From: a virus
Reading direction: 5' to 3' (one strand)
IMG/VR virus record: IMGVR_UViG_3300035180_000996
Location: 1 to 39,502 of that record
DNA: 39,502 bases
Shown one piece after another: positions 1 through 39,502 of this stretch; position 1 is the stretch's first letter, and each line of letters starts with the position of its first letter. The notes below the pieces were generated by a model, which worked only from the letters and a program-made list of their open reading frames with translations, had not been told where the DNA came from and searched no databases. A program made the translations under genes and the position numbers.

Positions 1-144
1 GGAAGCATATCCAGCGATGAAGGAGACAGCACCGGAGGATTCACTGGCCAGTTAGCTGGAACCTTTACTCGTTGCTCGTCATCGACAGACGTTACTGGAC
101 GCTATTGGACTGGCGGGTTTTCTGGTAGTTGTTCTTGGCAGGCT
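1..144. repeat. Terminal direct repeat, left copy
   Basis: These 144 bases are repeated at 39359-39502 with one substitution (A at 127, G at 39485). The reading frame of the protein entering the right end continues in phase into base 1, so this is the overlap of a circular assembly or a circularly permuted genome. It is not a biological duplication inside the gene. The unique genome is then 39,358 bp. Confidence 0.95.
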
Positions 145-555
145 AATATCTCTTGCACAGATTGTTACGCTCTTGGAGATGTTATTTCTACTCTTGATTC
201 TGCCGGAGGTTTTTGCGGTCAGGCGTCACCTGACAGTGTGTTTACTCATTGTTACAGCGTTGGAAAAGTAGTCGCGTCTGGGGATAACACTGGTGGGTTC
301 TGTGGTTCTGCGGACGCGTCGGCAATAGCCACTTCCTGCTACTGGGATACCGGAACTAGCGGGCAGACAACATCGCCTCTTGGCGAGGGCAAGACCACCG
401 CAGAGATGCAGACGCAATCCACGTTCACTGGTTGGGATTTCTCAACCGTCTGGAACATCGTAAGCGGGACGTATCCATTTCTCAGAACAGCGTTCGTGAT
501 GCTGACGGACGGATGTCTCAAGATACGGAGCAACGCAATCTGGTTTCAAGAATAG
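1..555 (+). CDS. GLUG-repeat surface/tail protein, C-terminal part
   Basis: This is the 3' part of the gene that begins at 38435; frame 1 is open from base 1 to the TAG at 553-555. Joined across the ends the protein is 492 residues. This part has Gly-Gly-Phe-x-Gly repeats (GGFTG, GGFSG, GGFCG) spaced by Cys-containing strands. It ends with a block beginning CYWDTGTSGQTTS and running to GWDFSTVWNI, the usual C-terminal block of GLUG-type beta-solenoid surface proteins. A short tail follows (residues about 472-492). In a phage such a protein is most likely an adhesin or receptor-binding fibre; that role is inferred from family and position next to tail genes. The next gene follows after 10 bases. 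Confidence 0.8.
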   Translation, partial: GSISSDEGDSTGGFTGQLAGTFTRCSSSTDVTGRYWTGGFSGSCSWQANISCTDCYALGDVISTLDSAGGFCGQASPDSVFTHCYSVGKVVASGDNTGGFCGSADASAIATSCYWDTGTSGQTTSPLGEGKTTAEMQTQSTFTGWDFSTVWNIVSGTYPFLRTAFVMLTDGCLKIRSNAIWFQE

Positions 556-565
556 GAGGGGATAG

Positions 566-2392
566 ATGAAATTCATTACAACAGTTGGCGGCAACCAGTT
601 TAATCCGAAGGACTTGATCTCTTTCCTTAAGTATAAGTACGCCTCGGACCCAGCCGGTTATAGTCAAAAGGCAGGATATGGTGCTGCCGCCGATAAGGTT
701 CGTTCTGCTTTTGGCGTAACAGATTACGGGAAGGACCAGGGATTAGATCCGAACTTTGAATACAATTACAACAAGATAGACTGGGGCGATCTAAATAAAA
801 CAGTTCAGGGCTGGGCGAACAGTGACGACCCCAACCTAAAAAGTCTGTCTGAAACCCTAACTCCATATCTTTCTAGTTCTGCGGACGATACTGGCATCTA
901 TAAGGCCGGAGACCTGCAAACCCAAATAACGAATGAACAGGCAATGGGCAACATTAAATCGCAAGAGGCTCAGTGGCAAGCCGTCCTTGATGGAGACGGG
1001 AGTTCGAATACGATTGCATTCCTAAAGCAGAATCAGGCGGACTCTATCCAGTCTCTTACTGACCAGGCTGCTCTCTTGAAGAAACAGGCGGAAGCCGACA
1101 ATGCGGCAGGGCGGGCGCAGGTAGAGGCGGACTATTCCGGTATTGCAGATGAGATTCTGGCCGGCGTAGCGAAGTTACAACACATGACGACAGATGAATA
1201 TGCTGCTCGTGGCATGGCGTTTTCTGGAACGTTAAACCAGGCGCAAGCAGACATAGCCGCCGCCGGAGCAGCTCAAATTGGAAAGGCCATGGCACAGAAG
1301 GGAGCGAGACTTGGGGCTCTTACCCAAGACCTGATTAAGTATACGGCCCAGATAGACCTGGACACGCTCAGAAGCAAGACAAACCTTGTCACTCAGTATG
1401 GTCTGCAAATGGCGGAACTTCTTGATAAAGATGCGAGCGTTCGGAATCAGGCAAGGGCAATGCTCGCGGCCCTACAGGTTCAAGAGAATACCCAGAAGAC
1501 TATTGCCCCATTGCAGTCCGAACTTTCTCACACACAAGCAGATCAGGCATATAGCGCCCAATACTCCAAGGCACAGCAGGACGCCGAGCAGAAATCATAT
1601 GATCGAAAGATGGCCGCCAACCAACTACAGGCACAGTACGGTATTCAGATTGACCCGCAAACGGGCACGTTCATTTCGCAGAGCCTTACTCCCACTCAGA
1701 AATGGAATGTCGTGCATGACTCGGCTGATTTGCTGGGACAATATGGCATCGTTGTAAATCAGGATAAGAATGGAAACATTACATTTACTGACGGGCTATC
1801 TGACTCAGAACAGACCGCTAGAATTAACGCACAGGCAAATCTTGATCGTGCGCTTAGTTCTGGAACTGGTTCGGGTTCTGGATCTGGGGCCAACATGACC
1901 ATCTCCCAGGCGAACTCGTATATCAAACAATACGAGGGTATTCAGGCCGAACTGTCAAAATATTCCAAGGACGCAAACGGAAACTGGGTCAAGGAAGGAC
2001 AGCCAAATCCCGCATATACTGCTGGAATTCAGGGTGCGCCGCCCACAATCGACACTCCAGTTTCTGCAGACTACGTTAAGCAATTGCAGGATCAGCTGGC
2101 GAGACTTGAGCCGACATATCGTTCGGCAATCTCTCTGAGAGACAAATCCACTGGAGCAAGCACTCCATTGCCGCTTTCATCGGATGAACGTGCGAACGTA
2201 ATTGGGTTTATTAATAAGGTTAAATCTACGGTTAATACGGTGTATAATGCCAATCACGAAAGATTGTCTCCACAAGAGGCAGCCCAAAAACTCATGGATC
2301 AGGTTGGATCACAACTTACACCCGCAGAGATAAAAGCGATTCTCGCATATTTTAACGACGGAGACACGAGTGTTTTAAACGGGGGGAACTAA
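566..2392 (+). CDS. Putative internal virion protein, 608 aa, coiled coil
   Basis: The 608-residue protein starts at ATG 566 after a strong AGGAGGGG site. Residues about 130-350 are rich in Ala, Gln, Glu and Lys with helical heptad character. A Gly-Ser linker lies near residue 435 (SSGTGSGSGSGAN), followed by a second helical region. I recognise no enzyme motif. Its stop overlaps the start of the 2635-aa protein (TAATG), so the two are co-translated. In podoviruses a mid-sized helical protein immediately before a giant one is typically an internal core or ejection protein. That role is inferred from position and composition only. Confidence 0.6.
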   Translation: MKFITTVGGNQFNPKDLISFLKYKYASDPAGYSQKAGYGAAADKVRSAFGVTDYGKDQGLDPNFEYNYNKIDWGDLNKTVQGWANSDDPNLKSLSETLTPYLSSSADDTGIYKAGDLQTQITNEQAMGNIKSQEAQWQAVLDGDGSSNTIAFLKQNQADSIQSLTDQAALLKKQAEADNAAGRAQVEADYSGIADEILAGVAKLQHMTTDEYAARGMAFSGTLNQAQADIAAAGAAQIGKAMAQKGARLGALTQDLIKYTAQIDLDTLRSKTNLVTQYGLQMAELLDKDASVRNQARAMLAALQVQENTQKTIAPLQSELSHTQADQAYSAQYSKAQQDAEQKSYDRKMAANQLQAQYGIQIDPQTGTFISQSLTPTQKWNVVHDSADLLGQYGIVVNQDKNGNITFTDGLSDSEQTARINAQANLDRALSSGTGSGSGSGANMTISQANSYIKQYEGIQAELSKYSKDANGNWVKEGQPNPAYTAGIQGAPPTIDTPVSADYVKQLQDQLARLEPTYRSAISLRDKSTGASTPLPLSSDERANVIGFINKVKSTVNTVYNANHERLSPQEAAQKLMDQVGSQLTPAEIKAILAYFNDGDTSVLNGGN

Positions 2393-5300
2393 TGCCGCTT
2401 ATTGACTATTCTAAAATAAATCTGGGGGAGACCGTTTCGGATGCGTTTTCAAATAAAAAGTTGAAAGCCCCGACTCCTAAGAATTCCCGCATAATTGACT
2501 ACGATTCCATAGACATTTCTCCGCCCATTCACCCCGATCAGGGGAACAACCTAGTCCCCGATTATGGCGCCGGAGCGATGACTGAACAGGAATGGCGGAC
2601 CCGTAATAACGTAGAGCCAAACTGGATTAATGCAGTCAATCAAGCGGCTGGCCCGAAGATGTCGGAGTACAATCCGGCGCTATCTCGTTCCCCGAATTGG
2701 TTCGAGAACCAGATTATTCAACAAACCCCCCTTGGGCAAGCATCGTCTGCTCTTCTGAACGCTGCCTATACAATGAGATTTGCGGGTGACTCCGCCGTTC
2801 GTCAGGTCGGAGAGCTTTATACCAAAGCAACGGGGAAAACCAATCCGGACATTACAAGAATGATCAACGTTGCCGCAGATGACGGGAAGAAACAACTTGA
2901 GACGATACAAAATCGTGGACTCATTAGCCCCAAGCAGAGCTCTATCCTCTGGTCGGCATTGAATTCAGCCCCAACGATTGGAACCGCAATTCTTGTTTCT
3001 GCTCTTGGGCAGCCGGAAATTTCTGCCACATTACTTGGAGCATATGCCGACGCTCTTTCTTATGGACAGTATCGCGAATCTGGTGTTGGCGTTGGGAAGG
3101 CAGCGCTTGGCGCCGCAGCGAAGGGGTTATTTACTGCCGCATCGATGGAGATTCCAACGGGTCAATTGACCAATGTTATCGGGAAAATGGCCGATACCGC
3201 AGCAGAACGGGCCGGAGTCTTTGCGCTTCGCGTTGCTTCTCAGGGAGCGCTCGGAGGGGCTCGACAGGCCGTCTCTAATGTAATTGATGCTTCGGTTCTA
3301 AATAAGTGGTCAAAAGATGGTTTGCCCGCGAATGTAAAGACAGTAATGTCTGGCGTCATGTCTGCGGCCATTACTGCATCTTTATTGACCGTTCCAGTCG
3401 CCGCTTTCCAGGCATATGTCGACAAGTATGACATAGTTAATCGGGTGGCACGCAATATCAAAAAAGACGTTCCATCGGCTTCAGATCAGACATGTCTACA
3501 AACTGCAACCGAGTACGTCGACTTCGCAAAGAAGATTGCTGGAATACGGAATACGCCAGAGGGTGCTGCTGCCTGGGCGCAGGCTATGGGTCAATTGAAA
3601 GATGCAATGCCTGGCGCAGACATTACCGACTATCAGGTGATGGTCCAGCTGTTTAAGGCGATGAAGTTTGGGAATAAACCCATGGAGAATCCCGCTGCTG
3701 GTCAGGCGCAGGGTGAAAGTGCGGCCCCAACTTCTACCAATTCTATCGTTACGCCACAACCAGAGGCTGTGCCCAATATAGGGGCAGTTCCCTTGGTCCC
3801 CGCAGTTCCTGCCATTCCTCAGGTGCAGATGCCACTGCAGCCTCTCGCCTCTGTTTCGGCTGTTCCCCAGGCGGGTCCTATCCATAACGTCGTGGAACAT
3901 GGGGCAGAGGTTCCGCATCCGGAATATGAGTGGCGTGGTATCTGGCACTCTGCTGATACAGACTACCCAGTGACGGTTATCGAGGTTACGCCCGATGCAA
4001 ACGGTAATCCAATGGCAAAGATCAAGGAAAGCAACGCCTATGTACCGCTAACGGAGATTACTCCACTGACAGCCCCCCACAAAGAGCAGGAAGAGCCAGC
4101 CCCTATTGCGCCGATTGTTCCAATTCCTCCTCAAGAAATGGCCCCGCAGAACGCTCAGGCGCCAATAGCGCTCCCCGAACCGCCACTCGCCCTACGTTCT
4201 GGGGCCCAAAGATATGGTGCAATTCCGCTGGGCGGCCCAGTTGCTCCTGGACCAGACATGGCCGCAGGGGAACATATAGAGATGACTCCCCAAGAAGAGG
4301 CGGCGGATGCCATGGGGTTTCTTGCGAAGAATCCAGAGAACGTCGGGGCTATCGGCGTTGACATGAAGGGAATAACATATGTATTTATAGCCGGACAGAA
4401 AGAGGTTATTAACGCCGAACCAGACAAGTGGAGGATAACCCTCGGCCCGACCTTCTTTGAACTCTCCCCGTATGGACGCAGGGCCCTTATTGAGCAGGCT
4501 CTCCCGCAGTTTACGCCGTCCGCCCTAGAGAGGGCAAAAGCATTCCCAGGAGAGCAGGCCGCCCCAGCCGAGAACGCCCCAAACATTCCGGAAGAGCCGC
4601 CACAAAAACAAGAAGACATAGTAGACGCCGTTGAAAACGATGGAGAGGTTCTTCCAGACCTGGGGCCCAGATGGACCGAGGTTGAGTGGCGCGACTATTC
4701 TCCGAAGGAGATTATCAAGTACGCCCGTGCTGCCGTTGACAATGGACAGTACAATAATGACCTTTACCTCAACATGATGGACGCCCTAAAGCGTGGGAAC
4801 CAGGACCATGAGCATGAGCAGGCAATAAGGATTCTGAATGAAATCAACGAAAAAGTCCCGCCGCATATAAGAAATCGACACCTTCCGCTAGTGAGTTCGG
4901 ATAGGGAAGAGCATTGGGATAACTTCGCACCAGAAGATGTTTTGGCTCAAGCCAAGAAGCGCATGGAAGAGGGGAAGATTAGTTACGAGGTTTACCATGC
5001 GATGAGGCTTTCCCTTCTAAAGAGGTCCAATTTCCTTGAGGGAGAGAATTTGCCTGGCGGTGACGAGGCATTCGCGGCTCTCAAAGAACTTGATGCCGCA
5101 TGGCAAAAATTCGAGAACCCGCATGGAACGCCAGCCTCCATACTCCCGCAGCGGGAAATGATTCCACACGACGGTGACGTCGTTGTTCCAAATCGCGGTT
5201 GGGGATTCTATGGCGATGGGATCAGATACATGCGTGAAGATGGGTCTATCTATCACTACAACGAATGGGGCTATCGCGTTTGGGACAGAACCAGAGACAC

Positions 5301-8300
5301 TTATGACTCAGACGGGGTAAAACACGCTGGGTTTGTTCTCGGAGAGGTAATTCGCTCTCTCGACAATGGAGAGCCAGATTTCAGGGGGATCCCAGAACAC
5401 AATTTTACAAGAATTAGCGATATAGCCCCAGCGGAAAATGAAGAGGTTGTTCGGGTCGTTGCGTTAATTCTGACACCCGACAGCATCATATGGACGGTCA
5501 CGGGATCTCACAATATTCTTGCCGGAGCGTTTAGGGACGTCGGGAAACTTGTAGAGGCCGTAAAGAACGAAGGATACAATCGCGATGAAATTGCAAAGAT
5601 TGTCGACGACAAAGAGATAAAAAGAATGAACGCCGCCGCTCCCCTTCCGGCTCCTGAACGAAAAGCGCCAGCGGCAAAGAATATCGGATCTAATGGCGAG
5701 CCGTGGGATCGAAACGGGCTTCCAAAAGGAGTCGGCTATCCACTTGAGAAGGTTATTGGCAAGGGGAAAGACGCAAAGCGCCCATTTGAAGTTACGTTTG
5801 AAGACTATATAAATAACTGGGTGCAGGTTCGTAAGAGCCCCCCGATGGCTCCGAAAGAGGGGCTATACCATGCTCTTCTTCTTGACAATGGAGAAGTCGT
5901 TATTGATTCGGGGCAAATAACTCCAGCCATTAAAAGGGGCCAGTGGGATAAGAATCGCGCCGCCTATTATGTCAGATTGGCACAAGTGAACGGTGTCCCA
6001 TATGGAAGAATAGCCGCTGTTGGAATGCTTTACAATGGAAAGTTTCACGCAGAGGGGATTGTGTCCAGCTCCGAAATCGGGAACATCGGAAGGAAGCGCA
6101 CGATTTGGAGATATATAGAAATTGTGCAAAAAGCACAGAATAGGGGAGTAGTGCTTCCAAACTCCGTTCTTGATTCCATTTTGAAACTCTTGAAGCCGAT
6201 TGACGAATACATTGAGGCGGGGAAGAAAATTGGGGTCAATCGCACGATTAAGGATTGGGTGAATGATCCCAGCCAAGTTGTTCCGCCGTGGGGTTCTGAG
6301 TGGGGAAAGTCATATCAACCCGCGAATATATCAACGAACGGAAAGGTCCCCCCAGAATTTCCGCCCCTTGCGAACCCCGCCAAACAAGCCCCCAAACCAC
6401 CCGAACCAGAGAACGAACCGCCTTCCGACGCATCGCTGGGGACAAACGATCATGTGGAATCAAAGGTACAAGACGTTCGTGACGGTGTTCCAAAGTATGA
6501 TGAAAATGGCGACCCCAACGCCGTATATTTCTTCAAATTTATGAGAGACAACGGGAACCCGCTCACTGATCCACTAGACCCAAGATTTACTCTGGAAGAT
6601 GGCCACGTTGTAAATGGAAGGGACGAAAATCTTGGAAGATACAATATTGAGCGTCCAGTTGGCGGAATCCCCGCATTCATGCGTCCATTCCTAAACTATA
6701 TTGACATCTACGCCAACCCCAGAGACAATAATTGGGGGATCGATCTCTCAAATGGTCCGGTCATCCAGAAGGCATCTCCAAACGACACGCCCTATGAAAT
6801 ATACCAGCAAAACTCTTGGGGAACCTGGCTTCGTGGAATTCTCCTAGACGATGGTAGCGAGTTGCTTGGCGGAACTGGAGTGCTTGAGAATGGCGATGAA
6901 GTTCCAGTAGCGAACCACGTCAATATCATTGAAAGGTACGGAATTCCATTCGTTCATGTTATTGGTGGCTCTCATGTTCTTGGAAACTCTCAACGGTTAA
7001 ACCAGGAATGGATGCAACACTTTGTTACCGGCGCCCACATTGTCGGCATGGCGGCCAGGGCAGAAGAGGCATTTAGATATATCGCAATTGTAGAGCATGC
7101 CCAGCAATTGATAGCCGCACACCCAGAGTTTCCATATAGAATTCCCGAAGACGTTCTTTCTGACGTTGCGGTTCTTAAGAAAAAACTCAAAGACGCGAAC
7201 TGGATTCTTCCGGCACACCCAGAATTTGACGAACGCTATCTTGACGGGAGGGTCGGCTCTGGTAGATTCAGAGAGGGCGGAAAGAATGGCGCCCCAATGG
7301 ACGAGGGGGCGCGCAAGTTCTTCCTTTCCTCAATTTCAAAAAAAACAGTAGACAGGCTGATTAGGATAAACAAGTGGTATAAGTTTGCCTGGGAACACCT
7401 CAAGGATTCGATTTACAAGTGGGAGGGTCTTTCCAAGCGAGTTGTTGCAGACGCGACGGATATAGCGCCACTCACCCCCGAAGAATTGGCAGCAGAGGCC
7501 CAGAGGGAAAAAGCAAAGAAAGACTACGATAACTATCATGAGTTCCTGAACAAACTGCAAATGAACAAGGATGCGATAGCAGCGTACTGGGAGGTTTGGG
7601 GGAAAGAAAAAGAACTTCGTGAAGATGCGGCGAAACTCGGAGTTCCAGTAGAGCCACTTTTCTATGAACAACTCTACCCATTTGTTGACGAAATCCGTAA
7701 GTTTAAAAATCCGCTAGATGGATTGAGGGCGTGGAACGCCAAGAAGGGTTTTCAGAAAATAAAAGAAGAACAACCAGAGGGACTCCACTCTGATTGGTGG
7801 GAAAGACATCGCGATGCAATGGGGCTGCCAGAGGGCGATGAGAATAAGGCGAAAGAGGTTGATCAAGGACTTGGCATCATTGAGGACCTGCTGGGTAAAA
7901 TTAACGATCCACACTTCAACGGTGGTCGACCTGGCTATTTTATGCTTCGGCTACTCTACCCTTCGTTCCTTACTCCACATCACCAGATAGGAATAGCGCC
8001 GGAGCAGGATAAGATGTCTAGGATACGCGAAGCCGCGCTTGACGACGTCGTTGACATCCGCAATCTGTTGTTCTTCATGAATGGGAACGAGAACATACTT
8101 TGTATACGAGGAGGTCCCATCCTTGCCGTAAATGCGGTAAATGACGGGAGGGCTCTTCTTCCAAACATTAAGACCGGACAAATCTATGCACCAGGACATC
8201 TTCTTCCGTTCTATGTAATCGGAGATAGGCTGAAAGCCGCTGGAAAGACATTTAAGGATTTGGACAGGTTCGCGGCTATCTATGTTGCCGGTCTTGGATT

Positions 8301-10299
8301 CCCCATTAATAGGGCGGACATGCCCGAAATAAATGAGGCAAAGCAAAAAGACATGCTCACAGTCATGCAGAACGCTGCCGTTATGCTCAGTAAGTATACG
8401 GATGATGAGCAGCGCCTCTTTATGCAGGCAATGGATTCTGTTCGTGCGTACATAATGCCACTTGTAACGGCAATGGTAAACAAGGGCATGATTGACACGC
8501 AGGGATTGTCGATAGATGAGTTCGTTGACAGATATATGGCCGGCTCGCCTCTAGGCGTACCAGACATTAACAACGGCGACCCCCTTATGAGGAGAGACAT
8601 GGAGAACGTCTCTAAGGAAAAGGTCGTCGGATTCATGGACGGTATCGGGAACGCAATGGTGCATCTGTACAAGGCCTATTATGAGAATGAATTCATACAG
8701 GACTTTGCAGAAAAGTTTGGGCTTGTTTCGGATACAAAGAGCCCCGTCTCATTCTATAACGACAAGGGAGAGAAAAAGTACGTTAACGCTCCCGACTATA
8801 TCCTTCGTCAGTTGCGTGCTGTTTCGAGCAGGAACGGCCCAGAAAGCAAACTTCTCTCTTCGGGCTGGTATCGCAAGATGATGTACTACAGCCGAGAGGC
8901 GAAGATATTTACTCCAAACTTCGCAATGATTAACCTGCCACGCGATGCTACGCTTGCGTTCGCTCACTATGGCGTTCACCCCCTAACGCTAATCCAAACA
9001 ATAATCGGGGTGATTACCGGAAAGAGCAACAAGGCAGCTGGACAGATGTACCTTGGGCTTAACGATCTCGATTCTGCTCTTCCGAAGACGACGCTCCAAC
9101 GCATCCTTGAATACCTTAAGGACAATGTTCTTGGAGTGAGCGAATCGCTAATGAGAAACTATTCCAAGAACGTAGCGCAGCAGCTCGGCGGTTCGGAGCG
9201 TGACGCATTCTACGCCCTGCTTGGCGGAACTACGGACTTTACGGTTCACGGTTCTTCTGGAAAGGTTATGAATGTAGAGGCTATGCTCCAGTTCGCAAAG
9301 GCGGGACTTAACGTCGCTCAGTCTTGGAACAACCAGTTCAGGGAAATGATGGGAGATTTCAACAGCCCCGACAAGAAGACTCGGCTAAACGCATACAATC
9401 GTGCGCTCTATCTCATTCTCTTCTTGGTAACGGCTGTCATCTTCAAGACTCGCCAGAAACAAAAGAAGGTTCTCCAGGACTACGTTGTCGACAACAAGAT
9501 TCCGATTGAGGTTGGCAAGAGAATCCTCGCCGTACCCGAAGGCTGGAACACCGGAATGATGCTGGAGAACGAGATAGCCTCGGTTATCGCGGACATAAAG
9601 AACGGCGATCCGATGTGGAAGATAGAGCAAGATATGGGGTTGGAACTGTTCTCTTCTCTGATGGGATACATTGGGAGAGACGGCGACCCTGGAATCAAGT
9701 CCATTATCTCTACGCTTTCACCGACGATGGTAGAGCCGTTAGTCAGGGCTATCCTGAATGTTCAGTATGGCGGACGTCCAATTGATACGTTCGATTATGG
9801 TCAGGCATATACTCACTTCTATGACAGCACGAGTGAGGTTGCCAAGAAACTTTGCGCCAGGCTACATGCCAAGGACCCAAGAATAGACATCTCTCCGATA
9901 GTACTTGAGTTCGTATTGAAGTCGTATCTTGGCAGGTACGGGCAGGCTATATCGGTTTCAGATGACGCCCAGCAGCCAGGGGTATTTAACGGAATAAAGA
10001 ACTCGGTTGAATACTTTGCCAAGCAGCCATACCTCCTTGACATACCCCAGGGGGTACAGACACAGATGTACCAGGACTTCAAGAACGATTATGCCAAGGT
10101 CAATGGCGACCTAACAGCCGTCAAGAAGGGGGTGCTTCGTATCAATAACGCGATGTACGTTGACCTGCTTGCCATGCAGAACGTTAACAAGGCGCTCGGT
10201 CAGGTTACTTCCCCCGCGGACATCTTCGCATTGGCGACAATGGGAGAGAGTGCGTACGAAAGATACGTTTCTGACGCACATGCCTATAAGGGCAGATAA
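2392..10299 (+). CDS. Giant multi-domain virion protein, 2635 aa (large polyvalent protein-like)
   Basis: One open frame fills a fifth of the genome. The N-terminal 350 residues contain long hydrophobic Ala/Gly stretches around 190-220 and 325-345 that could enter a membrane. Residues about 440-750 are Pro/Ala-rich linkers, and the middle alternates globular beta-rich stretches with further Pro linkers. The C-terminal part contains a block starting FTPNFAMINLPRD (about residue 2178), resembling the conserved C-terminal domain of phage large polyvalent proteins (LPD38-like), and a hydrophobic helix near 2336 (ALYLILFLVTAVIF). It lies last in the late operon, as ejected internal proteins of podoviruses do. 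I infer a packaged protein that helps genome delivery, possibly carrying anti-host activities. I saw no convincing RNA polymerase or transglycosylase motif. Confidence 0.65.
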   Translation: MPLIDYSKINLGETVSDAFSNKKLKAPTPKNSRIIDYDSIDISPPIHPDQGNNLVPDYGAGAMTEQEWRTRNNVEPNWINAVNQAAGPKMSEYNPALSRSPNWFENQIIQQTPLGQASSALLNAAYTMRFAGDSAVRQVGELYTKATGKTNPDITRMINVAADDGKKQLETIQNRGLISPKQSSILWSALNSAPTIGTAILVSALGQPEISATLLGAYADALSYGQYRESGVGVGKAALGAAAKGLFTAASMEIPTGQLTNVIGKMADTAAERAGVFALRVASQGALGGARQAVSNVIDASVLNKWSKDGLPANVKTVMSGVMSAAITASLLTVPVAAFQAYVDKYDIVNRVARNIKKDVPSASDQTCLQTATEYVDFAKKIAGIRNTPEGAAAWAQAMGQLKDAMPGADITDYQVMVQLFKAMKFGNKPMENPAAGQAQGESAAPTSTNSIVTPQPEAVPNIGAVPLVPAVPAIPQVQMPLQPLASVSAVPQAGPIHNVVEHGAEVPHPEYEWRGIWHSADTDYPVTVIEVTPDANGNPMAKIKESNAYVPLTEITPLTAPHKEQEEPAPIAPIVPIPPQEMAPQNAQAPIALPEPPLALRSGAQRYGAIPLGGPVAPGPDMAAGEHIEMTPQEEAADAMGFLAKNPENVGAIGVDMKGITYVFIAGQKEVINAEPDKWRITLGPTFFELSPYGRRALIEQALPQFTPSALERAKAFPGEQAAPAENAPNIPEEPPQKQEDIVDAVENDGEVLPDLGPRWTEVEWRDYSPKEIIKYARAAVDNGQYNNDLYLNMMDALKRGNQDHEHEQAIRILNEINEKVPPHIRNRHLPLVSSDREEHWDNFAPEDVLAQAKKRMEEGKISYEVYHAMRLSLLKRSNFLEGENLPGGDEAFAALKELDAAWQKFENPHGTPASILPQREMIPHDGDVVVPNRGWGFYGDGIRYMREDGSIYHYNEWGYRVWDRTRDTYDSDGVKHAGFVLGEVIRSLDNGEPDFRGIPEHNFTRISDIAPAENEEVVRVVALILTPDSIIWTVTGSHNILAGAFRDVGKLVEAVKNEGYNRDEIAKIVDDKEIKRMNAAAPLPAPERKAPAAKNIGSNGEPWDRNGLPKGVGYPLEKVIGKGKDAKRPFEVTFEDYINNWVQVRKSPPMAPKEGLYHALLLDNGEVVIDSGQITPAIKRGQWDKNRAAYYVRLAQVNGVPYGRIAAVGMLYNGKFHAEGIVSSSEIGNIGRKRTIWRYIEIVQKAQNRGVVLPNSVLDSILKLLKPIDEYIEAGKKIGVNRTIKDWVNDPSQVVPPWGSEWGKSYQPANISTNGKVPPEFPPLANPAKQAPKPPEPENEPPSDASLGTNDHVESKVQDVRDGVPKYDENGDPNAVYFFKFMRDNGNPLTDPLDPRFTLEDGHVVNGRDENLGRYNIERPVGGIPAFMRPFLNYIDIYANPRDNNWGIDLSNGPVIQKASPNDTPYEIYQQNSWGTWLRGILLDDGSELLGGTGVLENGDEVPVANHVNIIERYGIPFVHVIGGSHVLGNSQRLNQEWMQHFVTGAHIVGMAARAEEAFRYIAIVEHAQQLIAAHPEFPYRIPEDVLSDVAVLKKKLKDANWILPAHPEFDERYLDGRVGSGRFREGGKNGAPMDEGARKFFLSSISKKTVDRLIRINKWYKFAWEHLKDSIYKWEGLSKRVVADATDIAPLTPEELAAEAQREKAKKDYDNYHEFLNKLQMNKDAIAAYWEVWGKEKELREDAAKLGVPVEPLFYEQLYPFVDEIRKFKNPLDGLRAWNAKKGFQKIKEEQPEGLHSDWWERHRDAMGLPEGDENKAKEVDQGLGIIEDLLGKINDPHFNGGRPGYFMLRLLYPSFLTPHHQIGIAPEQDKMSRIREAALDDVVDIRNLLFFMNGNENILCIRGGPILAVNAVNDGRALLPNIKTGQIYAPGHLLPFYVIGDRLKAAGKTFKDLDRFAAIYVAGLGFPINRADMPEINEAKQKDMLTVMQNAAVMLSKYTDDEQRLFMQAMDSVRAYIMPLVTAMVNKGMIDTQGLSIDEFVDRYMAGSPLGVPDINNGDPLMRRDMENVSKEKVVGFMDGIGNAMVHLYKAYYENEFIQDFAEKFGLVSDTKSPVSFYNDKGEKKYVNAPDYILRQLRAVSSRNGPESKLLSSGWYRKMMYYSREAKIFTPNFAMINLPRDATLAFAHYGVHPLTLIQTIIGVITGKSNKAAGQMYLGLNDLDSALPKTTLQRILEYLKDNVLGVSESLMRNYSKNVAQQLGGSERDAFYALLGGTTDFTVHGSSGKVMNVEAMLQFAKAGLNVAQSWNNQFREMMGDFNSPDKKTRLNAYNRALYLILFLVTAVIFKTRQKQKKVLQDYVVDNKIPIEVGKRILAVPEGWNTGMMLENEIASVIADIKNGDPMWKIEQDMGLELFSSLMGYIGRDGDPGIKSIISTLSPTMVEPLVRAILNVQYGGRPIDTFDYGQAYTHFYDSTSEVAKKLCARLHAKDPRIDISPIVLEFVLKSYLGRYGQAISVSDDAQQPGVFNGIKNSVEYFAKQPYLLDIPQGVQTQMYQDFKNDYAKVNGDLTAVKKGVLRINNAMYVDLLAMQNVNKALGQVTSPADIFALATMGESAYERYVSDAHAYKGR

Positions 10300-10316
10300 A
10301 ACCCCAAGTAACAAAC

Positions 10317-10344
10317 AACCCCCCTTTCTTACGATTGGGGGGTT
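10317..10344. terminator. Bidirectional terminator between convergent operons
   Basis: AACCCCCC (10317-10324) pairs perfectly with GGGGGGTT (10337-10344) around a 12-nt loop. It lies between the stop of the giant late gene (10299) and the last early gene, whose own TAA (10331-10329) is inside the loop. The stem has A on one side and T on the other, so it can act in both directions, although the T-tract is short. Confidence 0.75.
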
Positions 10345-10688
10345 TCTTCACGTCTATGTTTCCATTCCTCTAGATACCTGTTCCACGTTAAGTAAAACTC
10401 TTTCAGGTTCGCTCGGAACTTTGCCCCATGCTGATCGTAAACATAGAGGAATCCGTTCTTGCGAACCAGCCGTATTTGTGGAGTTGGAGAGTGAACAAGG
10501 ATATGCTCATATGCGGTAAGCGGAACAAGGTTCTCTGCCAGCAGGATAGCCTCTGGGTTTGCAAGCCTGCGCTCAAGGTGGTGAATAATCTCGGCTGGGT
10601 TGTTTGATACAGCCGACGTTACTCCAGAGACAATAACTTTCCCAGCGATCCAGGTGAATGCTTCGTCAAGGTTCCCTAAATAACTCAT
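10329..10688 (-). CDS. Hypothetical protein, 119 aa, last early gene
   Basis: The protein starts at ATG 10688 with AGGGGG just upstream, in an ATGA overlap with the preceding small gene. It is a mixed alpha/beta protein with an Asn-Pro-Ala-Glu segment near residue 30 and a C-terminal Arg/Glu-rich helix. I do not recognise it. Its stop codon lies in the loop of the operon terminator, so it is the final gene of the early transcript. Confidence 0.7.
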   Translation of the reverse strand: MSYLGNLDEAFTWIAGKVIVSGVTSAVSNNPAEIIHHLERRLANPEAILLAENLVPLTAYEHILVHSPTPQIRLVRKNGFLYVYDQHGAKFRANLKEFYLTWNRYLEEWKHRREETPQS

Positions 10689-10795
10689 TTCCCCCTGGTC
10701 TTGTAGGGTTCGGCAAGCGCATCGCTTCCCCAGCTGGGCCTTCCGTCCTTGGGACTGTTATATGAATTTACCCTCTCACTCATTCTCCGGTTCAT
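10685..10795 (-). CDS. Small hypothetical protein, start uncertain
   Basis: This frame ends in TGA overlapping the next gene's ATG (ATGA), which supports real translation of its 3' end. Two in-frame starts are close, at 10795 and 10783; the latter overlaps the stop of the upstream gene in the pattern ATGAGTGA, seen again at 11009. The frame is open further up to 10927, but that part overlaps the other gene by about 150 bases. The product is 32-36 residues in the short version. No family is recognised. Confidence 0.45.
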   Translation of the reverse strand: MNRRMSERVNSYNSPKDGRPSWGSDALAEPYKTRGK

Positions 10796-11009
10796 CGTGT
10801 AGTCTTCGTCTGGATTGATTATCTCCTCTCTTTCTTGAATTCTTCGACTGTGATTTGCGTAGCGTTTCCACCACTTTGCGGAGTTGTTCGTCAGCCAAAC
10901 GTGAGCGTGACATCTGCTTCTTGACATCTAGTCCCTCCCGCCATATTTTAAGATACGGAGCATCGATTGGGTCAAATTGCCGATGCGCTTTTTGTTTTTT
11001 CTCACTCAT
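10776..11009 (-). CDS. Hypothetical protein, 77 aa, basic C-terminus
   Basis: The ATG at 11009 overlaps the upstream stop (ATGAGTGA). The first half is a helical segment with alternating charge. From about residue 54 it becomes Arg/Lys/Asn/Ser-rich and overlaps the other small frame, where composition looks less protein-like. A disordered basic tail or a frameshift between the two overlapping frames are both possible. No function can be assigned. Confidence 0.55.
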   Translation of the reverse strand: MSEKKQKAHRQFDPIDAPYLKIWREGLDVKKQMSRSRLADEQLRKVVETLRKSQSKNSRKRGDNQSRRRLHDEPENE

Positions 11010-11241
11010 CGCTAAACCATCTCCTTACTATCCACCTTACCAGGAGTAGCCCAAGCCAGGTTACGTCGTGCCCATCATAGTGATTTCGGAAGCGATTGAA
11101 TTGCTTGACTTTCTTTGTGAAGAAACGAATCTCATATCGGTCATAGCCTTCATTCGGATAGTACACCTCAATACGCCCGCCTATATATCCATAATAGTCG
11201 GGATTCATAACTGTTTCTTCGTTGAACGCTAGGAATGCCAT
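11002..11241 (-). CDS. Hypothetical protein, 79 aa
   Basis: The start is ATG 11241, behind AAAGGAGAG at 11253-11246; an upstream in-frame ATG at 11322 would read through the tRNA-like element and is unlikely. The product begins MAFLAFNEE and has Tyr-rich beta-like segments followed by a hydrophobic stretch (WLGLLLVRWIV) near the C-terminus, which might touch membrane. I do not recognise it. It is the first gene after the structured RNA region. Confidence 0.65.
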   Translation of the reverse strand: MAFLAFNEETVMNPDYYGYIGGRIEVYYPNEGYDRYEIRFFTKKVKQFNRFRNHYDGHDVTWLGLLLVRWIVRRWFSDE

Positions 11242-11253
11242 CTCTCTCTCCTT

Positions 11254-11320
11254 TGGCGCGTGGCCTGGATTTCTACCAGGATCACTCCGGATTGCGGAGG
11301 CTCTAATTGAGTTACCACGC
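11254..11320 (-). ncRNA. Degenerate tRNA-like element with encoded CCA
   Basis: Read on the minus strand, 67 nt fold like a shrunken tRNA. The acceptor is GCGTGG/CCACGC with GCCA at the 3' end. The D-like arm is CTC-AATTA-GAG, the anticodon-like arm CTCCG-CAATC-CGGAG, the variable part TGAT and the T-like arm CCTGG-TAGAAAT-CCAGG. Deviations from a working tRNA are a six-pair acceptor, a D loop without GG, a five-base anticodon loop without U33, and a T loop lacking TTCRA. It therefore probably does not decode. It ends directly before the next gene's ribosome site. It may be an RNase P processing signal for the upstream RNA, a tRNA mimic, or a decayed tRNA. Confidence 0.6.
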
Positions 11321-11331
11321 ATTGATAATGT

Positions 11332-11716
11332 ACGCGGCTGGACTTTCAGCCCCCATCGTCCACTTACGTCTGGAGGGCTTTGGGCGTAGCTCCTCCCTAA
11401 GAACCGCGTTAGAGGTTGGCTGGCGAGTGCGCCTGTCGCCTATTTAATCGGTTAGAGCGAAGCGAGGAGCCTCCAGTTTCGCCCCATACGAACCAACGGT
11501 TCAGGGCTGATAGTGTATGCCACCTCACGGGGCATCCCGTCATTTAATCGGAAGCTGATAAGTCAGTCCGAACCCCTTACTTACAGTTTCCAGCAATGAT
11601 GCTCAAAATAGTCTTTATCCGACATTATGTCCCCCGCGGGGGAACTTTAGCAACGCCATCCCCACAACATATTGTCGCAATGACTGAGCCCGCCGTTTCA
11701 ATGCCACTCGCCAGCC
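11332..11716 (-). ncRNA. Candidate large structured non-coding RNA
   Basis: About 440 bases (11323-11762) hold no plausible gene, unusual in this tightly packed operon. On the minus strand GGCTGGCGAGTG (11716-11705) pairs perfectly with CACTCGCCAGCC (11429-11418), closing about 300 nt. Inside are hairpins at 11570-11549, 11540-11527 (ACGGG-ATGC-CCCGT), 11502-11490 (GAACC/GGTTC) and 11482-11457 (GCGAA/TTCGC), plus two copies of CCGATTAAAT exactly 100 nt apart (11551-11542, 11451-11442). A second domain is closed by ACGCGG (11409-11404) and CCGCGT (11337-11332) and contains GGAGG/CCTCC and TGGAC/GTCCA stems. I see no RNase P, tmRNA or group I/II intron signatures. The class is unknown to me; large phage RNAs such as GOLLD and ROOL are the nearest idea by context only. 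Confidence 0.65.
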
Positions 11717-11762
11717 TCGTTTTTGTTTAACTCGTGTGCATTGAAAAAAACCTTTATCAAAG

Positions 11763-12398
11763 TTATTCGGGGGTCGGCGGAGTCATTGATCCCAAAAATG
11801 CCGCCGCCTCAGAGAAGGTCAGCGCTCTGATATTAATGACCCCAGCGAAATCGAATACCGCTTGTTCCGCCGCCTCAACGTCAGGGGCAAGTTTCTCGCC
11901 ATCTTTCTTCATGAACATGGCAAGGATAGCCTCGTGCTGAATCTTTGTTGACATCTTTACGATCTTGCCAGTCGCACTGTAAATCTGAATCTGTCTCACC
12001 ATCGCCCAGTAGTCTCCAATTTCTGCCTTGCTCCCGTTTAAAAATGCCGCGGCAGACTTAGTCGCACTTTCACGGACGATGCGAGCGTCCTTGTCGTCAA
12101 CAAACCCAGCAGGCGTGGGATTGCCATTCGTCTGTGCTGGCGCAGGCGCCTCTCCTGCCGAGATTACCTTGCCGGTGAAAACGTTCTCCCCCTCATACTG
12201 GGGGTCCTTGCTTTCTCGGTACTTAATCTCGCCCTCAACAATAGCCCCAGCCTGATACTTTCCCGCCGCATCTGCGCTCTTGTTCCAAACGACAACCTTC
12301 TTTTCGCCGTCATCTCCCTTGAGAATGAGCGTCAACTTTAGCCAGTTCGGTCCGGCCTGTTTGATGTCTCCGCGCTTTACTACAGTATACTTTGCCAT
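11763..12398 (-). CDS. Putative single-stranded DNA-binding (OB-fold) protein, 211 aa
   Basis: The start is ATG 12398 behind AAGGGGGAG. The first 80 residues look like a five-stranded OB barrel (alternating hydrophobic strands with WLKLTLIL, KKVVVW, AIVEGEI). An Ala/Pro/Asn linker near 83-100 leads to a helical second half. There is no acidic DDIPF-like tail as in bacterial SSB. Its place in the replication operon beside helicase and nucleases fits ssDNA binding. The assignment rests on pattern and context, and another OB-fold nucleic-acid protein is possible. Confidence 0.5.
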   Translation of the reverse strand: MAKYTVVKRGDIKQAGPNWLKLTLILKGDDGEKKVVVWNKSADAAGKYQAGAIVEGEIKYRESKDPQYEGENVFTGKVISAGEAPAPAQTNGNPTPAGFVDDKDARIVRESATKSAAAFLNGSKAEIGDYWAMVRQIQIYSATGKIVKMSTKIQHEAILAMFMKKDGEKLAPDVEAAEQAVFDFAGVINIRALTFSEAAAFLGSMTPPTPE

Positions 12399-12407
12399 AA
12401 CTCCCCC

Positions 12408-12770
12408 TTAGATTAAGATTGTTTTCGTTCTTTCCTGGTCCCGATGAATCTTAGAAAACTCCCTGCCAGACTCTTTGAGGAACCATATGAACCACCACCA
12501 TTCTTTCATCGAGTATTCCTTTCCAACAGGATAGTCTTTGTAGTGAAGCGCCATATCGTTCTTGTCATCTGCATTGAAATCCTTGAAACTGTATAGGCGT
12601 ATCACTTTTTGGTCAATAAGGGCATAGAAAGCCCGACCATAAATCCATTTACTATAATTCCCCTTCGACAGGATTTTCGATATATCGCCTATATTGAGAA
12701 CGTTTTTGAACCCAACGAACAGAATCTTGTCGTCACCCGTTATCTTGTACTCAATCCTTGCCTGCTTCAT
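12408..12770 (-). CDS. Hypothetical protein, 120 aa
   Basis: The ATG at 12770 has AAAGGAG seven bases upstream and overlaps the end of the nuclease gene by 20 bases. The protein is Lys- and aromatic-rich, with a WWWFIWFL run near residue 90 that looks like a buried amphipathic segment, and a basic C-terminus. No family is recognised. Its position between the Cas4-like nuclease and the OB-fold protein suggests a DNA-metabolism role, by context only. Confidence 0.65.
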   Translation of the reverse strand: MKQARIEYKITGDDKILFVGFKNVLNIGDISKILSKGNYSKWIYGRAFYALIDQKVIRLYSFKDFNADDKNDMALHYKDYPVGKEYSMKEWWWFIWFLKESGREFSKIHRDQERTKTILI

Positions 12771-13455
12771 TATCGTCTCCTTTCAGGCACTTGCCGCACC
12801 TGTCCAAAAATGGGCAGTATGGAATAAACCACGGTTGAGGGTTTGCAACGAACTCTCCCTTCTGTATTAATTGTATCGTTTTCTCAATTTTCTGCAAGGC
12901 CGGAGCGAGATTGTGTACTTCCTGTATCTTGTAGTTATTCAGCCCGACCTTCTCATAAAAGAAATGCTTTGCCCGCGGCTCTAGCAGAGAGTACACCGCC
13001 ATCTGCTGATTTGACTTTTGCTTATCCGCATCTTTCATAAACTTGTGATCTACGATGTAGAACCCCAACCTCTCGTCCCACCACAGGGCGTCTATCTTCC
13101 CCCTAAGGATTCCAGCGGGGATTTCCACTTCATACTCCTGCTCTACCAGGACCGGCTTGCGGCCATCAAATGTCTGGTGGCTCTCCCAGTTCTCATAGTA
13201 CATCTCGGTCAACTGAATCAATTCGTGGCTAGGGTCTGGCACGTCCTCGCGAGCATATCTAGCCTTCCAATCCTGATTTGGGTGCGGCTTCCCTTCCATT
13301 AACGTTTCTGCGGCAGCAGCATGAAGAACCGTACCAAAAACGGAGCCTTCATCTGTCGGCTCTTGCCAATGGTCGACGTACCTATGATACCATAACAGGC
13401 TACAGTCCTGGAATTTTTCCAGACTGGTCGCCGAGTGCTTCACCAATTTGTCCAC
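12751..13455 (-). CDS. Cas4/RecB-family PD-(D/E)XK nuclease with likely Fe-S cluster, 234 aa
   Basis: The protein shows the RecB-type nuclease order: GTVLHAAAAE (41-50) with His45 and Glu50, LRGKID with Asp122, VDHK with Asp136 and Lys138, and QQMAVY (150-155). Cys18 near the N-terminus plus Cys214, Cys220 and Cys223 match the one-plus-three cysteine pattern of the 4Fe-4S cluster in Cas4 and AddB. Such enzymes are DNA exonucleases needing a divalent metal. Here it probably works in recombination or replication with the neighbouring helicase and primase. The start is GTG 13455, overlapping the previous gene. No cas1 or cas2 is present, so it is not part of a CRISPR system. Confidence 0.85.
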   Translation of the reverse strand: MDKLVKHSATSLEKFQDCSLLWYHRYVDHWQEPTDEGSVFGTVLHAAAAETLMEGKPHPNQDWKARYAREDVPDPSHELIQLTEMYYENWESHQTFDGRKPVLVEQEYEVEIPAGILRGKIDALWWDERLGFYIVDHKFMKDADKQKSNQQMAVYSLLEPRAKHFFYEKVGLNNYKIQEVHNLAPALQKIEKTIQLIQKGEFVANPQPWFIPYCPFLDRCGKCLKGDDNEAGKD

Positions 13456-13699
13456 CGATAACCGCCTTCTCTCTTTTTAGAAAATCGTATTTCTTGAGTA
13501 ACCCCCTCAGCCCAACAATCAGTTTGTGGTCCGGATCGAGCGACTTCCAATAAAACTCGGTTAGCCAATCATGACAGAAGTCCTTGTCGGCAAGCATGCT
13601 ATTTGACACATTAAGCCGCTTGGCATATGCCCTGGCAACAGAACCGAACTTACTTAAAATATCTGCATCGTCTTTGTATACGTTCAGTCTCAGCTTCAT
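13400..13699 (-). CDS. Hypothetical protein, 99 aa
   Basis: The start at 13699 overlaps the helicase stop in ATGA style, and its end overlaps the nuclease gene by 55 bases. The product is mostly helical and mildly basic (ARAYAKRLNVSNSML and LLKKYDFLKREK). It is sandwiched between helicase and nuclease, so a small accessory factor of replication (loader or adaptor) is conceivable. No motif proves this. Confidence 0.6.
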   Translation of the reverse strand: MKLRLNVYKDDADILSKFGSVARAYAKRLNVSNSMLADKDFCHDWLTEFYWKSLDPDHKLIVGLRGLLKKYDFLKREKAVIGGQIGEALGDQSGKIPGL

Positions 13700-14859
13700 T
13701 GTATAGAGATTTCCGCAAATCTCCCATTGCTGTTGTACAATGGCATCGATGTTCCAACGCCGTATCCCATGCCCGTCGTGTTTTTCTCTAACGTATAGTA
13801 GGTTACGGAGTCTGGCTTAAGGGCAACAGAGATAATAGCAGAGGCAGAATAGCCGAGCGCGCCAGAACCCTTGAGCCTGTCGATTGGGCTCTTATCCGCT
13901 CCAGCCGTCTGTCTCGCTAATTGCGAAACAAGAATAATTCGCTGGTCATGGCAGACGGTTCGCAGGGTCTGTGCAATTTCAGCAAGGACCTTTTCCTCTC
14001 CAATCTTGCCATCTACCCTTACCAACTGTGCATAGTCAATAATGGTAACGTCCGGCCTAATTTCGTTAATATCCCCAAGAATTGCCTGCAAATCCGACGC
14101 TTGATCGTCGATATAAATGTTATCCACGAATGAACTGGTCTTCATGAACCTCTTGGCGAACTCTCTAAACTCCTCGTTGCTACCAAAACACATATGAACT
14201 GGATAGTCCAATGTCATCGCAACGAAGCGTTCAAGCAGGTTATCGGGACTCATCTCCAAAGTGACGAACAAAACCTTCGCCCCCTGCTCTGCTACAGCCT
14301 TGGCGATATTCATAGAGAACTGTGTCTTTCCCTTGCTTGTCTCTCCAGTCACAACGAGCAGTTGCCCCTCTTCAAAGTGATACACTTCGTCAAGATGCGC
14401 AAAGCCAGTTTTAAGAGTTCTCTTCTTTCCCATGCCGTCGATGTGTTCTACGTCAAAAATATCTTTCATGCTCCGAGCCTTGGAATAGGAGCGAATATTC
14501 ATGATCGCGGCACGGGCCTTGCCGATGTCAAACTCTTTCCCTTCTTCAATGTCCTTTGCAACCTGCGTAAACTCACGATAGCCCGCCATGTCCGTTATCT
14601 CTTTTATGAACGGACCGATGTCGTCTATTCGCGGCATTCCCTCAATCTCCGACAGGACCTTTAACGATTCGGAATACTTCGGGTCCTTTAGAACCTCTCG
14701 AATCATGATCGGGTTGTTCGCTCCCTTCCGCATCGTCTTATACAGCTCTCGGTTCTCAGGATAGAAAAAGTCCGTATCCTTTAGGTTTAGATTCGCCCGC
14801 GGATTTTGGAGCATATAAGCAAGGACTACTTTCTCATATGTGATATTTACCGCTTCCAT
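13696..14859 (-). CDS. Replicative DNA helicase, DnaB type, 387 aa
   Basis: A small N-terminal helical domain (to about 130) precedes a RecA-fold motor. Walker A is GETSKGKT (172-179), motif H1a lies around LFVTLEMS (197-204), Walker B is VTIIDYAQ (271-278), the sensor segment is LVSQLARQ (310-317), and DRLKGSGALGYSA is the motif-4/Arg-finger region. At 387 residues it is slightly shorter than bacterial DnaB. It should be a hexameric 5'-3' helicase at the phage fork, working with the separate primase at 18938-20011. The start is ATG 14859, overlapping the upstream nuclease. Confidence 0.92.
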   Translation of the reverse strand: MEAVNITYEKVVLAYMLQNPRANLNLKDTDFFYPENRELYKTMRKGANNPIMIREVLKDPKYSESLKVLSEIEGMPRIDDIGPFIKEITDMAGYREFTQVAKDIEEGKEFDIGKARAAIMNIRSYSKARSMKDIFDVEHIDGMGKKRTLKTGFAHLDEVYHFEEGQLLVVTGETSKGKTQFSMNIAKAVAEQGAKVLFVTLEMSPDNLLERFVAMTLDYPVHMCFGSNEEFREFAKRFMKTSSFVDNIYIDDQASDLQAILGDINEIRPDVTIIDYAQLVRVDGKIGEEKVLAEIAQTLRTVCHDQRIILVSQLARQTAGADKSPIDRLKGSGALGYSASAIISVALKPDSVTYYTLEKNTTGMGYGVGTSMPLYNSNGRFAEISIQ

Positions 14860-15149
14860 GCCTTATCCCACTCCTCGTTGAACTCTTGGAGCGAGTGGGC
14901 CAGGATATAAACCCCGCCCGCCCGCTCAACGCCAGATTGAAAATCTTTCTGGTTTTCGCTTTGTTTACCGTTTGTAGCCTTTGCTTCTACAAAAGCAACC
15001 CTGCCCTTCCTGATTACAGTATAATCAGAAACCCCTTTTTTGGAACCCAGTCCCTGCTGATTCCGTATAACGTAAAAATCATGGGCCCTCCACCATGCCT
15101 TCAACTCTTCGCAAACGTCATGTTCTTTCTGGTTAGATTGAGGCGTCAT
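14847..15149 (-). CDS. VRR-NUC domain nuclease, 100 aa
   Basis: Starting at ATG 15149 (MTPQSNQKEHD) the protein is just the VRR-NUC fold. It has Glu9, GVSD with Asp42, FVEAK with Glu55 and Lys57, and SENQKDF with Gln67, in the usual order and spacing. A longer frame upstream to 15305 overlaps the exonuclease gene and is not protein-like. Stand-alone phage VRR-NUC proteins are thought to cut branched DNA or Holliday junctions, so this is a candidate resolvase or debranching enzyme before packaging. The metal-binding motif is visible; the substrate is inferred. Confidence 0.85.
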   Translation of the reverse strand: MTPQSNQKEHDVCEELKAWWRAHDFYVIRNQQGLGSKKGVSDYTVIRKGRVAFVEAKATNGKQSENQKDFQSGVERAGGVYILAHSLQEFNEEWDKAWKR

Positions 15150-15810
15150 TTCTGCGTGCGAAGTCCTGTAGTGCGTAGAACACTCGTTCAAGGTCAAGCA
15201 CGTCTCGTTCGTTGTGGTCAAGTATCCACTCAAGAGACTCGTCATCTCCACGAACGCCGCCAACCCAATACTTGTACTCAATATGCGTCTTTTCTGTTTC
15301 ACCAAAGATAGTCCGGCAGACCACTTCCAGCCTGTTGCTGTTCAGTCGCAACTTCTTCCGCGCCCAGTCCCACACATCAATGTGCCTTATTGTCCCAAAG
15401 TATGGGAACCACAGCCCATCAATCAGAGCCCGCGTTCTTGCGAATGGAATATCAAATCGCTTTCCATAGAACGTCACAATAGTGTCGAACTTCTGAATGT
15501 CACGAATCAGATTTCTCACGATTCTCGTGTCGGTCTTGTCGGCGTCATAGTTCTTGAAGTCTTCCTTTGTGAGCCTATCTGCTAGGACCTCATCGCTCCT
15601 AGAATCCTTTATACAATAGGTGAGCATGATCCCAAAGTTTGCCTCAAGGTTGCTGGTTTCTATGTCCAGGAATCCGATTTTCGGAGTCTCTTCTGGATGC
15701 TCGTCCAAATAGCACTGATAATGCTCCAAATATGTATGACCGTGCCGACAGCGGTGGCTTGCAAGATAGCGTATCTCTGAAACCTTAAGCCGATGAACAG
15801 GAGCGATCAT
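15133..15810 (-). CDS. RNase H-fold / DnaQ-like 3'-5' exonuclease, 225 aa
   Basis: The catalytic acids of the DEDD superfamily are in place: DIET (Asp49, Glu51), FYGKRFD (Asp120) and HNERD (Asp203, with His199). The layout resembles the RNase_H_2/YprB-like exonucleases. The first 35 residues hold a Cys/His cluster (HRCRHGHTYLEHYQC), which could bind zinc. No polymerase domain is attached and none exists elsewhere in the genome, so the enzyme may proofread for, or trim DNA with, the host machinery. The start ATG 15810 overlaps the upstream stop (TAATG). Confidence 0.8.
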   Translation of the reverse strand: MIAPVHRLKVSEIRYLASHRCRHGHTYLEHYQCYLDEHPEETPKIGFLDIETSNLEANFGIMLTYCIKDSRSDEVLADRLTKEDFKNYDADKTDTRIVRNLIRDIQKFDTIVTFYGKRFDIPFARTRALIDGLWFPYFGTIRHIDVWDWARKKLRLNSNRLEVVCRTIFGETEKTHIEYKYWVGGVRGDDESLEWILDHNERDVLDLERVFYALQDFARRNDASI

Positions 15811-16010
15811 TATTTCGTCCTCACCGAGTTAAGCGTACGGTCAATCGGACCGATTTCGTCTTCGGGAAGCTCTTCGGTAAACGTAATCATGATGTCCATT
15901 CCAAGCATAGCCGTATAGATACGAAGGTCTTCTATGCTCTCATACTCGCCAAGTCGCATGACGTGGCCGTCTCCTTGATTCGTTGTTCCCCACATCACAA
16001 TCTTATACAT
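15810..16010 (-). CDS. Hypothetical protein, 66 aa
   Basis: The start is ATG 16010 (MYKIVMWGT) preceded by GGAGG six bases upstream; upstream in-frame starts would overlap the previous gene in a low-complexity frame. The protein is beta-strand rich with an acidic C-terminal half (EELPEDEIGPID). No family is recognised. Its stop overlaps the exonuclease start, so it is coupled to it. Confidence 0.65.
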   Translation of the reverse strand: MYKIVMWGTTNQGDGHVMRLGEYESIEDLRIYTAMLGMDIMITFTEELPEDEIGPIDRTLNSVRTK

Positions 16011-16191
16011 ATTTGACCTCCTCTTTCTTGTCGTGCTTCTTTGCCTTGGGTTCGTCGGGCTCTGGACGAATCTCAATTCTGGTTCCACTGGCGAAGAGTC
16101 CCGGGTAAATGTCGAAATACTCGTCTCCCTTGTGTTCTCCAATCAGCATCTCAACCTCTTCAAGATCGTCAATCAGGTATAGTCTAATCAT
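16003..16191 (-). CDS. Hypothetical acidic/basic protein, 62 aa
   Basis: ATG 16191 has GGAGG five bases upstream and overlaps the previous stop (ATGA). The first half (MIRLYLIDDLEEVEML) is acidic, and the last 20 residues are Lys/Asp/Glu-rich and probably disordered. Function is unknown. Confidence 0.6.
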   Translation of the reverse strand: MIRLYLIDDLEEVEMLIGEHKGDEYFDIYPGLFASGTRIEIRPEPDEPKAKKHDKKEEVKYV

Positions 16192-16607
16192 TTTTCCTCC
16201 TTTGGAACCAATAGGTATGTGCCCGCCGGTATCCATGTCTGACAGATAAACTGCTCTGATGCAGTTACAACGTCGTTCCCCAGCTCGTCTCCTGATTCGT
16301 GAACGCGAACTTCAACTTCGCCAACAGACGCCTCTTCGATAGCCCCGCGTCGAATTATTGGGTGAAGTTGCACCCGCTTCCACGGGGGAGCATCAACTAG
16401 TATGCTCAGCAATTGCTCTACGTCCATCGTTTCATATGCTGACTTCTTCTTGCCAATGGACGCCTCTCGGATGACGGCCTTACGGATGGCCGCTTCAATC
16501 TCGTCCAGATACGCATCTGGATCGGCCGCCTCATAGAGGAGTTGCCGCACGCTCATATTTGCATAGCGATTGTGTAGAACAATCTCTGCATCTTTCACCT
16601 TACTCAC
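16188..16607 (-). CDS. Hypothetical protein, 139 aa
   Basis: This helical protein contains two similar short segments, AAIRKAVIREASIGK (about 40-54) and IIRRGAIEEASVGE (about 84-97), suggesting an internal duplication. A short beta C-terminus follows. The two repeats share the pattern IR-x-xxIxEAS-x-G. No known family comes to mind. Its start overlaps the upstream gene and its stop overlaps the next start. Confidence 0.65.
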   Translation of the reverse strand: MSKVKDAEIVLHNRYANMSVRQLLYEAADPDAYLDEIEAAIRKAVIREASIGKKKSAYETMDVEQLLSILVDAPPWKRVQLHPIIRRGAIEEASVGEVEVRVHESGDELGNDVVTASEQFICQTWIPAGTYLLVPKEEK

Positions 16608-16857
16608 GGCTCACCTCCGCCAACAATTTCCCGTCTGGCAGGCGTTTTATATGATTACGAAGAATCCTCTCCTCTTCAGGAGTGAGTGCCCGCCAATACC
16701 CGCCCTGAGAATCATCTTCAAACTCCTTTGCCCCGCTACCATCCATGTTAACATTGTATTGATGCGTATAACGGGCGAAAGTATCTCCTAGAAACGTATC
16801 ACTCCACGCCACATACACGGGTTCCCAATGCTGTCTGTGTTTACGGAAAGGGCTCAC
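16600..16857 (-). CDS. Hypothetical protein, 85 aa
   Basis: The start is probably GTG 16857 in a GTGA overlap with the preceding gene. The protein is aromatic-rich in its first half (WEPVYVAW, YTHQYNV) and ends in a charged helix (TPEEERILRNHIKRL). It is not recognised. Confidence 0.6.
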   Translation of the reverse strand: MSPFRKHRQHWEPVYVAWSDTFLGDTFARYTHQYNVNMDGSGAKEFEDDSQGGYWRALTPEEERILRNHIKRLPDGKLLAEVSRE

Positions 16858-17279
16858 GGCTCGCGCTCCCCTGGAACAAGGACAGATGCGGGAACATAGA
16901 AGAAAGACCCTATATGCCTTCTGTACAAATCACCTCCTGCATCTTGCACAAGGAATATGCGTGTGTTTTCGAACACGTTTGGGTCATTTAATATTCTGTT
17001 TCTCTCTTCCGTTGCTCCCTCTTCATGGGCCGTGGCTATCTTGTCGTTGAGTTCGTTGATTTCTCCTAAAAGCTCGTCATTGTAATGACGTACATAGTTG
17101 TCGTCTTCAAGAAGTTTGTCATATGCCTCTTGCTGTTCGGCGCGAATAGCGTCGATGAAGTCATCCACATAGCGTTTCGCTGTCGCCAAAGGGTCGGTGT
17201 AATATCGGATAGCCCTCTTGTCGTAATAGAAAGCAACATCATAGACAATCTTCTCTTTCAGCCCCTCAACCTTAGTCAT
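16854..17279 (-). CDS. Hypothetical coiled-coil protein, 141 aa
   Basis: Residues about 28-100 form a long charged helix with heptad-like spacing (YVDDFIDAIRAEQQEAYDKL, ELLGEINELNDKIA). A compact beta C-terminus with FFYVPASVLVPGE follows. That C-terminus is similar in style to the end of the 139-aa neighbour (TYLLVPKEE), so the two may interact or share ancestry. No function is assigned. Confidence 0.65.
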   Translation of the reverse strand: MTKVEGLKEKIVYDVAFYYDKRAIRYYTDPLATAKRYVDDFIDAIRAEQQEAYDKLLEDDNYVRHYNDELLGEINELNDKIATAHEEGATEERNRILNDPNVFENTRIFLVQDAGGDLYRRHIGSFFYVPASVLVPGEREP

Positions 17280-17283
17280 GTCA

Positions 17284-17610
17284 CTAATCTTCCCAGGTAA
17301 CGTGAGCCAACGCTACCGGCTCGGTAGCATAACTCATATGTTTCAGCGCCTCTTCTTTAGTCAGAAACAGATGCGTGTAAAAGAATGGGGGAGCCGTTTT
17401 AACTATGCACCAGCCCTCATGCTTCGTGGGGACGGGAATGAGGTCCCAAGCGCTAGCACCAGTAAAATACCGGCCATTAATCGACCAAGTGTCAACCCCA
17501 TGCTCGCCCTCAACGATACCAACTACGGGAAGTTTGCTTGGAGCGTCCACGCATAGAATCCTGACGGCTCTCCCGTCTCGCGTCTGGTACTTTTTGTTCA
17601 TGTCAATCAT
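17284..17610 (-). CDS. Conserved phage-type hypothetical protein, 108 aa
   Basis: It starts at ATG 17610 (MIDMNKKYQTRDGR) in an ATGA overlap with the NrdD-like gene. The N-terminal TRDGRAVRILCVD segment resembles small proteins common in phage and prophage early regions, whose function is not known. The rest is predicted beta-rich with a late helix (LTKEEALKHM). Confidence 0.65.
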   Translation of the reverse strand: MIDMNKKYQTRDGRAVRILCVDAPSKLPVVGIVEGEHGVDTWSINGRYFTGASAWDLIPVPTKHEGWCIVKTAPPFFYTHLFLTKEEALKHMSYATEPVALAHVTWED

Positions 17611-17804
17611 GGCTTATCCTTTGTAACCTTAAAGTCCAAGCGGTCTTTCCACTCTTGCTGCTTTCCCTTGTTCCACTGACGTATCGGCCTTAGATAGCCC
17701 ACCACGCGGCTATACACCTCGGTCTTGCCACGCTTCTCCGCCGGAATAATTGTTCCATCTTCAAGCTGTAAATCGCCGTTCGGTAGTTCTTTGCGTTCTC
17801 CCAT
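17607..17804 (-). CDS. Free-standing glycyl-radical domain of class III (anaerobic) ribonucleotide reductase, 65 aa
   Basis: Residues 29-55 (EVYSRVVGYLRP, then QWNKGKQQEWKDR) match the extreme C-terminus of anaerobic NrdD, where RV-x-GY surrounds the glycine that carries the radical; here it is Gly36. The catalytic barrel, the ATP cone and the four-cysteine zinc site that normally precede this segment are absent, and no other nrd gene is in the genome. The first 28 residues are a short polar lead. The sequence resemblance is clear. That it acts as a replacement part for an oxygen-damaged host NrdD, as GrcA/YfiD does for pyruvate formate-lyase, is an inference. It sits in the early operon when dNTPs are needed. 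Confidence 0.75.
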   Translation of the reverse strand: MGERKELPNGDLQLEDGTIIPAEKRGKTEVYSRVVGYLRPIRQWNKGKQQEWKDRLDFKVTKDKP

Positions 17805-17805
17805 T

Positions 17806-18150
17806 TTAACGTTTCCCCCTTATTCCATTAAGCAATTGAATCCGCTGGCTAGTCGATCTTTGTGCCTTGTTTATCATGTCACTCGCTCTGTCGCATAGGT
17901 CTTCTGCGTTCTCAATCATTCGCTCAATCTCGCCCTGTGCCGCCTTAAGGGGGGCGATTACAGCCCCCCTAACGGCGTCTAGGTATCCATTCAACGAGTC
18001 AATCTGGGCCTGTGCCTGCGGACTGACGAGGGCGTCTTCATTGTCTTCTTGTGTCGCTTCTCTCAGCGTATCGCTCAGGTCTTTCTCCGAGAGCATGGCC
18101 TCTGCCATAATTGTCTTCTCTGCTTCTGTAAGTGCAATCTTGAATTCCAT
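17806..18150 (-). CDS. Hypothetical helical protein, 114 aa
   Basis: This almost wholly helical acidic protein has heptad-like regions at about 45-95 (SPQAQAQIDSLNGYLDAV, AAQGEIERMIENAEDL), so it is probably a coiled-coil dimer. Its start overlaps the previous stop (TAATG) with GAGG upstream. The coding sequence contains an exceptionally strong hairpin at 17948-17970. Function is unknown. Confidence 0.65.
   Translation of the reverse strand: MEFKIALTEAEKTIMAEAMLSEKDLSDTLREATQEDNEDALVSPQAQAQIDSLNGYLDAVRGAVIAPLKAAQGEIERMIENAEDLCDRASDMINKAQRSTSQRIQLLNGIRGKR
17948..17970 (-). other. Strong hairpin inside a coding gene
   Basis: AGGGGGGC (17948-17955) and GCCCCCCT (17963-17970) form a perfect 8-bp GC stem with a 7-base loop. 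In RNA of the early operon it would be very stable. No T-tract follows, so it is not a classical terminator. It could slow ribosomes or polymerase or protect the downstream RNA. Confidence 0.5.
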
Positions 18151-18578
18151 TAGTTCCTCTGCGCTTTTGCCGCCTCAAACAATGCCTTATTCCGATCATC
18201 GGCTTCTCTCGCGATCATCGACACAAGATCAACCACGTTCATAATGTTATTGAATTCCTTGAGAGCGAACTTGAAGTAATCGCGCCCAACAGGGGTGTCG
18301 GCTATATGGCAATCTTTCATCGGAATTCCAGAGTCCACCATCTGCTTCATCTCTTCGCTCATAATCTTCCGTTGATTCTCGCGTTCGCTTTCGTCTCGAT
18401 CACGGTTGACGGCATTAATCATAAGTTCATATAGCGCCACGACTTTGTCCATCTCTTCTTTCGTCAGCGCATAGTCTTCGCCGCCAACGAATTCGGTGGC
18501 ACAATTCCCGTGCAGTTCGCACTTCAAACACTCTTCTGGAGCCTCAATTCTCACTTTGTCAGACTCAATTGGATTCAT
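18150..18578 (-). CDS. Hypothetical protein with Cys cluster, 142 aa
   Basis: The start is ATG 18578 (MNPIESDKV) behind AAAGGAG; the longer frame upstream overlaps the zinc-ribbon gene. Near the N-terminus CLKCELHGNC gives three cysteines and a histidine that may bind a metal. The remainder is helical and charged. No family is recognised. It overlaps the upstream gene by 14 bases. Confidence 0.65.
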   Translation of the reverse strand: MNPIESDKVRIEAPEECLKCELHGNCATEFVGGEDYALTKEEMDKVVALYELMINAVNRDRDESERENQRKIMSEEMKQMVDSGIPMKDCHIADTPVGRDYFKFALKEFNNIMNVVDLVSMIAREADDRNKALFEAAKAQRN

Positions 18579-18762
18579 TTCTCTCCTTTGCCGCCCTTTC
18601 GTCGGCTCTACATTGGTCACACCTAAAATACAAAGGGATCGCCACATCGTAGTAATTACACCATGGAGTTCCAAACCTTTCCGATCCCTTAACAGTATAC
18701 GATATTCCCGCCGATTCGCAAGCGGTGCAATCTTTGTGGTAGCCCCTATCCTTTTTCGCCAT
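18565..18762 (-). CDS. Small zinc-ribbon protein, 65 aa
   Basis: Two CxxC knuckles (CTAC at 12-15, CDQC at 48-51) are spaced as in a rubredoxin-like zinc ribbon, and a charged C-terminal helix follows. Such small phage zinc ribbons often bind nucleic acid or a host protein. The specific role is unknown. Its start overlaps the stop of the upstream 59-aa gene. Confidence 0.7.
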   Translation of the reverse strand: MAKKDRGYHKDCTACESAGISYTVKGSERFGTPWCNYYDVAIPLYFRCDQCRADERAAKERNESN

Positions 18763-18925
18763 CTGTCATTGTCGGCAGGTCCTGTCGTACGCTATCCTTT
18801 TTGTCGAGAAGATCTTCCAGAGCAATCATCGCCCACTTATCGTCCAGCTTTTTCAACGCGAGAGCAATCCGCTCACGCTCCAACTCAATTCCTTCAGCAA
18901 GGCCCTCTTCATAAGTTCTGTCCAT
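18746..18925 (-). CDS. Small acidic helical protein, 59 aa
   Basis: ATG 18925 is preceded by AGGGGGTGA. The frame runs 59 codons to TAG 18748-18746, overlapping the next start by 17 bases. The product begins MDRTYEEGLAEGIELERERI and is a charged amphipathic helix containing LDDKWAMIALEDLLDKK. It fills what would otherwise be a 175-base gap. Function is unknown. Confidence 0.7.
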   Translation of the reverse strand: MDRTYEEGLAEGIELERERIALALKKLDDKWAMIALEDLLDKKDSVRQDLPTMTDGEKG

Positions 18926-18937
18926 AGTTCACCCCCT

Positions 18938-20011
18938 TTAAAATCCCCTAAGAATGTATGCGCTCTTTTGCAACTTCCACATCAACTTGTTCACTTCGGT
19001 CCGGCTAAACGATTCAGGAAAAACGTACATCTTTGCTTTTGGGTCAGGATAGAACGTGTGGTACTCCCCAGGAAAGTCTGGCGGAAAGAAACCAACAAAG
19101 TTCAATTCCTTTCCATGAAACTCGTTTAATTCACTCAGTGAAATGTCGTCAACAACTCGAACAAATATGTTTTGCTGCAAGTTACGATCAATCAACTTGT
19201 GAATAAGCCCTCCCTTTTTATTCCACTCATCGTTCAAATCCTTGCACCCATCGGTATGTTCCAACTCGTATATCTTTTCAAAGCGGTCCTTGATTGCAAC
19301 ATAAACCTTGTCTTGTGCTTCCTGACCAGGTTCGTCACCGTCAAAGCAAAGTACAATCTCATAATTACTGTCGAGTGAACCAAGGTATCTGATAACGCCC
19401 CCAAGAGAAGAGCAGGACGGCGCCCCTATTGCGAGAGCCCCCCTGCCCTTCAAAAAGTCCGTAGCCGTATCCGTAGCCCCCTCGCAAACGTAAACCGTGT
19501 TTGAGAACTGATCTCCCATCTGCATGAATATTGAGTCGGTAGCATTGGAGCCCTTCCACATCACGTTTTTGGGAACGTGGTCGCCAATAAACCGTCGCTG
19601 GATTCCAACAATCTTTCCATCAAGGTACATCGGAAAGTCAATAACCAGGTCGCCGTGATACGTTTCCTGCTTTAGCCCAACTGGATTCAGTTTCCTGCGT
19701 TCAATGTATGCTCTCGCTTCTCCATCTGGAAGTTCAAGTTCATTAAAAACATTAGTGAAATACGAATCGCCCGCGAGTTCAAGGTCCTTGAGTGTGCCGT
19801 AAAACTTCAACCCAAACTTTTCCCAGCCAGGACTTGCCGAGAAATCGTGATAAGAACCATCAGGGAACACCTTCACGTTCGGATTCACATCACGCCTGAA
19901 AGGAAGCGAAACGTATAGGTTTCGCCCGTCTTGGAGTATATGCCCAGGGTCTGATCCCATCAGTTCAAGCAATTGTACCGCTCTTGCTTGTGGCGTATCG
20001 TTTCTGTACAC
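18938..20011 (-). CDS. DNA primase, TOPRIM domain, 357 aa
   Basis: The TOPRIM core is visible: VYVCEGATD with Glu177, and IVLCFDGDEPG with Asp224 and Asp226. The N-terminal 60 residues resemble the beta core of a CHC2 zinc-binding primase domain (LYVSLPFR, FPDGSYHDF) but lack the cysteines, so the zinc site seems lost. No helicase domain is attached; the helicase is separate. The C-terminal 80 residues are unrecognised and may contact the helicase. It should make RNA primers for phage replication. The start is GTG 20011 behind GGAGAG. Confidence 0.88.
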   Translation of the reverse strand: MYRNDTPQARAVQLLELMGSDPGHILQDGRNLYVSLPFRRDVNPNVKVFPDGSYHDFSASPGWEKFGLKFYGTLKDLELAGDSYFTNVFNELELPDGEARAYIERRKLNPVGLKQETYHGDLVIDFPMYLDGKIVGIQRRFIGDHVPKNVMWKGSNATDSIFMQMGDQFSNTVYVCEGATDTATDFLKGRGALAIGAPSCSSLGGVIRYLGSLDSNYEIVLCFDGDEPGQEAQDKVYVAIKDRFEKIYELEHTDGCKDLNDEWNKKGGLIHKLIDRNLQQNIFVRVVDDISLSELNEFHGKELNFVGFFPPDFPGEYHTFYPDPKAKMYVFPESFSRTEVNKLMWKLQKSAYILRGF

Positions 20012-20014
20012 GGC

Positions 20015-20323
20015 TCACTCTCCATACGCATCTTTCACAATCTTTCCCAGTCGATCAAGTTCCGAGGGAGTCACTCCTTTTGCCTCCTTAACCCAAAAAT
20101 CGTGTCCTTTGGCGGCGGCCCCTTCATTGGCATAACGCTCCACAACATGGTAATTCTTATCTCCATCAAGGGAAATTGCGGTTTCCCAGCCATCATTGAC
20201 TCGGCAGGTATCAACAATCACCATGTCGGAAATCTCAGTTCTCTTAGCGTCCTTTCTGTTCTCAATCGCTTTTTCAACCATTTTCATGAGTTCGTTAAAG
20301 CGGTCCTCTATCTCGTTTGCCAT
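20015..20323 (-). CDS. Hypothetical protein, 102 aa
   Basis: ATG 20323 has AAAGGAG eight bases upstream. An N-terminal charged helix (DRFNELMKMVEKAIENRKDAKR) precedes a small beta domain. It is the gene directly before the primase, with only three bases between, and the first downstream of the AT-rich palindrome cluster. An origin-binding or primase-accessory role is possible but unproven. Confidence 0.65.
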   Translation of the reverse strand: MANEIEDRFNELMKMVEKAIENRKDAKRTEISDMVIVDTCRVNDGWETAISLDGDKNYHVVERYANEGAAAKGHDFWVKEAKGVTPSELDRLGKIVKDAYGE

Positions 20324-20337
20324 TTTTAATCTCCTTT

Positions 20338-20352
20338 CTGGAATAATTCCAG
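20338..20352 (-). promoter_or_regulatory. Perfect dyad at the ribosome site of the primase operon
   Basis: CTGGAAT and ATTCCAG flank a single base. On the minus strand the dyad ends immediately before AAGGAG of the 102-aa gene. It could be an operator or a small hairpin that controls access to the ribosome site. Confidence 0.5.
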
Positions 20353-20364
20353 ATAAATGTTTTT

Positions 20365-20470
20365 GCGTACGCTTCGTGCGTACGTTCTTTTAAAAGAATC
20401 TTTTACGTTCTTTTAAAGATTTTTTACGTACGTTCTTTTAAAAGAATCTTTTAAATAATCTTTTAAGTAT
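20365..20470. repeat. AT-rich palindrome cluster: possible origin or operator array
   Basis: The 14-bp palindrome TTCTTTTAAAAGAA occurs at 20385-20398 and 20433-20446, with a shortened copy (TTCTTTTAAAGA) at 20408-20419 and a half-like AATCTTTTAAG near 20457-20467. The unit ACGTTCTTTTAAA recurs about every 24 bases. GTAC-containing palindromes GCGTACGC (20365-20372), GCGTACG (20378-20384) and ACGTACGT (20426-20433) are interspersed. The whole 223-base gap (20324-20546) is non-coding and lies just upstream of the primase genes. This is typical of an iteron-like origin or of multiple operators; the sequence alone cannot decide. Confidence 0.65.
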
Positions 20471-20546
20471 ATAAAGGAAAGAGAGTATGAGAGGAAACCC
20501 AAATTCCCCAGAGAGTACCCCGAAGGATACCCCCTAGGGGTATATC

Positions 20547-20873
20547 TTAGTCCTTTCTGGCGATTGTTACGTCCTTTACCAGCTGCCATTCCAGCGGTCC
20601 GCTGTCCCCATTTATAATTTTTTCAAGGTCTTCAAGTTTGATTCCCATTTCCATGCTGTCTGGAGTATCCCTAACGTAAACGTCCGCGGCATCAACTCCC
20701 CATATGTTTCCGCTCTTTAGGTGAACAAGTCTAGCACTCGAATTTCCTCCACGAACAAGCATGCGCGGATATTCTTGACCATTGGTGTGCTTGATTACAA
20801 CGATACTCCCAAGCGGAATAATTGGGGTCTTGTCAATCGTTCCTGTCGCCGTTACTTCGTTCCTGTGCAACAT
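20547..20873 (-). CDS. Hypothetical protein, 108 aa
   Basis: ATG 20873 follows AAGGGGGG with five bases between; an earlier in-frame ATG at 20918 lacks a ribosome site. The first 65 residues look like a small beta barrel (IIPLGSIVVIKHTNG, YPRMLVRGG, ARLVHLKSGNIWGV), possibly nucleic-acid binding. A charged helix (KLEDLEKIIN) follows near the end. No family is recognised. Confidence 0.65.
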   Translation of the reverse strand: MLHRNEVTATGTIDKTPIIPLGSIVVIKHTNGQEYPRMLVRGGNSSARLVHLKSGNIWGVDAADVYVRDTPDSMEMGIKLEDLEKIINGDSGPLEWQLVKDVTIARKD

Positions 20874-20917
20874 AGTTACCCCCCTTTGCCGCATCGCGGC
20901 GAATAACTGCACTATCA

Positions 20918-21811
20918 TTATACGAGTTTCTCAACATTATGCAATAGTCTTTTCGACAACTTCGCCGTCCGGCGTTCCTTTATTGGCAATCCTAACTCCT
21001 TGTTCAGCTCTTCAATCGCTGCGTCTTTTTCTGCTTCTGTCATGGCGCTTCTGATTTGTGCCTTTTCCGCTTCGGTTTTTCCGCCGGAAATCTCTGGCTT
21101 TCTGGGCTCTTCATACTTTGCTACGACCAACGTGCAATTGTCCACTCCGCCGTTCTTCAATGCAAGCATTGTCAGATCGTCAACCGCTCGGTCAACCCCA
21201 CTCACCATTAAAATTGCCTCAATCACCTCATCTGAAACCATGTTATATAGCCCGTCGGAACAGACTACAAACTTATCGCCGTTGTGCAACCTAACAATCT
21301 GGATGTCCGGCTCAACTTCATAGCCGCCAACGAACTTTGTTAACCGAGAGCTGGCCATTTCCGGATTGTCATACAGTCCAGGGTGTTTCAGTGCGTACGT
21401 CAACTCATTGTCGTCTTCTGTCAACTGCTCAAGCATTCGCCCACGAAGCCGGTAAACGCGGCTATCGCCAATATTGAAGACGTACCCAACGTTTCCCTTG
21501 AATGCTACTCCAGTCAAGGTTGTCCCCATACCCCTGAAATCAAGGTTCGAGCGTGTCGCCGCAATCAATGTATCGATTGCTTTGTCGACGCCCCGATTTA
21601 TCAGGTCTGGTATGTCGTCATGCTTCATTGCATCGAATATCCCAGTGAACGCCGTAATCGCCAAGGCAGAGGCGACCTCTCCCGCGTTCTCTCCGCCCAA
21701 ACCATCGCAAACAACTGCAAGGTCTAGATCGTCATAGTGCTTTGTGAAAACCATGTCTTCATTGTTTTTCCTCACCGACCCCAAAACGGAGCGGCTTTTC
21801 ATTGTAATCAT
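20918..21811 (-). CDS. PP2C/PPM-family protein serine/threonine phosphatase, 297 aa
   Basis: The classic metal-dependent PPM motifs are all present: RKNNED (14-19), VCDGLGG (34-40), GMGTTL (94-99), NIGDSRVYR (113-121), CSDGLYN (184-190) and DNCTLVV (224-230). Asp36 and Gly37 plus Asp185 and Asp224 should bind the two Mn/Mg ions. A charged helical tail (about 235-297) follows the catalytic domain and has no match I know. Start ATG 21811 follows AAGGAG. No partner kinase is in the genome, so the substrate is presumably a host phosphoprotein. That could be one made by a Hanks-type kinase in regulation or defence, which is an inference. Confidence 0.92.
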   Translation of the reverse strand: MITMKSRSVLGSVRKNNEDMVFTKHYDDLDLAVVCDGLGGENAGEVASALAITAFTGIFDAMKHDDIPDLINRGVDKAIDTLIAATRSNLDFRGMGTTLTGVAFKGNVGYVFNIGDSRVYRLRGRMLEQLTEDDNELTYALKHPGLYDNPEMASSRLTKFVGGYEVEPDIQIVRLHNGDKFVVCSDGLYNMVSDEVIEAILMVSGVDRAVDDLTMLALKNGGVDNCTLVVAKYEEPRKPEISGGKTEAEKAQIRSAMTEAEKDAAIEELNKELGLPIKERRTAKLSKRLLHNVEKLV

Positions 21812-21812
21812 T

Positions 21813-22124
21813 TCAGTCTCCTTTCCGCCTAAAGGCGGTCAACACGCAATTAATCATTGCGTCTTTTGTCTTCGTGGAGGCGTGAAAGCGGCTAATGTAC
21901 GCCCTAATTGCCGCTTCCAACGTCGAGTACCCCCACTCTTTAAAGTGTATCGCCATTTCGTCAAAAATAAAGTGCCGCGCCATCTCGATCTTTTCACATG
22001 TTTCGGGACTACCCAACTCCCAATATCCCTCGCCCTCAATCTGCTGCATCGCGTCTTCTGTTGGGAGTCCGGTCCCCTCGACAAATACCGCCCATTTAAT
22101 CATCGAGATCCGATAGGTAACCAT
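21813..22124 (-). CDS. Hypothetical protein, 103 aa
   Basis: The start is ATG 22124 (MVTYRISMIKW) with AAAGGAG upstream. The product is helical with several aromatic and charged residues (ETCEKIEMARHFIFDEMAIHFKEWG) and a basic C-terminus. It directly precedes the phosphatase gene, so it could be its partner. No family is recognised. Confidence 0.65.
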   Translation of the reverse strand: MVTYRISMIKWAVFVEGTGLPTEDAMQQIEGEGYWELGSPETCEKIEMARHFIFDEMAIHFKEWGYSTLEAAIRAYISRFHASTKTKDAMINCVLTAFRRKGD

Positions 22125-22245
22125 GCTTTCGCTCCTTTCGCTCAAGCTCTGAAATCCTGTGCGATAGCGAATGATAAAAGAATGAGGCGGTGGCTACGAG
22201 CCCCGCCCCGAAAACGATACCCCAAAAAACATAGGTGATTATCAT
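22096..22245 (-). CDS. Small single-pass membrane protein, 49 aa
   Basis: The ATG at 22245 overlaps the upstream stop (ATGA), and the frame ends at TAA 22098-22096, overlapping the next gene by 29 bases. Residues 2-24 (IITYVFWGIVFGAGLVATASFF) form one transmembrane helix, and a charged cytoplasmic-type tail with SELERKERK follows. It explains the stretch 22125-22241. Its role is unknown; small early membrane proteins of phages often alter host envelope functions. Confidence 0.65.
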   Translation of the reverse strand: MIITYVFWGIVFGAGLVATASFFYHSLSHRISELERKERKHGYLSDLDD

Positions 22246-22472
22246 AGGATACCCATTACTTTCGCGGCTGTTCTTGTTGCCGCATCATACCCCCCCTGGT
22301 ATTCTTTGTTCAGTTCGTCTTGAATCGCCATTTCAAGTTTCGCTTTCAGGCCGTCCCACTCCCGCCCCAGTTCAATCATAGCGTGATCTGAAAGGGCGGT
22401 CCGGTTGGCTATCTCGCCCTTAACGAATTCGTCAACCTCATCAATCGCCTTGCTTAGTTCCCCCGGAAACAT
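22242..22472 (-). CDS. Hypothetical helical protein, 76 aa
   Basis: The helical protein (LSKAIDEVDEFVKGEI, LKAKLEMAIQDELNKEY) is coupled to both neighbours: its start overlaps the stop of the 91-aa gene and its stop overlaps the membrane-protein start. No family is recognised. Confidence 0.6.
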   Translation of the reverse strand: MFPGELSKAIDEVDEFVKGEIANRTALSDHAMIELGREWDGLKAKLEMAIQDELNKEYQGGYDAATRTAAKVMGIL

Positions 22473-22747
22473 CAGTCACCTCCTTTCGGCTCTATAACCT
22501 TGTCCGCGTACCTCTTTGCGAGTCCGACGTGCTTGGACGTCGTCATGCTCACGAAGTTATTTCCGGCGTAGTTCAGTGCGAACTTTTGCCACATGTCAGT
22601 GTACCCGATTTTCAGGCTGTAAGAATAAAGGTCCTTTCCATCTGTATGCAGATTCCCGTTGTGAGAGTGCGCCGGCAGATTCCAAATCCAGTTTTCAACA
22701 ACCTGCTCATTGTTCACCTGTACGTCTTGCATCTCTAAAATTCCCAT
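22472..22747 (-). CDS. Hypothetical protein, 91 aa
   Basis: Start ATG 22747 follows AAAGGAG. The protein has an N-terminal acidic segment, a beta-rich middle (DLYSYSLKIGYT) and NYAGNNFVSMTTSKHVGLAKRY near the end, a style common in small phage early proteins of unknown role. Its leader carries the 18-bp repeat shared with the next gene upstream. Confidence 0.65.
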   Translation of the reverse strand: MGILEMQDVQVNNEQVVENWIWNLPAHSHNGNLHTDGKDLYSYSLKIGYTDMWQKFALNYAGNNFVSMTTSKHVGLAKRYADKVIEPKGGD

Positions 22748-22768
22748 GTTTCACTCCTTTCCGCGTTA

Positions 22769-22786
22769 TAGGTCGCCACCAGATAG
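22769..22786 (-). repeat. 18-bp leader repeat, copy 1
   Basis: TAGGTCGCCACCAGATAG (plus strand) lies just upstream of the ribosome site of the 91-aa gene and is identical to 23124-23141. On the minus strand a hairpin, GGAGTC-ATT-GACTCC (22805-22791), stands immediately before it. The second copy has the same order: hairpin, repeat, CGCGG-containing ribosome region. Confidence 0.7.
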
Positions 22787-22823
22787 TGCCGGAGTCAATG
22801 ACTCCTGCGCTGTAGTGCCAGAG

Positions 22824-23108
22824 CTAATCGACGTCAACGGTTTCCCATTCTGTCGTGAAGACGTCTCGATATGTGCTTGCCGGTTCTGTTAGTCTGACAG
22901 ACACCGTCACGTCATAACCGATTGTTTGAGGTTCCAATTCCATGCCCACCGGCGCTCGCCGGTATGCGTGGAATTCGGCAGCATATCCATCATTCGCTAA
23001 TTCGACTGTCGGGCCGGCGTCGTACTCATTGCCGTCGATTACGCCCGAATCAATAAATCCCACATGTTGCAATATGTCTTGATCTGTTGCCCTAACTATC
23101 CATTCCAC
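22824..23108 (-). CDS. Hypothetical protein, 94 aa
   Basis: The start is ATG 23108 behind GGAGG. The protein is acidic and beta-rich (TIGYDVTVSVRLTE), with GYAAEFHAYRRAP in the middle. It lies exactly between the two 18-bp repeats. No family is recognised. Confidence 0.65.
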   Translation of the reverse strand: MEWIVRATDQDILQHVGFIDSGVIDGNEYDAGPTVELANDGYAAEFHAYRRAPVGMELEPQTIGYDVTVSVRLTEPASTYRDVFTTEWETVDVD

Positions 23109-23123
23109 TTCGTTCCCTCCGCG

Positions 23124-23141
23124 TAGGTCGCCACCAGATAG
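23124..23141 (-). repeat. 18-bp leader repeat, copy 2
   Basis: This is the second copy of TAGGTCGCCACCAGATAG, 355 bases from the first, directly before GGAGG of the 94-aa gene. On the minus strand it follows a perfect GGCGC-GAAA-GCGCC hairpin (23163-23150) with a GNRA-type tetraloop. Both copies therefore look like one shared 5' leader element. Confidence 0.7.
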
Positions 23142-23183
23142 ACTACGACGGCGCTTTCGCGCCGTTTCGCCCTTGTAGGCTCA

Positions 23184-23420
23184 TCAGGCAGTCACAATTT
23201 TATCAATCGTTTCGAAATAGTCAACCTCCTCTGCAATATATTTCTTCACCAAATCTTCATCAATCTCATGTCCGTAATCGTCTTTTGTCGGGACCATTCC
23301 GGTTTCCATAAACCTTAGAAAAGCATATTCAAGTTGGTAATCGGTTTGCCCGCCCCATTTCCTAACTTCCGCGGCCTGTTTCCTCTGGTACTCAATCTCC
23401 TCGCTTGTAAATGCTCTCAT
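23184..23420 (-). CDS. Hypothetical protein, 78 aa
   Basis: The start is ATG 23420 (MRAFTSEEIEYQ) behind GGAGG; an in-frame GTG or ATG further up has no ribosome site. The helical, acidic protein includes QLEYAFLRFMETG and EDLVKKYIAEEVDYFETI. No family is recognised. Confidence 0.65.
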   Translation of the reverse strand: MRAFTSEEIEYQRKQAAEVRKWGGQTDYQLEYAFLRFMETGMVPTKDDYGHEIDEDLVKKYIAEEVDYFETIDKIVTA

Positions 23421-23422
23421 GT

Positions 23423-23644
23423 TTACCTCCCAAATCCTGCCACACAAAAAGTCCCACGATCTGTCACCTTGGTCACCATTGCGTAAACAATGGCCGAGTC
23501 TCTCAAATCCTGCTGGTACTTTTCTTTTACCTCTTGCCCCGTCATTGCATAGGATAAACTGATTATATCGCTAAAGATCGGGCCGGTCTTGCCGGCCCTA
23601 ACCTTTCGCTCCTCTGTGATGTAGTAGTTTCTAATCGTTATCAT
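23423..23644 (-). CDS. Hypothetical protein, 73 aa
   Basis: The ATG at 23644 overlaps the end of the first early gene by 14 bases. The sequence mixes a beta hairpin (ITIRNYYITEERKV) with a helix (EVKEKYQQDLRDSAIVYAMV). It is not recognised. Confidence 0.65.
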   Translation of the reverse strand: MITIRNYYITEERKVRAGKTGPIFSDIISLSYAMTGQEVKEKYQQDLRDSAIVYAMVTKVTDRGTFCVAGFGR

Positions 23645-23873
23645 TAAGTGCCTTCTCGATTGTGAGGCGTGCCTCGGCGAGTCCGGCCCTGACCCCTTGG
23701 AGATAAGCGAGCTTTCTTGAAGTTTCCTGCTCAGCTATTCCTTTGGCATGTGCGAGGCTGTAAAGTGATATAAGAACGTCCATTGGATTCTCTCCAGCGT
23801 CCAATCTCTCAAGCGCCTCCAGTTCAAGCTGCTCCTCTGTGGCCTTCAGGCTCTCCAGTGTTACTTCTACCAT
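23631..23873 (-). CDS. First gene of the early operon, 80 aa, unknown
   Basis: ATG 23873 has AGAGGGG seven bases upstream, a better start than the in-frame ATG at 23903. The product is a helical acidic protein (ATEEQLELEALERLDAG, ARLTIEKALNDND). Being first behind the early promoter it is likely made immediately on infection. No family is recognised. Confidence 0.65.
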   Translation of the reverse strand: MVEVTLESLKATEEQLELEALERLDAGENPMDVLISLYSLAHAKGIAEQETSRKLAYLQGVRAGLAEARLTIEKALNDND

Positions 23874-23913
23874 CTCAAACCCCTCTTTGTTAGATACGCC
23901 CAACTGCGGCTCG

Positions 23914-23948
23914 TGATGTTATAGTACCATAATGGGATCGCATTGCAA
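23914..23948 (-). promoter_or_regulatory. Early sigma70-type promoter
   Basis: On the minus strand TTGCAA (23948-23943) and TACTAT (23926-23921) are separated by 16 bases, with a likely start near 23914 and the first early gene's ribosome site about 30 bases further. This would drive the whole early operon with host RNA polymerase, consistent with the lack of a phage polymerase. Confidence 0.55.
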
Positions 23949-23974
23949 TAGTGAAACATGAAAGAATAGTGAAA
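23947..23974. promoter_or_regulatory. Tandem 10-bp repeats at the early promoter
   Basis: AATAGTGAAA occurs at 23947-23956 and 23965-23974, an 18-bp period. The first copy touches the -35 element of the early promoter. They are likely binding sites for a regulator, phage or host. No regulator gene is identified. Confidence 0.5.
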
Positions 23975-24240
23975 ATCATGGCATCGTAAACAAATGACGG
24001 CCTTCATCGTCAATGCTCATGCTGTTCCCGCGTCATTGTGGCAGTATGGTGAGGACATTGTGCGCCCCAAATCAAAATTCATGAAAGGCGGTCCAAAAAC
24101 GATTGGTTTTTCGGTGGCTATCTGACCCCTTGGCGGTCTCTTTCTCTCCTTCCTATATACCCTTGGTATCTCCTTGCTTGTCTCGGTAATCTCTTACCTG
24201 CGTGTGCGTGTGCGTATATGTGAGTTGCCCCGACAAAAAC
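23975..24240. other. Non-coding part of the divergent control region
   Basis: This stretch has no convincing gene on either strand. It contains a pyrimidine-rich segment (24121-24190) and a short GTGTGC repeat near 24200-24215. It probably belongs to the regulatory or packaging region between the divergent operons. Confidence 0.5.
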
Positions 24241-24420
24241 ATGGTCGGTCCGTTCCCGCCGCCGGCACACGTCGCCGCCTCATCGCCTGGGTGCGTGTCG
24301 CCCGCCTGCGCTCGCGCCCGTTCGCCCGCTCGACGTGTCCGCCGGCGAAATGTGCCCCCCAGCCACAAGGAAACGGCGCACGGCGGCGCATGTTTATATC
24401 CCTCTGCGACTGGCGTTCGG
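24241..24420. repeat. GC-rich segment with long inverted repeat
   Basis: About 24250-24400 is far richer in G+C than the rest of the genome and consists of many CGCC/GCG words. CGCCGGCACACGTCG (24260-24274) pairs with CGACGTGTCCGCCGGCG (24331-24347), a 15-bp stem with a 2-base bulge around a 56-base loop. The open frames crossing it on both strands are low-complexity Arg/Pro/Ala strings and are not real genes. Next to the terminase gene this may be a pac or origin site, or a structured RNA. Confidence 0.6.
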
Positions 24421-24455
24421 GAATTTCGGTGGGGGCGTGACCGCCAGCTCGTTCT

Positions 24456-24478
24456 TATAAAATGTAGCGTTTACGCTA
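24456..24478 (+). promoter_or_regulatory. Late operon -10 element with operator-like dyad
   Basis: TATAAA at 24456-24461 lies just before the late operon, with no good -35 at normal spacing, suggesting an activator-dependent promoter. Immediately after it TAGCG-TTTA-CGCTA (24465-24478) is a perfect dyad, placed about where a repressor would bind or where the 5' end of the mRNA would form a hairpin. Confidence 0.45.
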
Positions 24479-24498
24479 GAAGGGGTGACGAATAGAAC

Positions 24499-25062
24499 AT
24501 GGAAAAAGATAAGAAAGAACGGCCCAACGCTCAATTTTGGAAAAAAAATAAAGAGAGCGAAGAGAAAAAGATACGGGATAAGATCGAGCATCTCAAGGGT
24601 TATTCCTGGGCCGATCACGAGGGAGCGAAAATGGCATACCTTTTACTGGGGAGAGAACGTACCCTGGAAAAGATAGCCACCTACTCTGGAATTCCGCTCT
24701 CGGTTCTGACGAAGTGGAGCAAGAAAGAGGGGTGGGTCGACTGGGTAAGGGCGCAAGAAGAGGTCCAGAATAAGTTGGCCCTGCGGGGAATTTACGATGC
24801 TGGCGTCCTGTTCATGAGCGAAAAAGCGAAGGCAGTTCTTGGACAGTTGATAGACCGAGGCTCGATTTTGCTCGCAAAAGATATGGTAGAGTTGAAGGGA
24901 AACGATATTACGATGAGTGCGAAGATGCTTCTGGAATTGGCGGGGGCCATGAAGGGTGACCAGAAGGAAAAGGGTCCCGACTGGCCAGAAGACCTCAATC
25001 ATGAAACAGAGATTCACAAACAGGACGAAATAATTTTGGAAGACGATGCCACTACTTCTTGA
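24499..25062 (+). CDS. terS: Terminase small subunit, 187 aa
   Basis: The protein starts at ATG 24499 with AAGGGG 10-11 bases upstream. A basic N-terminus is followed by a helix-turn-helix (TLEKIATYSGIPLSVLTKWSKKEGW, about residues 53-77). Helical oligomerisation segments and an acidic C-terminus overlapping terL by 17 bases follow. This is the normal arrangement of small terminases, which bind the packaging site and regulate the large subunit. The identification rests on the HTH plus position. Confidence 0.8.
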   Translation: MEKDKKERPNAQFWKKNKESEEKKIRDKIEHLKGYSWADHEGAKMAYLLLGRERTLEKIATYSGIPLSVLTKWSKKEGWVDWVRAQEEVQNKLALRGIYDAGVLFMSEKAKAVLGQLIDRGSILLAKDMVELKGNDITMSAKMLLELAGAMKGDQKEKGPDWPEDLNHETEIHKQDEIILEDDATTS

Positions 25063-26389
25063 TGCAAAAACGAAGAAGCCTGTCTTATGGCAGGTGCAGG
25101 AAGATGGGCATATCCTCGAAGAGCCGAATAAGTACCAGAGATTAATTCTGGACGATGATGCAACAACGTATCTCTGGTTCATCGGGGGTTCAGGAACTGG
25201 AAAGAGTTCCCTGATGCCGATAAAATTGTTCCGCTGGATTCGGAAGAAACATGGCGGGCGCTATCTCGTGGTCGAGCCGATTAATAAGATGGTGGACCAG
25301 ATAGCCCGCCCATATGTGCAAGAGTATTTCAACCACACCCCACTCAAGGGAGAATGGATTGAAAAAACCCGCTGCTATAAGGGACCAGGTTACGAGATTT
25401 TCTTCGGGAGTGCCGACAAACCTGACATGCTAGAAGGCGGTCAGTATGACGGCATCATCTGTGACGAGGTTGCAGAATACCGACGGAGAGTCTGGACGGT
25501 CTTGCGGGGGCGTGTTCTGCTCAAGGAGGGCCAATTCCTGGGCATCTCTACCCCTTATCCAGGGAAAACGCAGGCATGGATTCAGGACGAGCCGTACGAA
25601 CAGTGGAAGATGGGGAATCCCAAGTACCGCTTCGTACAGTGTCTATCCACCGCTAATCCGGCGTTCCCGCAAGAAGAGTTTGACAGATTGAAAAAAGAAC
25701 TTCCGCCCGCGGAATTTGCGATGCGATACTGCGGCGAGTTTACTGCGGCAATCGGACTCATCTATGACCTGAAACTTGAGAACCGAGAACAGTACCAAGA
25801 GCCGCCAGAAAACGCAGATGTTTGGTGTGGAATGGACTTTGGCTTCGGACACCCAACGACGCTGGTGTACATGTACGAAAAAGACCACGTCATTCACATG
25901 TTCCGAGAGTATTCCGCCCACGCCATAGACTACGAAACGCATGCAGTAAACAACGCACCATTCATCATGAAGTACAATGTTCGTAGGATTTACTATGACC
26001 CCAGCAACCCGCAGGGGGCCTACGAGATGAAGAAGGAGTTCCGCAAGTTGGGACTCGAAGTACAATTCATCGCGGCCATGAATGACGTGAACATTGGAAT
26101 AACTGAGGTGAACAGGATCATAAATAACCGCGAGTTTATGATTTCGGAAAATTGCGTCGAAACAAAAGAGCAGTTTCGCAACTACGTTTGGAAGGGAGAG
26201 AAGCCGTTGAAAGAAGACGACGATCTTCTGGACGCCCTGCGTTACGCAGTTATGGGAAGAAAGTCCTATAACAACGCGATGCTCAAAAAGATGTACGCTC
26301 CAAAAGAAAAAATCCTGACCGAAGGCGAAAAAAGATTCAACCGTATTTTTCACCCAAAGAAAGGGAGCGATTGGTTGACAAGGATATAG
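25046..26389 (+). CDS. terL: Terminase large subunit, 447 aa
   Basis: The ATPase half has Walker A GGSGTGKSS (47-55) and Walker B IICDE (137-141), followed by the LGISTP coupling motif (165-170). The nuclease half has MDFG with Asp264, the YYDPS segment and DDDLLDALRYA as the last metal-binding acid. Length fits phage terminases (400-550). It pumps DNA through the portal and cuts concatemers. It ends three bases before the first tRNA. Confidence 0.95.
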   Translation: MPLLLDAKTKKPVLWQVQEDGHILEEPNKYQRLILDDDATTYLWFIGGSGTGKSSLMPIKLFRWIRKKHGGRYLVVEPINKMVDQIARPYVQEYFNHTPLKGEWIEKTRCYKGPGYEIFFGSADKPDMLEGGQYDGIICDEVAEYRRRVWTVLRGRVLLKEGQFLGISTPYPGKTQAWIQDEPYEQWKMGNPKYRFVQCLSTANPAFPQEEFDRLKKELPPAEFAMRYCGEFTAAIGLIYDLKLENREQYQEPPENADVWCGMDFGFGHPTTLVYMYEKDHVIHMFREYSAHAIDYETHAVNNAPFIMKYNVRRIYYDPSNPQGAYEMKKEFRKLGLEVQFIAAMNDVNIGITEVNRIINNREFMISENCVETKEQFRNYVWKGEKPLKEDDDLLDALRYAVMGRKSYNNAMLKKMYAPKEKILTEGEKRFNRIFHPKKGSDWLTRI

Positions 26390-26392
26390 CAT

Positions 26393-26466
26393 TACGCTGT
26401 CGTCCAACGGTAGGACATGGGGCTCTGAACCCCAGAATTCACGTTCGAGTCGTGGCGGCGTAGCCA
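26393..26466 (+). tRNA. tRNA-Gln (CTG)
   Basis: This is a full cloverleaf. The acceptor is TACGCTG/CGGCGTA with one GT pair, the D arm GTCC/GGAC, the anticodon arm TGGGG-CTCTGAA-CCCCA with anticodon CTG (reads CAG), and the T arm has loop TTCGAGT. Discriminator G and CCA are encoded. It starts three bases after terL. Confidence 0.93.
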
Positions 26467-26468
26467 GA

Positions 26469-26542
26469 CCCCCCGTAGTCTAATGGTGGGACAGTGGACT
26501 TTGAATCCGCGTATCTACGTCCGAATCGTGGCGGGGGAGCCA
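26469..26542 (+). tRNA. tRNA-Gln (TTG)
   Basis: This is the second cloverleaf, two bases after the first. The acceptor is CCCCCCG/CGGGGGA with a C-A mismatch at the end. The anticodon arm is GTGGA-CTTTGAA-TCCGC with anticodon TTG (reads CAA and CAG), the T loop is TCCGAAT, and CCA is encoded. Together the two genes cover both Gln codons. Their layouts are alike, suggesting duplication followed by divergence. Confidence 0.9.
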
Positions 26543-26600
26543 GTGTACACTCGATACACATGAATTGTGAACGTGTACATAAAGTGAAGATTTTTGTACA
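26543..26600 (+). promoter_or_regulatory. TGTACA repeats and stem-loop after the tRNAs
   Basis: TGTACA occurs at 26544-26549, 26574-26579 and 26595-26600. The first two are part of an inverted repeat, TGTACAC/GTGTACA, with CACA/TGTG inside, so a stem-loop follows the tRNA genes. It may be a tRNA-processing or termination structure, or a set of operators before the portal genes. Confidence 0.45.
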
Positions 26601-26614
26601 GTTGGAGATGATTT

Positions 26615-26800
26615 ATGGCGGATAAATGGATTCAAGGGGCGATTAAACACCCTGGGGCATTTTCCAAAAAGGCAAAAGAGGCCGGAAAAACGGTTAGCGA
26701 ATACGAAAATGAGGTATTGAAAAAGGGAAGTAAGGCGCCAAAACTTACTCGTCGACAGGCAATATTGGCAAAAACATTGCAGTCATTCCATAAGCACTAG
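26615..26800 (+). CDS. Small basic conserved phage protein, 61 aa
   Basis: ATG 26615 follows TTGGAGATG. The sequence KWIQGAIKHPGAFSKKAKEAG, then a Lys-rich stretch and RRQAILAKTLQSFHKH, is a layout I recognise from many small phage proteins near the portal or terminase whose role is unknown. It is basic and probably helical, so DNA contact during packaging is conceivable. Confidence 0.7.
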   Translation: MADKWIQGAIKHPGAFSKKAKEAGKTVSEYENEVLKKGSKAPKLTRRQAILAKTLQSFHKH

Positions 26801-26808
26801 GGAGAAAA

Positions 26809-28347
26809 ATGGCTCTTAGTCACAAAATACAGGAAGAGTACGAATCCGCAAAGTCATTCGCACAGGACTATCTTACGAAATGTCGTTTGTGGCGAGACTA
26901 TTACAATGGAGAGCATTGGTCGCACATTGGCGCAGTCGATGAAACCGCGTCTAAGCCAGAAATCAACTATATCAAGCCAAACGTTCAGCAACTTTTGGCA
27001 ATGATGCAGTTGAAGCACCCATCTATTCTTGTAAACCCCACGAAAACGAGTGGGAGGGCTACGGCAGAAATTCTCACCGTGGCGCTTAAGAATATTTACG
27101 AGAACAAGGCGCTTGCGAGAGACGTTCTTATGGCTACAAGCGACATGCTCCTCTACGCACGCGGCTATCAGGGGATTATGTGGAACCCAAATGCCGACAA
27201 CGGAATGGGAAATATCGAGTCATACGTCATCTCTCCGTTTAATATTTATATAGACCCGCTCGCGAAAACGCTTCGTGAGGCCGAATATGCACACGTTACG
27301 AACCTGCGTTCGCCATACTACGTCTATACGAAGTATAAGAGAGAAATGGCGGCAGACGATAAGGATGAATTTACGAATGCAGAGGGAATTCGCGTTATTG
27401 AGTCCTGGTACAATCCAGACGCGACTATTCCCAATGGAAGGCATGTGATATGGGCCTATTCTGACCCATTGCACCCGTTTGTCGACGAGGAAAATCCGTA
27501 TCCATTCAAGACGATTCCGATTGTCGATTATGTCGTCGACCTCTCGACTACTGGCGAACGATACAGTATGGTGAATGACATGTGGGGAGTCCAGAAGTCA
27601 TTTATGAAAACGTTCGGCTATCTTCTGGACAACCTCATGCTCACCCAGAATTGCCAGTGGATTACGACAGATGATGACATGGAAGAGACGCTTTCCAATC
27701 AACCTGGAAAAGTTCACCACGTCGCGATGGTCGGCGGGCTTCAACCCGTCTTGACGCCGCAACTTTCTCCACAGTGGCAGAACACCGTTGTGCAACTCCA
27801 GGGAATGATGCCCGATATTTCTGGCGTTCGTCAGGTAAACTATGGCGCAACAGCAAGCGGAGTTACTGCTGCTTCTGCAATCGTTGCCCTACAAGAAGCG
27901 GGAAAGACGATTAAGGAACTGAAAGAAGATGGAATCGCAGAGGCCGTTTCCAATTGGGCGAAAATGGCAATCCAGTTGATGAAACTGTATACCTCTGACC
28001 ACTGGAAAGAGATTGCTGGTGGAATTCCTCCAAATCCCGACGATATGGATACACCCTATGATGTTTCAATTCTTTATTCAGAGGCGCTTCCTGGGGATAA
28101 GGCTTCGCGTCTTAACATCGCGAAGGTTCTCGTTGATTCTCACATAATTGACCCGCAGGCGTTTGCAACAATTATTGGAGACCCCGTTCTAATGAGTGTA
28201 ATCGAAGATTCGCAAAAGAGAATGGCGGCACAGCAGCAGCAAATGCAACAGCAAATGGCACAGGCCGCACAGAGTAGTGGTGGCGGCGGAAATGCCCCAA
28301 CCGTTGCTGGGGGTGAAAATCCATTGGGGGCCAGGGGGGGGATGTAA
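26809..28347 (+). CDS. Portal protein, 512 aa
   Basis: It follows terL and precedes scaffold and capsid. The N-terminal region (CRLWRDYYNGEHW) and the central NYGATASGVTAASAIVALQEAGKTIKELKEDGIAEAV segment, a Ser/Ala-rich helix near residue 350, are typical of podovirus-type portals. The C-terminus is a Gln-rich helix (AAQQQQMQQQMAQ) ending in Gly-rich sequence. It forms the dodecameric DNA channel at one capsid vertex. The ribosome site is GGGAG. Confidence 0.85.
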   Translation: MALSHKIQEEYESAKSFAQDYLTKCRLWRDYYNGEHWSHIGAVDETASKPEINYIKPNVQQLLAMMQLKHPSILVNPTKTSGRATAEILTVALKNIYENKALARDVLMATSDMLLYARGYQGIMWNPNADNGMGNIESYVISPFNIYIDPLAKTLREAEYAHVTNLRSPYYVYTKYKREMAADDKDEFTNAEGIRVIESWYNPDATIPNGRHVIWAYSDPLHPFVDEENPYPFKTIPIVDYVVDLSTTGERYSMVNDMWGVQKSFMKTFGYLLDNLMLTQNCQWITTDDDMEETLSNQPGKVHHVAMVGGLQPVLTPQLSPQWQNTVVQLQGMMPDISGVRQVNYGATASGVTAASAIVALQEAGKTIKELKEDGIAEAVSNWAKMAIQLMKLYTSDHWKEIAGGIPPNPDDMDTPYDVSILYSEALPGDKASRLNIAKVLVDSHIIDPQAFATIIGDPVLMSVIEDSQKRMAAQQQQMQQQMAQAAQSSGGGGNAPTVAGGENPLGARGGM

Positions 28348-28794
28348 ATGCTCAATGATAACGTGAACATTAGGCAACGAACGGCAGCGTTACTGGCAAG
28401 AAGGAGACTGGCAAGGCCAAATCCTGGAATTCCGCCTCGCCAATATTTGCCTGATTATGGGGATGGGACGCAAGCGGAACCGCTTCCAAACTATCAGGGT
28501 GGAGAGCCGACCCAGGACCTTATGTATAAGCGGGCAGCTCTACAAGATGCTCAAAATCAAGAGACACAGTATGGAATTAAAATGGCAGATCAGTTAAACG
28601 TGGATGCCGCAAAAGGGGCGGCAGAACAGACGTTCGGGAATACCGGCCCGACCACTAATCCGGCGCCAACGAGTCCAACTGGAGATGGTTTGCTTCCCAA
28701 TCCCAATGGAAATAGCGGGATACAGCCAAATCCGAATAGTCTCCAGTCAAAACTGGCAAATCGGGTTAGACTAAAAAGAATGATTGGCATTTAG
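28348..28794 (+). CDS. Hypothetical Pro/Asn/Gln-rich protein, 148 aa
   Basis: The ATG directly abuts the portal stop. A basic start (TAALLARRRLARPNPG) leads to a long low-complexity Pro/Asn/Gly/Gln region and a basic end (LANRVRLKRMIGI). It is probably a disordered head or core component. The LANRVRLK end resembles the start of the next protein (LANRLRGFENK), which may mark a shared docking motif. Confidence 0.65.
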   Translation: MLNDNVNIRQRTAALLARRRLARPNPGIPPRQYLPDYGDGTQAEPLPNYQGGEPTQDLMYKRAALQDAQNQETQYGIKMADQLNVDAAKGAAEQTFGNTGPTTNPAPTSPTGDGLLPNPNGNSGIQPNPNSLQSKLANRVRLKRMIGI

Positions 28795-28802
28795 GAGGAT
28801 AA

Positions 28803-29114
28803 ATGGGGATTAAAGCGAAAGCGCTCGGAAATGTCCTGGCGAACAGATTGAGAGGGTTTGAGAACAAGCAGAATCAGATGGAAAATCCGTCCAATATGCA
28901 GGATCCGTCAACAGACACGACAACTCAGGATGACACGGGGACGGATACAAGTGCGACAAGTTTTGAAGTTCCCTCCGAAACTCTCAAGGGAGTTGAGGTT
29001 GGAGACGTACTCACTGTTGAAGCAGATGATGGGACGAATGTGACGCTGACGAAACAACCAGAAACACCAGATACGTCAGCAACGTCAACCCCACCCGCAC
29101 CGCCAATCCAGTAA
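28803..29114 (+). CDS. Hypothetical Thr/Asp-rich protein, 103 aa
   Basis: ATG 28803 follows AGGAGG. A basic N-terminus (KALGNVLANRLRG) precedes a Thr/Asp-rich disordered stretch, a small beta module (LKGVEVGDVLTVEADDGTNV) and a Pro/Thr tail. No family is recognised. The position before the scaffold gene suggests a head component. Confidence 0.65.
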   Translation: MGIKAKALGNVLANRLRGFENKQNQMENPSNMQDPSTDTTTQDDTGTDTSATSFEVPSETLKGVEVGDVLTVEADDGTNVTLTKQPETPDTSATSTPPAPPIQ

Positions 29115-29129
29115 AACAAAGGAGACAGA

Positions 29130-29966
29130 ATGGACGAAAAAACTGGCAACGTTGCACCACCCGTTGATCCGGAATCGTTCTTTACGGACGAGACTCCAGA
29201 ATCTACGGCACAACAGCCGCAACCGACTACCGAAAACAACAACGCCGCACCCCAAGCTGGAGAGGTTTGGGACGGAAAGAAATGGTCGTTTAAGGCAGCG
29301 GGTAAAATTGTCGAACCCAAGTCGAGAGACGAACTCATGCGTCTCGCCTCTCTCGGAGTAAACTATGACGAGAAGGCTCGTAAACTTAATCAGCAGAAGG
29401 CGGAACTTCTGGCGCTGAAAAAGGAATTGGAGTCCGCTAAAGAAGCGAAGGCTGACCTCGGTTCCAATCAGGAAGAGTCCGACATCTCTTCTCTTTTTTC
29501 AGACCCAACCGCGGAACTCAATAAGAAGATTGCCGCCATGGAAGAGCGCCTTAAGATTGCTGATTCGTATGTACAAAAACAGGAAATATCTGCAATGGAC
29601 GCGGCTCTTTCAGAGGGAATGGCTGCCCTTACAAAAGAGGCCGGACTTACAGACGAAGAGACTGATGAACTATTGTTAGAATTGCAGGAACGTATTGACA
29701 CTATTCCAGATTCTGCAATAGATACTCCCGACAACATTAAGAGAGTTCTTCGAAATCTTTACTTTGAATTGCACCCAGATGCGATTGATGAAATTGCGGA
29801 AAGACGTGCGAATGAGAAAGCCGACAAACTTAAAAAAAGCATTAGCGGAAAGATCGTTACAGAAGGGTCAGATGCTAGTGCGCCTACAGGGAAGCCCCAC
29901 CCCACCGACTTCCTAGATGCACAAAACAAACTCTTGGATGCGTGGGATTCGCTCCCGAATAAATAA
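29130..29966 (+). CDS. Capsid scaffolding protein, 278 aa
   Basis: This very acidic, mostly helical protein lies immediately before the major capsid gene, where scaffolds normally lie. The first 60 residues are disordered (Pro/Gln/Asn/Thr). A coiled coil follows at about 88-115 (NQQKAELLALKKELESAKEAK) and another at about 134-165. The C-terminal helix pair with KADKLKKS could bind capsid protein, as basic scaffold ends do. The start follows AAAGGAG. The assignment is from composition and synteny. Confidence 0.78.
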   Translation: MDEKTGNVAPPVDPESFFTDETPESTAQQPQPTTENNNAAPQAGEVWDGKKWSFKAAGKIVEPKSRDELMRLASLGVNYDEKARKLNQQKAELLALKKELESAKEAKADLGSNQEESDISSLFSDPTAELNKKIAAMEERLKIADSYVQKQEISAMDAALSEGMAALTKEAGLTDEETDELLLELQERIDTIPDSAIDTPDNIKRVLRNLYFELHPDAIDEIAERRANEKADKLKKSISGKIVTEGSDASAPTGKPHPTDFLDAQNKLLDAWDSLPNK

Positions 29967-29978
29967 CAGGAGGAAACT

Positions 29979-30917
29979 ATGTCACTTGTAGCACAGCTCG
30001 ATGCCGCGACTATAGCCTACTATTTGCCGCTGGTTAACAACATTTACAAAGACGACCCCCTCATCAAAGCACTCATGAGCAAGAGTCGTAAGGTTGATGG
30101 TGGAACTCCAATCAAGGTCCCGCTCATCAATTCGCAGGCCGTGTCTGGTGGAGCATATACAAAGAACGATACGCTTACCATCACTCACTCTGATTTGATT
30201 ACAGAGAACGATTATAACTGGGCGATGTACTGGAAGGGAAACTCGCTGAACAAGGTTGATGTTATGTTCAACAAGGCAAACAAGACTCAGATCGTCAACT
30301 TGCTGACCACAACCATGCAGTCCATCAAAGATGACATGCAGGATACTCTTGCCACAGACCTTGAGTCGACTGCGGCAATCGATACTAAGCATCTCTTGTC
30401 CATCAACCACTATCTTGATTACGTTAACTTCCCAGTCGTTGGAATTATTGATCGCTCTCTCTCGGAGGGTGCATTCTTCCGTTCCAATCTTACATCTGCT
30501 GCTGGGCCACTCACATATGATATGCTTACCAAGAAGATGAATGATTGCAAGCGATACGGAAAGAAATATCCCGACCTTATCGTAACCACCCAGGCTATCT
30601 GGGAGAAACTTTATTCAATGAACTTCGCTAAGGTTGGCTTTATGAACACTCAGCAGCCCATTAGCGACTCTTCCCCCAAGTTCTGGGGAACTGATATTAT
30701 GTGGAGCGACAAGGTTCCCGCCGGAGAGATTCAGTTCATCAATACCGACCACATGTATCTCGTGGTTCATCCTGATGATAATCTTCAATGGAGTGGCTGG
30801 GTCGACCAAGAGCCGATTCGCAGAGTCAAGACAATTGAGGGCTCGGTTGGTATCACCCTCCAGTTGATTTGCGACTTCCCCATGGCCAATGGAATTCTAC
30901 AGGGAGTGACCGTCTAG
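29979..30917 (+). CDS. Major capsid protein, 312 aa
   Basis: ATG 29979 follows the strong AGGAGG site expected of a highly made protein. The 312-residue sequence has the alternating helix/strand pattern of HK97-fold capsid proteins: a long helix around VNLLTTTMQSIKDDMQDTLATDL, and conserved-looking PDLIVTTQAIWEKLY and FWGTDIMWSDKVPAGEIQFINTDHMYL segments. It follows the scaffold directly. No protease or N-terminal propeptide is evident, so maturation is probably scaffold-dependent as in P22-like phages. Confidence 0.85.
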   Translation: MSLVAQLDAATIAYYLPLVNNIYKDDPLIKALMSKSRKVDGGTPIKVPLINSQAVSGGAYTKNDTLTITHSDLITENDYNWAMYWKGNSLNKVDVMFNKANKTQIVNLLTTTMQSIKDDMQDTLATDLESTAAIDTKHLLSINHYLDYVNFPVVGIIDRSLSEGAFFRSNLTSAAGPLTYDMLTKKMNDCKRYGKKYPDLIVTTQAIWEKLYSMNFAKVGFMNTQQPISDSSPKFWGTDIMWSDKVPAGEIQFINTDHMYLVVHPDDNLQWSGWVDQEPIRRVKTIEGSVGITLQLICDFPMANGILQGVTV

Positions 30918-30928
30918 AAGGGGGTTTA

Positions 30929-31171
30929 ATGAAGGTACGCAATGATTCCGGTAAAGACATTAATCTCTCCCTTATGGGTGAAGAGATTAAATGGGACAAC
31001 GGAGCCGTCATAGAGTTGAGCGAGCGTCAGTGGAATCTAATCATGGGGTCCACCGACCTGGAGCGAGAGTCGGCCAAAACGTATTGGGGAACAATGTTCC
31101 CTGATCGTTTGCCGCAGTTGGTTCCTCTCCGTGGCAGAAGCGCGTCCGCCCCAGAAACAAAAGAGGAGTAA
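30929..31171 (+). CDS. Small head protein, 80 aa
   Basis: The start is ATG 30929 (MKVRNDSGKDINLS) behind GAAGGGGG, 11 bases after the capsid gene; an ATG at 30869 inside the capsid gene is in frame but has no ribosome site. The beta-rich start and charged tail suit a head-completion or decoration protein. The identification is by position only. Confidence 0.65.
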   Translation: MKVRNDSGKDINLSLMGEEIKWDNGAVIELSERQWNLIMGSTDLERESAKTYWGTMFPDRLPQLVPLRGRSASAPETKEE

Positions 31172-31175
31172 TACG

Positions 31176-31196
31176 GGCGGGGCTAAAAACCCCGCC
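31176..31196 (+). terminator. Stem-loop after the capsid module
   Basis: GGCGGGG (31176-31182) and CCCCGCC (31190-31196) form a perfect 7-bp GC stem with an A-rich loop, right after the stop of the 80-aa gene. No T-tract follows on the plus strand. It may partly terminate transcription or protect the 3' end of the abundant capsid mRNA. Confidence 0.5.
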
Positions 31197-31213
31197 TACA
31201 ATGGAGACTGACG

Positions 31214-31543
31214 ATGTATGGTAGGGTTCGCTATGGACGGTATCGTTATGGGGGGGATTCTTCTGGATTCTATTCTAATTCAGCATATGCACAGCTTACA
31301 CTCGGAGATATAGCCACGCATAGGCTCATTAATTCTTATCTTAGTTCGGGTGGTTTTGACATTTCTGGGTTAGCATTACTTGGATTCATTAGTTCTTATG
31401 CTGGTTCTGGTGGCTGGAAAATGGTCGAGAAATTCTGTTTCCCCAGGTTACAAAGGTTTATTTTGGGATCAACGAGCTTGCTTGTTCCGTTAACCAGAGA
31501 CGTGAGTTCTTTAAGGGAGGACGAAGATGTTCGTTGCGGCTAA
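31214..31543 (+). CDS. Hypothetical protein with Gly/Tyr/Arg-rich start, 109 aa
   Basis: ATG 31214 follows GGAGAC. The first 20 residues are Tyr/Arg/Gly-rich (GRVRYGRYRYGGD). A region with two similar segments, INSYLSSGGFDISGLALLGF and ISSYAGSGGW, follows. The end overlaps the next gene by 17 bases. It may be a structural virion protein; no family is recognised. Confidence 0.5.
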   Translation: MYGRVRYGRYRYGGDSSGFYSNSAYAQLTLGDIATHRLINSYLSSGGFDISGLALLGFISSYAGSGGWKMVEKFCFPRLQRFILGSTSLLVPLTRDVSSLREDEDVRCG

Positions 31544-31922
31544 TGAAGGAAAAACAAAAATATTACAGATAGCACTTGGTCGTGCTACGGCAAACGACCT
31601 GATTCTTGCATTGTACAAAAACGATTATACGCCAGTTACTTCTAGCACCAAAGCATCATTTACAGAAAGCACTGGGGAGGGCTATGCCAATATCACCCTT
31701 GCCAAAAGTGGATGGACATTCGTAAACTCTCTCGATGTTACCACGGCCTCGTATGCCGAACGGACATTTACCTATACTGGGGCCGAAGTTATTTATGGGT
31801 ATTACGTTTATGACAGCGTTGATAATATCCTGATCGGTGCGGAACGTTTCCCTGGCGGGGCGCACAGCATTTCATCTGACGGGGCGCAGCAGAAGATAAC
31901 GCCCAACATTACGCTAACATAA
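31527..31922 (+). CDS. Putative beta-rich virion protein, 131 aa
   Basis: ATG 31527 follows GGGAGG. The sequence alternates short strands (ANDLILALYKND, GYANITLAKSGWTF, GYYVYDSVDNILIGAERF), as in small beta-sandwich tail or decoration proteins of phages. It lies directly before the tailspike. The role is inferred from position. Confidence 0.6.
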   Translation: MFVAANEGKTKILQIALGRATANDLILALYKNDYTPVTSSTKASFTESTGEGYANITLAKSGWTFVNSLDVTTASYAERTFTYTGAEVIYGYYVYDSVDNILIGAERFPGGAHSISSDGAQQKITPNITLT

Positions 31923-31923
31923 C

Positions 31924-33432
31924 ATGTCTACTTACAATCGTGCAAATTTTGCACAAACAACACTGGCTGCGGCCATTGTCAATAGCATAGATACCACAAT
32001 AACTGTTGCAAGTGGGGCCACATTTCCAGATGCCCCCTTCCTTATTACTATAGACACAGAAATACTCAAGTGTACAAATAAAGGAGCAGGGGCGAACTGG
32101 ACGGTTACGAGAGGGGAACAGTCATCTATAGCTACGGCACACGTTATTAATTCTATGGTTACAAATGACCTTACGGCGGGCGATATGGCGCTTCTCGTAG
32201 AAACTACAGACTCGCGGCTCTCCAATGCACGCACGCCATTAGCGCACACTCACCCTGAAAGCGACATCACAAACCTTGTCACTGACCTTGCTGGCAAGGC
32301 TCCAACGGTTCACACTCACCTGCTGGCATCAGGGGCAACCGATGTGACTGCCACAGCTGCAGAGGTCAACAAACTTGCAGGACTTGCCACGACGGCTACT
32401 GAACTCGGCTATGTGCATGGAGTGACGAGTGCGATACAGACACAGATAGATGGGAAGTTTAGTGGTAAGGTATACAACGTCAAAGATTATGGAGCAGTTG
32501 GCGATGGGAACACAGATGACACCATAGCCATTCAGAATACCATTGATGCGGCCCCTGCTGGTTCTCTTGTCGTCTTGCCGATTGGAACGTACAAAACTAC
32601 CGACACTCTGTATATTGGTGGCACGGCAGGGCATCATGTTGTCAACCTTATCGGCTTGAGCAATATGCACGATGTCGTTATCAACAACACAGATGCCACA
32701 AAGGATATTCTACAAATTGAAAGTGTTGTTGGTGGTGTCTTTGCCAATTTCACACTAACCCATCCAACCAAGGGAGCGGGGGATGGACTGCGTATAATCG
32801 GTACAGCCTCTATTGAATCGTGGCAGAACAGATTTGAGAACATCTATGTGTATAGGGCGTCAAATGGTTTTGAGGTTTCGCCTTCTGGATATGCCTTCCA
32901 ATGCGTCTTTCGTTTGTGTCGTGCAGAGACGGTTGACTATGGTTTTTATGTGGATGGCGGGACAAAACACTCCTTCTATAACTGCACAGTAGGAACAGCT
33001 ACATATGGATATAAGATTACGGCATTCTACTCTTCATTTGTCTCATGCAGCGCAGAAGTCTGTTCAAAGCCATTTAATTTCAATAATTCACGCGGCATCA
33101 CGATGTTAAGTTGTGGCATTGAAAACTGCACAATCGCACAGTATAACGCGGCTATTCAGGCCACTTATTCAGACTTGACTGTGACGGGACAAATCTTCAT
33201 GAATACGGTCGGGTATGATAACAGCACCGCATATTTTGGTGCATCAAGTGGTGGCGTTATTGCTGTTGTCTTGGGAATGTCATCTGAAGCCGGGACGAAT
33301 CTGCGCCTTGCAAATGCAGACGGTGCTAACTCTAAAATCACCTTCTTCAATCATTCACGTTTCAATGTTTCTGGTATTTCACAAACCAATAGTGGCATAG
33401 TGAACCAAGTGGCAGAGGCCGCCTTTGCATAA
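31924..33432 (+). CDS. Tailspike with pectate-lyase-type beta-helix, 502 aa
   Basis: The N-terminal 100 residues look like a virion-attachment domain (DTTITVASGATFPDAPFLITI, then WTVTRGEQSS), and a His/Ala linker follows. From about residue 180 comes YNVKDYGAVGDGNTDDT, the signature start of the Pectate_lyase_3/spike beta-helix fold. Right-handed helix coils then run to about 480. Such spikes bind and often cleave host polysaccharide. No catalytic residues can be named from sequence alone. The start lacks a clear ribosome site and may depend on coupling to the gene before it. Confidence 0.88.
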   Translation: MSTYNRANFAQTTLAAAIVNSIDTTITVASGATFPDAPFLITIDTEILKCTNKGAGANWTVTRGEQSSIATAHVINSMVTNDLTAGDMALLVETTDSRLSNARTPLAHTHPESDITNLVTDLAGKAPTVHTHLLASGATDVTATAAEVNKLAGLATTATELGYVHGVTSAIQTQIDGKFSGKVYNVKDYGAVGDGNTDDTIAIQNTIDAAPAGSLVVLPIGTYKTTDTLYIGGTAGHHVVNLIGLSNMHDVVINNTDATKDILQIESVVGGVFANFTLTHPTKGAGDGLRIIGTASIESWQNRFENIYVYRASNGFEVSPSGYAFQCVFRLCRAETVDYGFYVDGGTKHSFYNCTVGTATYGYKITAFYSSFVSCSAEVCSKPFNFNNSRGITMLSCGIENCTIAQYNAAIQATYSDLTVTGQIFMNTVGYDNSTAYFGASSGGVIAVVLGMSSEAGTNLRLANADGANSKITFFNHSRFNVSGISQTNSGIVNQVAEAAFA

Positions 33433-33524
33433 TGACCTATCGAGATTGGCTTTATTGGCAGACTAGCTTGCCAATGTGGTATGAGACTGAAAAATATGGG
33501 CGCGTGACGATATTGGCGTTTTAA
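33432..33524 (+). CDS. Possible 30-aa coupled micro-protein
   Basis: The tailspike stop overlaps an ATG (TAATG at 33430-33434). The frame runs 30 codons to TAA 33522-33524, filling exactly the gap to the next gene. The peptide is aromatic-rich (MTYRDWLYWQTSLPMWYETE). No ribosome site stands close, so translation would rely on re-initiation. Confidence 0.4.
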   Translation: MTYRDWLYWQTSLPMWYETEKYGRVTILAF

Positions 33525-33525
33525 A

Positions 33526-33837
33526 ATGAAGATAATTACCTTTGAAAAGGTCCCGAAGGCCATGCTGGAGGTTTACAAAGATTTGCCAGGCTGTAACGGC
33601 GTTGCCCCTCACGGGGTTACGCTCATTCCAGATGAAGAGAGGGGCTTCCAGAAAATTGAGATTCTGATTCAGGAAAAAATGTCGCAATGGGATACGCGGG
33701 TGGCTATAGCCCACGAACTCTTCCACGTTCTCCAATATCTAACTGGGTGCGAACTGGACGAAGAGAATACGCATGAGATTGATGACGTTATGGTCAAAGC
33801 ACTCAAAGAGAAGAAAAAGAGAAAGAAGGAGGATTGA
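33526..33837 (+). CDS. Small HEXXH zinc metallopeptidase-like protein, 103 aa
   Basis: AHELFHVLQYLTG holds the HEXXH motif (His63, Glu64, His67) of a zincin catalytic helix. Downstream Glu/Asp residues (about 76-86) could supply the third ligand. At 103 residues it is a minimal gluzincin-like domain followed by a Lys-rich tail. Between tailspike and lysis genes it may process a virion protein or attack envelope proteins. The motif is seen; activity and substrate are not known. Confidence 0.7.
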   Translation: MKIITFEKVPKAMLEVYKDLPGCNGVAPHGVTLIPDEERGFQKIEILIQEKMSQWDTRVAIAHELFHVLQYLTGCELDEENTHEIDDVMVKALKEKKKRKKED

Positions 33838-33838
33838 G

Positions 33839-34570
33839 TTGAAAAGAGAAATATTGACAGGAATTCTGGTTGCCATTCTCGTAATAGCCGCGGGTTTCGC
33901 TGGCTATTCATTGGGAACGGCAACAACCGAGAAAACTTCGGCAGTTCCCACAACGCCAGAGACTACGGACGTACAACTCGCGTCTCAGTCGACGGTTATT
34001 TGTCCCAGTTACCTCACCTATGCCGATCAGGCTAGACTGGAGAAAGGCACGGGACTGGAGGGCGTGGACTTCATTTATGTCGAAAAGAAGACGGGACTGG
34101 ACGCGGTTTTTCTTATGGCAATAGCAAAACATGAGTCCAGCGAACGCAATGCAAATGGCGTTATGGTCCCAGGAACCAACTACTGGGCGCGTAATTACAA
34201 CAACATCATGTCGTTAGGAATTACGGCGAAGAATCCAGACAGGACGCGCTATCCGACAAAGACCCAGAATGTTCTTGTTACGGCTCAGTGGCTTCTCCGC
34301 GGCTATCTAGTTGAGGGCGCTCCATATTATCACGGTGGACTCACGCAATGGGAGATTGGGATCTCCTACGCATCTGATGGCTCATGGGCGAGGGGAGTCA
34401 CTGACGCGATAAATTATTATGAGGCGAAGTTAAGCGAGGAGCAGCGCATGCGGCGCCTGATGGTCAAAACGGGAACTTTTCAGCCGGACGTTGTGTGGGA
34501 CTATACGCATGAAGTTGTCGGTTGGAGCCTGTACAAGATTCAGAATAACAAAACCATTGCAGGGAGGTAA
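33839..34570 (+). CDS. Membrane-anchored glucosaminidase endolysin, 243 aa
   Basis: The start is TTG 33839 (MKREILTGILVAIL), six bases after AAGGAGG. Residues 5-27 form one membrane segment unusually rich in Ala and Gly (AILVIAAGFAGYSLG), resembling a signal-anchor-release helix. After a Thr/Pro linker, residues about 75-235 match the glucosaminidase/lysozyme-like fold, with AIAKHES placing the catalytic acid at Glu99, then NYNNIMSLG and TAQWLLRGY. It should cut the glycan chains of peptidoglycan at lysis. The holin follows directly. Release behaviour is inferred. Confidence 0.8.
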   Translation: MKREILTGILVAILVIAAGFAGYSLGTATTEKTSAVPTTPETTDVQLASQSTVICPSYLTYADQARLEKGTGLEGVDFIYVEKKTGLDAVFLMAIAKHESSERNANGVMVPGTNYWARNYNNIMSLGITAKNPDRTRYPTKTQNVLVTAQWLLRGYLVEGAPYYHGGLTQWEIGISYASDGSWARGVTDAINYYEAKLSEEQRMRRLMVKTGTFQPDVVWDYTHEVVGWSLYKIQNNKTIAGR

Positions 34571-34572
34571 AA

Positions 34573-34920
34573 ATGGACTGGAACGCATTTGTTTGGAAGA
34601 TTGTGATTGCTATTGCTCCGATCATCGTGAGTGTGGTCGCCAAGCTCATCTTGGATATGGTTGAGAAGATGACCGAGAAGAATCGTGAAAGGTTGGAATA
34701 CTGGATTGAGGTGTTCATTAAAATGGCCCAGATGATAGAGCCCGACCCCGTGAAACGCAAGGAATGGGTCATGAGCAAGATTTCCGGGGTATTCCCCGAT
34801 GTAGACAAGGAACAGTTGTCTGCTCTGATTGAGGCTATCCTGGCGTCTATTAAGCTGGAGAACGGTGATCTCTGGGAACATTTGCCACCTGAAACTAAAA
34901 CACCTGTGGCATCAGTGTAA
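34573..34920 (+). CDS. Holin, one-TM LLH-like type, 115 aa
   Basis: ATG 34573 follows GGGAGG, two bases after the endolysin stop. One N-terminal transmembrane helix (VWKIVIAIAPIIVSVVAKLIL, about 7-27) runs into a long amphipathic charged helix (VEKMTEKNRERLEYWIEVFIKMAQ). A C-terminal helical pair follows. This architecture resembles the phage LLH holin superfamily. It would time lysis by permeabilising the inner membrane. Confidence 0.75.
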   Translation: MDWNAFVWKIVIAIAPIIVSVVAKLILDMVEKMTEKNRERLEYWIEVFIKMAQMIEPDPVKRKEWVMSKISGVFPDVDKEQLSALIEAILASIKLENGDLWEHLPPETKTPVASV

Positions 34921-35020
34921 CCGAATTCTTGGCGGGGCGCTCCGTTTCTGCGGGCGCGCCCTTGTCGCCATTGGGGAAAGTGTCTGGTGGTTGTTTAGCG
35001 ACGCTGGGCGGGCGAAGACC

Positions 35021-35158
35021 ATGTGGCGTATCTTGATTTTTGTGCTTGCGGCACTATCTGCACTCGGCGTTATTTCTTTAGACGAACACTGGTATGCCAT
35101 ATTTGCACTTGGCGGACAGACCGGTCATTATGTTCCTTTCTTCTGGAGGCTACCATGA
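35021..35158 (+). CDS. Small membrane protein, at least 46 aa, start uncertain
   Basis: The frame ends in TGA overlapping the next ATG (ATGA), so its 3' part is surely translated. From ATG 35021 it gives MWRILIFVLAALSALGVISL, one transmembrane helix, then HWYAIFALGGQ. The frame is open upstream with a plausible extension (GGALRFCGRALVAIGESVWWLF from about 34928), but no ATG with a ribosome site exists there. A non-ATG start near the holin stop is possible. It is likely part of the lysis group. Confidence 0.55.
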   Translation: MWRILIFVLAALSALGVISLDEHWYAIFALGGQTGHYVPFFWRLP

Positions 35159-35352
35159 AGTGGACGAACAGAGCAAATCGTAACTGGTTTGGGATCGATT
35201 CAATAAAGTACGTTGCCCCAATACTTTTAATAGTTGTCGTGGTTATCAGTGTCTTCCTTGCAAGAACACAGGTGGTGGTAGAGTTCGATACGGGCATACC
35301 GACCCAATATATTAATGGATTGAAAAATGCACTAGAAGTACTAAAACATTAG
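35155..35352 (+). CDS. Small single-pass membrane protein, 65 aa
   Basis: ATG 35155 follows TGGAGG and overlaps the previous stop. A basic N-terminus (KWTNRANRNW) precedes a strong transmembrane helix (VAPILLIVVVVISVFLA, about 20-36). A short outward domain follows. It could be an antiholin, second holin or i-spanin-like protein. There is no coiled coil to favour the last. Confidence 0.65.
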   Translation: MKWTNRANRNWFGIDSIKYVAPILLIVVVVISVFLARTQVVVEFDTGIPTQYINGLKNALEVLKH

Positions 35353-35367
35353 AAAACGAGGTGAGAA

Positions 35368-36009
35368 TTGAAGAGGGCAATTATAGCCACCATCTTGGCA
35401 ATAGCCCTGCTATTCACTGGATGCGGGAGAGTGGTAACTGTTTCTCATAAGAGGTTTGGAGCGCACCCAGTTGATGTAAGAAATTTTGTAACACCAGAGT
35501 CTGTTGACCATTATAGCACAGAGACGGCCGCATGGAGAGCATTAGAAGATGGGTATGTGTATGAGTCCGATGATTGGTCGCTCTATGATTGCGACAATAC
35601 AGAGAGAATCCCCAGTGGAAACGATTTCTGGCTCTATCCAGTAGAAACACAGTACCTAATAGACAAATATCCAATGGCTCATGCAATGGATTGTGAGGAT
35701 GGCGCCGCATGGCTTGCATCTTCTCTTAAGAAGTTGGGGCTAGATGCCTGGTTCTGTGTTGGCACTGTCATTGTTGATGGCAACATATATGGGCATGCGT
35801 GGACAATGGTGCTTGAAGATGGCAAATGGAAGACATACGAAACAACGGTTAACGAGATAGTTGATGGGCTGCCTGACATATACAGCATTAACTGGCGAAC
35901 GAACGGTCAAACAACGTGGGTTAATTATTTGTCGACTGGGATTGAACTCACGATTACGCAACTCCCAGTGAGCGAGTTGAGTTCGCTTAAAAAGAGTCTT
36001 GGAGGCTAA
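35368..36009 (+). CDS. Lipoprotein with transglutaminase-like (papain-fold) domain, 213 aa
   Basis: TTG 35368 follows GAGGTGAG. A signal peptide with lipobox LFTGC (Cys19) means a membrane-anchored lipoprotein. In the mature part, HAMDCEDGAAWL places a Cys (109) at the start of a helix, then YGHAW supplies His143 and KWKTYET the following acidic position. That is the Cys-His-Asp/Glu order of bacterial transglutaminase-like proteins. Members cut or bind peptides in the cell envelope. Within the lysis/tail region it might help lysis, act on the wall, or exclude other phages. Fold assignment is by motif; function is inferred. Confidence 0.7.
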   Translation: MKRAIIATILAIALLFTGCGRVVTVSHKRFGAHPVDVRNFVTPESVDHYSTETAAWRALEDGYVYESDDWSLYDCDNTERIPSGNDFWLYPVETQYLIDKYPMAHAMDCEDGAAWLASSLKKLGLDAWFCVGTVIVDGNIYGHAWTMVLEDGKWKTYETTVNEIVDGLPDIYSINWRTNGQTTWVNYLSTGIELTITQLPVSELSSLKKSLGG

Positions 36010-36011
36010 TT

Positions 36012-36557
36012 ATGACGCTTTCCGATGCCATAGCCCGCGTTCGTTCTTTGCTGCACGAACCCGTAGCAAAGATGTGGTCTGATACAGAAATTGCCACCTG
36101 GTTAAATGATGGACAGAAGGCCATGTGTGTCCGCAGGGGAATTGAGGAGATATGGACTGGAACGTTAGACAATGAATCGTCTATCGTTGTGACCCCAGAC
36201 ATGCTGTCTATCTATAAAGTGGTGGTTAATGGAGATACCCTCAAACGGTACGCCTATAAGATTTTTCGCAATACCGTATTTTTTGTTGAAGACTCCTCAG
36301 ACACCCCAAAAGCACAGACTGGATTGGTCATGGTTTATGGGACAAGAAGTCCCGCCCAGGCTATCGGTTCCATAGATTTTGAGATTCCAGACACATTTAT
36401 GGATGGACCAATTGATTACGCGATGGAGATGGCGAACCTAAAGGACGAGAATTATTCTGAGGCGCAGATATACGCTCAGTTGTTCGCCGCTGCACAGCAT
36501 AACTGGGAAACGGCCCACAAGTACGCTGAGTCCCAAATTACAAACCAGTGGTTATAA
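36012..36557 (+). CDS. Head-tail adaptor/connector protein, 181 aa
   Basis: ATG 36012 follows GGAGG. The start TLSDAIARVRSLLHEP, then WSDTEIATWLNDGQKAM, is the characteristic opening of phage adaptor proteins of the gp4/gp6/gp11 type, with helices packed around the portal. The C-terminal half has YAMEMANLKDENYSEAQIYAQLF, another helix pair of the fold. It should form the ring between portal and tail. Confidence 0.75.
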   Translation: MTLSDAIARVRSLLHEPVAKMWSDTEIATWLNDGQKAMCVRRGIEEIWTGTLDNESSIVVTPDMLSIYKVVVNGDTLKRYAYKIFRNTVFFVEDSSDTPKAQTGLVMVYGTRSPAQAIGSIDFEIPDTFMDGPIDYAMEMANLKDENYSEAQIYAQLFAAAQHNWETAHKYAESQITNQWL

Positions 36558-36558
36558 T

Positions 36559-38001
36559 ATGGCGATAGAAAGAGTTCCAAATCTCTATAATTCCTATAAC
36601 GAGAGTGTCGGCGGCTTTAAGGGGCTTTTCAATTCCCTGGACGCCGCCCTAATTCCTGACGGCTATCTTGCCGACATGAAGAACGTCAAGATAGACGACT
36701 TCGGGGTAATGCACAATGTCATGAAACCCTCGAATCCCGATTCCGGAATAAAGATCGTTGAGGGAATTAGTAAACCATTTACGATGTATTTTCTTTCTGG
36801 CAACAAAATCTTTGATAGTGCTGGAGTAAGTGTGTGGACGCTTGGAAGCGGAGGGGTGGGGATAGCCCACCCAAGAGTTATTACATATATTGGTGGATAT
36901 TATCTAAACGATGCGTATAATGGATTGGTTGCTCTTTCCCCAACTCCACATATTGTGACTTCCGCAAATTCAGCAGCCAACTTTACTCCAGTAAATTCTT
37001 ATGCTATATGCGTTTTTAAGGACAGGCTTTATTTTACTTTGGGAAGCATTTTAAGATATTCTGCTCCCTACGATGCGAGCCTTGACACAACGTGGAATGG
37101 GGATAATATCAACAATTTCATAGACGTTAAGTTTAGCGGGGAGATTGTAGCGCTCGCCCCAACATCTGCCGGACTGTTTGTTTTTACTAGCGGGAGGGTC
37201 TATCTTTTGACTGAACCCAAAACCGGTTCATTCTTCGAGGTATATAGCGGCCAGGACATTCCCAGCATATATGAGCCAGGAACCGGTTATTGCGATGGGA
37301 GAGCGTATTATTATGGAACGAGACGTGGGCTGTTTTCATTTGATGGCTCTCCGCACCTTTTGTCAAATAAACTTTCTCTAGATAACGGAACAGTTTTTGC
37401 CGGGAGCTATGATCATCGGTTGTGGTTCCTTTGCAGAACGACAGGGGATTGGGGAGACCCAAATAGTACGAGTAAAATCTATGCCCTTAACACCCTAACT
37501 GGAGCGTGGGAAAAATACGAGGGCTGGGTCAACGGAGATGGTGGCCTTGTTAATTTCATCTCACTTCTCGGCGGCGGAGACAGCGTTTTTAACGACATGG
37601 ACACTCTTTTCCTTGGAGCGTACGATACGACGAGTAGTTTGTCTGGAGTTTATGCCTATGGCGGGGGGTTCCCTCCGTCAACTGAGGTTTGGCCGTGGGA
37701 GTTTACCACAAAGAACTTTACGCCCTCACTTGATGCGTTCTCTCGCCCGAAGTCAGTTAAAATTACTTATGCCGGACAGCCCGCAACAAGTGTGGCAACA
37801 ATCAAACTCTATACCGATGGCGTTCTTAAGGATACGGTGGCATTAGATATGTACGGTTCGGGGTTATACCATAGGGAGATTCAGATAGTCGCGGACGCAG
37901 GGAATTCATTCCAGTTGAATGTATCTGGTTCGGGAACGATGGACATCAAGGACATCGGGATTGAGTTTAGCCCGCGTCACAAGGGAGATGACAATGCCTG
38001 A
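36559..38001 (+). CDS. Tail/stabilization-type beta-propeller protein, 480 aa
   Basis: The sequence GLFNSLDAALIPDGYLADMKNVKIDDFGVMHN at the N-terminus, then repeated blade-like strands (YAICVFKDRLYFTLG, VALAPTSAGLFVFTSGRVYLL, YYYGTRRGLFSFDG), fits podovirus nozzle or packaged-DNA stabilization proteins built on a propeller. It stands right after the adaptor, as in P22-like and related phages. The last 130 residues form a separate beta domain. No ribosome site is obvious; translation may be coupled to the adaptor gene one base upstream. Confidence 0.65.
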   Translation: MAIERVPNLYNSYNESVGGFKGLFNSLDAALIPDGYLADMKNVKIDDFGVMHNVMKPSNPDSGIKIVEGISKPFTMYFLSGNKIFDSAGVSVWTLGSGGVGIAHPRVITYIGGYYLNDAYNGLVALSPTPHIVTSANSAANFTPVNSYAICVFKDRLYFTLGSILRYSAPYDASLDTTWNGDNINNFIDVKFSGEIVALAPTSAGLFVFTSGRVYLLTEPKTGSFFEVYSGQDIPSIYEPGTGYCDGRAYYYGTRRGLFSFDGSPHLLSNKLSLDNGTVFAGSYDHRLWFLCRTTGDWGDPNSTSKIYALNTLTGAWEKYEGWVNGDGGLVNFISLLGGGDSVFNDMDTLFLGAYDTTSSLSGVYAYGGGFPPSTEVWPWEFTTKNFTPSLDAFSRPKSVKITYAGQPATSVATIKLYTDGVLKDTVALDMYGSGLYHREIQIVADAGNSFQLNVSGSGTMDIKDIGIEFSPRHKGDDNA

Positions 38002-38422
38002 CAGTCCTCTTCCGCGTTTAAATGTTGTGGGGCGTGCATCGGTTTCAGGACGACAGGATTTTACGGGGGCTGTTTCCTATGCTCCCGTTTCTGTCGATTC
38101 AGCCCCCGACGTCTATATCGATTGGGAGAAAGGAAATCGGCAGGTTCTTGCACTCACTTCCGATGTAAACGTCTACCTGGTTCACCCCTACAACGGAACA
38201 TTTCACCTGTTAGTAGAACAGCGGGGAAACTGGAAGATTACATGGAAAGTGAATGATACGGACTTGCCCGTGGTTGCGTGGGCTGGTGGTGCGGCTATCG
38301 ATGTTACAACAGGCGGTACTGAATCGGCGCCGATATACGACGTTTTCTCGTTTTCGTATTGGGAGGGAAGGAATATCTATATGGCGATGGCGACGCAGGG
38401 AATGATGGCTCCCACGTCATAG
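37994..38422 (+). CDS. Hypothetical beta-rich tail protein, 142 aa
   Basis: The start is ATG 37994 (MPDSPLPRLNVVGR) six bases after GGGAG, overlapping the previous gene by eight bases. The sequence is beta-rich (NVYLVHPYNGTFHLLVEQRGNWKITW, VFSFSYWEGRNIYMAMA), like small tail or fibre-linking proteins of phages. It lies between the tail protein and the GLUG fibre. Confidence 0.6.
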   Translation: MPDSPLPRLNVVGRASVSGRQDFTGAVSYAPVSVDSAPDVYIDWEKGNRQVLALTSDVNVYLVHPYNGTFHLLVEQRGNWKITWKVNDTDLPVVAWAGGAAIDVTTGGTESAPIYDVFSFSYWEGRNIYMAMATQGMMAPTS

Positions 38423-38434
38423 GGAGGAAAACGC

Positions 38435-39502
38435 ATGACGGGAACCGGTGGGGTCCCAGACCCCTATATCATCATGACCCGTGCCGACCTGGAGGAGATC
38501 AACAACGATCTGGCTGCCTACTATGAGTTGGGCGCGGACATTGACCTATCTGGTACAGACTGGGTACCGCTTGGAAGTGTTGACTTGACTCCATTTTCTG
38601 GTTCTTTTGACGGTAGGGGCCATACGATTGCCAACATGCACCATACTTATCAGGATGCTGATACGGCCGGTAACTTTGGATTATTTTGGTCACTTGCAGG
38701 TGCAACAGGAACAATAACCATACAAAATCTTCTCCTACGGAATCCCTCTGTGATTGTTGAAGATTCACATTCGGTATTCGGGCCAGGGAATATGGGGTTT
38801 CTTGCGGGCCATGCTGAACAATATGCGAGCATGAATGCCTCAATTTCTATTTCGAATGTCTTTGTCTGTAATGGTTCAATGTCAATTCTTTCTTCTGCTG
38901 GGGGAAACAACTTTGGCTTGTTGTTCGGATATGTATCTTCTATAGACTCAACGAGAATTACTCTTACCAATTGTCAAACAATCGGAACGATGACTTTCAT
39001 TGGCGAGCCTGGTAATATTGGCGGAATTGCTGGGTTTTTAACTGGAGGAGGCCTCACGCGATGCAGCGGAAAACTTACGGTTACCTTTACTGGAAGTGGT
39101 TACCACAATATTGACAATATTGGGGGGATCGCCTGCAATTTTAGTGGCGTAGCAACCGATTCAATTGGAGAATTAACTATCACCAACGTTAATAAAAACG
39201 ACCTTACTAATATCGGAGGATTTGCGGGAACAAGTCAGGGGGGTCAGTATACAAGATGCAAGGGAAAGACAATTGTTGTTGCCGGTAATGGCACAAATCT
39301 TGGAGGATTTATTGGCATCTCCGATTCTTCTGATATTTATGTGGATTGTTCAGCAGAAGGAAGCATATCCAGCGATGAAGGAGACAGCACCGGAGGATTC
39401 ACTGGCCAGTTAGCTGGAACCTTTACTCGTTGCTCGTCATCGACAGACGTTACTGGACGCTATTGGACTGGCGGGTTTTCTGGTGGTTGTTCTTGGCAGG
39501 CT
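38435..39502 (+). CDS. GLUG-repeat surface/tail protein, N-terminal part
   Basis: ATG 38435 follows GGGAGGAAA. The start DLEEINNDLAAYYELGADIDLSG, then FSGSFDGRGHTIANM, is the standard opening of GLUG-type solenoid proteins. It is followed by repeats with GGIAG, GGFAG and GGFIG separated by Cys-containing turns. No signal peptide is present, which agrees with assembly in the virion rather than secretion. The frame is open to 39502 and continues into 1-555 for 492 residues. It is the second probable host-recognition protein besides the tailspike. Confidence 0.8.
   Translation, partial: MTGTGGVPDPYIIMTRADLEEINNDLAAYYELGADIDLSGTDWVPLGSVDLTPFSGSFDGRGHTIANMHHTYQDADTAGNFGLFWSLAGATGTITIQNLLLRNPSVIVEDSHSVFGPGNMGFLAGHAEQYASMNASISISNVFVCNGSMSILSSAGGNNFGLLFGYVSSIDSTRITLTNCQTIGTMTFIGEPGNIGGIAGFLTGGGLTRCSGKLTVTFTGSGYHNIDNIGGIACNFSGVATDSIGELTITNVNKNDLTNIGGFAGTSQGGQYTRCKGKTIVVAGNGTNLGGFIGISDSSDIYVDCSAEGSISSDEGDSTGGFTGQLAGTFTRCSSSTDVTGRYWTGGFSGGCSWQA
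39359..39502. repeat. Terminal direct repeat, right copy
   Basis: This matches bases 1-144 except for G at 39485 in place of A at 127. The difference changes Ser to Gly in a GGFSG repeat of the GLUG protein. Confidence 0.95.

Follow-up and report, generated by a model that had tools for sequence, protein, structure and literature searches.

The early operon of an uncultured phage, read in a stretch of 39,502 nt (IMG/VR record IMGVR_UViG_3300035180_000996; hereafter the window), contains a non-coding gap on the minus strand. What does this gap encode, and what might its product do? The first-pass annotation had described a gap of 440 bases holding an unrecognised large structured RNA. A non-coding gap is indeed present, but it measures 521 nt (11762-11242), between a 211-aa and a 79-aa gene. 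Its end at 11242 assumes that the downstream gene starts at the ATG at 11241, which has a Shine-Dalgarno sequence; an alternative in-frame ATG at 11322 has none.

11763-12398, minus strand: upstream gene, 211 aa; C-terminal half 38-43% conserved; directly upstream of the RNA in relatives
11248-11253, minus strand: Shine-Dalgarno AAGGAG of the downstream gene, directly after the array described below
11002-11241, minus strand: downstream gene, 79 aa; a different gene at the same place in every lineage

The 211-aa product is possibly an OB-fold (SSB-like) protein, as suggested by the strand-rich N-terminal topology of its AlphaFold model, which is of low confidence (pLDDT 45.5). No convincing promoter belonging to the RNA itself was found ahead of it in the window, and therefore the RNA is probably part of the operon transcript there. 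The window belongs to a family of uncultured podovirus-like phages, of which the phage collection searched contained no close relatives. It carries a 144-nt direct terminal repeat (1-144 and 39359-39502, 99% identical) and probably represents a complete or circularly permuted genome. Elsewhere it encodes a PP2C-type protein phosphatase (20918-21811, minus strand; Pfam PF13672) and a polyvalent protein of 2635 aa (2392-10299, plus strand), which has an LPD38 domain close to the C-terminus and no match in named phages.

Folding and organisation of the RNA

The whole region folds at -181.6 kcal/mol (z -2.76), and none of 100 shuffled sequences folds as well. Within the 220-nt stretch 11551-11770, the z-score is -4.0 on the minus strand compared to -1.4 on the plus strand. 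However, a genome-wide scan gave equally low z-scores at other places, so that folding energy alone would not prove an RNA. The lowest scores of the genome belong to an intergenic region at 20324-20546, which contains two exact 27-nt repeats (CGTACGTTCTTTTAAAAGAATCTTTTA) and is a possible origin or operator.

A 12-bp stem (GGCTGGCGAGTG/CACTCGCCAGCC, 11716-11705 with 11429-11418) had been proposed to close a single ornate domain. The stem is exact and correctly placed, but its 5′ partner is absent from all relatives and its 3′ strand is part of a separate module, module 2 below. The two folds compete, at -181.6 kcal/mol with the 12-bp stem and -177.9 kcal/mol with module 2. Comparison favours module 2, whereas thermodynamics slightly favours the 12-bp stem; a switch between them is possible. 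An array of separate modules, reaching 11254 and ending in a cloverleaf, describes the RNA better.

11578-11716, minus strand: 5′ domain of the array, without a counterpart found in relatives; begins with the 5′ strand of the 12-bp stem (12 nt, 11716-11705)
11503-11577, minus strand: module 1, a three-way junction (3WJ), homologous in lineages A and B, covarying, 83 bits with covariance model R2
11541-11574, minus strand: core of module 1, GGTTCGGACTGACTTATCAGCTTCCGATTAAATG, conserved with 33/34 identical positions in A and 32/34 in B
11415-11498, minus strand: module 2, a second 3WJ, with P1 GUUGGU/GCCAAC, GGUUCG..CGAUUAAAU, P3 GGCGA/UCGCC and AGCC
11418-11429, minus strand: 3′ strand of the 12-bp stem; shares bases with P3 and P1 of module 2, so that only the stem or the module can form
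11332-11409, minus strand: module 3, a closed domain with P1 ACGCGGU/GCCGCGU and an interior without homology to modules 1-2
11257-11321, minus strand: module 4, a cloverleaf with acceptor UGCGUGG/CCACGCG and D-like, anticodon-like (5-nt loop) and T-like (7-nt loop) arms
11254-11256, minus strand: encoded CCA after the cloverleaf, forming GCCA together with G11257

Module 1 is built from P1 (GGGGU/GCCCU), P2 (UCGGA-CUG/CAG-UCCGA), J2/3 (UUAAA) and P3 (UGA..UCA) with an inner hairpin. The 3WJ consensus comprises a P1 ending in GGU/GCC, P2 UCGGA-CUG-ANUUAN-CAG-CU-UCCGA, J2/3 UUAAA and a covarying P3, with almost no further junction bases. Module 2 keeps GGUUCG..CGAUUAAAU..AGCC and differs from module 1 in P2. 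Searched with model R2, from which it was left out, module 2 is the third-best place of the genome (9.6 bits, E 1.3 genome-wide); all the pairs shown in its alignment to that model are standard, and a chance match is unlikely because it adjoins module 1. The pattern GGTTCG..CGATTAAAT..AGCC occurs in 4.8 Mb of searched sequence only in module copies. The twin CCGATTAAAT motifs reported earlier lie at 11551-11542 and 11451-11442, 100 nt apart, and CGATTAAAT has no occurrence elsewhere in the window. The second closed domain of the first-pass annotation (11409-11332) was recovered as module 3, with its closing stem.

With the other modules, module 3 and the cloverleaf have nothing but the P1 signature in common. 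At the top of P1, a U.G pair followed by two G-C pairs is found in 9/9 modules (window 1-4, A1, B1, B′1, B2 and C1); in RNA, U.G counts as a standard pair. Module 3, the cloverleaf, B1 and B′1 may tentatively be counted as modules, mainly by this signature and the closing stem; besides the P1 frame, module 3, B1 and B′1 give weak covariance-model scores.

The 3′ cloverleaf was absent from the first-pass annotation. A strict cloverleaf scan of both strands found this single place in the genome, and gave no match in 100 Mb of random sequence. Neither ARAGORN nor Rfam (RF00005) recognised 11321-11257 as a tRNA. Like a tRNA, module 4 has cloverleaf geometry, a 12-bp acceptor/T stack and an encoded CCA, and the T-loop UUCAAGU is found in a related RNA of contig G003. 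Unlike a tRNA, it has a 5-nt anticodon-like loop, a D-loop without GG, the T-loop UAGAAAU in the window and no match to tRNA models. Module 4 is thus tRNA-like in geometry only. The window also carries two adjacent tRNA-Gln genes (anticodons ctg and ttg) at 26393-26542, between terL and the portal gene. Derivation of module 4 from the tRNA-Gln was rejected, as no similarity was found (z about 1.1). ARAGORN detected no tRNA in the stretches of the relatives that were examined.

Relatives and covariation

No match to the region was found by blastn against phages and plasmids, and no relatives were retrieved when the 211-aa protein, DnaB or TerL served unmodified as query for related loci. A generic DnaB alignment retrieved 80 unrelated phages, and a search for the CCGATTAAAT pair pattern gave chance or protein-repeat matches. 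Two query alignments (A3 and A5) were padded with random pseudo-rows, which steered the choice of pattern to conserved motifs; A3 found no relatives and A5 did. The motif-steered TerL alignment yielded nine IMG/VR contigs with a TerL identity of 62-77%, confirmed by tblastn with the true window protein as query, and one further record was found by RNA pattern. The relatives are contig fragments, and a search by steered queries is not exhaustive. Gene order is common to the window and the relatives where contigs overlap, while replication proteins are only about 30-35% identical. A window-like element of 78-79 nt follows the 211-aa homologue in lineage A (G003, G004 and G010) and lineage B (G007 and G008). 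Modules are therefore carried at the main site by five records of two lineages. Beyond these, the 3WJ core pattern gave 14 chance matches in 84,980 genomes. Model R1 matched none of 80 other phage loci. A scan of about 1190 sampled bacterial genomes from three phyla gave no R1 match at E <= 1e-4, a weak negative given the strict filters, and so yielded no host RNA as a model for mimicry.

The 34-nt core of module 1 is near-identical between the window and both lineages, compared to 31-34% identity in the flanking proteins. Across three independent module 1 sequences, two-sided changes affect 8/27 pairs, which none of 500 shuffles reaches. The covariation score is 0.290 versus 0.143 for shuffled alignments (sd 0.030; 0/500), and slid structures score at most 0.148. 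In P1 and P3 the letters change by compensation across homologues. Compensatory base changes of this kind mark a conserved structured RNA. A coding region was rejected, since no frame is open throughout all three module 1 homologues. Of the comparative picture expected from the first-pass annotation, strong covariation and the lack of a conserved reading frame held in the relatives, but the 12-bp stem is not conserved. The existence of a structured RNA in the gap is well supported. That the region merely holds a chance fold, in a decayed intergenic sequence made for instance of old tRNA or gene remnants, would fit the folding z-scores that are not unique in the genome; covariation, core conservation, synteny and a module 4 unlike the tRNAs of the window largely refute this explanation, which is hardly tenable.

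Variation and module exchange

The length of the homologous RNA varies between about 80 nt and about 460 nt, and at the main site it can be missing altogether. Lineages A and B have one or two modules at this locus and no cloverleaf; in G009 the 211-aa homologue is present upstream, with no array at the site. The genes downstream of the site in the window, lineage A, lineage B and G009 are all different, as judged by inspection. G007 and G008 have near identical flanks on either side of the array, whereas the interiors of their first modules are unrelated (z 1.06). The swapped interior is about 80 nt long and lies between GCTGGTG and AGCCAGC. The two contigs thus differ by the exchange of a module interior between conserved P1 arms.

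A second locus

An extra copy of the core, C1, is found in G003 at 2070-2123; its E-value is about 1e-3 with R1 and rises to 0.069 with R2, the stricter model. Ahead of C1 lie the final late gene and a promoter-like element, and behind it a cloverleaf with the T-loop UUCAAGU and a 9-bp acceptor. In G007, G008 and G009 the same promoter cassette, of the sigma70 type (CCCCTTGCAGGAAACACTAAAACCCGTATAATAG, TTGCAG-16-TATAAT), is conserved at the second locus, followed by a non-coding RNA of about 400 nt (z -3.5) with a strong terminator-like hairpin at its end. A related form of this promoter stands upstream of the 211-aa homologue in lineage A and G009. Searching the late-locus RNA of these three contigs with R1 gave no convincing match. 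It has hairpins and 15 nine-mers in common with the late RNA of G003 (0.44 expected). Promoter, hairpins and common words suggest that these RNAs are akin. The second locus had no Rfam match at E <= 2.

Further features of the second locus were noted. In L211 (2057-2330) and L212 (8413-8810, plus strand) it has conserved, covarying hairpins GGUCA-GAAYACGG-UGACC and a duplicated unit, CCCCGCAAG..CUACGGGGGCAGGC. A promoter cassette GGGCYAGTGT-n-CCCTTGCAGG-n-GTATAATAG is repeated at L211 7243 (minus strand), L212 8370 (plus strand), L213 10489 (plus strand) and 15384 (minus strand); in the relatives it stands upstream of the 211-aa homologue and the late RNA, and it was not found in the window. 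Where late and early genes converge, a 304-nt intergenic region containing a bidirectional terminator is conserved between relatives:

L212 9480-9783, L216 13722-14025 and L213 13971-14274; partial in L211 2940-3110: 304-nt terminator region

In G003, a ParA-like gene accompanied by a small partner (L211 3858-4819, plus strand) suggests a plasmid-like lifestyle.

These data bear on whether the RNA acts in cis. The operon transcript could be insulated, stabilised or processed by the stable modules, and the cloverleaf would then signal cleavage by RNase P. The RNA indeed lies inside the operon on the coding strand, directly followed by the downstream Shine-Dalgarno sequence, RNase P could plausibly act on a cloverleaf with GCCA, and the promoter upstream of the 211-aa homologue would make the RNA a 3′ UTR. 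However, the genes downstream differ between lineages, the near-invariant P2 and J2/3 sequence exceeds the needs of stability, a related module occurs in a separate promoter-led non-coding locus, and the array is absent in G009 beside the same upstream gene. We regard a cis-acting mRNA element as possible, if rather unlikely. The narrower case of a cis-regulatory leader or riboswitch was rejected, because no downstream gene is conserved.

The element could also work at the DNA level, as folded single-stranded or cruciform DNA serving replication or recombination, with the P1 arms as exchange boundaries. It adjoins the possible SSB gene and replication genes, and cassettes are exchanged exactly at the P1 arms. 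Against this stand the U.G pair kept in every module on the transcribed strand, the strand asymmetry of folding and the promoter and terminator around the second locus, which make a DNA element very doubtful.

Comparison with known RNA families

The region belongs to no Rfam family, in agreement with the first-pass annotation: no match was found at E <= 5, GOLLD, ROOL and OLE included, and at gathering score the window and its relatives contain nothing but two tRNAs. Rfam was negative for RNase P RNA, self-splicing introns and known ribozymes, and both ARAGORN and Rfam were negative for a tmRNA, with its paired 5′ and 3′ tRNA-like domain and tag frame.

GOLLD and ROOL had been named as the closest precedent. 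The likeness holds for context, as all are large structured phage RNAs of unknown function in a tRNA-like context, but not for sequence or family: the RNA of the window is smaller, matches no Rfam model and forms a modular array of variable length with swapping modules. GOLLD and ROOL are encoded close to tRNAs and assemble into cages made of RNA only (PMC12286853). An ornate self-assembling scaffold of the GOLLD/ROOL/OLE kind would accord with the phage setting, the several structured domains and the tRNA-like part. Nevertheless it is improbable, given the negative Rfam search, a length that varies from about 80 to about 460 nt, and wholesale swaps of interiors, unlike a conserved interlocking cage.

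The pseudo-ToxI of phage phiTE is a phage RNA mimic that expands by repeats (PMC3475682). Both systems consist of repeated structured units borne by phages, whose number and content vary by recombination, and both have a possible decoy role. However, ToxI units are 36-nt pseudoknots, whereas those of the window are 75-100-nt three-way junctions, and the sequences do not match. No type III toxin was recognised among the neighbouring window proteins scanned, and the units are not the short pseudoknots of type III toxin-antitoxin RNAs such as ToxI. AbiF RNA (RF03085) likewise consists of tandem structured motifs linked to phage defence, but these are 33-35-nt hairpins beside the abiF gene; its covariance model gave no match, and no abiF gene was recognised among the neighbouring window proteins scanned.

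A tentative function

We tentatively favour a trans-acting modular non-coding RNA, probably a set of protein-binding decoys. Action in trans is suggested because downstream genes are not conserved and a module is found in a promoter-led locus. Specific protein binding is suggested because the letters of P2 and J2/3 hardly change, and a decoy or mimic because the modules vary in presence, number and interior, like phage RNA mimics such as pseudo-ToxI (PMC3475682). The array would act in trans, a host (or phage) RNA-binding protein binding the invariant P2 hairpin and junction, and would titrate or mimic RNA targets. Its most likely aim would be to blunt RNA-directed defences of the host, for example RNA-antitoxin or tRNA-cleaving systems. 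The 3′ cloverleaf with its GCCA may let RNase P and tRNA-processing enzymes of the host excise the array from the operon transcript; alternatively, it may itself be a tRNA decoy. A more elaborate proposal, speculative and unlikely as it stands, is an arsenal of swappable RNA decoys at two loci, in which a fixed 3WJ frame (P1 top GGU/GCC) would carry exchanged recognition interiors, including cloverleaf tRNA mimics, against different RNA-targeting defences of the host.

The RNA family is absent from Rfam, and the phages that carry it have no close relatives in the collection searched. In a literature search limited to open papers, no precedent was found for its organisation, in which closed modules keep a constant signature in the closing stem, exchange their interiors as cassettes and are joined to tRNA-like cloverleaves. 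If the modules are decoys, they would represent an evolvable RNA counterpart of the protein anti-defence islands of phages. Otherwise, the 34-nt core, which hardly varies, still indicates a specific binding partner that can be identified.
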